In this document: piece by piece, positions 1 to 49,837 of the stretch
Layout of the letters: each line of letters begins with the position of its first letter
Numbering within the stretch: the first letter of the stretch is position 1
From: Actinomycetes bacterium
GTDB lineage: Bacteria; Actinomycetota; Acidimicrobiia; Acidimicrobiales; Ilumatobacteraceae
Direction: 5' to 3'
Assembly (NCBI GenBank): GCA_014190235.1
Contig: BJGC01000013.1
Coordinates: forward strand, 1-49,837
Length of the DNA stretch: 49,837 bases
The notes under the pieces: model-generated
Told to the model about the DNA's origin: nothing
The model's input: the letters and a program-made list of their open reading frames with translations, nothing else
Database searches by the model: none
Made by a program: the position numbers and the translations under genes

Positions 1-1558
1 GGGTTGCTTGCGCGACTGCCCATTTGTAGTCGGCCTTGCCAACTGGAGTGCGCTGCACAAGTGGCACAAAGAAAATCTCTTTAGGCACTTTGTAGTCAGC
101 GATAAGTCGTCGACAATGTTCGCGGAGTTCTTCAATAGATGCTGTTGACTCTGGACGCAAATGAACAAGAGCCGTGACTTGTTGCCCCCAGCGTTCATTG
201 GGCGTACCAGCGACAACGACATCAAAGACTGCGCCATGCTGCATGAGCGCCTGCTCAACTTCTTCTGGATAGATTTTTTCGCCACCGGAGTTGATGCACT
301 GTGAACCACGCCCAAGCAATGTGAGAACGCCTGGTGTTTCAAGAAAGGCTGCATCACCTGGCACCACCCAGCGCTTGCCGTTGTAGACGGGAAATGTTGC
401 GGCAGTTTTTGCTTCGTCTTTGTGATAGCGCAAAGGGATGTAGCCGCTTCGGGCGAGTCGGCCCACTACGCCGATTGCACACTCATTACCGTTGTCATCA
501 AGAACAGTGCAATCTGGTCCGACGTCGAATCGCAAGACAGTCTGTGCTGCCCCATCATCCATCTTTGATCCTGCTGCGCCTGTTTCGGAGGCGCCAAAAC
601 TGTCGAGAATCAATATGTTTGGCAATGCTTGACGCAACTGTTGTCGCACTGCAGATGTGAGGGGTGCTCCGCCGTTTCCGATGCTAAACATATTGGAGAG
701 ATCGTATTTATTTGCTGGTGCTTCAAGAAGTGCTTCGGCTAGTGGACGAGCCATTGCATCGCCCACCGTACTGATGGAGTTTGCTTTGCCACGCTCAGCC
801 AAAGCCCAAATCTCGTGTGCATCAAAACGCGCAAGGGTGTAGAGCACGAGCGTTCCGCCAGCAACAAATGCGTTGCCCATTAGCCATTGTCCACCGCCAT
901 GCATCATGGGGCCAATCGCCATCAGTCGCATTCCGGCTGGTGCGGCGGCGGCTTCTTGACCGAGTTGTTCTGGAGTGTCGATTGGTCGCTTCTGGCGCGC
1001 ACTGTTCATTGCGCCCAAGGCGATGTCTTCACTACGCCATACGACACCCTTTGGCATGCCAGTCGTGCCACCGGTGTACAAAACATAGATGTCGTCACCA
1101 GAACGTTGGTCAAAGTTACGCACGGGCGACGCGTCTGCAATTGCTTTTTCGTACTCAGGGCCCATTACCAAGATATTTTTGAGTCGTGGCTGACTCGCTT
1201 GTATCAGTCGAACGACATCAAGGTATTCAGGAGCAACGATGGCAGCCACGCAGTCGGCATTGTCGTAGATGTATCGCAACTCGTCTTCGACATAGCGATA
1301 ATTCACATTTACCGCAGCAGCACCAATTTTGGTGCATGCATAAAATGCTTCAACCCACTCATGACGATTCATTGCATGCACGGCGACCCAGTCACCGCGC
1401 TTGATTCCGATTGACAGCAGATGATTGGCTAATCGCGTGATGCGATTGTCAAGTTGGGAATACGTGAACTCGATTTCGTTTGTGATGATGGCTGGTCGAT
1501 TCGGAACAGCATCCGCAACGATTTCAAAAAAGTCGGCGAGATTGTTTTGGCGTGTCAT
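1..1558 (-). CDS. FadD19-like acyl-CoA synthetase (3' end cut by window)
   Basis: ATP-dependent acyl-CoA ligase of the ANL superfamily. The 519 residues present lack only the C-terminal tail. The P-loop YTGGTTGMPKG is at residues 161-171, the NSGGEKIYPEEVE hinge region follows, and the adenylation lysine lies in TPVGKADYKW (Lys ~508). The stretch VNVNYRYVEDELRYIYDN and the overall pattern match what I recall of mycobacterial FadD19, which activates C24-branched sterol side-chain acids, so a steroid-side-chain acid is the inferred substrate. The ATG overlaps the upstream stop as TGATG, so it is translationally coupled and last in the visible minus-strand operon starting at 4804. FadD19 itself is about 548 residues, so only some 25-30 residues should be missing. 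Confidence 0.85.
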   Translation of the reverse strand, partial: MTRQNNLADFFEIVADAVPNRPAIITNEIEFTYSQLDNRITRLANHLLSIGIKRGDWVAVHAMNRHEWVEAFYACTKIGAAAVNVNYRYVEDELRYIYDNADCVAAIVAPEYLDVVRLIQASQPRLKNILVMGPEYEKAIADASPVRNFDQRSGDDIYVLYTGGTTGMPKGVVWRSEDIALGAMNSARQKRPIDTPEQLGQEAAAAPAGMRLMAIGPMMHGGGQWLMGNAFVAGGTLVLYTLARFDAHEIWALAERGKANSISTVGDAMARPLAEALLEAPANKYDLSNMFSIGNGGAPLTSAVRQQLRQALPNILILDSFGASETGAAGSKMDDGAAQTVLRFDVGPDCTVLDDNGNECAIGVVGRLARSGYIPLRYHKDEAKTAATFPVYNGKRWVVPGDAAFLETPGVLTLLGRGSQCINSGGEKIYPEEVEQALMQHGAVFDVVVAGTPNERWGQQVTALVHLRPESTASIEELREHCRRLIADYKVPKEIFFVPLVQRTPVGKADYKWAVAQAT

Positions 1559-2676
1559 CAGCCAGCAAATCCATCCAACATGTCAGCAAATCCGTATTGG
1601 TCGTGTGGTCCAATAACCATTGTCTCAAAAAGTCCGTACCCAACATGCGTGCCATGCTTGTCGGCGTATGTGAATTTTGCCGATGCATCACAGATACCAA
1701 ACATTCGGGCGGCACCCTCTGGCGTGGTGAGATCAATGTGTACACCTTCTACTTTGAGTGGTCCTTGATACATACCGTGTCGCCAGTCTGTGTCGTATCC
1801 GTATCCGGTGCCGATGCCGATGTGCACCGGCAGCATTGGTTCAGCTGTAATTGTGAGTGGTGCTTGGCCATGTGGTTGCAGAGTGATTGTTCCGCCTGTT
1901 GCCAATCGAGTTCCAGTTTGAAATGTGAGTTTGTGCTCTGGACGACCCAGCAACTCGTGTCTGCCGTCTGCCCACACCCGAGTTGCTTGCTCTAATACAC
2001 GTGAGCCATCTTGGCGCTCTTGCATGATGATGAGCAATGAATGATCATCGAATCGAATTGGCGTGTAAACCCAGAACCAACTAAACGGATCACTCGCACG
2101 TATTCCGGCAGGCTCGCTTTCTCCGACAGGACGGATGCCCCACGAGCGGTCTCTTGTTCCCCAGCAGTTGTCATCAGTAAGCGACATTTTTGTGCCGTCT
2201 ACTGTGAGCGTTCCTGTCCACCCGCCTGTTTGGGCAAGGCGGGATGAATCAAAAATAATGCGGCCGTGTTCGCGAATGTAATGGCTTGGCTCCATTGACG
2301 CAGGCATCGCGCCGTTCCAGACAGCATCAAGCTCGATGCCCCATTCATTGGGTTCACATGTCACACGCAAACGCTCAAGGGGTATTTCAACATCGATACT
2401 GATTGGACCTACTGATGGGCGCAACCGATTAGCACCTTCAACTTCGCGAGATGCCCTCACGACGCGATGCTGACCTTTATATGACACCAGTACAAACGCA
2501 TCCATCACGCCGAGATTGATATATGTTCCGACCCCAACGACGAACATGACCGATCCATCTTTTGTGAATCCGTTGAAGTAGTAACGATCATAGAAATTAC
2601 GATCACTTGTTGTCACGTGGGACATTGATTCTGATGATTGATGAATTGGATAATCATCAAGTGGATTTGGCATCAT
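1558..2676 (-). CDS. Conserved protein of unknown function (possible AttH/lipocalin-like fold)
   Basis: A 372-residue soluble protein without signal peptide or membrane segment. I do not recognise a catalytic family with certainty. It is rich in beta-strand-like, Trp/Gly/Asp-containing stretches (GGWTGTLTVDG, NCWGTRDRSWGIRPVG, FSWFWVYTPIRFDD), a pattern reminiscent of AttH/CrtC-like lipocalin-superfamily hydratases. That resemblance is from memory and weak. The start is ATG at 2676 (GGAG 9 bases upstream); a second ATG follows immediately at 2673. The stop overlaps the FadD19-like start by one base. Its place between an LLM oxidoreductase and a FadD19-like ligase suggests a role in the same sterol pathway. 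Mycobacterial steroid regions also carry an uncharacterised protein of about this length. Confidence 0.6.
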   Translation of the reverse strand: MMPNPLDDYPIHQSSESMSHVTTSDRNFYDRYYFNGFTKDGSVMFVVGVGTYINLGVMDAFVLVSYKGQHRVVRASREVEGANRLRPSVGPISIDVEIPLERLRVTCEPNEWGIELDAVWNGAMPASMEPSHYIREHGRIIFDSSRLAQTGGWTGTLTVDGTKMSLTDDNCWGTRDRSWGIRPVGESEPAGIRASDPFSWFWVYTPIRFDDHSLLIIMQERQDGSRVLEQATRVWADGRHELLGRPEHKLTFQTGTRLATGGTITLQPHGQAPLTITAEPMLPVHIGIGTGYGYDTDWRHGMYQGPLKVEGVHIDLTTPEGAARMFGICDASAKFTYADKHGTHVGYGLFETMVIGPHDQYGFADMLDGFAG

Positions 2677-2701
2677 TTAGTTTGCTCCGAATTGTTTTGA
2701 T

Positions 2702-3613
2702 TTATATTGTTGTCAAAAGCGGCGCGACATCACGACCAAAGGCCTCAAGTTGCTCGCAATATTGTGTCATGGACTGTGCTTTGAACCGCACCTGTAGTTG
2801 ATTGACGCCAACCGGCGTACTTTCCAAAATGCGTTCTGCGATCTGCTGTGCGGATCCAGTAATAGTTGCTTCTCCAACATCAAAGGACGCAGTACCAACA
2901 TGAAGAAATGGGGTGATATGTCCAATCACGAAAGGACCTGTTCGACCCGCAGACTGACGCTCGTTGTTGAGTGCATCGACCATGTCTTGAGATGCTGGAC
3001 CCTGAGGCAACCAGCCGTCCGCAAGTCGGGCTGCGCGACTAATTGCCGATGCCGACGACCCTGCGACCCAGATCGGTGGTCGCGGAGATTGCATGGGCCG
3101 GGGTCGTGCTCCAAACCCACTGACGAATTCGTTCTCAAGTGCTTGAGCCAAAACCGGAATGGAAGTATTCATAGATTTTCCGCGTGAATGAAAGTCGATG
3201 CCAAGATGAGCAAACTCTGCTTCAACGTGGCCCGCTCCGACACCACAGATGGCACGTCCATTACTGAGATAATCGAGATTCGAAAATTGTTTTGCGGCCA
3301 CAAGTGGATGACGGTACGGCAACACATAGACGTGCGTTAGTAATGCAACGCGATTTGTGAGCGCTGCCAACCAACTCAGTGTAGAGATCGGATCCATCCA
3401 GTGGGTTCCCATGCTGTTAGCCACTGACTCGGGAAGTGCAACATGATCACAAACTCCGATATAGGCATAACCATTGTTGTCGCAGACTCGTGCGATTCGG
3501 GCTAGGTCGTCTGGTCCTGCGGTGCGCTCCCAGTCTGCAACGAAATATGTGCTCTGCGCCTGTATCGGCAACTGGATTCCGTAGATACGACGACCGCTTA
3601 GTACCTCAATCAT
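2702..3613 (-). CDS. LLM-class F420-dependent oxidoreductase
   Basis: A 303-residue luciferase-like monooxygenase-fold protein. It shows the typical order: an N-terminal substrate/cofactor region ending in CDHVALPES, a strand ALLTHVYVLPYRHPL, the hallmark LSNGRAICGVGAGHVEAEF, and PPIWVAGSSASAISRAARLADGW. Actinobacterial members usually transfer hydride to or from F420. The substrate is unknown; the context suggests a steroid-derived acyl or keto intermediate. The ATG at 3613 is preceded by TAAAAT and six bases (CACGAG), which looks like a leaderless promoter inside the operon, although the preceding gene ends only nine bases upstream. Confidence 0.85.
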   Translation of the reverse strand: MIEVLSGRRIYGIQLPIQAQSTYFVADWERTAGPDDLARIARVCDNNGYAYIGVCDHVALPESVANSMGTHWMDPISTLSWLAALTNRVALLTHVYVLPYRHPLVAAKQFSNLDYLSNGRAICGVGAGHVEAEFAHLGIDFHSRGKSMNTSIPVLAQALENEFVSGFGARPRPMQSPRPPIWVAGSSASAISRAARLADGWLPQGPASQDMVDALNNERQSAGRTGPFVIGHITPFLHVGTASFDVGEATITGSAQQIAERILESTPVGVNQLQVRFKAQSMTQYCEQLEAFGRDVAPLLTTI

Positions 3614-3619
3614 CTCGTG

Positions 3620-3625
3620 ATTTTA
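3620..3625 (-). promoter_or_regulatory. Candidate leaderless -10 box for the LLM gene
   Basis: On the minus strand TAAAAT lies six bases (CACGAG) upstream of the ATG at 3613. Its first three bases are the TAA stop of the upstream amidohydrolase. The geometry (TAnnnT plus 6-7 bases plus start) matches other likely leaderless starts in this window. No -35 was identified. Confidence 0.35.
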
Positions 3626-4804
3626 GACAGGTCGACGAGCATTTAAAGAAGTCACATTGTCGAACAAAATTCGCTTCTGGTCTTGCGGGGAAAACAGTTT
3701 GTAGTCACTGATTCCGTCGAGAGGAGATGGCAACGCTTCAATGTGTGGCCAGTCACTTCCGAACAACACACGGTCTGCGCCCATTAGTTGAGCAACTTCT
3801 TCGACATCGTCTTCCCAGAATGGGTTGATCCACCAATTGCGACGCAAAGTCTCAACTGGGTGCTCCTGAAAATACCCTGGCATTTTGTGATGCGTGCTTG
3901 CCAGTTTTTTCTGAACATCTTGCAGAAATCCAGAACCATTTTCAACGGACGCCATACGAATATTTGGGAACCGCGTGAACAGTTTGTCAAAGACTGAAGT
4001 GATGATGAAATCTCCGGCTGCTCGCTCGATGCCAAAGCTCTTAATACTCGGGCGGAAGCCTCCGTTAAACGACGAACTAAAGTTGTCTTCGGCGTATCCG
4101 TTTGTGGAGTATCCGCTGTCACCCGCGTGCACGACAACGGTGATCCCAGATTCGTTCACCCGCGCCCAGAAGGGATCGAACTTGGTGTCAAAGGGCGAAA
4201 ATTGTCCGTCCTGAGTGATCGGTGCCGCTGTGCGCATCACGATGGTTCGTGCATCATTGGCGAGTGCCCATTCGAGTTCAGTGCATGCCCACTCTGGATC
4301 GGCAAGTGAAATGTACGGTGCGGCAAAAATTTTGTTTTTGTAGTTGAATCCCCAATCTTCAAGCACCCATCTATTGAACGCAGTAAACGTCAACGCCACG
4401 GCACCCGGATCATGTTTCAGAAGTTCTTCGTACAACATTCCCAGAGTCGGAAACAGCCATACTGCAGAAAGACCAAATCCTTCGATCGTGGCAACACGTG
4501 CATCACGATCTCGATACTCAGGACGGATCGCCTCGCGGTCGACTAAGAACTCCCACGGCTGACGGCCATTGGGGTTTCCCCGAAAATATTCATACATAGC
4601 GCCGGGCATGGCGATGGGGTCAAAAGTTGCGTTAGTGACCGCACGACTTATTTTGCCACCCACTACATGGTACTTGCGCTTGCCGATCTCGGCCCACTGA
4701 ACGCACCGCGGTCCATGTGCTGGATCGAGATGTCGAGTAAAGGCATCGATTGCTTCGTAGTAATGGTTGTCGCAATCGAATGGCTGAAAATCTAGTTCGG
4801 TCAT
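3623..4804 (-). CDS. ACMSD-like amidohydrolase (amidohydrolase 2 family)
   Basis: A 393-residue TIM-barrel metal-dependent hydrolase/decarboxylase of the Amidohydrolase_2 family. The N-terminal metal motif reads FDCDNHYYEA (His14, Glu17) instead of a classical HxH. Further candidate metal or catalytic residues are in TVVVHAGDSGY and in the C-terminal GSDWPHIEAL. The start at 4804 is preferred because AAGGA lies upstream and the family motif begins a few residues in; an in-frame start at 4846 would overlap the divergent gene. It is the first gene of a minus-strand operon with LLM oxidoreductase, unknown protein and FadD19-like ligase. The reaction is unknown. It is more divergent than the other amidohydrolases in this island. 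Confidence 0.8.
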   Translation of the reverse strand: MTELDFQPFDCDNHYYEAIDAFTRHLDPAHGPRCVQWAEIGKRKYHVVGGKISRAVTNATFDPIAMPGAMYEYFRGNPNGRQPWEFLVDREAIRPEYRDRDARVATIEGFGLSAVWLFPTLGMLYEELLKHDPGAVALTFTAFNRWVLEDWGFNYKNKIFAAPYISLADPEWACTELEWALANDARTIVMRTAAPITQDGQFSPFDTKFDPFWARVNESGITVVVHAGDSGYSTNGYAEDNFSSSFNGGFRPSIKSFGIERAAGDFIITSVFDKLFTRFPNIRMASVENGSGFLQDVQKKLASTHHKMPGYFQEHPVETLRRNWWINPFWEDDVEEVAQLMGADRVLFGSDWPHIEALPSPLDGISDYKLFSPQDQKRILFDNVTSLNARRPV

Positions 4805-4831
4805 GGCATTGTTCCTTGTTCTTGTTACCAC

Positions 4832-4838
4832 TACATTA
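4832..4838. promoter_or_regulatory. Overlapping divergent -10 boxes
   Basis: In the 40-base gap between the minus gene starting at 4804 and the plus gene starting at 4845, TACATT (plus, 4832-4837) is followed by seven bases (ACTTGTC) and the ATG at 4845. TAATGT (minus, 4838-4833) overlaps it and would give a leader of about 20 bases carrying the AAGGA ribosome site of the minus gene. This is pattern-based inference. Confidence 0.4.
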
Positions 4839-4844
4839 CTTGTC

Positions 4845-5570
4845 ATGCTACAAATTCACCATCACGGGGCTGTGCGAATTCTGACGCTTGACAGACCAGA
4901 GGCCCGCAACGCGATGGACCACAGCCTGTATATGGCGTTGGGAGATGAGCTCACCGATGCAGCCAATGATGACGATGTTCATGTTGTGATGGTCACGGGT
5001 GCTGGTCCTGCCTTTTGTGCGGGACAGGATCTTCACGAGATGGCTGCGCTGGCAACTGGCAGTGTGTCGTTTGCAGGTGGTCATGGTTTTACGCGCATGA
5101 TGGATGTTCTTGAGATATTTCCTAAGCCGATTATTGCTGCAGTCAACGGAGCGGCAGCCGGCATCGGGTTCACAATGCTCTTGCATTTTGACATTGTGTT
5201 TGTTGGACAAAGTGCGCGAATGCGAGTGCCGTTTTCAGAGATGGGAGTCCCGCCAGAAGCCGCCAGTAGCGCACTGCTGCCCGAACGAGTGGGCTGGCAA
5301 AAAGCATCTGAATTATTGTTCACGAGTTCGTGGATGAGTGCTGAAGAAGCTGTGCAGCATGGACTCGCCTTGCGCCTTTTTGCAGATGACGTACTTCAAG
5401 AAGAGACTCTAAAAATGGCACTTCAAATTGCATCATTTGATGGTCGCGCTACACGCACTTCAAAAGAACTCATGCTGGCAGCGCGCGGTGATATTTCGAT
5501 TGCCGCGCGAGCACGCGAAAATGCAGCGTTTGCGACGTTGTTTCGCACACGACGCGAGTCAAAAGACTAG
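4845..5570 (+). CDS. Enoyl-CoA hydratase/isomerase (crotonase family)
   Basis: A 241-residue crotonase-fold protein. The oxyanion-hole stretch AFCAGQDLHEM is at about 57-66, GAAAGIGF at about 102-108, and a single candidate catalytic acid in MGVPPEAASS (Glu138). One glutamate at this place is the pattern of enoyl-CoA isomerases and PaaG-like proteins rather than two-Glu hydratases, so isomerase activity is possible. ATG 4845 is chosen over the upstream in-frame ATG at 4803 because homology starts there, TACATT plus seven bases precedes it, and 4803 lies inside the divergent gene. It is monocistronic, and its stop overlaps that of the convergent thiolase gene in a shared CTAG. Confidence 0.82.
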   Translation: MLQIHHHGAVRILTLDRPEARNAMDHSLYMALGDELTDAANDDDVHVVMVTGAGPAFCAGQDLHEMAALATGSVSFAGGHGFTRMMDVLEIFPKPIIAAVNGAAAGIGFTMLLHFDIVFVGQSARMRVPFSEMGVPPEAASSALLPERVGWQKASELLFTSSWMSAEEAVQHGLALRLFADDVLQEETLKMALQIASFDGRATRTSKELMLAARGDISIAARARENAAFATLFRTRRESKD

Positions 5571-6715
5571 AGGCGTTCGATAATGGTGACGTTGGCCTGA
5601 CCGCCACCCTCACACATTGTCTGTAATCCGTATCGACCACCTGTGCGTTCGAGTTCGTGCAGCAGAGTCGTCATGAGTCGAGCACCCGTTGCACCAAGTG
5701 GATGACCAAGCGCAATCGCTCCCCCGTTGACATTTACTTTGGCGTGATCTGCGCCAAGTTCTCGCATCCATGCCATAACAACTGGAGCAAACGCCTCATT
5801 AATTTCTACAAGGTCAATATCGTCAATGGTCATTCCGGCTTTTTGTAGTGCTCTTTTGGTGGCCGCTATCGGTGCAGACAACATCATTATTGGATCGTCA
5901 GCCAACACGCTGATGTGATGAATACGAGCGCGTGGCTTGAGGCCATGTTGTTTGACGGCGCGTTCATTCGCAATCAATAATGCAGCAGAGCCATCACTGA
6001 TCTGACTTGCGCATGCTGCAGTGAGTTGCCCGTCTGGCGTGAGGGTTTTCAGTGAGCGAATTTTTTCCCAGTTAGGTTCGCGCGGTCCTTCATCATGTAC
6101 CACGCCGTTGAGCGGCTCGATTTGTGATTCAAAGCGACCCTCGGCAATTGCCCTGATTGCACGTAGGTGACTCTCAACAGCAAACTCTTCCATCTCTGCG
6201 CGAGTGAGTTTCCATTTGCTCACCATCATTTCGGCACCCACAAACTGACTGACTTCACCTGTGCCATACCTAGTTGTCCAGCCAGGTGAACCTGTGAACG
6301 GGTCCGCAAATCCCAGCGCTTCACCCGCCAACATCGCTGACGAAATGGGGATCATACTCATGTTTTGCACACCGCCAGCAACGACGAGATCCATCGTGCC
6401 ACTCATCACTGCTTGTGCGGCAAAATGCACAGCCTGTTGTGCAGAACCACATTGACGATCGATTGTGGTGCCCGGAACATGTTCTGGCAAACCAGCAGTG
6501 AGCCAACATGTGCGCGCAATGCATCCTGCTTGAGGCCCAACTGAATCAACATTGCCAAAGACAACATCATCAACAGCATTGGCATCAACGCCGGTGCGAT
6601 CAATAAGAGCCTTAATACTGTGTGCCCCAAGATCTGCTGGATGAACCTGCGAGAGGCCACCACCACGTCGGCCTACAGGAGTGCGAACAGCGTCGATAAT
6701 AAATGCTTCAGTCAT
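5567..6715 (-). CDS. fadA6: Acetyl-CoA acetyltransferase, FadA6 type
   Basis: A 382-residue thiolase with the full catalytic set: nucleophile Cys89 in TIDRQCGSAQQA, NEAFAPVVMAW, GGAIALGHPLGATGA with the catalytic His, and the second Cys in QTMCEGGGQANVTIIERL. Many stretches (VDRQCGS-like region, VVAGGVQNMS.IPISSAM, ASQISDG, RARIHHIS, PVVMAW) match the mycobacterial FadA6 sequence as I remember it. FadA6 performs a late thiolytic step in degradation of the steroid C/D-ring remnant. The start at 6715 aligns with the family and has TAGACT plus seven bases upstream; longer frames are rejected. The SDR gene ends 10 bases before it. Confidence 0.88.
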   Translation of the reverse strand: MTEAFIIDAVRTPVGRRGGGLSQVHPADLGAHSIKALIDRTGVDANAVDDVVFGNVDSVGPQAGCIARTCWLTAGLPEHVPGTTIDRQCGSAQQAVHFAAQAVMSGTMDLVVAGGVQNMSMIPISSAMLAGEALGFADPFTGSPGWTTRYGTGEVSQFVGAEMMVSKWKLTRAEMEEFAVESHLRAIRAIAEGRFESQIEPLNGVVHDEGPREPNWEKIRSLKTLTPDGQLTAACASQISDGSAALLIANERAVKQHGLKPRARIHHISVLADDPIMMLSAPIAATKRALQKAGMTIDDIDLVEINEAFAPVVMAWMRELGADHAKVNVNGGAIALGHPLGATGARLMTTLLHELERTGGRYGLQTMCEGGGQANVTIIERL

Positions 6716-6722
6716 GGTTTTG

Positions 6723-6728
6723 AGTCTA
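6723..6728 (-). promoter_or_regulatory. Candidate leaderless -10 box for the thiolase gene
   Basis: On the minus strand TAGACT is followed by seven bases (CAAAACC) and the ATG at 6715. The TAG is also the stop codon of the upstream SDR gene. This fits the TAnnnT-N6/7-start geometry seen elsewhere in the window and would give the thiolase its own leaderless transcript. Confidence 0.35.
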
Positions 6729-7625
6729 GTTGGGGAACTCTGCATCCCCCGAGTAGAAGGACAAGTCATCGCGACTTTGCTTCATCACCTTGTAGTTCTC
6801 AAGACTTACTACCTGGTCCCAGTGGTCTCGCACGTCTTCGACCGATAGATCTAGTCCCTTGGAATAACCCGGTACACCGATGGTGACAAACAGCGACACT
6901 CGACCGGCACCAGTGTTAACAAGTTCACCCGTGCATGGCACATCATCATGCACCAACCAACACGCAACTGGTGACACTACTGCTGGGGGAAAGTGCTGTT
7001 CCATCCATCGTCGCGTGTCTTCTTGTGGATTTAATGCAGCAGAACGTGTGTAGCCAATCGGTAGGAGCGCGTTCACTTTGATGTTGTGATGTGCACCCTC
7101 AAGCGCCAGTGAACGTGTGAGTCCAAATAATCCAGCTTTGGCCATGCTGTAGGCCGAACTCGCCAACCCACCAAGCCCTGCGCCTGATGACGTCAACAAG
7201 ACTCGCCCGAAGTGTTGTTCTTTCATTAACGGCCATGCAGCACGGCACATATTGAAAGAACCCACCAAGTGTGTTCCAATGATCATGTCGACTTGCTCGT
7301 CTGTCGTGTCTTCAAATAATCCAGTGGGCCCACCGCGACCAGCATTGTTTAAAACAATATGGAGTGCACCAAACTCACTGACTGTGCGTTGCACAATGTC
7401 AATGCATTGGTCTGAGTCGCTGACGTCACCAACCACGGCAACTGCTTGACCACCTGCTGCAACAATGTCTGCGGTGGTTTGAAATGCCCACTTCTCTGAC
7501 GAGTCGTTCACCACCACGCGCGCTCCACGGGCCGCCAACAATAATGCGTGTTCTCGCCCCAGCCCACGCCCGGCCCCTGTCACGATCGCAACACGTGCAT
7601 CAAATCGGATATTGCTATCGCCCAT
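6726..7625 (-). CDS. SDR-family dehydrogenase, HSD17B4/MFE-2-like
   Basis: A 299-residue classical short-chain dehydrogenase. The cofactor loop TGAGRGLG is at 16-23, NNAG at 93-96, the active-site serine in LLTSSGAG (~146), and YSMAK (Tyr159, Lys163). The opening FDARVAIVTGAGRGLGREHALLLAARGARVVVND is the signature of the (3R)-hydroxyacyl-CoA dehydrogenase domain of peroxisomal MFE-2 and of Hsd4A/ChsB1-type steroid enzymes. A 3-hydroxyacyl-CoA oxidation next to the FadA6-type thiolase downstream is therefore the natural inference. Start ATG 7625: TACTGT plus exactly seven bases precedes it. Confidence 0.83.
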   Translation of the reverse strand: MGDSNIRFDARVAIVTGAGRGLGREHALLLAARGARVVVNDSSEKWAFQTTADIVAAGGQAVAVVGDVSDSDQCIDIVQRTVSEFGALHIVLNNAGRGGPTGLFEDTTDEQVDMIIGTHLVGSFNMCRAAWPLMKEQHFGRVLLTSSGAGLGGLASSAYSMAKAGLFGLTRSLALEGAHHNIKVNALLPIGYTRSAALNPQEDTRRWMEQHFPPAVVSPVACWLVHDDVPCTGELVNTGAGRVSLFVTIGVPGYSKGLDLSVEDVRDHWDQVVSLENYKVMKQSRDDLSFYSGDAEFPN

Positions 7626-7649
7626 GTAAAGCACAGTACTGTGCAATAC
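7626..7649. promoter_or_regulatory. Symmetric bidirectional leaderless promoter
   Basis: The whole intergenic space between divergent starts at 7625 (minus) and 7650 (plus) is 24 bases. It contains the perfect 14-bp palindrome GCACAGTACTGTGC at 7631-7644. On each strand the palindrome supplies TACTGT (plus 7637-7642, minus 7638-7633), sharing the central TA. In both directions exactly seven bases separate the box from the ATG (GCAATAC on plus, GCTTTAC on minus). One symmetric element thus appears to start two leaderless mRNAs. It could also be a regulator site. Confidence 0.6.
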
Positions 7650-8507
7650 ATGGCCAACGCTCATGGGGATATTCCACCACGCGCACACGACGGCCCACGC
7701 GCCATTCTTGTGACTGGAGCAAGTCGTGGCATCGGACGTGCAACGGCTCTTGCACTTGCAGCACAGGGACACAACTTAATCTTGACTGCACGATCGGTAG
7801 ATGGTGGGTTGCAATACCAAGGCACGTCAATTCATGATGACCTAATCGGCGAAATATTCTCTGGTTCGGTGAACGAGGTTGCCGAGCAGTGTCGCTCACA
7901 TGGCGTTCGCGTTGAGACTGTTGCAATGAATCTGACAGACGAATCAAGCGTGCAGGCTGCTGCTGAGCATGCTTTGACAAAGTTTGGTTCTGTTGACACC
8001 ATCGTCTCGAATGCCATTTATCAAGGCCCAGGTATTAATGATCGCTTTGATGATCTTCCGATCGACACTTTGCGACGCGTTATCGAAGCAGATGCTGTTG
8101 CGCCATTGGTGCTGCTCAAAACTCTGTTGCCATCAATGCTGGCAAGTGGTCGCGGTGTGTACGTGCATGTCACTTCTGGAACCGCAACACTCGTGCCGCG
8201 TTATCCCGCAGGTCAAGGTGGATGGGGTTTGGCATATGCGATGGCCAAGGGTTCTGCGCATCGCATCGCAGGTATTTTGCAGGTGGAGTACCAACAACAT
8301 GGATTCCGAGCCCACAATCTCAACCCGGGTCATGTCACCACAGACGCGATGATCGCGCGCTCACAAAAAACCGGACAGGTTGCGACTGGCCAGTCGCCAG
8401 AGATCGCGGCGCATGCAATCGCATGGTTGATTGCTGGCAGTGACGCTGCAATTGCGCTTGGTGGTCAAGAGTCAATCGCCCGCGACATTGCGCGGGATGC
8501 GATGTAA
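7650..8507 (+). CDS. SDR-family oxidoreductase
   Basis: A 285-residue short-chain dehydrogenase. The loop TGASRGIG is at about 22-29, the catalytic pair in LAYAMAKGSAHRIAG (~195-199), and a Ser/Thr-rich strand VHVTSGTATL before it. A longer-than-usual segment after the second strand (about residues 50-70) precedes the NAxYxGPG region, which replaces the usual NNAG (here SNAIYQGPG). The substrate is unknown. ATG 7650 is chosen because the -10 box TACTGT lies seven bases upstream; upstream in-frame starts run into the divergent SDR gene. It stands alone and converges with the 8514-9290 gene across six bases. Confidence 0.8.
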   Translation: MANAHGDIPPRAHDGPRAILVTGASRGIGRATALALAAQGHNLILTARSVDGGLQYQGTSIHDDLIGEIFSGSVNEVAEQCRSHGVRVETVAMNLTDESSVQAAAEHALTKFGSVDTIVSNAIYQGPGINDRFDDLPIDTLRRVIEADAVAPLVLLKTLLPSMLASGRGVYVHVTSGTATLVPRYPAGQGGWGLAYAMAKGSAHRIAGILQVEYQQHGFRAHNLNPGHVTTDAMIARSQKTGQVATGQSPEIAAHAIAWLIAGSDAAIALGGQESIARDIARDAM

Positions 8508-8513
8508 CAATCG

Positions 8514-9290
8514 TTAAGGCTCCCAGCCATTCTCTGTTTTGCGCCAACCACGTGCTGCGTCGCTACCGCCGTCGACATGGATAGTGGTGCCGGTAATAAA
8601 ACTTGATGCACTCGATGCCAAAAATACAGCCGCGCCTGCGATGTCATCTGCGCTACCCCACCCCAGCGCCAAAGTGGCACCATAATCACGATCACCAACA
8701 AGCAATGTTTCGTCACCCGGAGTATGCATCGCATCTGGGGCGAGCGTGTTGACCCGAATATTGCGCGGACTCAATTCAAGGGCAAGCGTGCGACTGATGT
8801 GTTCTACGGCAGCCTTCATGGCGCCATAAATACCGAAGCCTGGAGCGGCGCGGTATGCCTCAACTGACGTGACATTGATGATCGAGCCACCATGTGACAT
8901 TTTTGGAACGCAGGCGCGAATAAAATTAGTGACACTTGTGAAGTTTTCATCAATGACAGAACGCTGGCCCTTGTCGTTCACGTCAAGAACCCACGAATAA
9001 AACGTTCCGCCAGCATTATTGACAAGCACATCAATGCGGGGCAGATCAGCAACCCACGCATTGACTGCGTCTGTGTCACGCACATCAAGAACAGCTGTGA
9101 CACACGATGCACCGAGATCACGAATACGTCGAGCAACGCTTTCCATGTTGTCTGCATCACGATCACAAATAAAAACGGATGCACCAAAGTTTGCATACGC
9201 CAACGCAATGGCCTCGCCAAGACCTTTAGCGGCACCCGTGACGATGACATTTTTGCCGTCTAGTCGAAACGCATCTTTTGCTAGCACCAT
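8514..9290 (-). CDS. SDR-family oxidoreductase
   Basis: A 258-residue classical SDR. TGAAKGLG is at 18-25, NNAGG at about 93-97, a serine in INVTSVEA, the catalytic pair in YGAMKAAVEH, and a C-terminal TGTTIHVDGG cap. Start ATG 9290 lies one base after the stop of the upstream enoyl-CoA hydratase (TGACATG), so the two are translationally coupled. A 3-hydroxyacyl-CoA dehydrogenation after the hydratase step is the simplest inference. Longer in-frame starts would run through the hydratase gene and are rejected. Confidence 0.8.
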   Translation of the reverse strand: MVLAKDAFRLDGKNVIVTGAAKGLGEAIALAYANFGASVFICDRDADNMESVARRIRDLGASCVTAVLDVRDTDAVNAWVADLPRIDVLVNNAGGTFYSWVLDVNDKGQRSVIDENFTSVTNFIRACVPKMSHGGSIINVTSVEAYRAAPGFGIYGAMKAAVEHISRTLALELSPRNIRVNTLAPDAMHTPGDETLLVGDRDYGATLALGWGSADDIAGAAVFLASSASSFITGTTIHVDGGSDAARGWRKTENGWEP

Positions 9291-9291
9291 G

Positions 9292-10086
9292 TCAGCGAGC
9301 CTTCCATTCAATGCGTTTGCCGCTTGTGAACATTGCTTGACCTTCGGCCACTGCTTCGGGAGTGTTGCCCAATACAACGAGGTGAGGTGCTGTAGCCAAT
9401 GCTTGGGCACGAGCCATGTTGCGCGCTGCCCACAACGCGCGCAATGTGCCCTGCACTGCAGCCGCTGGTTGTGATGCGATGGCGCTAGCGATTCGGCTGG
9501 CGGTTTCGTGCAACTGCTCCATTGGAACAACGTCTTGAACAAACCCCACCTCGTAGGCACGTTTGGCAGTGAGGCGTTCGTGGTTTCCCATAAGCGCAAT
9601 GCGAGTGAGTTCGCCCCATGGCAATTGTCCGTACAACAAGATCGGTTCAAACGCGGCAGTCATGCCATATGTGGTGTGCGGGTCAAAAAAAGTTGCGTGA
9701 TCCGCGGCCACAATGGTCTCGACTTCTCCGAGCAAATAAAACGCACCGCCACATGCCATGCCGTTGACGGCTGCGACAACGGGTTTCCATAAGTTTGCCG
9801 ACTTTGGTCCGAGGCGCAAGCCTGGGTCATTGATTGTCATTGGGCCATTGGGTTGGGGTACGTCCCATGTGCGATCGATGCCCGTGCAAAATGCTTTGTC
9901 GCCAGCACCAGTCAACACGATGGCACGCACAGATTTGTCGGCGCCGAGGCGGTGCCAGGCATCTTCGATCTCGTCCACGAGGGTCTCGTTAAAGGAGTTG
10001 TGGGCGGCAGGTCGATTGAGCGTCACCCAGCCGACCGCACCATCTGTCTCGTAGCCAATTGTGGTGTAGGCGTTGTCTGTTGCCAT
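9292..10086 (-). CDS. Enoyl-CoA hydratase/isomerase family protein
   Basis: A 264-residue crotonase-fold protein. GDKAFCTGIDRTWD at about 63-75 and NGMACGGAF at 108-116 form the oxyanion hole. The usual active-site stretch is replaced by FFDPHTTYGMTAAFEP (133-148), which lacks glutamates at the two canonical places, so its exact reaction is uncertain; some crotonases use Tyr or Asp here. It is the first gene of a two-gene minus operon, divergent from the amidohydrolase at 10216. The 129-base gap holds an operator and a tandem GACAGAT array in its likely 5' leader. Confidence 0.78.
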   Translation of the reverse strand: MATDNAYTTIGYETDGAVGWVTLNRPAAHNSFNETLVDEIEDAWHRLGADKSVRAIVLTGAGDKAFCTGIDRTWDVPQPNGPMTINDPGLRLGPKSANLWKPVVAAVNGMACGGAFYLLGEVETIVAADHATFFDPHTTYGMTAAFEPILLYGQLPWGELTRIALMGNHERLTAKRAYEVGFVQDVVPMEQLHETASRIASAIASQPAAAVQGTLRALWAARNMARAQALATAPHLVVLGNTPEAVAEGQAMFTSGKRIEWKAR

Positions 10087-10100
10087 CTGCGTCTTTCTGG

Positions 10101-10127
10101 ATCTGTCTGGATCTGTCGTAATCTGTC
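10101..10127 (-). repeat. Three GACAGAT direct repeats at exact 10-bp period
   Basis: ATCTGTC (plus strand; GACAGAT on the transcribed minus strand) occurs at 10101, 10111 and 10121, one helical turn apart. The array lies between the start of the enoyl-CoA hydratase gene (10086) and its likely -10 region. The unit resembles half of the operator family (CTGACAGA), so it may bind the same or a related regulator; this is inference. Confidence 0.5.
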
Positions 10128-10175
10128 GCTCTGCTTAAAATGCCCTGAATGGTCTGTGGGTCTTATGTTACTTAC

Positions 10176-10196
10176 GATCTGACAGACCGTCAGAAA
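10176..10196. promoter_or_regulatory. Inverted-repeat operator S1
   Basis: Arms CTGAC (10179-10183) and GTCAG (10189-10193) are spaced ten bases start to start, with AGACC between and AAA after. It is one of five matching sites in the window. TACAGT (10204-10209) then six bases leads to the ATG at 10216 on plus. TAACAT (10170-10165) is a candidate -10 on minus. The site therefore covers the -35 zone of both divergent promoters, as expected for a repressor operator. Confidence 0.7.
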
Positions 10197-10203
10197 CTAA
10201 TGC

Positions 10204-10209
10204 TACAGT
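10204..10209 (+). promoter_or_regulatory. Candidate leaderless -10 box for the 10216 operon
   Basis: TACAGT is followed by six bases (CCCCCT) and the ATG at 10216. No Shine-Dalgarno sequence is possible in that space, so a leaderless transcript is likely. Operator S1 lies immediately upstream. Confidence 0.45.
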
Positions 10210-10215
10210 CCCCCT

Positions 10216-11424
10216 ATGCGCGAATTACCTAAAATCATTTCCGTTGACGACCATGTCATTGAACCCGCCACCGTGTGGACAGACCGTATCCCAAAAAAAT
10301 ACCAAGATGTGGCACCACGCATTGAGCGACGCACCGTCAAAGAGATGTCCTTCATCGGCGGAAAGTTCACCGCTATTCCTGGCGACAAGGGCGACAAGGG
10401 CGAAATGGTGGACTGGTGGTTTTATGAAGACCTCCGTCGTCCACTGACTCGTCTTGACACTGCTGTGGGTTTTGATCGCGATGACATCACGCTCAAAGGA
10501 ATCACCTACGACACGATGCGACCTGGTTCGTACCTAATTAAGGATCGTCTCGAAGACATGGACGTCAATGGCATCGAAGCTTCACTGTGCTTCCCTACTT
10601 TCCCGCGGTTTTGCGGACAGACCTTTACAGAGGCAAGCGATAAAGATTTAGCCACGCTGTGTGTGCAGGCGTACAACGACTGGATGATCGAAGACTGGTG
10701 CGGGAACTCTGGTGGCCGCTTGCTGCCGCTCACAATCGTGCAACTCTGGGATCCGGTGGCAGCCGCAAAAGAAGTTCGACGAAATGCTGATCGTGGTTGT
10801 CACGCAGTGTGTTTTAGTGAGATCCCTGCCAATTTAGGATTGCCAAGTATTCATGATGAAAACGGATACTGGATGCCGTTCTTTGAAGCCTGCAACGACA
10901 CCGGCACAACCATCAACATGCATATTGGTTCTGGCTCAAAAATGCCAAGCACATCACCCGATGCGCCGGCTGCTGTTGGATCAGTGCTGACATTTGCAAA
11001 CTGTTGTTTCAGCATGGTGGATTGGCTGATGAGCGGATTGTTCACTCCATTTCCTGATTTGAAAATTGCGTATAGCGAAGGACAAATCGGATGGATTCCG
11101 TACATTCTGGAGCGTGCTGACACGGTCTGGCGCGAAAATCGCGGATGGGGTGGCGTCGCAGACAAAGTCTTTGAGTTGCCAAGTGACCTGTTTAAGAAGC
11201 ATGTCTACGGTTGCTTTTTTGATGATGCGTTTGGTCTAAAAAACATCGAGTCCATCGGCGTCGACAATGTGACATACGAAAGCGATTATCCACATAGCGA
11301 TAGCACATGGCCTCACACTGCCAAGTTGGCCGCCGAACAAACTGCAGACTTATCAGATGAAGTGATGTACAAAGTCTTGCGTGGCAATGCCATCAAGATG
11401 CTGGGCATCACACATCTGTCCTGA
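10216..11424 (+). CDS. ACMSD-like amidohydrolase (amidohydrolase 2 family)
   Basis: A 402-residue TIM-barrel metal-dependent hydrolase or decarboxylase. The opening IISVDDHVIEP carries His13 and Glu16 (HxxE instead of HxH). Further ligand candidates are NMHIGSGS in mid protein, the conserved YSEGQIGWIPYILERAD, and ESDYPHSDSTWP near the C terminus. It is a close paralogue of the product of 26675-27913 and related to that of 29603-30802. It heads a six-gene plus operon with FadD3-type ligase, alcohol dehydrogenase, two ligases and SDR, under operator S1. Its stop overlaps the ligase start as TGATG. The reaction is unknown; family members act on carboxylated or hydrated ring-cleavage intermediates. 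Confidence 0.85.
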   Translation: MRELPKIISVDDHVIEPATVWTDRIPKKYQDVAPRIERRTVKEMSFIGGKFTAIPGDKGDKGEMVDWWFYEDLRRPLTRLDTAVGFDRDDITLKGITYDTMRPGSYLIKDRLEDMDVNGIEASLCFPTFPRFCGQTFTEASDKDLATLCVQAYNDWMIEDWCGNSGGRLLPLTIVQLWDPVAAAKEVRRNADRGCHAVCFSEIPANLGLPSIHDENGYWMPFFEACNDTGTTINMHIGSGSKMPSTSPDAPAAVGSVLTFANCCFSMVDWLMSGLFTPFPDLKIAYSEGQIGWIPYILERADTVWRENRGWGGVADKVFELPSDLFKKHVYGCFFDDAFGLKNIESIGVDNVTYESDYPHSDSTWPHTAKLAAEQTADLSDEVMYKVLRGNAIKMLGITHLS

Positions 11425-13007
11425 TGCGCGCTGATCTCAAACACGGCACCATTGCCCAATTAGTGCGCAATTGCGCGACACAGTACGCCGATGTTGAGGC
11501 CTTGGTCGATGGCGATATCCGTCTGGGCTACCCAGAATTTGTTGAAGAAGTTCAGCGCAGCGCCCGAGCCTTTATGGCCGCAGGACTCACTCGCGGTGAT
11601 CGCGTCGCTATGTGGGCACCAAATATTCATGAGTGGGTGATTGCTGCTCTTGGTGCACTCACTGCTGGCGGGGTGATTGTGCCGCTCAACACCCGCTTTA
11701 AGGGTGAAGAAGCAGCGTATGTCTTGTCTCGCAGTCGCGCCCGATTCTTGTGCTGTGTCAATGGCTTTCTTGGCAACGAATACGTGTCGATGCTTCGCGC
11801 TGCTGACACCAGTGTCCCCGATCTCGCAACCATTGTGGTGCTCCGCGGAGATACGCCCGATAACACGGTGTCGTGGACTCACTTTTTGTCAGCGGCAAAC
11901 ACAGTGTCAACGACGCAATTAGACGAACGTGTCGCAAGCATTTCTGCAAGCGATCTCTCTGACATTATTTTTACAAGTGGCACTACGGGTCGCCCTAAAG
12001 GCGTAACGACAACACACGCACAAAATCTCCGCGTGTTCGAAGACTGGGCCTCCATCATTGGACTCGTTCAAGGTGATCGCTACCTCATTGTGAATCCGTT
12101 CTTTCATACGTTTGGATACAAGGCCGGAATCATTGCATCACTTCTAAAGGGTGCAACCATAATTCCCGAAGCAATCTTTGATGTTCCGGCAGTACTGCAA
12201 CATGTCAGCGAGGAAAAAGTGACGATGTTGCCAGGTCCGCCGACACTGTATTTATCTATTCTCAACCACCCAGATCGAGATAAGTTTGATTTGAGTTCGC
12301 TGCGTCTCGCAGTGACAGGTGCTGCGGCCGTGCCAGTTGAGATGATTAAGCGAATGCGCGAAGAACTTACTTTCAAAACAATAATCACTGGTTATGGACT
12401 CACTGAATCCACTGGGACTATCAGCATGTGTCGGCCCGAAGATGATCCTGAGATCATCTCAACCACAAGCGGCAGAGCAATTCACGATGTCGAAATTCGT
12501 ATCGTTGATGACGACAACCTTGAAGTACCCCGCGGCACTGCTGGAGAAATTGTTGCTCGTGGATACAACGTGATGAGTGGTTACTACGAAGATCCTGTTG
12601 CCACGGCCGAAGCAATCGATTCAGATGGTTGGCTTCATACAGGTGATATCGGAGTGATGAACGCTGATGGTTACATCGACATCACCGATCGCAAAAAAGA
12701 TATGTTCATCGTGGGTGGATTCAATGCATACCCAGCCGAAATCGAAAACTCATTGCTTGGCCACGCCTCAATCGCGCAGGCGGCCGTCGTCGGCGTGCCA
12801 GACGAACGCCAGGGTGAGGTCGGATGGGCTTTCGTGGTGGCACGAACAGGTGTAACAATTGACCCAGATGGTCTGATTTCTTGGTGCCGTGAACGCATGG
12901 CCAACTACAAGGTGCCCCGGCGCATCGTGGTTGTCGATGCCTTGCCCACTAACCCAAGCGGCAAAGTTCTCAAGTACGAACTACGTGCTCGAGCGGCAAC
13001 TATGTAA
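11424..13007 (+). CDS. fadD3: FadD3-type acyl-CoA ligase (HIP-CoA ligase-like)
   Basis: A 527-residue ANL-family ligase. The P-loop IIFTSGTTGRPKGV is at 181-194, ITGYGLTEST follows, then the GWLHTGDIG motif, the hinge ITDRKKDMFIVGGFNAYPAEIEN and catalytic Lys514 in NPSGKVLKYELR. The run VNPFFHTFGYKAGIIASLLKGATIIP...LPGPPTLYLSIL...FDLSSLRLAVTGAAAVPVEMI matches mycobacterial FadD3 closely as I recall it. FadD3 couples CoA to HIP, the propionate-bearing C/D-ring remnant of steroids. It is coupled to the upstream amidohydrolase by a one-base stop/start overlap. Confidence 0.85.
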   Translation: MRADLKHGTIAQLVRNCATQYADVEALVDGDIRLGYPEFVEEVQRSARAFMAAGLTRGDRVAMWAPNIHEWVIAALGALTAGGVIVPLNTRFKGEEAAYVLSRSRARFLCCVNGFLGNEYVSMLRAADTSVPDLATIVVLRGDTPDNTVSWTHFLSAANTVSTTQLDERVASISASDLSDIIFTSGTTGRPKGVTTTHAQNLRVFEDWASIIGLVQGDRYLIVNPFFHTFGYKAGIIASLLKGATIIPEAIFDVPAVLQHVSEEKVTMLPGPPTLYLSILNHPDRDKFDLSSLRLAVTGAAAVPVEMIKRMREELTFKTIITGYGLTESTGTISMCRPEDDPEIISTTSGRAIHDVEIRIVDDDNLEVPRGTAGEIVARGYNVMSGYYEDPVATAEAIDSDGWLHTGDIGVMNADGYIDITDRKKDMFIVGGFNAYPAEIENSLLGHASIAQAAVVGVPDERQGEVGWAFVVARTGVTIDPDGLISWCRERMANYKVPRRIVVVDALPTNPSGKVLKYELRARAATM

Positions 13008-13059
13008 TACGGGCCTTACTGCCTACACTTCTACACACTGACAAATATCGGGGGACATT

Positions 13060-14166
13060 ATGCGCGGAATCATTTACGACGGAACCACGTCACAACTAGT
13101 TGAGGGAATCCAAGTTCGCGATCCTGGACCGCGCGAAGTCATCGTTGAAATCGGGGCAGCGGGTCTTTGTCATAGCGACGTCAGTTACATGAGCGGCCTC
13201 TACCCTGTTCCGTCACCAGGTGTGTGTGGCCACGAAGGAGCCGGAATCGTCACGACGGTCGGCAATGCCGTCACGCATGTGAAACCAGGAGACCATGTCA
13301 TTATTGCCACCCTGTCTTCGTGCGGAATGTGTGAGTACTGTGCGTCCGGACGCCCAACGGCGTGTCGGGCAACTCTTGCCAACTGGAGCCAGCCGTTCAC
13401 CTTTGAAGGAAACCCAATATTTAATTTTGCAGCGACGAGCGCCTTTGTTGAGCGCACGCTCGTGCGTGATGTGCAGTGTGTCAAGATTCCCAATGATGTG
13501 CCGTTGTCCTCCGCGGCCATTGTTGGTTGTGGTGTCGTTACCGGAATGGGTGCTGTTTTCAACAGAGCAAATGTTCAGCGTGGACAAAGTGCAGCAGTCT
13601 TTGGTGTTGGAGGGGTTGGACTCAATGTCATCCAGGCGCTGCGTGTTCAGGGTGCAACCACAATCATCGCGATCGATACTGTGCCCGAAAAAGAATCAAT
13701 CGCCCGAAAATTTGGAGCAACCCACTTTATTGACGGCAAGCGCGAGGACATTGTTGACGCAATTGCTCAAATCTGCCCATCAAGTGCCACTGCACCACGT
13801 GGTGCATTTAACTCTGGCGGCGTGAATTGGGCATTTGATTGTGTTGCTCATCCAACCGTTACATGGAATGCGCTTGAATCACTGGATTGGGAAGGAACGG
13901 TTGTCGTCATCGGTGTGTCATCACAAACGGCAGAGTTCAAAGGTCTCTATGGTCGCCTCACTCAGGTCGATAGAGGCATCATCGGTTGTCGCTATGGCTC
14001 AATCTCGCCACATCGTGATATCCCACGGATTATAGAAATGTACCGTCGTGGCGACGTGCTACTTGATGAACTTGTCACCGCGGTTCATCCAATTGAAAAG
14101 TGGCGAGACGCAGTTCATGAGATGGAAACTGGAGCAGTTGCTCGTGGCGTTTTGTCGTTTCAGTAA
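13060..14166 (+). CDS. Zinc-dependent alcohol dehydrogenase (MDR family)
   Basis: A 368-residue medium-chain dehydrogenase. Catalytic zinc ligands are GLCHSD (Cys) and GHEGAG (His-Glu). The complete structural zinc motif is CGMCEYCASGRPTAC. The NAD(P) fold starts at VFGVGGVGLNVIQALR, with AIDT at the end of the second strand, suggesting NAD preference. Overall it resembles mycobacterial AdhD / class III-like enzymes. The start at 13060 has GGGGGA four to five bases upstream. The likely role is oxidation of an alcohol, possibly the terminal side-chain alcohol of a sterol, to aldehyde. The 52-base gap before it is the largest inside this operon, and an internal promoter is possible but not evident. 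Confidence 0.85.
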   Translation: MRGIIYDGTTSQLVEGIQVRDPGPREVIVEIGAAGLCHSDVSYMSGLYPVPSPGVCGHEGAGIVTTVGNAVTHVKPGDHVIIATLSSCGMCEYCASGRPTACRATLANWSQPFTFEGNPIFNFAATSAFVERTLVRDVQCVKIPNDVPLSSAAIVGCGVVTGMGAVFNRANVQRGQSAAVFGVGGVGLNVIQALRVQGATTIIAIDTVPEKESIARKFGATHFIDGKREDIVDAIAQICPSSATAPRGAFNSGGVNWAFDCVAHPTVTWNALESLDWEGTVVVIGVSSQTAEFKGLYGRLTQVDRGIIGCRYGSISPHRDIPRIIEMYRRGDVLLDELVTAVHPIEKWRDAVHEMETGAVARGVLSFQ

Positions 14167-14178
14167 TTCGGTTCACAG

Positions 14179-15669
14179 ATGCAACTTCCCCCTGCCCCAT
14201 TGACAGGGAACTTCAGTTCTGTCTTAGACATCTTTGATGAGGTCATTCGAATTGCGCCGCTCCACGAAGCATTTGTTCAACCTAACCCCAACGGACCAAC
14301 ACGTCGATTGAGTTTTGTTGACTGGGCGGCGCAGGCAGACGCCTTGGCTGGTTGGTTACACGAACAGGGTGTGCGCAAGGGAGATATCGTTGGACTGCAA
14401 TTACCAAGCGGTATCGACTATGCAATTGCGTACCAAGCCATTGTTCGTGTTGGTGCAATTGCCACTGGCATAAACCCACGCCTTGGTCCTAGTGAGATTA
14501 GCCACATCATTGCACGTTGCAAACCTGTGTATGTTTTTGACGGCGCTTTGCCAGACTGCCACGGTGGAGACCCATTGCGCCGACGAGTCGCTCTTGACTC
14601 AACAGATCCGATGGCAATTGTGTGGACTGGTGGAACAACTGGTTTTCCAAAAGGCGCGTGGTTTGATCATGCTTGCCTTGAAGCAATGTCTCACGGTGCT
14701 GCACCGCTCAGCGTTATTGGTGATCGACGTTTATCACCACTCCCCTTTGCTCATATTGGGGCAATGACGCGGGTATGGGATGAGTTAATGCATCTCATTA
14801 CCACTGTGATCGTGCCGTCTCCATGGACTGCGGCCGGTGCGCTGAGCGCAATCCATTTCGAGCGCGTCACTGTCAGTCAAGGAGTCCCGACACAGTATCG
14901 AATGATGTTTGATCATCCAGACTTTGCAACGACTGATACTTCACACCTACGCATTGCCGGCATTGGGGCGGCACGTATTCCGCCCGAACTCGTGATGGAA
15001 ATGCAAGAAAAACTCAAATGTCCGGTTGTGGTGCGCTACGCCAGCACAGAAGGATGCCTAGCAACCGGAACCCGACTCGACGATGACATTGACACCATCT
15101 GTACAACGGTGGGCAGGCCAAACGGTGGAGTCAAGATTCGTATTGTTGCATCTGACGGTTCAGAATGCGCGCCTAACGAAGTCGGCACGGTGCAATTGCA
15201 CAGCCGTGCACGAATGCGCGGATACTGGAAAGACCCTGAACTTACGTCTCAATCTATTACGCCTGACGACTGGTTGATCACAGGTGATCTTGGTCGCGTC
15301 GATGCAGCTGGCAACTTGCATCTCGCTGGACGCAGCACCGAAATGTATATCCGAGGCGGCTATAACGTGTATCCAATTGAGATCGAAAACGTTCTTGGAA
15401 CGTATTCAGACATCTTGAGTGCAGCCGTTTTGGGTGCATCGGTGTCAGACAGATTAGGAGAGATCGGTGTACTTTTTGCTGTTGCCCGCCCAGGGGCAAC
15501 ACTCGAAATATCGGCCATCCGCTCCTTTGTTCAAGCGTCTTTGGCCAACTACAAGGCTCCCGATATCTTGGTGGTAGTTGCAGAACTTCCACTGACATCA
15601 CTAGGCAAAGTAGACAAGAAGCAACTACAACCAACAGCAAATCAGGAGGCCGCCCAATGGTCGCGCTAG
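14179..15669 (+). CDS. AMP-dependent acyl-CoA synthetase
   Basis: A 496-residue ANL-family ligase. The P-loop VWTGGTTGFPKGAW is at about 148-161, VRYASTEGCLATGT is a variant of the YGxTE motif, then WLITGDLGRVD, the hinge LAGRSTEMYIRGGYNVYPIEIEN and the catalytic Lys in LTSLGKVDKKQL. It is shorter than most FadD proteins through a compact N-terminal part. The substrate is unknown. It starts 12 bases after the alcohol dehydrogenase and its last 13 bases overlap the next ligase gene, so the three genes are co-transcribed. Confidence 0.82.
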   Translation: MQLPPAPLTGNFSSVLDIFDEVIRIAPLHEAFVQPNPNGPTRRLSFVDWAAQADALAGWLHEQGVRKGDIVGLQLPSGIDYAIAYQAIVRVGAIATGINPRLGPSEISHIIARCKPVYVFDGALPDCHGGDPLRRRVALDSTDPMAIVWTGGTTGFPKGAWFDHACLEAMSHGAAPLSVIGDRRLSPLPFAHIGAMTRVWDELMHLITTVIVPSPWTAAGALSAIHFERVTVSQGVPTQYRMMFDHPDFATTDTSHLRIAGIGAARIPPELVMEMQEKLKCPVVVRYASTEGCLATGTRLDDDIDTICTTVGRPNGGVKIRIVASDGSECAPNEVGTVQLHSRARMRGYWKDPELTSQSITPDDWLITGDLGRVDAAGNLHLAGRSTEMYIRGGYNVYPIEIENVLGTYSDILSAAVLGASVSDRLGEIGVLFAVARPGATLEISAIRSFVQASLANYKAPDILVVVAELPLTSLGKVDKKQLQPTANQEAAQWSR

Positions 15670-17204
15670 ACACGGTTCTCGACACCACGAATAAAACTTT
15701 GTGGCAACTCATTGAAGAACGCGCATCCACAACTCCAGACAAGTGCATGGCTCGCGATGAATCTGGCCGAACAATGACGTATGGTCGTTATCGCGAGTGG
15801 TGCCTTCAAGTTGCAGCAGGTCTTTATGAGATGGGAATTGACATCGAGTCAAAAGTGTCTTGGATCATGCCATCACGATTTGAATCATTTGTACTCACTG
15901 GTGCCCTCAGCAGACTCGGTGCAATCCAGAATCCGATTCTGACGATCTATCGTGCACGTGAGGTGAGCTTCATCGCTCAACAAAGTGGCTGTCAGTTCCT
16001 GATTATTCCCAATATATTTCGTGGTTTTGAGTATCCGGCAATGGCAACGGAAGCAGTGGCTGGACTGAGCACTACGGTCATTGTGGCTGATCCAAATCTG
16101 CCAGAAGCAAGTCCAACAATTCTGCCTGCCTATGTGCCCGCTCTCAAAGAACTGCGATGGTTATTTTATTCTTCCGGCACTACTGCAGATCCAAAAGGGG
16201 CTATGCACAATGACTACTCCTTGTCTGCGGCCAACAACGGAATGCAATGGAGCATGCAGGTTGGGCCCGACGACAAAGCAGCAGTTGTTTTTCCGATTAC
16301 ACATGTCGGTGGATTGGTGTGGTTATTTAATGCGATGCAAACTGGCGTCGAACTACTGATGGTTGAAACCTTTAATGCAACCGAGACACCCAAATATCTC
16401 GGAGATCATGGCGTCACATGTGCGGGTGCTGGCACTGTGTTTTGGCTTGCGTATCTCAACGCACAGCGACAATTGCCCGCAGGTGAAAAGTTGATGCCGA
16501 CTGTTCGTATCTTTAATGGTGGCGGTGCCCCAAAACCAAAGACCTTGCACTACGAAATGCTCGCTGAGTTAGGTGCACCGGTGATTGGCGGTTGGGGTCT
16601 GACCGAAAGCCCAATCAACACAATGGTGCACGTTGAGGACGCCGATCATAAAAAAGCCGAGACCGATGGTCGTGCGTGTCCTGATGTTTTACTTCGAACT
16701 GTCGTTGACGGTCGCAACTGCAATGCGGGCGAAGAAGGGGAACTGCGCGTCAAGGGTCCACAGGTGTGCATGGGATACCTGGATGCATCTCTTGATGCTG
16801 ACGCATTCGACGAGGATGGCTGGTTTCGCACAGGGGATCTCGGAGTGATTGATGCGGAAGGTTTTGTCAGCATCACTGGGCGCCTAAAAGACATCATTAT
16901 TCGCAAAGGTGAAAACATCAGCGCCAAAGAAATCGAAGATTTACTCTACGCTCATCCTGCAATTGCCGATTGCGCTGTGATTGGACTTCCTGACGCCAGC
17001 AGCGGAGAACGTGCGTGCGCGGTGGTCGTCTTGAAAGCCGGTAGTTCTCTCTCTTTCAAAGAAATGGTTGACTACCTTGGCAACAAGCAACTCTCAATGC
17101 ACAAAGTGCCAGAACAACTCGAAATTACCGATGCTCTCCCACGGAACCCCAGTGGCAAAGTACTCAAAAAGGATCTCCGCGCCACCTATGGTGGCAGCAA
17201 CTAA
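15657..17204 (+). CDS. AMP-dependent acyl-CoA ligase (cyclohexanecarboxylate-CoA ligase-like)
   Basis: A 515-residue ANL-family ligase. The P-loop WLFYSSGTTADPKGAMH is at about 168-183, GGWGLTESPINTM follows, then the GWFRTGDLG motif, hinge ITGRLKDIIIRKGENISAKEIED and catalytic Lys in NPSGKVLKKDL. The YSSGTTADPKG form is typical of AliA-like / cyclohexanecarboxylate ligases. ATG 15657 lies inside the end of the preceding gene, with a strong AGGAGG seven bases upstream, which decides the start. Two adjacent ligases of different subfamily suggest successive acid intermediates or parallel substrates. Confidence 0.82.
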   Translation: MVALDTVLDTTNKTLWQLIEERASTTPDKCMARDESGRTMTYGRYREWCLQVAAGLYEMGIDIESKVSWIMPSRFESFVLTGALSRLGAIQNPILTIYRAREVSFIAQQSGCQFLIIPNIFRGFEYPAMATEAVAGLSTTVIVADPNLPEASPTILPAYVPALKELRWLFYSSGTTADPKGAMHNDYSLSAANNGMQWSMQVGPDDKAAVVFPITHVGGLVWLFNAMQTGVELLMVETFNATETPKYLGDHGVTCAGAGTVFWLAYLNAQRQLPAGEKLMPTVRIFNGGGAPKPKTLHYEMLAELGAPVIGGWGLTESPINTMVHVEDADHKKAETDGRACPDVLLRTVVDGRNCNAGEEGELRVKGPQVCMGYLDASLDADAFDEDGWFRTGDLGVIDAEGFVSITGRLKDIIIRKGENISAKEIEDLLYAHPAIADCAVIGLPDASSGERACAVVVLKAGSSLSFKEMVDYLGNKQLSMHKVPEQLEITDALPRNPSGKVLKKDLRATYGGSN

Positions 17205-17219
17205 CGAAAGAAGAACATC

Positions 17220-17960
17220 ATGGGCAAATTAGACGGGAAAAAAGCAATCATCACGGGTGCTGGGTCCGGCATTGGCAAAGCGACTGCGATTCGATTCGCT
17301 ACTGAGGGAGCACGTGTTGCCTGTGTTGATCTGCGCGGGGCACAAGACACTGTGTCTCAAATTGGTGGCGACGCGTTTGCTCTTGACTGTAATATTGCAG
17401 ACGCCAGCGCAGTCGAATCAATGGTCAAGAGTGCTGTTGCCACGATGGGTGGTCTTGACATCTTGTGCAATATTGCGGGAATTGGTCATTTTGCGTGGAG
17501 CCACGAAGAACCACCTGCTGAGTTTGACAAAATACTCGCTGTCAACCTAAACGGCACCTTTTACACGTGTCGCTTTGCGCTTCCCCATCTGCTCGCAGGA
17601 GGAGGCGGCGTGATCGTGAACACCGCAAGCACTGCTGGCTTAATTGGGCAACCGTGGAGTGCGGCATATTGCGCCAGCAAAGGCGGAGTCGTGATGCTCA
17701 CAAGGGCTCTGGCGTATGAATACCGTGACCAAAATATTCGCGTGGTGGGCATTGCCCCAGGTGGCACCAATACAAACATTATTAGTTCGTTCCAAAGTAT
17801 TCCAGAAGGAGCCGACTACAAATTGATTAACAAGTTGATGACGCCCGTAAAAAATGCAGACCCATCAGAAATTGCTGGAGCATTTGCATTTGTAGCAAGT
17901 GACGAAGGTCGATTTATTACTGGATCGATTCTCACCATTGACGGCGGAATCGTCTGCTGA
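17220..17960 (+). CDS. SDR-family oxidoreductase
   Basis: A 246-residue classical SDR. TGAGSGIG is at about 13-20, NIAG in place of NNAG, an active-site Ser in VNTASTAGLIG, the catalytic pair YCASKGG, and the PGGTNTNI lid region. AAAGAAG precedes the ATG. It is the last gene of the plus operon starting at 10216. Its stop lies one base from the stop of the convergent dioxygenase gene. Substrate unknown; a hydroxyacyl-CoA or hydroxysteroid dehydrogenase role fits the context. Confidence 0.8.
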   Translation: MGKLDGKKAIITGAGSGIGKATAIRFATEGARVACVDLRGAQDTVSQIGGDAFALDCNIADASAVESMVKSAVATMGGLDILCNIAGIGHFAWSHEEPPAEFDKILAVNLNGTFYTCRFALPHLLAGGGGVIVNTASTAGLIGQPWSAAYCASKGGVVMLTRALAYEYRDQNIRVVGIAPGGTNTNIISSFQSIPEGADYKLINKLMTPVKNADPSEIAGAFAFVASDEGRFITGSILTIDGGIVC

Positions 17961-17961
17961 T

Positions 17962-18936
17962 TTATTTTGTTGGCCGATGCCCGATAATGCTGGCACGTTC
18001 CATTATGCGAATATCTGGATAATAATCACTCGCTGCGTAATGCTGAACAGCATGATTATCCCAAAATGCAACGCTGTCTTTTTGCCACTGAAAACGACAC
18101 TGATACTCAAGATACGTTGATTGCCGCGTTAAGTGTGCAATGAGGTCTTCGCTTTCTTGAACTGACAAGCCCACAATGCGAGTGACAAAAAATGGATTGA
18201 CGTACAAATATCTGCGACCAGTGACCGGATGCCGCGGCGCCACCGGATGATGCATCACCGGATACTGCAATCGCATCTCAGCTTGTTTTTCTTTTGTTAA
18301 TCGAACTCCAAATGACGGCATGAAGTCGTGCTCTGCTTCAAGATTTTCAATCTGCGCCTTTATATCTTCAGACAAGCCGTCGTATGCAGCATGCATGTCA
18401 CAGAACAGTGTGTCTCCGCCAGTTTCTGGAACCTGAAGTGCGTGCAATACCGCACCCAGTGATGGAATCTCTCTCCATGTGACATCGTGATGCCAAGCAT
18501 TTTCGTATCCGCCGACTTCTGCTGATTTTGCAAACCTCACCAACTCAGGTTTGCCGTCAGTTCCTGGCAAAAATGGATGCAGTTCGAGTTCTCCGAATTG
18601 CGCAGCAAATGCAATGTGTTGGTCGGCGTTTAACGGTTGGTCACGAAAAAAAATTACTTTGTACTCAGCTAGCGCCTGCTTGACCTCTGCCAATGCATCG
18701 GGTGCTAATGGTTTTGTGATGTCAATGTCATGAAGTTCAGCACCAACAGTTGCCCCAAGTCGCTTGACGCGAAATGTGTTCCACTGCAGCGCATTGAGAC
18801 GCGCTCTCTCTGCGGCCAGAAATAGAACAGGCCCGACGGTCATCTGCCCCAAATGAATCTGCTTATTCGAGAACCTGATCGCTGGATCTCCGGCGTCTAT
18901 GGCTTTTTCTAGATCTCGTTCTTGCGTTGTAGACAC
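17962..18936 (-). CDS. TauD/TfdA-family 2-oxoglutarate-dependent dioxygenase
   Basis: A 324-residue non-haem iron dioxygenase. The Fe motif HxD is in NAWHHDVTWREIPS, the distal His in VAFWDNHAVQHYAASDYYPD, and Arg in IRIMERASIIG binds 2-oxoglutarate. The N-terminal core is FRVKRLGATVGAELHDIDITKPL. I choose GTG at 18936 because AGGGGG lies six bases upstream; a TTG at 18954 is less likely. About 40 residues precede the usual start of the fold. Family members oxidise sulfonates, alkyl sulfates or aryloxyalkanoates. Sharing an operator region with an acyl-CoA dehydrogenase operon suggests it acts on the same substrate class, perhaps a sulfated steroid, but that is speculation. Confidence 0.82.
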   Translation of the reverse strand: MSTTQERDLEKAIDAGDPAIRFSNKQIHLGQMTVGPVLFLAAERARLNALQWNTFRVKRLGATVGAELHDIDITKPLAPDALAEVKQALAEYKVIFFRDQPLNADQHIAFAAQFGELELHPFLPGTDGKPELVRFAKSAEVGGYENAWHHDVTWREIPSLGAVLHALQVPETGGDTLFCDMHAAYDGLSEDIKAQIENLEAEHDFMPSFGVRLTKEKQAEMRLQYPVMHHPVAPRHPVTGRRYLYVNPFFVTRIVGLSVQESEDLIAHLTRQSTYLEYQCRFQWQKDSVAFWDNHAVQHYAASDYYPDIRIMERASIIGHRPTK

Positions 18937-19007
18937 GGCGTACCCCCTAGGCAAAGGACCCTATCCGAGAGCCCCTCAAATCTGATGATAGTCCCTTTGC
19001 TTTGGGG

Positions 19008-19028
19008 TTTCTGACGGTGTATCAGATA
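19008..19028. promoter_or_regulatory. Inverted-repeat operator S2
   Basis: Arms TTTCTGAC (19008-19015) and ATCAGATA (19021-19028) have the same ten-base arm spacing as the other sites, with one mismatch in the right arm. It lies between the divergent starts at 18936 and 19044. TACTCT at 19027-19032 is a candidate plus -10. The plus operon includes the TetR gene, so this would be the autoregulatory site. Confidence 0.65.
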
Positions 19029-19043
19029 CTCTCGCGGGTGGCT

Positions 19044-20231
19044 ATGGATCTGAGATACACGGAACAAGAGCAGGCCTTTCGGGCTGAGTTGCGAGCATGG
19101 CTCGCCGACGCCTTGCCGTCGGTCGCCCCAGAGCCTCATCGCGATGACTGGAAAAATCGACGCGTCTGGGATACCGGATGGCAACGGATGCTTTTTGATG
19201 CTGGATACGCCGGCATCAACTGGCCCAAAGAATACGGCGGTCGGGGTGCCACGCCGACTGAACATTTAATTTTCTTAGAAGAAACTGAACGCATGCGAGC
19301 GCCTTATGTGGGCATGAACTTTGTTGGACTGCTGCATGCAGGACCAACACTTGTCGCAGAAGCGAGCACACAACAAAAAGAACATCATCTGCCATCCATT
19401 CTCAAGGGAGATCATGTCTGGTGTCAAGGCTTCAGCGAACCAAATGCCGGAAGTGATCTAGCAAGCCTGCAATGTCGTGCCATTCGTGACGGAGACGACT
19501 ATGTCATCACTGGTCAAAAGATCTGGACAAGTTTTGCGCACATCGCCGACTATTGCGAGATGCTTGTGCGCACCGACACCGATGTTCCTAAGCATCGCGG
19601 AATCACATGGTTAATTCTGCCGATGGATGCCAAGGGGATGGATATTCGACCTCTGCGAACAATGGAAGGCAGCACTGAATTTTGTGAGGTCTTTTTTGAT
19701 GAAGTTCGGGTGCCTGTCGCAAATCGGGTCGGAGATGAAAACGACGGATGGCGTGTTGCAATGGTGACCTTGTCATTTGAGCGTGGCACCGCGTTTGTGA
19801 GCGAGATGTTGCAATCAATGGAACTCGTGCGAGATCTTGCTGATCTTGCAAAAAAAGTTACTCGCAACGGATCAGCTGCATGGGATGACACAGGACTCCG
19901 ACGTGATATTGCACATCTGTCTGGCGAACTAGATGCTCTTTGGTCACTCACTAAGCGCAACATCAGCGAGGCACAACGCACTGGCTTTGTTGGTGTCGGC
20001 GGAAACGTCTTCAAACTTGCCTACAGTGAACTCCGTCAGCGACTTGGAGAATTATCTCTGCGCTTACTTGATCGCGCATCACTCTCAATTGATGACGTGC
20101 ACGAATTACCCACCGGAAAACATGTTCATGGTCGCATCCACGCACTTTCGATTGGTATTGCAGCCGGAACATCTCAAGTACAACGCAACATTGTTGCCGA
20201 GCGCACACTCGGCTTGCCCAAGGATCGATAA
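19044..20231 (+). CDS. Acyl-CoA dehydrogenase, large-type subunit
   Basis: A 395-residue acyl-CoA dehydrogenase. Signatures in order: WPKEYGGRGATPTEHLIF, the FAD-binding WCQGFSEPNAGSDLASLQ, GQKIWTSFAHIADYCEMLVRT, DENDGWRVAMVTLSFERG and the C-terminal VQRNIVAERTLGLPKDR. The start at 19044 aligns with MDLRYTEQEQAFR of the family; an upstream frame would extend through the operator. It is followed nine bases later by a shorter acyl-CoA dehydrogenase. This is the gene-pair layout of the heteromeric (alpha2beta2) FadE enzymes of steroid side-chain oxidation in mycobacteria, such as ChsE4-ChsE5 and ChsE1-ChsE2. Dehydrogenation of a steroid side-chain acyl-CoA is the inferred role. Confidence 0.85.
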   Translation: MDLRYTEQEQAFRAELRAWLADALPSVAPEPHRDDWKNRRVWDTGWQRMLFDAGYAGINWPKEYGGRGATPTEHLIFLEETERMRAPYVGMNFVGLLHAGPTLVAEASTQQKEHHLPSILKGDHVWCQGFSEPNAGSDLASLQCRAIRDGDDYVITGQKIWTSFAHIADYCEMLVRTDTDVPKHRGITWLILPMDAKGMDIRPLRTMEGSTEFCEVFFDEVRVPVANRVGDENDGWRVAMVTLSFERGTAFVSEMLQSMELVRDLADLAKKVTRNGSAAWDDTGLRRDIAHLSGELDALWSLTKRNISEAQRTGFVGVGGNVFKLAYSELRQRLGELSLRLLDRASLSIDDVHELPTGKHVHGRIHALSIGIAAGTSQVQRNIVAERTLGLPKDR

Positions 20232-20240
20232 GGAAGTCTG

Positions 20241-21200
20241 ATGGATTTTTGGCGCACGCAAGATCAAGAAGCACTACAAGACGGAATTCGTTCTTTTTGT
20301 CAAGGACGTTTTCCAATTGAGTCTTTGCAGCCCATCGAAGCCACTGGCGGACGCCTTGATCGTGCGGCATGGCGAGACTTGGCTGGAGTTGGCGTTTTTT
20401 CTCTGCGCCATGATGGTTTTGGCATCACAGACTCAGTGCTCGTCTTTGAAGAACTCGGACGGGCATTAATCCCTGGGCCGCTCACCGCAACATACTTAGC
20501 CGCGACGCATTTACACACTTCTCTTGCAGGAGCAGACTCTGGCGAACGAATCGTAGGTCTTGCTCATGTCGGCGAACCTGTCACCATGGCAGAACACTTA
20601 CTCGACCTGGATTCCTTGCTCATCTTGCAGGGTGATTCGATTTCTGTTGTCGATCCAAACTCTGTGCCAACGCAGGTTGTTGAAAGACCTCTTGATCCGC
20701 TCACCCCAGTGCACGTGATGTTGTCTGCGACTGGCGGCGAAATTGTCGCTACAGGTGACATAGTGCGTCAATGGTGTCGCGAAGGTGCCGTACTCACTGC
20801 GGCGATGCAAGTTGGAGCAAGTTTTGCTGCCATCGACCTGGCCGTTGAATACGCCAAGGGGCGCGAGCAATTCGGACGTCCGATCGGAGCGTTTCAAGCC
20901 GTCAAACACATGGCTGCAGACATGTTGGTAAAAGCAGAAGTCGCGCGTGCTGCGACATATGCAGCGGCAGTCAATCTCGACGGCAATGGTGACGACAATC
21001 TTGATCGAGCAGTCAGTGTCGCTAAAATGCTGGCAGGAGATGCTGCTCTCTTTTGTGGCAAGATCGGAATCCAGATTCACGGCGGAATGGGTTTCACATG
21101 GGAAGTAAATGCACAGCGCTACTGGAAACGTGCAGTTGTTCTAGACACTCATTACGGAAACAGCGAGATGCATGCCGATGCACTTGCTGCATCAATGTAG
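20241..21200 (+). CDS. Acyl-CoA dehydrogenase, short partner subunit
   Basis: A 319-residue acyl-CoA dehydrogenase, clearly shorter than the usual ~380, with a reduced middle domain. The C-terminal helical domain is intact: YAKGREQFGRPIGAFQAVKHMAADMLVKAE and GKIGIQIHGGMGFTWEVNAQRYWKRA. The usual FAD/substrate signature of the beta domain is not evident. This is the hallmark of the non-equivalent partner in heteromeric steroid acyl-CoA dehydrogenases. AAGGAAG overlaps the previous stop codon, four bases from the ATG. Confidence 0.82.
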   Translation: MDFWRTQDQEALQDGIRSFCQGRFPIESLQPIEATGGRLDRAAWRDLAGVGVFSLRHDGFGITDSVLVFEELGRALIPGPLTATYLAATHLHTSLAGADSGERIVGLAHVGEPVTMAEHLLDLDSLLILQGDSISVVDPNSVPTQVVERPLDPLTPVHVMLSATGGEIVATGDIVRQWCREGAVLTAAMQVGASFAAIDLAVEYAKGREQFGRPIGAFQAVKHMAADMLVKAEVARAATYAAAVNLDGNGDDNLDRAVSVAKMLAGDAALFCGKIGIQIHGGMGFTWEVNAQRYWKRAVVLDTHYGNSEMHADALAASM

Positions 21201-21231
21201 GGATGTCGCATGCACGCTCAAAGGAGTCAAC

Positions 21232-22134
21232 ATGAAAATCTGTGATGGACGAGTAGTTGCCATCACGGGCGCAGGTCGCGGTATTGGTCGCGAACATGCG
21301 CTCGCCTTTGCTGCTGCGGGTGCCAAAGTCGTTGTCAATGACCTTGGCGCGTCACTCACGGGTGACCCCACCGATGAGACACCCGCCCAAGAAGTTGTAC
21401 GCACAATCACATCAATGGGCGGCAGCGCAGTGGTCAACACCGATGACATCTCTGATTGGGATGGTGCTGGTCGATTCATCGCGCAAGCGATTGATACTTT
21501 TGGAGCCCTCGATACCTTGGTGTGCAATGCCGGCATTGTGCGGGACCGCATGTTGGTCAACATGAGCGTTGACGAATGGGATGCTGTGATGCGCGTACAT
21601 CTGCGTGGAACATTTTGTCCAGTACGTCACGCCATCGGATACTGGCGCGAACAGCACAAAGCTGGTAATGCTCGCGATGCTCGCATCGTGACCACCTCAT
21701 CTGGCGCAGGTCTCTTTGGAAGTGTGTCTCAGGCAAATTATTCTGCCGCCAAAGCAGGTATCGCCACATTTACAATTGTTGCGGCAGCCGAATTGCAGCG
21801 CTACGACATTTTGGCTAACACCATTGCTCCAAGTGCGCGTAGTCGCATGACCGAGGATGCGTTTGCGGAGATGATGGCCAAACCTGACACAGGCTTTGAC
21901 AAAATGGACCCAGCCAACATCTCCCCTGTTGTGGTGTGGCTTGGCAGTAGCGCATGCAATGTCACAGGTCGAGCATTTGAAATTGCTGGCGGAGAACTCA
22001 GCATCGCAGATGGTTGGCAACATGGCGTGCCTTTTGACAAAGACGACAAGTACGATGCAGACGAAATCGGAGCAGTTATCACTGATCTGATTCGTAACGG
22101 ACCACGCCCTGCACCGGTGTACGGAGCCTCATGA
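21232..22134 (+). CDS. SDR-family dehydrogenase, HSD17B4/MFE-2-like
   Basis: A 300-residue SDR with TGAGRGIGREHALAFAAAGAKVVVNDLG at the N terminus, CNAGIVRDRMLVNMSVDEWD, VTTSSGAGLFGSVSQANYSAAKAG (Ser, Tyr, Lys), and a C-terminal tail beyond the Rossmann domain. The pattern is that of (3R)-hydroxyacyl-CoA dehydrogenases and Hsd4A-type 17beta-hydroxysteroid dehydrogenases. AAGGAG five bases before the ATG at 21232 decides the start; an in-frame start at 21172 is rejected. The gene follows two acyl-CoA dehydrogenase subunits and overlaps the TetR gene by four bases. Confidence 0.85.
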   Translation: MKICDGRVVAITGAGRGIGREHALAFAAAGAKVVVNDLGASLTGDPTDETPAQEVVRTITSMGGSAVVNTDDISDWDGAGRFIAQAIDTFGALDTLVCNAGIVRDRMLVNMSVDEWDAVMRVHLRGTFCPVRHAIGYWREQHKAGNARDARIVTTSSGAGLFGSVSQANYSAAKAGIATFTIVAAAELQRYDILANTIAPSARSRMTEDAFAEMMAKPDTGFDKMDPANISPVVVWLGSSACNVTGRAFEIAGGELSIADGWQHGVPFDKDDKYDADEIGAVITDLIRNGPRPAPVYGAS

Positions 22135-22766
22135 CGCAAGTAACTGCAACTGATGGACGTGTCATCGGCACACGAGCCACGATCACACGTGTGCGTTTAC
22201 TAGAGGCGACCGCCAAGTTGCTTGATGAAAACAGTGCTCTTGATCTCAAAGTTATTGATATCACCCGCGAGGCAAATACATCTCCTGCAACTTTTTATCA
22301 ATACTTCACTGATGTGTCAGATGCCATTTTAGATCTCGTCTATCAAGCAGGACAGGACTCACTGTCGATGCTTGTGCATCTTGATCAATCCTGGGACGGT
22401 GAGGCCGGCAAAAAACATGCCGTGGCGTTCACGACCGAGTTCGTCGCTCATTGGCAAGCGCATTCTTCAATTTTGCGGTTGCGCAATCTACGGGCAGAAG
22501 AAGGCGACACGAAGTTTCGTGATCTGCGCGGCGAGGCGATCAAGCCCTTTATGAAAGGGCTTACTTCTAAGATCGCGGCAGGTCAAGCAGACGGACGAAT
22601 TTCTGCTCATATCAATGCGTATGCCACGGCGGCAGCCATCATGGCAATGCTCGAACGTCTTGTTGCGTATTTGCCTGAGTTCAACCGTCGAGGAGTAGAG
22701 CCAAACGACATGGTCGAAACACTTTCGTGCCTCATCCTGCAGATTCTGACCGGCGAAAAGTGTTAA
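22131..22766 (+). CDS. TetR-family transcriptional regulator
   Basis: A 211-residue regulator. The HTH spans about residues 18-64: helix TRVRLLEATAKLLDE, then LKVIDITREANTSPATFYQYFTDVSDAILDLV, with TSPATFYQYF as recognition helix. The C-terminal part is an all-helical ligand domain of unknown specificity. The sequence does not match KstR or KstR2 as I remember them. It starts inside the SDR stop (ATGA). It lies in the operon headed by operator S2, so it is the best candidate to bind the five inverted repeats and to be autoregulated. An acyl-CoA steroid intermediate is a plausible inducer, by analogy to other steroid TetR proteins. Confidence 0.85.
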   Translation: MTQVTATDGRVIGTRATITRVRLLEATAKLLDENSALDLKVIDITREANTSPATFYQYFTDVSDAILDLVYQAGQDSLSMLVHLDQSWDGEAGKKHAVAFTTEFVAHWQAHSSILRLRNLRAEEGDTKFRDLRGEAIKPFMKGLTSKIAAGQADGRISAHINAYATAAAIMAMLERLVAYLPEFNRRGVEPNDMVETLSCLILQILTGEKC

Positions 22767-22776
22767 CGCACGCGCG

Positions 22777-23481
22777 ATGAGTTCACTTGCTGGTCGCATT
22801 GCTGTCGTCACTGGCGGAGCAAGCGGAATCGGGGCAGCCATCGTCGAACGCCTCAGGGCAGACGGCGCCACTGTCGAGATCGCGGACATTGCTACATCAC
22901 CTGCTACCGATGTCACAAATGAAAAATCGTGTGCTGAATTTGTGCAACGCGTGGTTGCTGCGCACGGTCGAGTCGACATCATGGTGTTGGCTGCTGCAAT
23001 TGTTTTACCTGCCGACCATCGAGTGCTGACTGACAGTCTTGAATCATGGCACCGTGTTCTTGATGTCAACCTCACCGGAACGCTTTTACCGTTACGTGCG
23101 TTTGAGTCATACATCTCTGCTGGAGCATCAATCATCACCATTACCTCTGGCGAATACCAGCATGCAACGCCAGGCAATGGTGCATATTGCGTGGCCAAAT
23201 CAGGCGTCTGGATGCTGACAAAAACGCTTGCACTTGAATTGGCCCATCGTCATATTCGAGTCAATGCGGTTGCGCCTGGCTTCATCGAAACGCCAATGAC
23301 CAAGCCATTTCTTGATGTGCCTGGTCGCCGCGACAAAGTGGCTGCTATTACTCCCCTTGGCCGTATTGGTCAACCACGCGATGTGGCTGATGCAGTGTCA
23401 TGGTTGGCAGGCGACCAGTCATCATTTGTCACCGGTACCACCATTTGGGTGGATGGCGGCATAGCCGTGAACGAACGCTGA
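22777..23481 (+). CDS. SDR-family oxidoreductase
   Basis: A 234-residue classical SDR. TGGASGIG is at about 12-19, a shortened NAD-binding half (DIATSPATDVTN), LAAAIVLPAD in place of NNAG, a serine in ITITSGEYQ, the catalytic pair in YCVAKSG, and TGTTIWVDGG near the end. The NNAG motif is degenerate. It starts ten bases after the TetR gene with no clear ribosome site and is probably the last gene of the operon from 19044. Substrate unknown. Confidence 0.78.
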   Translation: MSSLAGRIAVVTGGASGIGAAIVERLRADGATVEIADIATSPATDVTNEKSCAEFVQRVVAAHGRVDIMVLAAAIVLPADHRVLTDSLESWHRVLDVNLTGTLLPLRAFESYISAGASIITITSGEYQHATPGNGAYCVAKSGVWMLTKTLALELAHRHIRVNAVAPGFIETPMTKPFLDVPGRRDKVAAITPLGRIGQPRDVADAVSWLAGDQSSFVTGTTIWVDGGIAVNER

Positions 23482-23494
23482 TACAGCGTTTGGC

Positions 23495-23500
23495 TATTGT
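23495..23500 (+). promoter_or_regulatory. Candidate leaderless -10 box for rmuC
   Basis: TATTGT is followed by exactly seven bases (CTCTCGA) and the ATG at 23508, within 27 bases of the preceding stop. This gives the housekeeping gene its own promoter, separate from the catabolic operon. Confidence 0.45.
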
Positions 23501-23507
23501 CTCTCGA

Positions 23508-24701
23508 ATGGAAATACTTCTTGGTGGTCTCATCGTTCTTGTTCTCGTTCTTGGTGTCGCCCTTGTCAGGCTTCAGCGTCAGAATCACATACCCACCGCT
23601 GAGGCACCAAGCATCGATAGCGCCGGAGTAGCAGACGAACTTTCTCGCACCGTTCGAACCGAACTTGCCCACGCCATGAACACGCTGGCGGACCGCTCGA
23701 CCAAAGACCGAGAAGAAGCCCTCAAGCTCGGAGCAGATCTCATCGCCCGCGCAGGTGGTGAACAACTTGGCCAACGAGCCGACATCATTGACACCAGCAT
23801 GAAGGCAATGCAAGACAGTGTTACTGGTCGCCTTTCAGAACTCAATCTCGCACTGCAGAGTCTTCGCTCTGATAACGACAAGCAACTTTCAAGTGTCGAG
23901 ACCGCCGTGACTGCACTTGCCAAACGCACCGAGAACCTTACTGATATTCTCTCCAACTCCCAAAAGCGCGGACAATGGGGAGAACGCCTTGCTGAAGACA
24001 TGTTGCGGGCTGCCGGATTCGTCGAAGGTGTCAACTACGAAAAACAAAAACAAATCGACGGTGGCGGCAGACCTGACTACCGCTTCGAGATGCCGCCAGA
24101 TCGTGTTCTGTTTATGGACGTCAAGTTCCCCCTCGATAAATACGCGGAATACATTTCAGCAACTGATGAGGGCTTGCGGTCACTGGCAAAAGATGCTTTT
24201 ATTCGAGCAGTGCGCGGACACGTAGACACGCTCGCCAAACGTGATTACATCGATAAAGCAACCGAAAATGCAGTTGACTACGTGCTGATGTTTGTTCCCA
24301 ATGAGAGCATTAGCTCTTTTGTGCACGAAGCCAGCCCTACTCTCATCGATTACGCACTGGACAAGAAGGTTCTTCTTTGTTCGCCACTTACTCTCTACGC
24401 GTTTCTCGTTGTAGTCCGTCAGGCTGCAGATAGTTTCCATACCGAAAAAACGGCCGCTGAAATTATGCAGCAGATCAAAAAATTTGAAAAAGAATTTGAC
24501 AAATATACAGAAAGTGTTGAAAAAGTGAAAAAAAACTTTACTGCTCTCACAGCAAGCATTGGAGAAATAAGCGTTGGTGGGACCCGGCACAATAAACTTT
24601 CAGTACCAGTCCGAGACATCGACAACTTGCGCAAAAGACGTGGCATCCCAGAACTAGAGGCCGCTGACGATGACATTATTGATGTCGAAGAAGACGAGTA
24701 G
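23508..24701 (+). CDS. rmuC: DNA recombination protein RmuC
   Basis: A 397-residue RmuC-family protein. An N-terminal membrane anchor EILLGGLIVLVLVLGVALVR (about 2-21) is followed by a long coiled-coil region (about 40-155) and the nuclease-like RmuC domain: NSQKRGQWGERLAEDMLRAAGFVEGVNY, PDYRFEMPP, LFMDVKFPLDKYAEY, FVPNESISSFVHE, LCSPLTLYAFLVVVRQAA. It ends in an acidic tail. RmuC limits DNA rearrangement at repeats. ATG 23508 lies just before the hydrophobic segment; longer frames run into the SDR gene. It has no link to the catabolic genes and has its own likely promoter. Confidence 0.9.
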   Translation: MEILLGGLIVLVLVLGVALVRLQRQNHIPTAEAPSIDSAGVADELSRTVRTELAHAMNTLADRSTKDREEALKLGADLIARAGGEQLGQRADIIDTSMKAMQDSVTGRLSELNLALQSLRSDNDKQLSSVETAVTALAKRTENLTDILSNSQKRGQWGERLAEDMLRAAGFVEGVNYEKQKQIDGGGRPDYRFEMPPDRVLFMDVKFPLDKYAEYISATDEGLRSLAKDAFIRAVRGHVDTLAKRDYIDKATENAVDYVLMFVPNESISSFVHEASPTLIDYALDKKVLLCSPLTLYAFLVVVRQAADSFHTEKTAAEIMQQIKKFEKEFDKYTESVEKVKKNFTALTASIGEISVGGTRHNKLSVPVRDIDNLRKRRGIPELEAADDDIIDVEEDE

Positions 24702-24703
24702 AT

Positions 24704-25597
24704 TTACATCTGTGGGCTGCCAAATGGCGCCACATCAAGCGAACTCATTCCGGCAAACAGCGCGTCTTTATTGGCACTGATATCAGCAACGGTCCACTGC
24801 TTTTTTCCTGCATACACTGATGTTGCAACCTGGTGTTGCTGAATCCGATGGATCTCATCACCAGTCACAATAAAAATTTGACCGTTCACACCATCAGATT
24901 CTGCTGACGATAACCATGCCACCATCGGCGAAATATGCGTGGGGTCATATTTATCCCAACCACTTTCGGGTTTAGCAAACATCGGCATTGCCTGTGTCAT
25001 GGGAGTGCGTGCACGAGGGGCAATGCAATTGACATGCACATTGTATTTGCCCATCTCGCGAGCGTGAACCACGGTCATCGTGATGATGCCGCCTTTTGCA
25101 GCAGCGTAATTACTCTGCGCAGTTCCGCCAAAGAGTCCGCTTTCTGACGTGGTGTTCACAATTTTGCGTGATTTCAAAACGGCGCCTTCGCCAGCAGCCT
25201 TTGCTGCATTGCGCCAGTGAATGGCCGCGAAGTGACTGCAAGCAAAGTGCCCTTTGAGGTGCACGTCAATCACGATGTCCCATTGCTCTTGGGTCATTGA
25301 AAAAACCATGCTGTCTCGCACAAGCCCTGCGTTATTTACTAAAATATCTAGGTCACCGTGTGTCGCGATTGTTCCGTTGACAAGAGCTTCGCACGCATCC
25401 CAGTCGGCGACACTGCCGATATGTGCTGTCGCTTTGCCACCTGTCGCGACGATGGCTGCAACCGCTTCATTGGCGCTGTCAGTAATGTCGTTCACTACGA
25501 CGGTTGCTCCCTCACGGGCCAAATACTCGGCGTGACAGCGCCCCACACCTTGTCCGGCGCCCGTAACAATCGCGACTTTGCCTTTTAGTGAACTCAT
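24704..25597 (-). CDS. SDR-family dehydrogenase, HSD17B4/MFE-2-like
   Basis: A 297-residue SDR: TGAGQGVG at about 12-19, GRCHAEYLAREGATVVVNDI, NNAGLVRDSMVFSMTQEQWDIVIDVHLKGHF, NTTSESGLFGGTAQSNYAAAKGG with Ser, Tyr and Lys. The long C-terminal tail resembles Hsd4A/ChsB1-type and MFE-2 dehydrogenases. GAGGA lies six bases before the ATG at 25597. It stands alone on the minus strand, converging with rmuC over a two-base gap, and is divergent from the LLM gene at 25665. GATAAT (minus, 25647-25642) is a candidate -10. Confidence 0.84.
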   Translation of the reverse strand: MSSLKGKVAIVTGAGQGVGRCHAEYLAREGATVVVNDITDSANEAVAAIVATGGKATAHIGSVADWDACEALVNGTIATHGDLDILVNNAGLVRDSMVFSMTQEQWDIVIDVHLKGHFACSHFAAIHWRNAAKAAGEGAVLKSRKIVNTTSESGLFGGTAQSNYAAAKGGIITMTVVHAREMGKYNVHVNCIAPRARTPMTQAMPMFAKPESGWDKYDPTHISPMVAWLSSAESDGVNGQIFIVTGDEIHRIQQHQVATSVYAGKKQWTVADISANKDALFAGMSSLDVAPFGSPQM

Positions 25598-25652
25598 ACA
25601 TTTTCCTCATCTGTCTTGCACCCACCGTTCTAGCGGACGCGATTATCAACTC

Positions 25653-25658
25653 TATGCT
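25653..25658 (+). promoter_or_regulatory. Candidate leaderless -10 box with GTG start
   Basis: TATGCT is followed by six bases (GACACA) and GTG at 25665, the point where similarity to LLM proteins begins (MRVSVGLPID when the GTG is read as Met). This geometry decides the start in the absence of any ribosome-binding site. Confidence 0.4.
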
Positions 25659-25664
25659 GACACA

Positions 25665-26585
25665 GTGCGCGTATCTGTAGGCCTACCCATCGACCGTGCC
25701 GATCCAACGGGGCAGTTCTTAACGGCCACTGGTATCAGCGTCTGTGCGCAAGCAGCCCAATCGGCTGGCTTCCATGCAGTCTTTGCCACAGATCACCCCG
25801 CACCAGACGCCAAATGGTTGCGTACCGGAGGTCATCCAACGCTTGACCCGTTTGTCGCGCTGAGTTTTGCAGCAGCAGCGACGAGCCATATTCATTTGCA
25901 TACAAACCTGTTGGTACTGCCCTATCGCAATCCGCTATTGACTGCAAAGTCAGTCGCCAGTTTGGATGTGTTATCCAACGGACGCGTGATTGTAGGTGTA
26001 GGCGTGGGTTATCTGGAGTCTGAATATGACGCACTCGGAGTGCAATTTTCTGATCGTGCTGCACTCAGCGACGACGCGCTGATCGCAATGTTGAGTGCAT
26101 GGCGGGGTGAGCCCTTTGATCATGTCGGTCTTGGCTACAACGCACGCAACACCGTGGTTCAGCCAACGCCGATGCAACGACCACATCCGCCCGTTTGGAT
26201 TGGCGGCAACTCCAAACGTGCCATCGAACGCGTGGTGGCATTTGGCAACGGATGGTCTCCGATGCCAAGTTCGGCTGCAAGCGCTCGATACCTGGGCACA
26301 CCAGGAATGGACTCCATTTCTGATTTTGTTGAACGAATGAAAATGCTCACTGATCTCATGGCCGCATCTGGGCGCACTGACACAGTTGACGTTGCTGTTG
26401 TGCCCTTGGCGCTGTCTGGATTTGGCAGTCTCAACTGGTCACCAGGAGCCCTTCATGACGAGATTGGACAATTGACCGCCGCAGGCGCAACTGTGCTCGT
26501 GGTCAATGTGGGCGCCACACACCCGCTTGAATATGCCGAGCGCGTTGCCCAACTGGGATCTGAGATCATTTCTACGCTCACATAG
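25665..26585 (+). CDS. LLM-class F420-dependent oxidoreductase
   Basis: A 306-residue luciferase-like oxidoreductase. The N terminus reads (M)RVSVGLPIDRADP from a GTG start, followed by FATDHPAPDAKW, HLHTNLLVLPYRNPLLTAKSVASLDVLSNGRVIVGVGVGYLESEYDALG, QRPHPPVWIGGNSKRAIERVVAFGNGW. An ATG at 25578 would overlap the divergent SDR gene and add residues without family similarity, so it is rejected. F420 use is inferred from the subfamily. It precedes an operator-controlled operon by 89 bases. Confidence 0.84.
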   Translation: MRVSVGLPIDRADPTGQFLTATGISVCAQAAQSAGFHAVFATDHPAPDAKWLRTGGHPTLDPFVALSFAAAATSHIHLHTNLLVLPYRNPLLTAKSVASLDVLSNGRVIVGVGVGYLESEYDALGVQFSDRAALSDDALIAMLSAWRGEPFDHVGLGYNARNTVVQPTPMQRPHPPVWIGGNSKRAIERVVAFGNGWSPMPSSAASARYLGTPGMDSISDFVERMKMLTDLMAASGRTDTVDVAVVPLALSGFGSLNWSPGALHDEIGQLTAAGATVLVVNVGATHPLEYAERVAQLGSEIISTLT

Positions 26586-26598
26586 GCACCTCAAAAAG

Positions 26599-26619
26599 TT
26601 TCTGATACTGTGTCAGAAA
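26599..26619. promoter_or_regulatory. Inverted-repeat operator S3
   Basis: Arms TTTCTGAT (26599-26606) and GTCAGAAA (26612-26619) differ from the consensus by one base. The site lies 55 bases upstream of the amidohydrolase ATG at 26675. TACTGT at 26606-26611 inside the centre could itself be a -10 box, giving a leader of nearly 60 bases that carries AAGGAG. Confidence 0.65.
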
Positions 26620-26674
26620 TCAACAAAGACAAGGCTTTGCGCAAAAAACGCGGGCCTCAGAGAAGGAGTTCGAG

Positions 26675-27913
26675 ATGAGTCAAGAGATGAGCGATCGCCA
26701 GATCCCCCTCATTATCAGCGTGGATGACCATGTTGTGGAGCCTGCTCACTTGTTTGAACGATGGCTACCCGCGAAACTGCGCAACCACCCCGATGCGCCG
26801 CGCATCGAACGCCGCGGAATTGCTGGAATGAAATATGTCGGCGGAACCAAGTACGAAATCGAGTGGGACGAATCAGCGCCTAAAGCCGATACATGGTTTT
26901 ACGAAGATCTTGTCGCACCGCACAAACGACATGTTGCTGCCGTCGGTTTTGCACGCGACGACATGACGCTGTCACCAATCACATATGACGAGATGCGCCC
27001 TGGTTGCTACAGCCCCAAAGAACGACTCGCTGACATGGACGTCGATCACTTGCAGGGTTCGCTCTGTTTCCCCACAATGCCACGATTCTGTGGACAGACT
27101 TTTTCTGAGGCAAAAGATAAAGACCTAGCACTGGGTTGTGTAACTGCGTACAACGACTGGATGGTCGAAGAATGGTGCGGTGACAGTGGCGGTCGGCTGA
27201 TTCCGTTACCAATTATTCCACTATGGGATGTTGAAGCAGCAGCAAAAGAAGTGCGTCGTAATGCTGAGCGTGGATGCACCGCTGTTGCGTTTAGTGAGAT
27301 TCCGGCAAAACTCGGATTGCCCTCTATTCACACGGGGTACTGGGAACCATTTTTTCAGGCGTGTGAAGACACCAACACAATTATTTGCATGCATATTGGG
27401 TCAAGTAGTCAAATGCCAGCCACATCTCCTGATGCTCCACCGGCAGTTGCTGCAACACTGAGTTTTGGAAACGCGATGAGTTCGCTGACGGACTTTTTGT
27501 TTAGCGGCATCTTGGTAAAGCATCCCAATCTCAAACTCGCCTATAGCGAAGGCCAGATCGGCTGGATCCCGTACATTCTTGAGCGCGCAGATGATGTATG
27601 GATGGAGCATCGTGCATGGGGCGGCGTACGCGAACTTGTTCCTGAGCCACCGAGCACGTACTGGTTTCGCCAGATCTACGGATGTTTTTATCGCGACCGC
27701 CACGGCATGGAAAGTCTGCATCGCATCGGACTCGACAACGTGACATTTGAAACCGATTATCCTCACACAGATTCAACATGGCCTGATTCACAGAAAATTT
27801 TTGCCGAACAGGTGCAGCATCTTGACGATGCAAGCATCTTTAAAATTGTGCGTGGTAATGCCATCAAAATGCTCGGGCTTGACCCGGTGACTGGTCTTTG
27901 GCGCAAGAGGTAA
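26675..27913 (+). CDS. ACMSD-like amidohydrolase (amidohydrolase 2 family)
   Basis: A 412-residue paralogue of the product of 10216-11424. The opening IISVDDHVVEP carries His19 and Glu22. It shares DMRPGCYSPKERLADMDVD-type, SLCFPTMPRFCGQTF, YNDWMVEEWCGDSGGRLIPLPI, CMHIGSSSQMPATSPDAP, YSEGQIGWIPYILERADDVW and ETDYPHTDSTWPDSQ blocks with it. AAGGAG six bases upstream decides the start. It heads a plus operon with FadD17-like ligase, a third amidohydrolase and an aldolase-fold protein, under operator S3. The reaction is unknown. Pairing of this family with acyl-CoA ligases in two operons suggests action on a carboxylate before or after CoA activation. Confidence 0.85.
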   Translation: MSQEMSDRQIPLIISVDDHVVEPAHLFERWLPAKLRNHPDAPRIERRGIAGMKYVGGTKYEIEWDESAPKADTWFYEDLVAPHKRHVAAVGFARDDMTLSPITYDEMRPGCYSPKERLADMDVDHLQGSLCFPTMPRFCGQTFSEAKDKDLALGCVTAYNDWMVEEWCGDSGGRLIPLPIIPLWDVEAAAKEVRRNAERGCTAVAFSEIPAKLGLPSIHTGYWEPFFQACEDTNTIICMHIGSSSQMPATSPDAPPAVAATLSFGNAMSSLTDFLFSGILVKHPNLKLAYSEGQIGWIPYILERADDVWMEHRAWGGVRELVPEPPSTYWFRQIYGCFYRDRHGMESLHRIGLDNVTFETDYPHTDSTWPDSQKIFAEQVQHLDDASIFKIVRGNAIKMLGLDPVTGLWRKR

Positions 27914-27926
27914 CATCAACGTACCC

Positions 27927-29606
27927 ATGGAGACTCCTGCCACAATTGCGTCTCAACTGCGTGCTCGCGTCGGAGACGACCATCTTGGATATGTCCTTGA
28001 TGATGAGCAGTTTTCTTGGGACCAAGTTGCGCAACAATCAGTCATTCGAGCATCAATGCTTGAGTCTCTGGTGCGTGATTCACCGCCACACATTGGCATT
28101 TTGCTTGAAAACACTCCTGAGTATTTGTTCTTGGCAGGTGGAGCATCTTTTATCGGCGCAGCGATTGTGGGGATTAACCCCACCCGTCGCGGAGCCGAAC
28201 TTGCACGAGATATCTGCCACACTGATTGTCAAATAATTATTACGGATTCACAACAACAGGGTTTGCTCACTGGTCTTGATCTTGGCAATCTGCACACAAC
28301 TTTGATCGTGGACTCCCCTGAGTACGCTCGCCTCATCACAGATCATGCTGATGCTGTCATGCAAGATGTTTCACATGACCCGAGTCCAAGTACACCACTC
28401 TTTTTGTTATTTACTAGTGGCAGCACAAGCGCACCCAAAGCAGTGGTGTGCAGCACGACACGAATGGCGATGTCCGGAATCAGAGCATCCCAGATCACTG
28501 GTGTCACACGTGATGATGTGTGTTACTCGCCGATGCCATTGTTTCACGGAAATGCACTCATGGCCAACTGGTCATCTGCCCTTGCACACGGTGCGACTTT
28601 TGTGATGCGTCGCAAATTCTCTGCCACAAAATTTCTGGATGATATTCGTCAACACAATTGCACATTTTTTACATATGTTGGCCGCACTATCGCTTACATC
28701 TTGGGACAGCCAGAAACAAGACATGACAAGCAACACAACCTTCGTCATGCCTTTGGCACAGAAGCAAGCGCACTTGATCGTCAATTGTTCGAGCAACGCT
28801 TTGGGTGTCCCCTTATTGAGGGATACGGTTCGAGTGAGAGCGTCATTGTGATCAATCTCACCCCCGATAGCCCCAACGGTTCGTTAGGTCTTGCGCGTCA
28901 TGCCACTGACGACATTGCAGTAGTTCATCCTGACACAGGCAATGAATGTGTCGCTGCCAGATTTGATCGGCACGGAGCAATATTAAACCCCACGGAAGCG
29001 GTGGGTGAACTCGTCAATCGCAGTGGTGGTGGCGCCTTTGAGGGTTATTACAACAACGCTTCAGCAACTGAGGCACGTCTTCGTGATGGTTGGTACTGGA
29101 GCGGTGATTTGGCATACCGTGACGAGAAAGGTTTTTTTTATTTTGCGGGTCGCGATGCCGACTGGTTGCGTGTTGATAGTGAAAACTTTGCAACTGCTCC
29201 ACTTGAAGAAATCTTGCGCCGATTCCCTGGAGTCGTCATGGTTGCTGTCTATCCAGTACCCGATTCACGAACAGGAGATCAAGTGATGGCAGCGCTTGAG
29301 TTCTCACCGGGAGTCGTGTTTGACCCCAATGAGTTTGATGTTTTTTTGCAGTCCCAACGTGATCTGGGCACAAAATGGACACCACGTTTTGTGCGTATCA
29401 CTCAATCGATTCCCTTGACTGCAAATAACAAGGTCAATAAAACCCCCTTGCGCACAGAAGCCTGGATGACGAACGACCCAGTCTGGTGGCGCACAACAAA
29501 AGATGTCGCACTCACGCCTCTTACACTGGATCACGCGGCAACCTTGCATCGCGAGTTTCGCCAAAATCAACGGATGGCATTTCTGCCGGTGGGAGCAACG
29601 CTATGA
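27927..29606 (+). CDS. FadD17-like acyl-CoA synthetase
   Basis: A 559-residue ANL-family ligase. It resembles mycobacterial FadD17 (PPHIGILLENTPEYLFLAGG, VGINPTRRGAELARDI, SPMPLFHGNALMANW, MRRKFSATKFLDDIRQHNCTFFTYVGRTIAYIL, GYGSSES, GEL.NRSG.GAFEGYYN, WYWSGDLAYRDEKGFFYFAGRDADWLRVDSEN). The P-loop is the FadD17-type variant LFTSGSTSAPKAVVCS. The A10 region is PLTANNKVNKTPL, so the catalytic Lys is kept but the usual GK is NK. FadD17 activates C24/C22 sterol side-chain acids. A second copy lies at 32066-33721 on the other strand. Confidence 0.85.
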   Translation: METPATIASQLRARVGDDHLGYVLDDEQFSWDQVAQQSVIRASMLESLVRDSPPHIGILLENTPEYLFLAGGASFIGAAIVGINPTRRGAELARDICHTDCQIIITDSQQQGLLTGLDLGNLHTTLIVDSPEYARLITDHADAVMQDVSHDPSPSTPLFLLFTSGSTSAPKAVVCSTTRMAMSGIRASQITGVTRDDVCYSPMPLFHGNALMANWSSALAHGATFVMRRKFSATKFLDDIRQHNCTFFTYVGRTIAYILGQPETRHDKQHNLRHAFGTEASALDRQLFEQRFGCPLIEGYGSSESVIVINLTPDSPNGSLGLARHATDDIAVVHPDTGNECVAARFDRHGAILNPTEAVGELVNRSGGGAFEGYYNNASATEARLRDGWYWSGDLAYRDEKGFFYFAGRDADWLRVDSENFATAPLEEILRRFPGVVMVAVYPVPDSRTGDQVMAALEFSPGVVFDPNEFDVFLQSQRDLGTKWTPRFVRITQSIPLTANNKVNKTPLRTEAWMTNDPVWWRTTKDVALTPLTLDHAATLHREFRQNQRMAFLPVGATL

Positions 29607-30802
29607 CATACGAGATTGGTGACACCAATACCGACTTGTTACTCCCTACTCCACATGACAAGCCAGTGCACTACACGCTGATTTCTGTTGATGATCACCT
29701 TGTTGAGCCGCCCGACATGTTTGACGGTCGTTTACCAGCACACTTGCAAGATCGTGCACCACGACTAGTTGTCAACGAACACGGACACCAAGTCTGGAAC
29801 TTTGATGGACAAACATTTACTCAAGTGGGCATGAACGCCGTGGCAGGACGCAAACCCGAAGCACGTTCACTCGAGCCAACTCGTCTCGAAGACATGCGTC
29901 GGGGTTGTTTTGACGTGCATGAACGAGTCAAGGACATGGACATCATCGGATGTTGGGCATCACTCAACTTTCCATCTCAAATCACTGGCTTTGCCGGGCG
30001 AATTTTCAGCGGCTGCAGCGACCCAGATGTTGGTTTTGCCACAATGCGCGCTTGGAACGACTGGATGTACGAGGAATGGTGGCAACAATATCCAGACCGA
30101 TTCATCCCCTGCGGAATCACGTGGATGGCCGACGCACAATTAGGAGCAGCCGAGATCAGGCGTAATGCAGAACGCGGATTTCATACAGTGACCTTGCCCG
30201 AGCGTCCACACAATATTGGATTACCATCATTGTTCACTGGTTGGTGGGACCCCATTATCGAGGCGTGTGTCGAGACCGACACAGTGATCTCATTGCATGT
30301 CGGGTCAAGCGGTATGTATCCGATGCCTGAGAACGCTCCAGCACTACAACTCGGGGCAACGATGTTTGGACAGTTGTCACTCAACGCTTGCGCAGAGTGG
30401 TTGTGGAGTGGATACGCATACCGTTTCCCAACGCTCAAAATTGCCATGAGTGAAGGAGGTATCGGCTGGGTACCAATGCTCATCGACCGCCTCGAAAATG
30501 TTGTTGACCGAAGTGGATACGGACAAGGGTGGGATATTCGACCTGCAGATGTCTTGAAACGTAATTTTTATTTCTGCACCATCGATGATCCGAGCACAAT
30601 CGATCTCTACGACGTCATTGGCCAAGACCACATCATGGTTGAAGTTGATTATCCGCATGGTGACAGCACATGGCCAGACACGCAAGAGATACTGAAATCA
30701 GCATGGGGACATCTTCCGAGTGATGTCTTGCGCAAACTCTGCTCTGAAAATGCGGCGCGCTTATACCGACACCCACTTCCAGAGATGGTGTTGCCACGAT
30801 GA
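29603..30802 (+). CDS. ACMSD-like amidohydrolase (amidohydrolase 2 family)
   Basis: A 399-residue third member of the amidohydrolase set. LISVDDHLVEPPDMF carries His32 and Glu35. Mid-protein SLHVGSSGMYPMP and C-terminal EVDYPHGDSTWPDTQ supply the other expected ligands. It is more distant from the 10216 and 26675 proteins than they are from each other. The ATG at 29603 overlaps the stop of the ligase gene (ATGA) and the next gene overlaps its own stop the same way, so the three are tightly coupled. An in-frame start at 29486 is rejected. Confidence 0.84.
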   Translation: MTYEIGDTNTDLLLPTPHDKPVHYTLISVDDHLVEPPDMFDGRLPAHLQDRAPRLVVNEHGHQVWNFDGQTFTQVGMNAVAGRKPEARSLEPTRLEDMRRGCFDVHERVKDMDIIGCWASLNFPSQITGFAGRIFSGCSDPDVGFATMRAWNDWMYEEWWQQYPDRFIPCGITWMADAQLGAAEIRRNAERGFHTVTLPERPHNIGLPSLFTGWWDPIIEACVETDTVISLHVGSSGMYPMPENAPALQLGATMFGQLSLNACAEWLWSGYAYRFPTLKIAMSEGGIGWVPMLIDRLENVVDRSGYGQGWDIRPADVLKRNFYFCTIDDPSTIDLYDVIGQDHIMVEVDYPHGDSTWPDTQEILKSAWGHLPSDVLRKLCSENAARLYRHPLPEMVLPR

Positions 30803-31533
30803 CTCCATCGCCTGATGCTTTGTTGCCACCTATCGGTCCACGTCAAGAACTTGTGTTGTTGGCACGAACACTTCTGCTTGAGGGATACAACGACCACTTG
30901 GCTGGGCACATCACATATAAACAACCGGACGGAACTTTTTTGGTGAATCCGTGGCCACTGGTCTGGGATGAGTTTGGTCCAGATGATGTCATTGTCATGA
31001 ACGAACACGGAGAAAAACTATCTGGTGCTTGGCAGGTGCCACTTGGAATACCGCTGCATGTGGCGCTGCATCAACTGCGTCCCGATGTTGTTGTCTCTGT
31101 GCACAATCATCCTCTTTACGCAACTACATACGCCAACGCCAAGCGTGTTCCACCCCCCTATGACCAGAGCAGTGCATTGGGTGGCGGAACCGTCGTCCTT
31201 GTTGATGAATACACGACTGCAGTGAACGACGTCAACGCCGCACGATCAGCAGCACAGGCAATGGGTTTTGCCGACATGGCACTGCTCGCCAATCACGGTG
31301 TCATGGTGACAGGAATCTCAATACGCGCTGCACATCAGCGTGCAGTTGCACTTGAGCAACGCTGCAAGCATGCGTGGCACGTCGAGGCGATCGGCGGCGG
31401 AAGCCCACTTGCCCAAGAAGTTCAAGAGCGTTTGATGAGTAGCGACGGGAACCAATTTATTGGTTTTTGGGAAGCAATGGCCCGACGAGAGATACGTCGT
31501 GACCCAAGCATTATTGCGGGCGCTCCTCGTTAG
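30799..31533 (+). CDS. Class II aldolase/adducin-fold protein
   Basis: A 244-residue protein of the class II aldolase/adducin family. Zinc ligands are His102 and His104 in VSVHNHPLYATTYAN and His166 in LLANHGVMV. The segment before them reads QVPLGIPLHVALHQLRPDVV, where true fuculose-type aldolases have SSE before PLH. The catalytic glutamate position is therefore not conserved, and a retro-aldol reaction by the standard mechanism is doubtful. It could be a decarboxylase or dehydratase variant. It is coupled to the amidohydrolase by an ATGA overlap and converges with the SnoaL-like gene over four bases. Confidence 0.8.
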   Translation: MTPSPDALLPPIGPRQELVLLARTLLLEGYNDHLAGHITYKQPDGTFLVNPWPLVWDEFGPDDVIVMNEHGEKLSGAWQVPLGIPLHVALHQLRPDVVVSVHNHPLYATTYANAKRVPPPYDQSSALGGGTVVLVDEYTTAVNDVNAARSAAQAMGFADMALLANHGVMVTGISIRAAHQRAVALEQRCKHAWHVEAIGGGSPLAQEVQERLMSSDGNQFIGFWEAMARREIRRDPSIIAGAPR

Positions 31534-32063
31534 TGCCGCGACGCAATCCAGGCTTGCCATGAGTCATACCACTCTGGAAGTTCGCCTTTGCCAGAATGAT
31601 TTTTAGGCCAGTGTGCATCGGCTAAGTCGATTGGTCGCTGCAACATATCTGCCCCATACCAGAGGAGGTGTTTGCGACGCACAAACAACCAACGATCGTC
31701 AACGCGAGAATACGTATCGTGATATTGAATCTGTTGCACAATCCAAGTACCTGATGCATCGAGTGGCTCAACCTCGCCACGACAACTCACGATTCCGGTG
31801 GCATTGTCGGCGTCAATGATATCGATGACGTGATTTGTCACTTGCAAAATGCTGCGACCAAGCGGGGTGAGTTGCTGATGCAGATTGGCGATCAATGCAT
31901 CTGGACCTCGCAGGTCTTTGCCAACTCGAACATCTGGGATAAATAAATCTGCAACAGAACGAAAATCACGAGCATCTAGATACACCGCGTATCGGCTTGC
32001 CAATTGGCGAATGTCTTCATGGGCAATCAGCCATGCCATCGGATTGGTATCTCGAAGGCTCAT
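31530..32063 (-). CDS. SnoaL/NTF2-like protein
   Basis: A 177-residue protein of the SnoaL-like cone fold (NTF2 superfamily). It has the typical start IAHEDIRQLASRYAVYLDARDFRSVADLFIPDVRV, then NHVIDIIDADNATGIVSCRGE and a strand YHDTYSRVDDRWLFVRRKHLLWYG. The fold covers ketosteroid isomerases, polyketide cyclases and dehydratases, so an isomerase or hydratase role in steroid breakdown is possible but unproven. It is the last gene of a five-gene minus operon, two bases after the FadD17-like ligase. Confidence 0.78.
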   Translation of the reverse strand: MSLRDTNPMAWLIAHEDIRQLASRYAVYLDARDFRSVADLFIPDVRVGKDLRGPDALIANLHQQLTPLGRSILQVTNHVIDIIDADNATGIVSCRGEVEPLDASGTWIVQQIQYHDTYSRVDDRWLFVRRKHLLWYGADMLQRPIDLADAHWPKNHSGKGELPEWYDSWQAWIASRH

Positions 32064-32065
32064 AG

Positions 32066-33721
32066 TCAGGAAAATATACCTTCTCGTTGCAACGCAGCGA
32101 ATCGCTGCCGTAGAGCCTCATATTGCGCCAAACCAAAGACTTCAAATGCGGTGCCTTTGTCCGGCCGTGCATACATCAAGCCCTCTGCACGCGCGACGCT
32201 CTGCCACTTGTCTTTGGTGAGATCGCGTTTGAGTACTTTGTTCGTTTGCGTCAGTGGTAGTTCATTCATCAGCCGCACATACGACGGCATCCACTTTGCT
32301 CCGAGATCTGGCTGTACTTGCAGAAATGCAGAGAACTCGCGTGGATCAAATACAGCACCTTCTTTGAGCTGCAACGCCACCATCACTCGATCGCCAATAT
32401 CAGCGTCTGGCACTGCGTAGGCAGCAGCGAGCACGACTCCAGGAAATCGAGACACGATTCGATCGATCGGTGCCGCCGCAAAATTTTCACCGTCAACTCG
32501 GATCCATTCTGCCGTGCGACCTGCGAAATAGAAAAATCCATCAGCATCGCGATACGCCAAATCGCCAGTCCAGTAATAGCCATGGCGAAGACGCTCTTGG
32601 TTAGCCTCGTCGTTTTTCCAGTACCCCTCAAATGCCGATTGACCAGTATTGGTGATTTCCCCTGTTGCTTGCTCTGCATTTAAAAGCCGACCGTGATCAT
32701 CAAAGACTGCAGGCGGACATTCTTCGCTCGTCTCCGGATTCAAAACTTTTAGTGCTGGCGATACCGCAACACCTAGTGAGCCTGCTGGCATGTTAGGAAC
32801 ACGCGTGATTGATGCACCCATTTCGGTTTGGCCGTAACCGTCAATCAGTTCAACGCCGAAACGCTCGCGAAAGCGCAAAATGTCAATCTCTGCTCCTTCG
32901 TTGCCGAATCCAATTCGAAGCGAGTGATTTTTGTCTTCACTGGACTCCGGCGTAGCCAAGATATACGCCAACGGTCTGCCCACATAATTAAAATATGTGG
33001 CACCATAACGACGAACATCGTCCATAAACGCTGACGCCGAAAACCTTGGTCGCAGTGCTGTGGCTGCGCCGGCAATCACTGTGGGTGCCCATCCAGAAAA
33101 CAATGCATTCGAATGAAACAACGGCATCGCAATATACGTGACATCGGTTGGCTCAAGATGAATAATGTAATTCATAGCCCCGCCAACAAAAGAGAATCGG
33201 CTATGCGACGTAATCACAGCTTTTGGTGCACCACTTGTTCCGGATGTGAATAACAACAAAAAGCAGTCAGACTCATTTACTTCGTCGGTTGGCAACTCAT
33301 GTCCGACAAATGGTGCAAGTTGATCTGCATATCGCTCGTCATCCACTACCAAAATACGGTTGGCAGCTATTCCAAGTTCTAGACCTTCAAGCAAAGGCAA
33401 CTGACTGCGCTGCGTCACGATCAGTTGACACTCGGTATAAGTGATATCTCGTTCAAGTTCCGCGCCACGACGAGTTGGATTGATTCCCACCACCGTGCTT
33501 GCGGTGACGGCAGCGGCACCAAGCCACATTGTAAAATCTGGAATATTCTCTAACAGCACTCCGATGTGGGCTGGACCATCGAGTCGCATCTGTTTCCATA
33601 AGGCAGCGCGCGTTGCGACCTCTGCCACCCACTCGCGATATGTCCAGCGCTGGTCTTCAAATAACAATGCAGTGTTGTCGTCGTGTGCACGCGCCCGCAC
33701 ATGATCACCAAATGTCGCCAC
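32066..33721 (-). CDS. FadD17-like acyl-CoA synthetase
   Basis: A 551-residue ANL-family ligase and paralogue of the 27927 product. Shared blocks are PAHIGVLLENIPDFTMWLGA, VVGINPTRRGAELERDITYTECQ, MPLFHSNALFSGW, RFSASAFMDDVRRYGATYFNYVGRPLAYILATPE, DGYGQTEMGASITR, GYYWTGDLAYRDADGFFYFAGRTAEWIRVDGEN. The P-loop is LFTSGTSGAPKAVITS and the catalytic Lys lies in PLTQTNKVLKRDL. It is closer to mycobacterial FadD17, as I recall it, than the other copy. It starts with GTG at 33721; AGGAG six bases upstream decides this. Confidence 0.85.
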   Translation of the reverse strand: MATFGDHVRARAHDDNTALLFEDQRWTYREWVAEVATRAALWKQMRLDGPAHIGVLLENIPDFTMWLGAAAVTASTVVGINPTRRGAELERDITYTECQLIVTQRSQLPLLEGLELGIAANRILVVDDERYADQLAPFVGHELPTDEVNESDCFLLLFTSGTSGAPKAVITSHSRFSFVGGAMNYIIHLEPTDVTYIAMPLFHSNALFSGWAPTVIAGAATALRPRFSASAFMDDVRRYGATYFNYVGRPLAYILATPESSEDKNHSLRIGFGNEGAEIDILRFRERFGVELIDGYGQTEMGASITRVPNMPAGSLGVAVSPALKVLNPETSEECPPAVFDDHGRLLNAEQATGEITNTGQSAFEGYWKNDEANQERLRHGYYWTGDLAYRDADGFFYFAGRTAEWIRVDGENFAAAPIDRIVSRFPGVVLAAAYAVPDADIGDRVMVALQLKEGAVFDPREFSAFLQVQPDLGAKWMPSYVRLMNELPLTQTNKVLKRDLTKDKWQSVARAEGLMYARPDKGTAFEVFGLAQYEALRQRFAALQREGIFS

Positions 33722-33730
33722 TACTGTCTC

Positions 33731-35788
33731 CTAGATCCCTCGAGCAATTTCACCTGCAGAATGAATCGCTCCCTCAATGTAACCGATGTCATTCGCGTCA
33801 CCGATGACATGCACAACCGCTCCCGATGCGCGCAACTCTTGAGCGATCGGGGCATGTGCGACAACGTCGCCAGCACTAATGACATCCCTTGTGCTCACGA
33901 CGTCAACACTCGAGCGCCGCATCTGAACGCCATGATCGGCTGCTCGTTTTATTGCGGTCCAGCGCCGGGGCATTGCCATTGGCAAACCTAACTGAGCACC
34001 TTGTTCAACAAGAGTCACTCGTCGTCCACGTGCTGCTAAAAACTCTGCTAGTTCTAGACCGACGAGGCCTCCTCCAATCACCGTGATGTCTTTGCTCAAC
34101 GGTAAATACACCCGTGACAAAGAACGAACTCGACTCATCTTGGATGAGATGCGAGCAAGTCGCGCCAGACGAGCCACCAATCTAGCCTGAGGCGACGCAC
34201 TCGTCACAGTGCCTTCACCCGTGAGAAGCGCACGCAAGTCATCACCCGTATACACGCGTGATCGGGCATAGTCAGTGCGTTCATTGCTGGGACGATTGCG
34301 AACCGCGCCCGTTGCCACAATGACTTCGTCTGGGGCTAGTTGCTTGATCTCATGTGCAGATAATCGCGTCTTCAAAAATATTTGTACGCCTAATCTGCGT
34401 ACTTCGTGTTCAAGCCAATCCACCAACGGGCCATTGTCTGGTGTTGTGAGCTGTGAAAACCATGCCGTGCCGCCAAGGCGCGATGATGCTTCATACAAAG
34501 ACACAACATGTCCGCGACCAGCCGCAATGCGCGCGGCCTCTAGCCCAGCGGGACCGCCACCGACGATGAGCACTCTCTTTACATGTGGGGCTGGCACCAA
34601 CTCGGCGAGAGATTCGTTGCACAATGCCGGATTCACCGCACACTTTGGAGGAGCGTCAAAGAAATTCTGTTCGACGCAGACGTAACAGTTAATGCATGGC
34701 CGTATCGACCTGCGTTGATCAGTCTTAAGTTTGTTGACAAGATCTGGGTCAGCTAATAATTGACGGCCCATTGAAACAAAATCACATTCTCCGCGAGCAA
34801 TCATTTCATTGCCAATTTCTGGAGTGATTCGCCCGACGGCAATGACCGGAATCGTGACAGCCTTTTTTACAATGCGAGCAAACTCACGATACTGTGCCTC
34901 ACCACTTGGCAATGGACCATCAGTGAAATCAGCAAACGGATTATGTGCATTCGCAGACACATGAATTGCATCAGCCCCAGCATCTTGAGCCATGACGGCG
35001 AAAATTGCCGCCTCACTTGGCGTCATGCCATCTTGTAGCCCGTATTCCATTCCGTTCAGGCGAACACTGATGGCGATCGTGTTGCCAACTTGGGCGCGCA
35101 CTGCTCGCACAATCTCGGTCATCAAGCGACCCCGATTCTCAATTGCCCCGCCCCAACGATCTGTGCGTTTGTTGTATCCGGCAGACAAAAATGTGTTGAT
35201 TAAATATCCATGCGCCGCGTGAATCTCAACCGCATCAACACCAGCACGCGCCGCGCGCGCCGCACCTTGGACGAACTGGTCGATCACCCACGCAAGATCG
35301 TCTTCGTCTGCTTCTTTATATGTCGCCTGCTTGCCACGTGACGCCGTACCAAGTTTTGCGAGTTCGCCCATCGTGTTGTCTTGCAGTGCCGCAAGGTCGA
35401 GTTTTCCGTCAGACAATGATGGCACTAACAATGGTCTGCCTTGGGCCGTGTCGACGCCAGCAGTTTTGCCGTGATGACAAATCTGCACGCATAACTTGCT
35501 CCCGGCACCATGAATACTGTCAGCGAGAGCCCGAATACTGGGAATATGACGATCGCTACTGAATGACGGTTGATGCCACGAGCATCCACCGTTTGGCCAT
35601 GCAACTGCACCTGTGCCAGTGATGATCAGACCAACTCCGCCTACTGCACGAGCGGTGTAATGAGCAATCTCTGCTTTTGAAAAATCGCCATCATCGCATA
35701 AGTTCATATCCATTGCTGGCAGAACAACGCGGTTCGCAAGCGTCATCGCTCCGATCTCACCGGCACTCAGCAGCGAGCCAAAACCCAT
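33731..35788 (-). CDS. NADH:flavin oxidoreductase / 2,4-dienoyl-CoA reductase-type flavoenzyme
   Basis: A 685-residue three-part enzyme. An OYE-type TIM barrel with FMN (residues 1-360; VDAVEIHAAHGYLINTFLS, YNKRTDRWGG) is followed by a 4Fe-4S cluster with Cys365, 368, 371 and 383. Then come FAD (VLIVGGGPAGLEAARIAAGRG, ~405) and NAD(P) (ITVIGGGLVGLELAEFLAARG, ~590) Rossmann units. The architecture is that of FadH, trimethylamine dehydrogenase and the bile-acid enzymes BaiCD/BaiH, which act on 3-oxo-steroid C=C bonds. Reduction or oxidation of a steroid enone or dienoyl-CoA is a reasonable inference. ATG 35788 lies one base after the stop of the enoyl-CoA hydratase (TGATATG). Confidence 0.85.
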   Translation of the reverse strand: MGFGSLLSAGEIGAMTLANRVVLPAMDMNLCDDGDFSKAEIAHYTARAVGGVGLIITGTGAVAWPNGGCSWHQPSFSSDRHIPSIRALADSIHGAGSKLCVQICHHGKTAGVDTAQGRPLLVPSLSDGKLDLAALQDNTMGELAKLGTASRGKQATYKEADEDDLAWVIDQFVQGAARAARAGVDAVEIHAAHGYLINTFLSAGYNKRTDRWGGAIENRGRLMTEIVRAVRAQVGNTIAISVRLNGMEYGLQDGMTPSEAAIFAVMAQDAGADAIHVSANAHNPFADFTDGPLPSGEAQYREFARIVKKAVTIPVIAVGRITPEIGNEMIARGECDFVSMGRQLLADPDLVNKLKTDQRRSIRPCINCYVCVEQNFFDAPPKCAVNPALCNESLAELVPAPHVKRVLIVGGGPAGLEAARIAAGRGHVVSLYEASSRLGGTAWFSQLTTPDNGPLVDWLEHEVRRLGVQIFLKTRLSAHEIKQLAPDEVIVATGAVRNRPSNERTDYARSRVYTGDDLRALLTGEGTVTSASPQARLVARLARLARISSKMSRVRSLSRVYLPLSKDITVIGGGLVGLELAEFLAARGRRVTLVEQGAQLGLPMAMPRRWTAIKRAADHGVQMRRSSVDVVSTRDVISAGDVVAHAPIAQELRASGAVVHVIGDANDIGYIEGAIHSAGEIARGI

Positions 35789-35789
35789 A

Positions 35790-36611
35790 TCACCAGCCTT
35801 TAAAGGTGGGGTCGCGTCTTTCGATGAATGCTTGAACGCCCTCGTTAAAGTCTTCAGTTCGTGAGGCAAGTTCTTGTGCCCACGCTTCGTCGTCAAGTGC
35901 AGTTGCGCGATCCACATCAAGTGAGCGATTTAAAAGAGATTTCGCCAGGGACAATGCTTTCGTGGGGGCAATCGCTAGTCGTCCCGCCCATTCGTCAACA
36001 ACGCCATTGAACTGGTCAGCGGGCACGGCGCGATTAATCAGTCCAATACGTTCAGCGTCAGGTGCAGATAAATCATCGCCGAAAAAGATCAGTTCTTTTG
36101 CTTTGGCCAACCCAATCATGCGTGGCAATAAATAAGCGCCACCACCGTCAGGAGTGATTCCGCGACGAACAAAAACCTCAATAAATCTTGCCGTGTCTAC
36201 CGCCACAATGAGATCACAGGCAAATGCAATGTGTGCGCCAATGCCAGCGGCCGTTCCGTTCACTGCGGCAATAACTGGTTTTTCACAGTCCATGATTGAT
36301 GTCACTAATCGTTGCGCACCATTTTTGATATTGCGAGCCACGTCTCCGACGCCGCGCTCAGGCGCACCTTCTGGCCGAGGTGTTTCTTGAATACGCGAGA
36401 CTCGTAGGTCGGCTCCTGTACAAAAATGTTTTCCGTTGGCCGTGAGCACTACCACTCGAACATTGAGATCAGCTGACGCTTCGGTAAATAGTGAAATCAA
36501 TCGATTGCGTTGATCTGGGGTAATTGAATTTGCTGCATCAGGGCGATTAAGCGTGATGCGAGCAACGCCACCAATCACGGTGTACAACAGGTCGTCGGTT
36601 TCGGTAGTCAT
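35790..36611 (-). CDS. Enoyl-CoA hydratase/isomerase family protein
   Basis: A 273-residue crotonase. HFCTGADLRVSR and NGTAAGIGAHIAFACD form the oxyanion hole. The active-site segment VRRGITPDGGGAYLLPRMIG has an acid (Asp) and a glycine run typical of EchA-type hydratases. AGGAAAACG precedes the ATG. It is the second gene of the operon starting at 38341 and is coupled to the OYE-type flavoenzyme, so hydratase and reductase probably act on consecutive acyl-CoA intermediates. Confidence 0.83.
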   Translation of the reverse strand: MTTETDDLLYTVIGGVARITLNRPDAANSITPDQRNRLISLFTEASADLNVRVVVLTANGKHFCTGADLRVSRIQETPRPEGAPERGVGDVARNIKNGAQRLVTSIMDCEKPVIAAVNGTAAGIGAHIAFACDLIVAVDTARFIEVFVRRGITPDGGGAYLLPRMIGLAKAKELIFFGDDLSAPDAERIGLINRAVPADQFNGVVDEWAGRLAIAPTKALSLAKSLLNRSLDVDRATALDDEAWAQELASRTEDFNEGVQAFIERRDPTFKGW

Positions 36612-36619
36612 TCGTTTTC

Positions 36620-38341
36620 CTATCGTGCCGTTACGGTCTCGGTGTCGCGACCAGATTTTAATACAGTCCCTGGTGTTGCTCCCGTGGCAACCCCATCGCG
36701 CAATATCGCAACTCCGTTCACGAAGACATGGTTCATGCCAACTGAGTCGGCTGTGAGTCGCGCCGAGTTTCCGGGCAAGTCCGTCACTAGTCGAGGCTCT
36801 TGACTACCTACTATGGCGGGGTCAAACACCACGACATCGGCAATTGCGCCGATTCGCAAGACACCACGATCTTTGAGCCCAAACAACGCAGCAGGATCAG
36901 ATGTCATCAGTTTGACAGCGGTCTCCATACTGATCAGTTTGTGCCCATGAAGACAGTCATGTAAAAACTTGGTTGGGTACGGGGCTCCGCACATGCGATC
37001 GAGATGTGCTCCTGCATCAGAGCCGCCAATCATGGCGCGCTCATCAAGCCACAATTCGGCACGCATGCGCCATGACTCAGCATCGTTGTCTTGAGGTGTT
37101 GGCCACAACACAGTTCGCAGTTCATCGGCAATCACGATGTCAAGCAAAGTTCCAAAGGCTGACGTTGCGCGCTCTGCGGCAATATCTCGGACACTTCGCC
37201 CAGAGAGTCCAGCGTTTTCTGCCGCAAAAGTGTCGCCAATGATGTAGTCGGCCCAATCAGCAAGGCGTCGAAATACACCCGCTTCTTTGGACAGGCTCCA
37301 CTCCAATAACTTGATCCGCGTATCGGGGTCTTTTAGTCGTTGAATACGTTCGGCAACTGAACCAGCCATTACATCTTTCCAATTAGGCATGAGCCATAAT
37401 CCGCAAAAATTCAAAAACGACATATTCATTGGCACTTGAATTGGCATCGTGAGTGCAACGACTCGTCCCCCAAGTTCTTTGGCTCGTACAGCGGCTTGCA
37501 ATTGACGTGGCACGCGATCTGGTTCGCGGGAATCAACGGTGAGTACGTTCCAGTTCATCGGTCTGTTCGCGGCCGCACTCATCTTGGCAAGTAGGTCAAT
37601 TTCATCATCGGAGAACGTATCGAGACAACCAGGAACGATTCCTTCGAGTGTTGTTCCTGGATATTTTCCGGTTTCTTCACAGAGTGCAATGAGTTCATCA
37701 TGTGTCGCCCAGCGACTCGCGACGGGTTCTCCTTCTCCGTCTGAGTGCGACGTTGAGTTAGTAAAAGAAAACCCAAGTGCGCCTGCTTCAATTGCTTTTG
37801 CTAACTCAGCGCGCATGCCGACAATCTGTTCAGCATCAGCAGGATTTCCGACAGCATCTAGTCCCATTGCGTATCGCCGTATCGCACAGTGCCCTACCAA
37901 GAAACCAGCGTTCACTGCGATGTTGCCCTCGAAGCGCTGTAAGAAATCTGCAAATGTTTCCCATGACCAGTCAGTTCCGTGCTCGAGTGCAGGCAATGGC
38001 ATTCCCTCGACCTTTGACATCATCTTGCGTAAGTAATCGCCGTCGCCAGGCTTGAGTGGTGCAAGTGTGAAACCGCAGTTGCCACCGATCACAGTTGTGA
38101 CACCATGAAAGCTTGATGGCGTCGCCATCGGATCCCACAACAGTTGAGCATCGTAATGAGTATGCGGATCAACGAATCCTGGAGCCACCACCATGCCTGT
38201 ACCGTCAACGACATTGAGGGCCGGCTCGTCTGTTGATCCGAGCACAACGATGCGCCCATCTTTGATGCCGACATCGGCGCGTCGCCCGGGAGCACCCGTT
38301 CCGTCAACAACTGTTGCGCCTGTAATCAGATGATCGAGCAT
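36620..38341 (-). CDS. N-acyl-D-amino-acid deacylase-like amidohydrolase
   Basis: A 573-residue amidohydrolase of the D-aminoacylase/dihydroorotase-like branch: LDHLITGATVVDGTGAPGRRADVGIKDGRI, metal motif GFVDPHTHYDAQLLWDP, GGNCGFTLAPLKP (metal Cys), GHCAIRRYAMG, and GGSDAGAHLDRMCGAPYPT. The C-terminal composite beta domain is DVVVFDPAIVGSQEPRLVTDLPG. ATG 38341 is chosen because GAGGG lies eight bases upstream; a TTG five codons earlier overlaps that ribosome site. It is the first gene of the minus operon ending at 31530, downstream of operator S4. Hydrolysis of an amide-conjugated acid, such as an N-acyl amino acid or bile-salt-like amide, is the family role; the substrate here is unknown. 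Confidence 0.85.
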   Translation of the reverse strand: MLDHLITGATVVDGTGAPGRRADVGIKDGRIVVLGSTDEPALNVVDGTGMVVAPGFVDPHTHYDAQLLWDPMATPSSFHGVTTVIGGNCGFTLAPLKPGDGDYLRKMMSKVEGMPLPALEHGTDWSWETFADFLQRFEGNIAVNAGFLVGHCAIRRYAMGLDAVGNPADAEQIVGMRAELAKAIEAGALGFSFTNSTSHSDGEGEPVASRWATHDELIALCEETGKYPGTTLEGIVPGCLDTFSDDEIDLLAKMSAAANRPMNWNVLTVDSREPDRVPRQLQAAVRAKELGGRVVALTMPIQVPMNMSFLNFCGLWLMPNWKDVMAGSVAERIQRLKDPDTRIKLLEWSLSKEAGVFRRLADWADYIIGDTFAAENAGLSGRSVRDIAAERATSAFGTLLDIVIADELRTVLWPTPQDNDAESWRMRAELWLDERAMIGGSDAGAHLDRMCGAPYPTKFLHDCLHGHKLISMETAVKLMTSDPAALFGLKDRGVLRIGAIADVVVFDPAIVGSQEPRLVTDLPGNSARLTADSVGMNHVFVNGVAILRDGVATGATPGTVLKSGRDTETVTAR

Positions 38342-38423
38342 TCTGGAGTCCCTCAATTTGTTGTTTTCATCAATTTTGTGGCCATTCGGCTAATTCAACG
38401 CGCTTTTGCCGTCTGGTCAATGG

Positions 38424-38444
38424 AATCTGACGGTGTGTCAGATT
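38424..38444. promoter_or_regulatory. Inverted-repeat operator S4
   Basis: The site has perfect arms AATCTGAC and GTCAGATT around the 5-bp centre GGTGT, with the same spacing as the other sites. It lies between divergent starts at 38341 and 38461. TATCAT at 38446-38451 then nine bases leads to the ATG of the aldehyde dehydrogenase. The site abuts that -10 box. Confidence 0.7.
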
Positions 38445-38460
38445 GTATCATTGAGGCGCT

Positions 38461-39927
38461 ATGACCATTCCAAAGACGTACAAGTTGCTCATCGGCGGAC
38501 ATTGGGTTGACGGGGCCGAAGGAACCTCTCCCATTATCAACCCGGCAACTGAGATAGTCGTTGGGCACGCCCCTGAGGCATCCGTTGCTCAGGCGCTTGA
38601 TGCGGCCCGCGCCGCCCGAGAAGCATTTCCCAAATGGGCTGCCACTGCACCCGAAGAACGTGCTCGGCTTTTGCATGCCGTCTCTGTTCGACTGAGCGAG
38701 CGTGCTGCTGATTTAGTGCCACTAATTATTTCTGAAACTGGAGCAACTGCAGCGGTTGGTTCGCGCATGCAAGTTCCTGTCGCTGTTGAGCGATTCGCAC
38801 GCTATGCCAAGGCTGCGGCTAAGTCATTTGATATTGCGTTGCCGCCATCTTCAACGTTGGCGACTCCACTTGCTCCTGGCGGACTCATCGGGGCCGTCGT
38901 CAATCGTCAACCCGTCGGTGTTGTCGCATGTATTTCTCCGTATAACTTTCCGGTTGTCAACGTCGCCGGAAAAATTGCACCTGCGTTAGCAATGGGTTGC
39001 ACTGTTGTCATCAAGCCAGCCCCTCAAGACCCACTCGCAGTTATCGAACTTGTTGAGATGATGCACGACATTGGTTTTCCGCCCGGAGTGATAAACGTCA
39101 TCACCTCAACCAAGGCAGAGCCTGCTGCAGCACTCACAGAGACACGTGACGTTGACATGGTGTCGTTTACCGGCAGTACCGGCATTGGTCAGCGCATCTT
39201 CTCAGCTGGTTCACTCACAATGAAACGACTCTTGCTCGAACTTGGAGGCAAAGGCGCTGCACTTGTGTTTGAAGATGCCGATATTGCCACTGCCGTTGGT
39301 GGCATTGCCAGCGTTTGGGGTTTTCATAGTGGACAAATCTGCACTGCCCCAACGCGCGCCATTGTGCACCGCAGTAAATACGACGAGTTAGTAGAAAAAC
39401 TTGCTGGCGCAGCACGTGCACTCAAAGTCGGAGACCCCACCGCACTTGACACGATGGTTGGTCCAGTAATTTCAGCAGCACAACGTGATCGCATCGACGG
39501 TTACATCGCCACTGGTGCACAGCAAGGTGCCACCATTGTCGTCGATGGTCGTCGCCCAAGCCACATGGAGCATGGCTTTTATGTCGCTCCTACGTTGCTG
39601 GCAGATTGTCGTCCTGACATGACTCCAGTTCAAGAAGAAATTTTTGGACCAGTTGTCGTTGTGCTTCCTTTTGACGACGAAGAAGAAGCAATCTCAATTG
39701 CTAATGGCACGGACTTTGGTTTGTACGACTATGTCTTCAGCAAAGACACGGCGCGGGCATATCGAGTCGCTCGCCTTTTGCGCAGCGGCAATGTCGGAGT
39801 TAACACCGCACAACGTAATCCCGAAACACCCTTTGGCGGTTTTAAGTTGAGCGGCGTTGGTCGAGATGGCGGAGAATTTGGGCTTCACGCCTACTCCGAG
39901 ATGCAATCCATCGTGTGGCCTGGCTAA
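38461..39927 (+). CDS. NAD(P)-dependent aldehyde dehydrogenase
   Basis: A 488-residue aldehyde dehydrogenase with all active-site elements: oxyanion Asn in ISPYNFPVVN, NAD loop FTGSTGIGQRI, general base Glu260 in LLLELGGKGAALVF, nucleophile Cys294 in HSGQICTAPTR, and QEEIFGPVVVVLPF near the end. It is non-acylating by motif. The likely role is oxidation of an aldehyde, such as a side-chain terminal aldehyde, to acid before ligase activation. It is the first gene of a two-gene operon under operator S4, with only a short leader (GAGG four bases before ATG). Confidence 0.88.
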   Translation: MTIPKTYKLLIGGHWVDGAEGTSPIINPATEIVVGHAPEASVAQALDAARAAREAFPKWAATAPEERARLLHAVSVRLSERAADLVPLIISETGATAAVGSRMQVPVAVERFARYAKAAAKSFDIALPPSSTLATPLAPGGLIGAVVNRQPVGVVACISPYNFPVVNVAGKIAPALAMGCTVVIKPAPQDPLAVIELVEMMHDIGFPPGVINVITSTKAEPAAALTETRDVDMVSFTGSTGIGQRIFSAGSLTMKRLLLELGGKGAALVFEDADIATAVGGIASVWGFHSGQICTAPTRAIVHRSKYDELVEKLAGAARALKVGDPTALDTMVGPVISAAQRDRIDGYIATGAQQGATIVVDGRRPSHMEHGFYVAPTLLADCRPDMTPVQEEIFGPVVVVLPFDDEEEAISIANGTDFGLYDYVFSKDTARAYRVARLLRSGNVGVNTAQRNPETPFGGFKLSGVGRDGGEFGLHAYSEMQSIVWPG

Positions 39928-39931
39928 ACAT

Positions 39932-41179
39932 ATGACCTCTACTACTTCTTCGATGAAGACTGGGTTCCTTTCTGGCGTTCGTGTAATCGAATGTTCTTTG
40001 CTTGGCCCTGCGGCTTTGGGTGGACACCTTGTGGACTTTGGAGCCGAAGTCATCAAGATTGAGTCCCCTGCTGGCGACTACGTACGCCAAATGACATGGC
40101 CCATTGTCGAGGGCTCATCGCTTTTGCATCTACATATCAATCGCGGAAAAAAATCAATCACGCTTAATCTCAAAACACCAGAAGCACGAGCCATCTTTGA
40201 GGATCTTGTGAAATCCGCCGATGTAGTCATCGAAGCGATGCGACCAGGTTTCTTGGACAAGATGGGCCTTGGTTTTGAGCGCCTCAGAGAACTTCAACCC
40301 AAAATTGTGTTCTGTACAATTTCTGGTTACGGAGCAACAGGCCCCTACCGCGACTTGCCAAGTCACGGTGTTGCATACGACGCATGGTCTGGTGTGATCG
40401 CTCCCGTGATTGATGACGATGGCTTTGCCCGCATCCCTGCACAAACAAATATCGGCATCACTGCTGGTCCAGCATTTGCTGCAATGTCGATCATGGCCGC
40501 ACTCGTGCGAGCACGAACCACTGGCGAACCAGCATGCATGGAGATTGCACAAAGTGACTCGGCTGCATATTTTGATTGGTATCGCATCGAGACCCATAAG
40601 GCCTACGAGCGCCCCCAAAGCGAAGTCACCGGAAACGCCAGCGATAATTTCGAACGGCGGGCTCCAGGTCTTGGCGGCATGTGGGAAGGCGTTCGGTATC
40701 AGTTCTACGCATCAAAAGATGGCTACATCTTGTTCATGGCGAGCGAACAAAGTTTTTGGAAAAACTTCTGTCACGGCATTGGGCGTGCTGATTTATTTGA
40801 CACTTTTCCGGGCAGCACCTACGCCGACCACGCTCGCGGAAACACTGCCCTACAGATCGAGTTGCGTGAGATCTTTGCCACCAAGACCACTGCAGAGTGG
40901 CTGGCATTTGCCGACGAGCACAACACAACGATTGCACCAGTCAATACACCGCAAACCGTCATGGATGACGCGCAGTTTCAGAATCGGTTTACTTGGGCAA
41001 GCACCGATCAACTCGGTTGTGAGCAACTTTTATTGCCACTTCATGTTGCGGGTGAAGAAATCCCGATGCCAACAAGGGCTCCAGAAAATGGCGAGCACAC
41101 AGATGAAGTTCTCAGAAATATTCTTCATCTTGATGAAGCCGCCATCACATCACTTCGCGCTGCTGGCGCCTTGGGCTAA
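39932..41179 (+). CDS. CaiB/BaiF family III CoA-transferase
   Basis: A 415-residue family III CoA-transferase: GVRVIECSLLGPAALGGHLVDFGAEVIKIESPAGD, the LNLKTPEARAIFEDLVKSADVVIEAMRPG block, ISGYGATGPYRD, and the catalytic Asp in IAQSDSAAYFDW (Asp209). It moves CoA between carboxylic acids. BaiF is a bile-acid CoA-transferase of this family, so a steroid acid substrate is plausible. ATG 39932 follows the aldehyde dehydrogenase stop by four bases; ATG 39953 is an alternative. Confidence 0.85.
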   Translation: MTSTTSSMKTGFLSGVRVIECSLLGPAALGGHLVDFGAEVIKIESPAGDYVRQMTWPIVEGSSLLHLHINRGKKSITLNLKTPEARAIFEDLVKSADVVIEAMRPGFLDKMGLGFERLRELQPKIVFCTISGYGATGPYRDLPSHGVAYDAWSGVIAPVIDDDGFARIPAQTNIGITAGPAFAAMSIMAALVRARTTGEPACMEIAQSDSAAYFDWYRIETHKAYERPQSEVTGNASDNFERRAPGLGGMWEGVRYQFYASKDGYILFMASEQSFWKNFCHGIGRADLFDTFPGSTYADHARGNTALQIELREIFATKTTAEWLAFADEHNTTIAPVNTPQTVMDDAQFQNRFTWASTDQLGCEQLLLPLHVAGEEIPMPTRAPENGEHTDEVLRNILHLDEAAITSLRAAGALG

Positions 41180-41186
41180 CTACTAA

Positions 41187-42092
41187 CTAGTTTTGAGCCT
41201 GAGATAAAATTTCTTCAGCAAATTTTTCAATTGATGGCCGATACACATCAGCACTCTGAGTAAGACCAGACATTTCGCCTTTGCTGACATTTTGATCAAG
41301 TGCCCACGGCATACACATTGTTCCGGTAATGCCGAGTTCTTCTTCTGCTCGTCGATACAAATCTGGAGCAGGCAGCGCATACAAACCACAGATGATGTCG
41401 AAATCATCGTTGTCTCGGCCAAACTCATGCAGAAAGCCCTTCAACTTGCTCACGTACTGTGCTGCTTCATCCCACGGATATGCGTTACCGATCCATCCGT
41501 CGCAATACTTTGCAGCACGTTTTAACGCCGCATCTGTGTGTCCACCGCCATAGATCGCAATTGGAGTCTCGGTGTGTGGTTCAAGCGTGCAGGCAGGGAC
41601 ATCGTAATAATCACCATGCCACTCAACCCATCCACCTTTCCAGAGTGCACGAAGTGCTGGAATCATTTCATTAAGACGTTTCCCGCGCGTAGAAAAGTCA
41701 ACACCTTGTAAGTCAAACTCTTCTTTCATCCATCCGGCCCCAACGCCAAGTGCGACACGGTCAGATGAGATGACTGCCGCTGTTGAGACTTCTTTTGCTA
41801 ACTGCACAAGTGGTCGATGAGGGGCCACATAAATATTGGTGTTGAAATGCAATTGTGTTGTGACTGCACTCATCGCACCAATTAATACCCAAGGGTCTGG
41901 CCATGAAGCGCTTGGCTCCCACATTGGGCGCCCATCCTCGTGGGGCGAATACGGATACTTACTCACTAATTTTTGGGGGTACACCAAGTGATCCGACACC
42001 ATTAAGCCGTGGTAGCCCGCTTCGTCCAGCATTGTTGACACTTTGACAAGTTGGCGGGTGTCCATAAATGCAGTCGCACACCAAAATTTCAT
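41187..42092 (-). CDS. LLM-class F420-dependent oxidoreductase
   Basis: A 301-residue luciferase-like oxidoreductase: MKFWCATAFMDTRQLVKVSTMLDEAGYHGLMVSDHLVYP, FNTNIYVAPHRPLVQLAKEVSTAAVISSDRVALGVGAGWMKEEF, TPIAIYGGGHTDAALKRAAKYCDGWIG. AGGAA seven bases upstream of ATG 42092 supports the start. It is monocistronic on the minus strand and divergent from the igr-like operon; operator S5 lies in the shared region, so both are probably co-regulated. Substrate unknown. Confidence 0.85.
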   Translation of the reverse strand: MKFWCATAFMDTRQLVKVSTMLDEAGYHGLMVSDHLVYPQKLVSKYPYSPHEDGRPMWEPSASWPDPWVLIGAMSAVTTQLHFNTNIYVAPHRPLVQLAKEVSTAAVISSDRVALGVGAGWMKEEFDLQGVDFSTRGKRLNEMIPALRALWKGGWVEWHGDYYDVPACTLEPHTETPIAIYGGGHTDAALKRAAKYCDGWIGNAYPWDEAAQYVSKLKGFLHEFGRDNDDFDIICGLYALPAPDLYRRAEEELGITGTMCMPWALDQNVSKGEMSGLTQSADVYRPSIEKFAEEILSQAQN

Positions 42093-42138
42093 ACGACTAT
42101 TCCTAGCACGGGTCGCTCCATTTCCTTTTAGCGATTGC

Positions 42139-42159
42139 TTTCTGACAGACTGTCAGAAA
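42139..42159. promoter_or_regulatory. Inverted-repeat operator S5 (perfect palindrome)
   Basis: Ten-base arms TTTCTGACAG and CTGTCAGAAA flank a single central A and are perfect reverse complements, making this the best copy of the family. It lies between the divergent starts at 42092 (minus) and 42220 (plus). TACAGG at 42163-42168 is a weak plus -10 candidate and TAAAAG (42130-42125) a weak minus one. Confidence 0.8.
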
Positions 42160-42219
42160 CGATACAGGACAGGCCTTAATGATCATTCTTGGGGTCTGAA
42201 GTTGGGAAAAGACATGTTG

Positions 42220-43425
42220 ATGCACATCGGAGATTCACCTGAAGAGGCGGCATTTCGAGATCACGCTCGCACATGGCTTGCTCAGCACGCCCCTCTTCAC
42301 TCCATTGACGCTTCTCAGTGGCACGACGACCTTGGCGGCCATGTCAACGCCTGCAAGGAATGGCAACACGTTCTCTATGACAACGGCTGGGCTGGCATCT
42401 CTTGGCCCAAACAATTTGGTGGACGAGGCGGGACCAGTCTGCAGGCTTCAATTTTTGCAGAAGAACAATCCAAATTCGATGTTGCTACTGGTTCGTTTGC
42501 CGTGAGCCTTGGCATGGTTGGACCCACGTTGATGGCGCATGGCACGCCAGAACAACACGCAGAATTTTTACAGCCAATGTTGCGCGGGGATCATGTCTGG
42601 TGTCAATTGTTTAGCGAACCAAATGCTGGCAGTGATCTTGCAAATATCGGAACTCGAGCAGTGCTCGACGGCGATACCTGGATCGTCAATGGTCAAAAAG
42701 TTTGGACATCTTTTGGTCAGTTTTCTGACTACGGAATCTTGCTTGCTCGCACTGAACCAGAGTCACCAAAACATAAGGGCATTACGTATTTTATTCTTGA
42801 CATGAAATCAGCCGGAATCGAAGTACGGCCACTTGTGCAAATCACAGGTGTCGCCCATTTCAATGAAGTGTTCCTGTCCGATGTACGAATTCCTGCAGCC
42901 AACGTGCTGGGGCAAGTTAATAGCGGATGGGCTGTTGCCAATACCACCCTGACAAGCGAGCGAGCATTCATTGGCGGTGGCGGAAGTTCTTGGACCGTCG
43001 AAGCACTCATTGAGACTGCCCAAAAATTAGGACGTACTCGTGATCCACGCGTGCGACAAAAACTTGCTGCGGCATATGCTCGGGCGCAGACATTGACATA
43101 CTTGGGATACCGCCTGCGAACAGCATCATCGCTCGGACTACTGCCAGGCCCTGAAATGTTTGTCATGAAATTGGCGTACGCTCGACATTGGGAAAAAACA
43201 ATGGATACGGCGATGGAGATTTTGGGAGCCGATGCCACATTATGGGGAGAACACAGCATCGACAGTGGGCAGTGGCAACATCATCTCTTAAGTCAGTTTG
43301 CAATTAGGCTTGGTGGTGGAACAAATGAAATTCAGCAAAATATCATTGGTGAGCGTGGTCTTGGATTACCGCGAGAGCCTTCAGTTGACCGCGACCTGCC
43401 ATGGCGTGAACTCGTCAAAGGATAA
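42220..43425 (+). CDS. Acyl-CoA dehydrogenase, first gene of igr-like operon (FadE29 position)
   Basis: A 401-residue acyl-CoA dehydrogenase: WPKQFGGRGGTSLQASIFAEEQ, VWCQLFSEPNAGSDLANIGTRA, GQKVWTSFGQFSDYGILLART, VNSGWAVANTTLTSERAFIGGGG, and RLGGGTNEIQQNIIGERGLGLPRE at the C terminus. GGGAAAAG precedes it; ATG 42220 gives the better spacing and 42214 is possible. It occupies the place of fadE29 (chsE2) beside chsH2 but looks more like a general acyl-CoA dehydrogenase than FadE29 as I recall it. With the 44398 product it probably forms the heteromeric dehydrogenase for the three-carbon steroid side chain. Confidence 0.83.
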   Translation: MHIGDSPEEAAFRDHARTWLAQHAPLHSIDASQWHDDLGGHVNACKEWQHVLYDNGWAGISWPKQFGGRGGTSLQASIFAEEQSKFDVATGSFAVSLGMVGPTLMAHGTPEQHAEFLQPMLRGDHVWCQLFSEPNAGSDLANIGTRAVLDGDTWIVNGQKVWTSFGQFSDYGILLARTEPESPKHKGITYFILDMKSAGIEVRPLVQITGVAHFNEVFLSDVRIPAANVLGQVNSGWAVANTTLTSERAFIGGGGSSWTVEALIETAQKLGRTRDPRVRQKLAAAYARAQTLTYLGYRLRTASSLGLLPGPEMFVMKLAYARHWEKTMDTAMEILGADATLWGEHSIDSGQWQHHLLSQFAIRLGGGTNEIQQNIIGERGLGLPREPSVDRDLPWRELVKG

Positions 43426-43428
43426 ACA

Positions 43429-44388
43429 ATGAGCACCGCCACATCACAAACAGATCAAGACAAACAGGCTTTCTGGCAACAACTGCAGTCATTCGTCGGG
43501 AAAGAAATCGGACCACCGCAGCCCGCACCAGACGAAGTCAATATCCCGATGATTCGTCATTGGTGTGAAGCAATCGGCGACAATAACCCGATATATCTTG
43601 ACTCTGCTGCCGCTGCTGCATCCGTCCATCAGCAAATCGTTGCTCCTCCAACAATGCTGCAAGCCTGGGTCATGGCCGGCATCAAACCGCGTGTCGTCAG
43701 CGAAACCAGCCCATACGAAGAAATGAACCAATTACTCTTCTCGCATAATTTCACCAGTGTCGTTGCTACCAACTGCGAGCAAACATACGACCGATACCTT
43801 CATCCTGGCGACAAACTCTCAATGACAACCACAATCGACTCAATCAGCCCTGAAAAGACAACTGCCTTAGGCACCGGACATTTCATTACTACTCGACAAG
43901 ATTATTTTGACCAAAACAATCAACGTGTCGGATCAATGTTGTTTCGAATTATCCGCTTTCGCCCCGCAGCACGAAAAGAGACCGCCTCTAATGCTGTGCG
44001 CCCGCGTCCAGCCACAACACATGACAACAGTTGGTGGTTTGATGGTCTGCAGAATGCAAAGCTCTTCATTCAACGTTGCACAAAGTGTCAAGCACTGCGA
44101 TTCCCTCCAGGACCTGTTTGTCCCACATGCGTATCGATGGACTGGGAGCCAGTAGAGGCAGTCGGAACTGGCACCATTCATAGTTTTGTGATCACGCATT
44201 ATCCACAAGTCCCGGGCTTGGAATATCCACTGCCGGTTTTGTTGATTGATCTAGATGAAGGTGTGCGAATGGTGATGAATCCCATTGACACAGACATCGC
44301 AGATCTTGCCATCGGCAAAAAAGTAGACATCGTGCTTTGCGCCACTGATGACGATCTCACACTCCCCTTCGCCAAGGTTCACAAGTAA
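43429..44388 (+). CDS. chsH2: ChsH2-like protein: MaoC-type hot-dog domain fused to DUF35 OB-fold
   Basis: A 319-residue fusion. Residues ~1-175 form a MaoC-like hot-dog domain (NPIYLDSAAAAASVHQQIVAPPTML, YLHPGDKLSMTTTIDSISPEKTTALGTGHFITT). Residues ~195-319 form DUF35 with a zinc ribbon (CTKCQALRFPPGPVCPTC) and OB fold (GTGTIHSFVITHYPQVPGLEYPLPVLLIDLDEGVRMVMNPID). This is the ChsH2 layout: the hot-dog half pairs with ChsH1 to hydrate the 17-side-chain enoyl-CoA, and the DUF35 half binds Ltp2 as an aldolase partner. It starts three bases after the acyl-CoA dehydrogenase stop. Confidence 0.88.
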   Translation: MSTATSQTDQDKQAFWQQLQSFVGKEIGPPQPAPDEVNIPMIRHWCEAIGDNNPIYLDSAAAAASVHQQIVAPPTMLQAWVMAGIKPRVVSETSPYEEMNQLLFSHNFTSVVATNCEQTYDRYLHPGDKLSMTTTIDSISPEKTTALGTGHFITTRQDYFDQNNQRVGSMLFRIIRFRPAARKETASNAVRPRPATTHDNSWWFDGLQNAKLFIQRCTKCQALRFPPGPVCPTCVSMDWEPVEAVGTGTIHSFVITHYPQVPGLEYPLPVLLIDLDEGVRMVMNPIDTDIADLAIGKKVDIVLCATDDDLTLPFAKVHK

Positions 44389-44397
44389 AGGAACACG

Positions 44398-45510
44398 ATG
44401 AATTTTGATCTCACTGATGAACAAAATGTGCTTGCAGATCTTGCGCAACAGATTTTCCACGATCTTTCCACTATCGAGCGAATCGCAGATGTACAGGCAG
44501 GTGACGGTTTTGATCGCCAACTCTGGAACGAACTCGCAAAAGTCGGCCTCCTGGGTCTCTGCGTGCCGGAAGAATACGGCGGCCTTGCAATGAACGCCGT
44601 AGAGCTTTCACTCGTTCTAGAAAAACAAGGCAAAACTATTGCTCAAGTTCCGCTGTGGTCGTCGTCAGTTGCAGCAATGACGCTGGCTGAATACGCAAAC
44701 ACGGCGCTTCAGGCCCTCGTGTTGCCCAACATCTGTGATGGCACAACGATTCTTTCTGTTGCAATTGCCAATATTGGCGCCAATGACGCGATGAACCCTT
44801 CAGTGGTGGCCACAGATACTGACGGTGGTGTTCGACTCGTTGGTTCTAAGCCTGCGGTTGCCTATGCGCAATATGCGCACTTTGTATTGGTCTCTGCCAA
44901 ACGTGCAGACGGATCAATTGTTCTTGCCCTTGTTGACACTGACGCACGCGGAGTCACTCTGAACGCTGTCAACGGAAGCGACCTTCAGCCTCAGGCAAAC
45001 ATGGACTTTGATGTCGTCGTTCCAACGAGTCACATTGTTGCTGGCGCAACTAGTGATGGACGCGATGCGCTTCGTTGGATGCACGAACGTTCTCTTGTTG
45101 CCTTGTGTGCAATACAACTCGGAGTTGCCCAAGGGTCAATTGCTTTAACCGCAGAACATGTCAGAACTCGCCATCAGTTCGGTAAACCATTGAGCGCACA
45201 ACAAGCAGTGGCAGTGCGCGCTGCAGATGCGTACATCACAACCGAGGCAATGCGTGTCACCACTCTAAACGCAGCATGGCGACTTGCAGAAGGCTTTGAT
45301 GCTCGCCAAGATGTCTTGGTCGCAATGTACTGGGCGACGGAGGGCGGACACTCCGTTGTGCTGGCCGGCCAACACTTACACGGCGGGGTTGGAGCAGACA
45401 TAAGTTATCCTGTCCATCGCTTTTTCTTGTGGGGAATCCAAATCAGCACACAACTTGGCGGGGCTAGCCAGCACCTTGCGCGGCTCGGAAAACTGATTGC
45501 TGCGCGATGA
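44398..45510 (+). CDS. Acyl-CoA dehydrogenase, second subunit (FadE28/ChsE1-like)
   Basis: A 370-residue acyl-CoA dehydrogenase: FDLTDEQNVLADLAQQIF at the N terminus, GLLGLCVPEEYGGLAMNAVELSLVLEKQGKTIAQVP, and the C-terminal HVRTRHQFGKPLSAQQAVAVRAADAYI and GQHLHGGVGADISYPVHRFFLWGIQ. As in FadE28-type subunits, the middle FAD signature is degenerate and the C-terminal half carries HGGVG. AAAGGA precedes the ATG. It lies between chsH2 and chsH1, a different order from mycobacteria, where the two fadE genes are adjacent. Confidence 0.84.
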   Translation: MNFDLTDEQNVLADLAQQIFHDLSTIERIADVQAGDGFDRQLWNELAKVGLLGLCVPEEYGGLAMNAVELSLVLEKQGKTIAQVPLWSSSVAAMTLAEYANTALQALVLPNICDGTTILSVAIANIGANDAMNPSVVATDTDGGVRLVGSKPAVAYAQYAHFVLVSAKRADGSIVLALVDTDARGVTLNAVNGSDLQPQANMDFDVVVPTSHIVAGATSDGRDALRWMHERSLVALCAIQLGVAQGSIALTAEHVRTRHQFGKPLSAQQAVAVRAADAYITTEAMRVTTLNAAWRLAEGFDARQDVLVAMYWATEGGHSVVLAGQHLHGGVGADISYPVHRFFLWGIQISTQLGGASQHLARLGKLIAAR

Positions 45511-45917
45511 CACTTTTATCTCTCACTATCAGCGACGTCGAGGTCGGCCAAGAACTACCTCCGCTTGATATTGTGCTCACTCGCACTCTCATCACAGCAA
45601 CGGCGATCGCATCTCGCGACTACCAAGAGGTTCATCACGATCCCAGCATCGCTGTCGAACGCGGCTCGCAAGACATCATTATGAACATTCTCACCACAAA
45701 CGGTTTTGTTGGTAGATACATCACGGATTGGGCAGGGCCAAACACCTTTATTAAATCGGTCAAGGTTCGCCTGGGAGTGCCAAATTATCCGGGAGAAACA
45801 ATGAAGATGCGGGGCAAGGTAACTGCTGTTACGGGAAATGATGTCACTGTTGTTGTCACTGGGAGTAATTCAATGGGAGACCATGTCACTGCCACGATAG
45901 AGATAGCCCTGCCATGA
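45507..45917 (+). CDS. chsH1: ChsH1-like MaoC-family enoyl-CoA hydratase
   Basis: A 136-residue single hot-dog protein with the hydratase motif SRDYQEVHHDPSIAVERG (Asp and His catalytic pair) and ADWAGPNTFIKSVKVRLGVPNYPGETMKMRGKVT-type core (here TDWAGPNTFIKSV). The length matches mycobacterial ChsH1 (~129 residues). It supplies the active site for the ChsH1-ChsH2 hydratase acting on the 3-carbon steroid side-chain enoyl-CoA. It overlaps both neighbours by ATGA. Confidence 0.87.
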   Translation: MTLLSLTISDVEVGQELPPLDIVLTRTLITATAIASRDYQEVHHDPSIAVERGSQDIIMNILTTNGFVGRYITDWAGPNTFIKSVKVRLGVPNYPGETMKMRGKVTAVTGNDVTVVVTGSNSMGDHVTATIEIALP

Positions 45918-47092
45918 GTAATCAACTAGGCAACAAAACAGCCATCGTTGGTATCGGAGCAACTGAGTTCTCAAAAGATTCTGGACGAAGTGAAATGAAG
46001 TTAGCGTGCGAGGCAGTGCTTGCTGCCATTCACGACGCCGGTCTGGCACCCTCAGACATTGATGGCATGGTCACATATAGCGCCGACAATAATCCCGAAA
46101 TTGAAATTGCTCGCCACCTTGGCATTGGCGAACTTCGACATTTCAGTCGCGTTCACTACGGCGGTGGAGCAGCATGCGGAACCATTGAACTTGCAGCAAT
46201 GGCAGTTGCCACTGGAGTCGCTGACTATGTGGTGTGTTACCGAGCTTTCAACGAGCGCAGTGGTCGCCGTTTTGGATCAGGTGTTCAAGATCTGCCAAAT
46301 GCGGCAACAGCCGAACGCGCGCAGTTTTCGTATACATCGTCACAGGGTTTGTTAACGCCTGCTAGTTGGGTTGCAATGATTGCTCAGCGATACATGCACA
46401 CCTACGGAGCCACAAGCCTCGATCTGGGTCGCGTTGCCGTCGCAGATCGCAAGCATGCCGCCACTAATCCGGCGGCATGGTTTTACAAACAGCCCATCAC
46501 GCTCGATGACCATCAAAACAGCCGCTGGATCGTAGAACCACTTCACCTTCTTGATTGTTGCCAAGAGAGCGATGGCGCACAAGCGCTCATCGTTACAACT
46601 GTCGAGCGTGCGCGAGATATGCCCCAAAAGCCTGCCATCGTCAAGGCTGTCGCCCAGGGTGCTGGCAAAGATCAATGGACAATGACAAGTTTTTATCGTG
46701 ACGACATTGCCCACCTACCCGAAATGAAATTGGTCGCAGATGAACTCTGGAGTTCAAGTGGATTATCACCTGCTGATATTCAGACCGCCGTGCTCTATGA
46801 CCATTTCACGCCGTATGTATTGATGCAGTTAGAAGAATTCGGATTCTGCCCTCGCGGCGATGCAAAAGACTTCATCACCAATGGTCGCATTGAAATGGGC
46901 GGATCTCTGCCCATCAACCCTCATGGTGGTCAACTTGGCGAGGCATATATTCACGGAATGAACGGAATTGCAGAAGGTGTTCGCCAAATACGGAGCACAA
47001 GCGTCAATCAGGTGCCTAATGTAGACCACGTGCTTGTGACGGCAGGAACAGGTGTACCAACAAGTGGACTTATTCTAGGAGTAGACAGATGA
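45914..47092 (+). CDS. ltp2: Ltp2-type thiolase-fold aldolase
   Basis: A 392-residue thiolase-superfamily protein without the usual nucleophilic Cys. It matches mycobacterial Ltp2 along its length as I recall it: AAIVGIGAT-type start (here TAIVGIGATEFSKDSGRSEMKLA), HYGGGAACGTIELAAMAVATGVADYVVCYRAFNERSGRRFG, DRKHAATNPAAWFYKQPITLDDHQNSRWI.EPL.LLDCCQESDG, VLYDHFTPYVLMQLEEFGFC, GGQLGEAYIHGMNGIAEGVRQ, LVTAGTGVPTSGLILG. Ltp2 with the DUF35 domain of ChsH2 performs the retro-aldol cleavage that releases propionyl-CoA and leaves a 17-ketosteroid. Tyrosines in YDHFTPY and GEAYIHG are catalytic candidates. Confidence 0.92.
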   Translation: MSNQLGNKTAIVGIGATEFSKDSGRSEMKLACEAVLAAIHDAGLAPSDIDGMVTYSADNNPEIEIARHLGIGELRHFSRVHYGGGAACGTIELAAMAVATGVADYVVCYRAFNERSGRRFGSGVQDLPNAATAERAQFSYTSSQGLLTPASWVAMIAQRYMHTYGATSLDLGRVAVADRKHAATNPAAWFYKQPITLDDHQNSRWIVEPLHLLDCCQESDGAQALIVTTVERARDMPQKPAIVKAVAQGAGKDQWTMTSFYRDDIAHLPEMKLVADELWSSSGLSPADIQTAVLYDHFTPYVLMQLEEFGFCPRGDAKDFITNGRIEMGGSLPINPHGGQLGEAYIHGMNGIAEGVRQIRSTSVNQVPNVDHVLVTAGTGVPTSGLILGVDR

Positions 47093-48297
47093 ACAGCAAG
47101 ATCGTTGATATCGACATTATTAGCAACGAGGCCTATCGACATGGCCCGCCTCACGAGATCTTCACTCGACTACGTCATGAGTCGCCAATTATTTTGGCAC
47201 CAGGTCTAGAAGAAGGCTTCCCAGAAAAGTTCTGGGCTATCACTAAACACGCCGATCTTGTCTCGGTGAGTCGTCAGTTTCAGATTTATTCTTCGGCACT
47301 CAAGGGTTCTTTGATGCCAGAGAACAGACCAGACCTTGAAGACTCACGATTAATGATTGACACTGATCCTCCAGACCACACACGTTTGCGCACACTTGTT
47401 AATCGAGGCTTTACACCCAAAGCGATGCGCATGCTCGAAGACCATTTCCGTGAAGTTGCTACAGAACTCGTGTCCGAAGGACTCAAATCAGGCGACGTGG
47501 AGTTTGTTGAAAAAGTATCTGCGGAACTACCACTGATTGCGATTGCTGAATTAGTGGGCATCCCTGTCGAAGATCGCCACAAAGTGTTTGACTGGTCGAA
47601 CCGAATGATCGGATCCACAGACCCTGATATGTCGTCTGGTCCAGAAGATGCTCAAAGCGCGGCTGCCGAGTTGTATATGTACTTCAACGGAGTCGCCGCC
47701 GCTAGACGCGCCGACCCACGCAACGACATCATCACTGCACTCATTGACGAGACGGCAGACGACCACTTGGGCTCACACGAGTTTGAACTATTTATGTTGC
47801 TGTTGTCAGTTGCCGGAAACGAAACTACCCGTAACGGAATCAGCCACGGGGTGTTGGCTCTCACGGAAAATCCAGAATCCTTTCAGCAAATGCGTGCCGA
47901 CTTGTCAGTTGTGCCATCTGCTGTTGAGGAAATCCTCCGCTGGGCTACGCCCGTTAACTCTTTTCGTCGCACCGCAGTGTGCGACGTAGAACTACGCGGT
48001 CACGAAATCAAAGAGGGTGACTGTGTCGTCATGTTTTATGTATCAGCAAACCGCGACGAAGAAGTTTTTGCTGATCCGTTCACATTTGATATTCGACGAA
48101 ATCCAAATCCTCATGTCACATTTGGCGGTGGTGGACCGCACTTTTGTCTTGGGTCAAACTTGGCAAAGCTAGAAATGCGAATTATCTTTGAAGAACTCGC
48201 CAAGCAGGTGAAAAATATTGAGTTGATCGGTGACGTCAAGCGAATGCGATCACATTTTGTTCATGGCATTAAGCAATTGCCGATTCGCCTCAGTTAG
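47089..48297 (+). CDS. Cytochrome P450, CYP125/CYP124/CYP142 clade
   Basis: A 402-residue soluble P450. The I-helix motif AGNETTR is at 242-248, the ExxR pair at Glu281-Arg284 (EEILRWATPVNSFRRTA), NPHVTFGGGGPHFCLGSNLAK with haem ligand Cys353, and IDTDPPDHTRLRTLVNRGFTPKAM at 90-113. Stretches such as FWAITKHADLVSVSRQ, RNPNPHVTFGG, and HFVHGIKQLPIRL fit the mycobacterial CYP125/124/142 group, which hydroxylates and oxidises the sterol C26/27 terminus. It is the last gene of the igr-like operon (first in mycobacteria), coupled to ltp2 by ATGA. CYP125 function is inferred from context. The redox partner is not in the window. Confidence 0.85.
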   Translation: MNSKIVDIDIISNEAYRHGPPHEIFTRLRHESPIILAPGLEEGFPEKFWAITKHADLVSVSRQFQIYSSALKGSLMPENRPDLEDSRLMIDTDPPDHTRLRTLVNRGFTPKAMRMLEDHFREVATELVSEGLKSGDVEFVEKVSAELPLIAIAELVGIPVEDRHKVFDWSNRMIGSTDPDMSSGPEDAQSAAAELYMYFNGVAAARRADPRNDIITALIDETADDHLGSHEFELFMLLLSVAGNETTRNGISHGVLALTENPESFQQMRADLSVVPSAVEEILRWATPVNSFRRTAVCDVELRGHEIKEGDCVVMFYVSANRDEEVFADPFTFDIRRNPNPHVTFGGGGPHFCLGSNLAKLEMRIIFEELAKQVKNIELIGDVKRMRSHFVHGIKQLPIRLS

Positions 48298-49054
48298 CAG
48301 TCAGTAGATCGTCCAGATCTATCAACACTTGATCTTCTGATAAAACACGCACACTCGAGCCAGCGCATTGCTGCACGGCTGCAACACTGCCCCATCCGCG
48401 ATATGCAATGCGTTGCCACCACGACATATCTCGTTTGGGATCAAGTGCTGTTGGAATAATCATTGACGCACCGACCACTGCAGCACTGCGCGCCACTCGT
48501 GCGGGACCAGAAGTCGCCGGAATCACCACAGCACGCACGCCACGCGTAGGTGCCACAACTGCATCTGCATGGCCAACTGCTGACGCCAAGGAACGCGACG
48601 GTAAGTGAGGATCGAAATAAATCCGTGTCCCGCCAACCACAGGCTCGATCACAAAAGCAAGGGCCAACAGACTTAATGGCCACCCTGTCTTGACAACATC
48701 GAACTTCAGTGCATCTTGGCCCGTGCCAATAACAAACGAGTCCCCAACTTTATGTGCATGCGTCGACGTCATTCCGATACCACGCGCGGCTTTTGCAGCC
48801 TTTGGCGTGCCGTGCACCGGCGTTGCAGAGTGAAGCAACGCCAGTGACTCCACTCGACAATGATCTGGAACATGTGTGCACAACACCACGCCATCGAGGT
48901 GCGGTAAATTTTCTGCACTCATAAAATTATTGAGGTGGTTTCGATTGAAACTTCCCCTGAGTGTTGTTGCACTCAGCCATGGGTCAATAAGAAGAGCAGT
49001 CGAGCCATGGGTCAGTAACCATGTCTGATAGTCGTCAAGTCGTTGTAAAAGCAT
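48290..49054 (-). CDS. Metallo-beta-lactamase-fold protein with degenerate metal motif
   Basis: A 254-residue protein resembling the UlaG / Lactamase_B_3 type. TALLIDPWLSATTLRGSFNRNH is at the N terminus, VVLCTHVPDHCRVESLALL in the place of HxHxDH, and GGTRIYFDPHLPSR after it. The metal motif reads HVPDH, one residue short of the normal spacing, so zinc binding and hydrolase activity are doubtful. GGAGG lies 13 bases before ATG 49054, too far for normal use; TAGTAA plus seven bases might be a leaderless -10. Its end overlaps the P450 gene by eight bases. Confidence 0.65.
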   Translation of the reverse strand: MLLQRLDDYQTWLLTHGSTALLIDPWLSATTLRGSFNRNHLNNFMSAENLPHLDGVVLCTHVPDHCRVESLALLHSATPVHGTPKAAKAARGIGMTSTHAHKVGDSFVIGTGQDALKFDVVKTGWPLSLLALAFVIEPVVGGTRIYFDPHLPSRSLASAVGHADAVVAPTRGVRAVVIPATSGPARVARSAAVVGASMIIPTALDPKRDMSWWQRIAYRGWGSVAAVQQCAGSSVRVLSEDQVLIDLDDLLTAN

Positions 49055-49102
49055 GCGTGTATTACTAGCCTCCGCAGAGAAACCCTACTTCGTCAGACTC
49101 TG

Positions 49103-49837
49103 TCAGCGCTTTTTAGAGACAGAGAAACTGACCACTTGCGACTTTAAGATTCGCTTGCCAATCTTGACTTTTGCCATAAAACTATGGTTTCCGCGAGCGA
49201 CATTTTTAATAGTAAAGACCGACGACTTGCCCTTTGCTACAACCTTGCCATTACGAACAATGGTGACTAATGCACCGGCCGGCGCATTAACCGTGACCGT
49301 GACGCTACGACCAACACTCGTGATTGCTGTGATCTGCGGAGCAGAGTCAACGGCTACTGCTGCTGGTGGCGCAACGGTTGTTGTTGGCACGGTTGTTGTT
49401 GGCACGGTTGTTGTTGGCACGGTTGTTGTTGGCACGGTTGTTGTTGGCACGGTTGTTGTTGGCACGGTTGTTGTTGGCACGGTTGTTGTTGGCGTCACGG
49501 GAGTGGCACTTGCCGGTGCTACTAAGCGTGAGAACAACAATAGGTTCGGGGATCCAGCCCCCAGTGATGTGACAACATCAGGAGTTGCAGTTGTTTTTAA
49601 TACTGTCGCCACAGCGGCTGGCGTTAACGAGTTTTGCGTACCTAAGAGCACGGCTGCCACGCCCGCTACATGAGGACTTGCCATTGATGTTCCAGACATC
49701 GTTGCTGTCGCAGTTACCGAAGATATTGCCGCTGAAGTAATCGAACTTCCGGGAGCAAAGATATCTACACATGATCCATAGTTTGAGTAATACGCCATTG
49801 AGTCAGAGGATGTCGTTGCTCCAACAGTGACTGCACC
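49103..49837 (-). CDS. Subtilisin-like serine protease, 3' part (cut by window end)
   Basis: The C-terminal 244 residues of a peptidase S8 family protein; the frame stays open through base 49837. The catalytic serine lies in TMSGTSMASPHVAGVAAVL, preceded by NYGSCVDIFAPG. A Thr/Pro linker of eight PTTTV units follows. After it comes an ~85-residue beta-rich C-terminal domain (APQITAITSVGRSVTVTVNAPAGALVTIVRNG) of Ig/fibronectin-like composition, ending in basic SKKR. Such proteases are secreted or surface-bound; the signal peptide, Asp and His of the triad would lie outside the window. It is unrelated to the catabolic genes. Confidence 0.88.
   Translation of the reverse strand, partial: GAVTVGATTSSDSMAYYSNYGSCVDIFAPGSSITSAAISSVTATATMSGTSMASPHVAGVAAVLLGTQNSLTPAAVATVLKTTATPDVVTSLGAGSPNLLLFSRLVAPASATPVTPTTTVPTTTVPTTTVPTTTVPTTTVPTTTVPTTTVPTTTVAPPAAVAVDSAPQITAITSVGRSVTVTVNAPAGALVTIVRNGKVVAKGKSSVFTIKNVARGNHSFMAKVKIGKRILKSQVVSFSVSKKR
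49374..49493 (-). repeat. Eight identical 15-bp tandem repeats coding PTTTV linker
   Basis: The unit acggttgttgttggc (plus strand) occurs eight times without any base change, coding (minus strand) the linker between protease domain and C-terminal domain. Perfect identity suggests recent expansion by slippage and a length that varies between strains; the repeat stays in frame whatever the copy number. Confidence 0.95.

Follow-up and report, generated by a model that had tools for sequence, protein, structure and literature searches.

Bacterial bidirectional promoters were reportedly the subject of work by Warman et al. in 2021. In the relevant passages of Middlemiss 2023 (PMC10268837) and Warman 2026 (PMC12825309) such promoters are defined by divergent start sites 7-25 bp apart, a distance of 18 bp being the commonest and 10 and 23 bp also common, and the known examples have in common with the locus described here -10 elements that overlap on opposite strands and are drawn from one short sequence. 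Leaderless genes, according to passages of Zheng 2011 (PMC3160421) and Cortes 2013 (PMC3898074), carry, about 10-12 bp upstream of their start codon, a TANNNT box, and the same passages report the absence of a -35 motif for M. tuberculosis and that the divergent leaderless pair prpD/Rv1129c is known in this bacterium. The genes studied here are like these published leaderless genes in box type and box position, and two leaderless genes sharing one -10 core are not described in those passages. A shared core between two leaderless genes was also not described in the literature searched, mostly titles and the beginnings of abstracts, nor did that search return papers on leaderless genes and Acidimicrobiia promoters.

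Here we analysed a short gap between two divergent genes of the SDR family in a stretch of 49,837 nucleotides from a member of the Ilumatobacteraceae, referred to below as the window. Spacings are given as left/right, in nucleotides between each box and its start codon.

The gap and its flanking genes

The 24-base gap, the palindrome within it and the TACTGT boxes seven bases from either ATG, which the earlier note had described, were all seen on direct reading (Table 1), the two boxes lying on opposite strands and overlapping in a common central TA (7637-7638). The symmetry is wider than the 14-bp palindrome described in that note and takes in the start codons, with arms CCATGTAAAGCACAGT and ACTGTGCAATACATGG. 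The window holds 4 perfect 14-bp palindromes where about 3.0 are expected, so that a perfect palindrome of this length is not rare by itself. In simulations the probability that a random 24-bp gap has at least 10 of its 12 dyad pairs matched was about 4e-5, and that of shared boxes at exactly 7/7 was about 0.003, both values being post hoc for a feature that had been picked by eye. What is remarkable is the place of the palindrome together with the box spacing, and the bare 14-bp palindrome is unremarkable.

Table 1. Coordinates of the gap, its sequence features and the adjoining genes in the window.
Feature	Position	Strand	Description
Thiolase	5567..6715	-	Downstream of left SDR, 10-bp gap; NCBIfam PRK07801 acetyl-CoA C-acetyltransferase, above cut-off
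Left gene, SDR family	6726..7625	-	299 aa; Pfam adh_short, 1.2e-44
Right gene, SDR family	7650..8507	+	285 aa; Pfam adh_short, 1.2e-28
Intergenic gap	7626..7649		24 bp, GTAAAGCACAGTACTGTGCAATAC; proposed as the whole two-way promoter core
Palindrome	7631..7644		GCACAGTACTGTGC; perfect, 14 bp; direct reading
-10-like box TACTGT, + gene	7637..7642	+	7 nt to ATG 7650
-10-like box TACTGT, - gene	7633..7638	-	7 nt to ATG 7625-7623
Quasi-palindrome, 32 bp	7622..7653		16-nt arms, 88% complementary; takes in both start codons

Neither SDR reached an NCBIfam cut-off among the 25 best models shown for each, and the thiolase, which lies on the same strand as the left SDR, is probably cotranscribed with it. 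By eye the start codons at 7625 and 7650 fit the translations of the orthologues; for the left gene there is however an alternative in-frame ATG at window positions 7662-7664 on the minus strand, 13 codons upstream of 7625, and a second gene caller favoured 7664. If this ATG were used the two SDR genes would overlap, and the orthologues favour 7625 over 7664 as the left start.

The same genome contains another divergent gap of 24 bp (L088, G000 C4:69643-69668), GGCGGATTGACTACGGTAAACCAA, in which by eye TACGGT stands 7 nt from the plus-strand ATG; at the minus-strand ATG the spacing is also 7 nt, the box there being an imperfect TAGTCA on the same TA. Elsewhere in the window a divergent amidohydrolase (-) and enoyl-CoA hydratase (+) have called starts that overlap in a CATG (4802-4845), the hydratase possibly starting instead, judged by eye, at a later ATG near 4845. 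Three acyl-CoA-ligase-like genes lie at 11424-17204, the first and second separated by an alcohol dehydrogenase; of the three ligases only the first scores above an NCBIfam cut-off (FadD3 family). As the window also holds a thiolase, hydratases and SDRs, this region is probably a catabolic cluster.

Leaderless-type boxes are common in this genome

The host assembly (G000) comprises 2.02 Mb in 55 contigs, and a simple gene caller applied to about 450 kb of it gave 248 starts that are not operon-internal. Upstream of these starts TANNNT ends 6, 7, 8 and 9 nt before the start codon in 25, 18, 5 and 7 cases respectively, a total of 55 boxes where about 5 are expected from the background at distances of 10 to 29 nt (mean about 1.3 per distance). 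Both boxes of the gap, each 7 nt from its start codon, sit on this peak, and a matching TANNNT peak was present in three further genomes of the family, with 400 kb sampled from each. A strict two-hexamer scan did not find a sigma-70 promoter, which accords with the absent -35 motif reported for M. tuberculosis, and TACTGT is a weak match to TATAAT.

Among 66 divergent pairs in the own-genome sample, 17 of them with gaps up to 65 bp, only the pair described here has a strict shared core, making this a rare solution and not a general rule of the genome. In samples of divergent pairs from four genomes (70 in G000, 71 in G017, 59 in G053 and 67 in G043) a strict shared core with both spacers of 5-9 nt occurred in 2 gaps of G017, and none was listed for G000, G053 or G043, a listing that omits the present pair because the second gene caller placed the left start at 7664.

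Orthologous pairs keep the overlapping boxes

Protein searches alone were used to find orthologues of the right SDR, covering 32 genomes of the genus, 150 genomes in the family and 24 of genus g23, with weaker matches (about 40% identity or less) kept outside the orthologue set. The left SDR divergently adjoins the right one in 21 loci, 4 in the own genus (the window included) and 17 in g23, and outside the own genome its identity is 54-70%. Eight further relatives of the right SDR in genus g22 (L042-L049) were excluded from these 21: in seven of the eight the left SDR stands at a greater distance, separated by other sequence, and the locus of L046 showed no left SDR.

Overlapping boxes with a common central TA were present in 16 of the 21 pairs, representing 12 distinct gap sequences. 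One of these has spacers of 7/7 (the window itself), fourteen have 6/7 and one has 8/7 with a GTG start (L098); where several start codons were possible the script chose the pair favouring sharing, and the fourteen 6/7 cases have ATG on both sides. GTAC is central in all 16 gaps, while the letters around it vary by genus, being AAAGTACCCT in three species and ACCGTACAGT in g23. As for the five remaining pairs, three (L039, L040 and L041) have a gap of 50 bp in which either gene is preceded, at exactly 6 nt, by a separate box of its own, L096 has one box only by the script's rule and no shared pair, and L038 has no shared pair by script and two separate boxes by eye. The separate boxes in the 50-bp gaps together with the shared core in the short ones suggest that each gene needs a box at that distance, and where the gap is short one core seems to serve both genes.

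The palindrome behaves differently. In 14/15 of the other shared-box orthologues only 0-4 of 8 free dyad pairs are matched, the exception being L098 (G172 C81), whose 8/7 core forms a partial mirror (6 of 9 free pairs) of a sequence unlike the window palindrome. Conservation in relatives, which the earlier note had put forward as a check, thus did not extend to the palindrome, and its status as an essential feature was not borne out either, since the overlap is kept in 16/21 pairs and the mirror sequence is not. Judged from these gaps what is conserved is the box overlap and not this palindrome, and the complete palindrome is peculiar to this species, superimposed on the putative shared core.

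Correctly spaced shared cores are enriched in the family

We counted sites of the form CAT-Nx-ANNGTACNNT-Ny-ATG across 221 family genomes and took the reversed pattern as control. This gave 24 sites against 0 in the control for the 6/6 spacing, 47 against 11 for 6/7, 7 against 0 for 7/7 and 13 against 4 for 8/8, whereas the wrong spacing 4/5 gave 7 sites against 18. Two long divergent ORFs, a long ORF being one of 90 codons or more or one running off the fetched locus, flank 16 of 24 sites at 6/6, 22 of 30 at 6/7 (30 of the 47 having loci), 6 of 7 at 7/7 and 11 of 13 at 8/8; among these last, L238 qualifies only because an ORF leaves the fetched locus, and it duplicates L245 of the same assembly. 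None of the 7 wrong-spaced sites lies between such ORFs, and the difference between 55/74 right-spaced and 0/7 wrong-spaced sites, orthologues included, has a Fisher p of about 2e-4. In all 44 two-ORF sites among the 61 located ones, each of the two ORFs reaches 90 codons or more. These 61 sites form 33 clusters and the two-ORF representatives about 20 distinct ones, so that the sites are not independent events; their flanking genes are varied and by eye include GlpX-like, UvrD-like and MtnA/MtnB-like genes and others. Chance alone as an explanation of the overlap was rejected on the spacing-specific enrichment over the reversed controls and on the ORF test.

Beyond the family the search covered the 7/7 pattern only. 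In a phylum sample of 396 genomes there were 12 sites against 9 in the control, leaving two known sites aside, and 3/12 lay between two long ORFs, which places 7/7 sites outside the family near chance.

A probable two-way leaderless promoter with one core

Taken as a whole these results make it likely that the 24-bp gap is a bidirectional leaderless promoter with one core. The promoter would be poor in -35 signals and of the TANNNT type, recognised by a housekeeping sigma-70-like factor, and its 10-bp core ANNGTACNNT would offer a -10 box to polymerase either way round, with T-12/A-11 in one box serving as A-11/T-12 in the opposite box. Transcription would begin at or within one base of each ATG, in which case both mRNAs would be leaderless at this locus, and the opening codons of either gene would also act as spacer and -35 region for its neighbour. 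From the sharing of T-12/A-11 we derive a distance between start sites of about 23 bp for 6-nt spacers and 25 bp for 7-nt spacers; the distance predicted here, if the starts lie at the ATGs, is 23-25 bp, which falls in the range given for known bidirectional promoters (PMC10268837; PMC12825309). Unlike those promoters the products of the window pair would both be leaderless and the whole intergenic gap would form the core, features predicted here from sequence.

The position of boxes across the genome, the 16/21 orthologous pairs and the spacing-specific sites in the family argue for the minimal two-way leaderless promoter with overlapping -10 boxes that the earlier note proposed. A real and conserved shared core of the known bidirectional kind is well supported by sequence, with the palindrome and the exclusion less secure. 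On the latter point the note had the two genes locked into mutual exclusion or a fixed ratio. Steric exclusion would prevent two polymerases from occupying the core together, and polymerase probably cannot occupy both orientations at once. According to passages of Warman 2026 (PMC12825309) however all five E. coli bidirectional promoters tested were not active enough at basal level to compete, though competition could appear once they are substantially activated. Since those promoters are too weak for basal competition, mutual exclusion or a fixed ratio of the two SDR genes is possible but unproven and not the default, and the claim of a lock is left unsupported.

Alternative explanations and the origin of the mirror symmetry

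Dyad matches were counted for the 7/7, 6/7 and 6/6 classes at those sites of the family that lie between two real genes, each cluster being represented once. In the 7/7 class 40/54 free positions matched, against a mean of 19.6 when the pairing was shuffled and with 0 of 20000 shuffles as high, the six sites scoring individually 7, 3, 8, 7, 9 and 6 of 9. The corresponding counts were 30/80 for 6/7 (shuffled mean 29.8) and 21/56 for 6/6 (shuffled mean 19.5), and the 8/8 sites gave a raw, unshuffled count of 46/110. Short divergent gaps are not mirror-symmetric in general, since at lengths of 12-60 bp, in samples of four genomes, 265/1055 midpoint pairs (25%) matched.

Could the boxes not be promoters at all, each gene being read from within the coding sequence of the other across a gap that is merely short? 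The boxes are weak, the strict sigma-70 scan was negative and the start sites assigned to the boxes are deduced from the letters of the DNA, all of which would suit such an arrangement. It is nevertheless highly improbable in view of the spacing-specific enrichment, the conservation of box positions in both directions and the single box found before each gene where the gap is longer (L039-L041). An alternative that leaves the promoter reading in place is that the palindrome functions chiefly as an operator, where a dimeric regulator, of the TetR type or similar, would cover both -10 boxes and switch the two genes together. The two-fold symmetry is wider than the boxes, a near-perfect 7/7 palindrome in G043 (L103) adjoins a gene that by eye is TetR-like, and five species of genus g6 (L154-L158) keep a largely symmetric core around GTAC. 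Against this the 15 other shared-box orthologues have not kept the palindrome sequence, so that a symmetric site common to orthologous promoters was not found, and none of the ten neighbouring ORFs scanned is a regulator, 1/10 being without a match. Near matches with up to 2 mismatches occur in 7 places of the own genome, the site itself included, against 6 for the reversed control, an absence of excess on which the palindrome was rejected as a genome-wide operator. On balance we regard the operator as unlikely to be the main role of the palindrome at this locus.

A mutational origin appears possible, if rather doubtful: a template switch in an imperfect inverted repeat may have copied the right arm (box, 7-nt spacer and ATG) onto the left, replacing an ancestral 6-nt spacer. 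Quasi-palindrome template switching is a published process (PMC7202029 and PMC8604942), which serves here only as a hypothesis for the window mirror. Such an event would fit the spacers of the 15 other shared-box orthologues, in 14 of which the left is 6 and the right 7, with 7/7 at the own site only, and the match of the own arms at 7 of 9 free positions, L098 having its own partial mirror in different letters. It would also fit the excess of matched positions in the 7/7 class over the 6/7 and 6/6 classes, which stay at the shuffled level, and the L106 pair, whose arms are still mirrored although G067 (7/7) and G082 (8/8) do not share their length or sequence; in G049 this pair is unequal (8/10 by eye) and in G057 it has no such site. 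Yet the own left arm resembles ten orthologous right arms (2-5 of 9 positions) barely more than it does the left arms (3-4 of 9, best gap), the 8/8 sites show little excess, and only six 7/7 sites have real genes, the finding itself being one of them, out of four classes examined. The case for arm copying at the own site is thin. An operator explains some mirrored cases, and inverted copying of an arm would explain the joint change in length. We also think it improbable, as a general statement, that the mirror promoters of the family originate in replication, through the inverted copying of a leaderless start region, with its box, spacer and ATG, onto the neighbouring one. If this were true a single mutational step would give two divergent genes matched start signals, and its trace would be the 7/7 class, in which the palindrome extends from ATG to ATG.

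Two further mirrored sites were noted in the family. In genus g6 the loci L154-L158 have a 6/6 shared promoter; by eye one flanking gene encodes a lysine-rich protein and the other a protein that begins with a twin-arginine-like stretch, and the site looks like an operator on a shared promoter. At L105 (G113 C7:91888-91917), which is among the six 7/7 sites with real genes, a perfect 30-bp palindrome runs from start codon to start codon between amidohydrolase-like and trimethylamine methyltransferase-like genes, with no adjoining regulator by eye; a search of 15 genomes of its genus at E 1e-60 returned no orthologue of the pair but itself.

Implications

The gap would represent a natural minimal two-way promoter with a core of about 10 bp, in which a leader, a -35 element and a ribosome site have no room outside coding sequence. 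Orthologues with a shared core and orthologues with separate boxes provide a ready comparison for asking whether sharing of the -10 element couples the two genes. In the family at large the pattern CAT-N6-8-ANNGTACNNT-N6-8-ATG may help to fix start codons.
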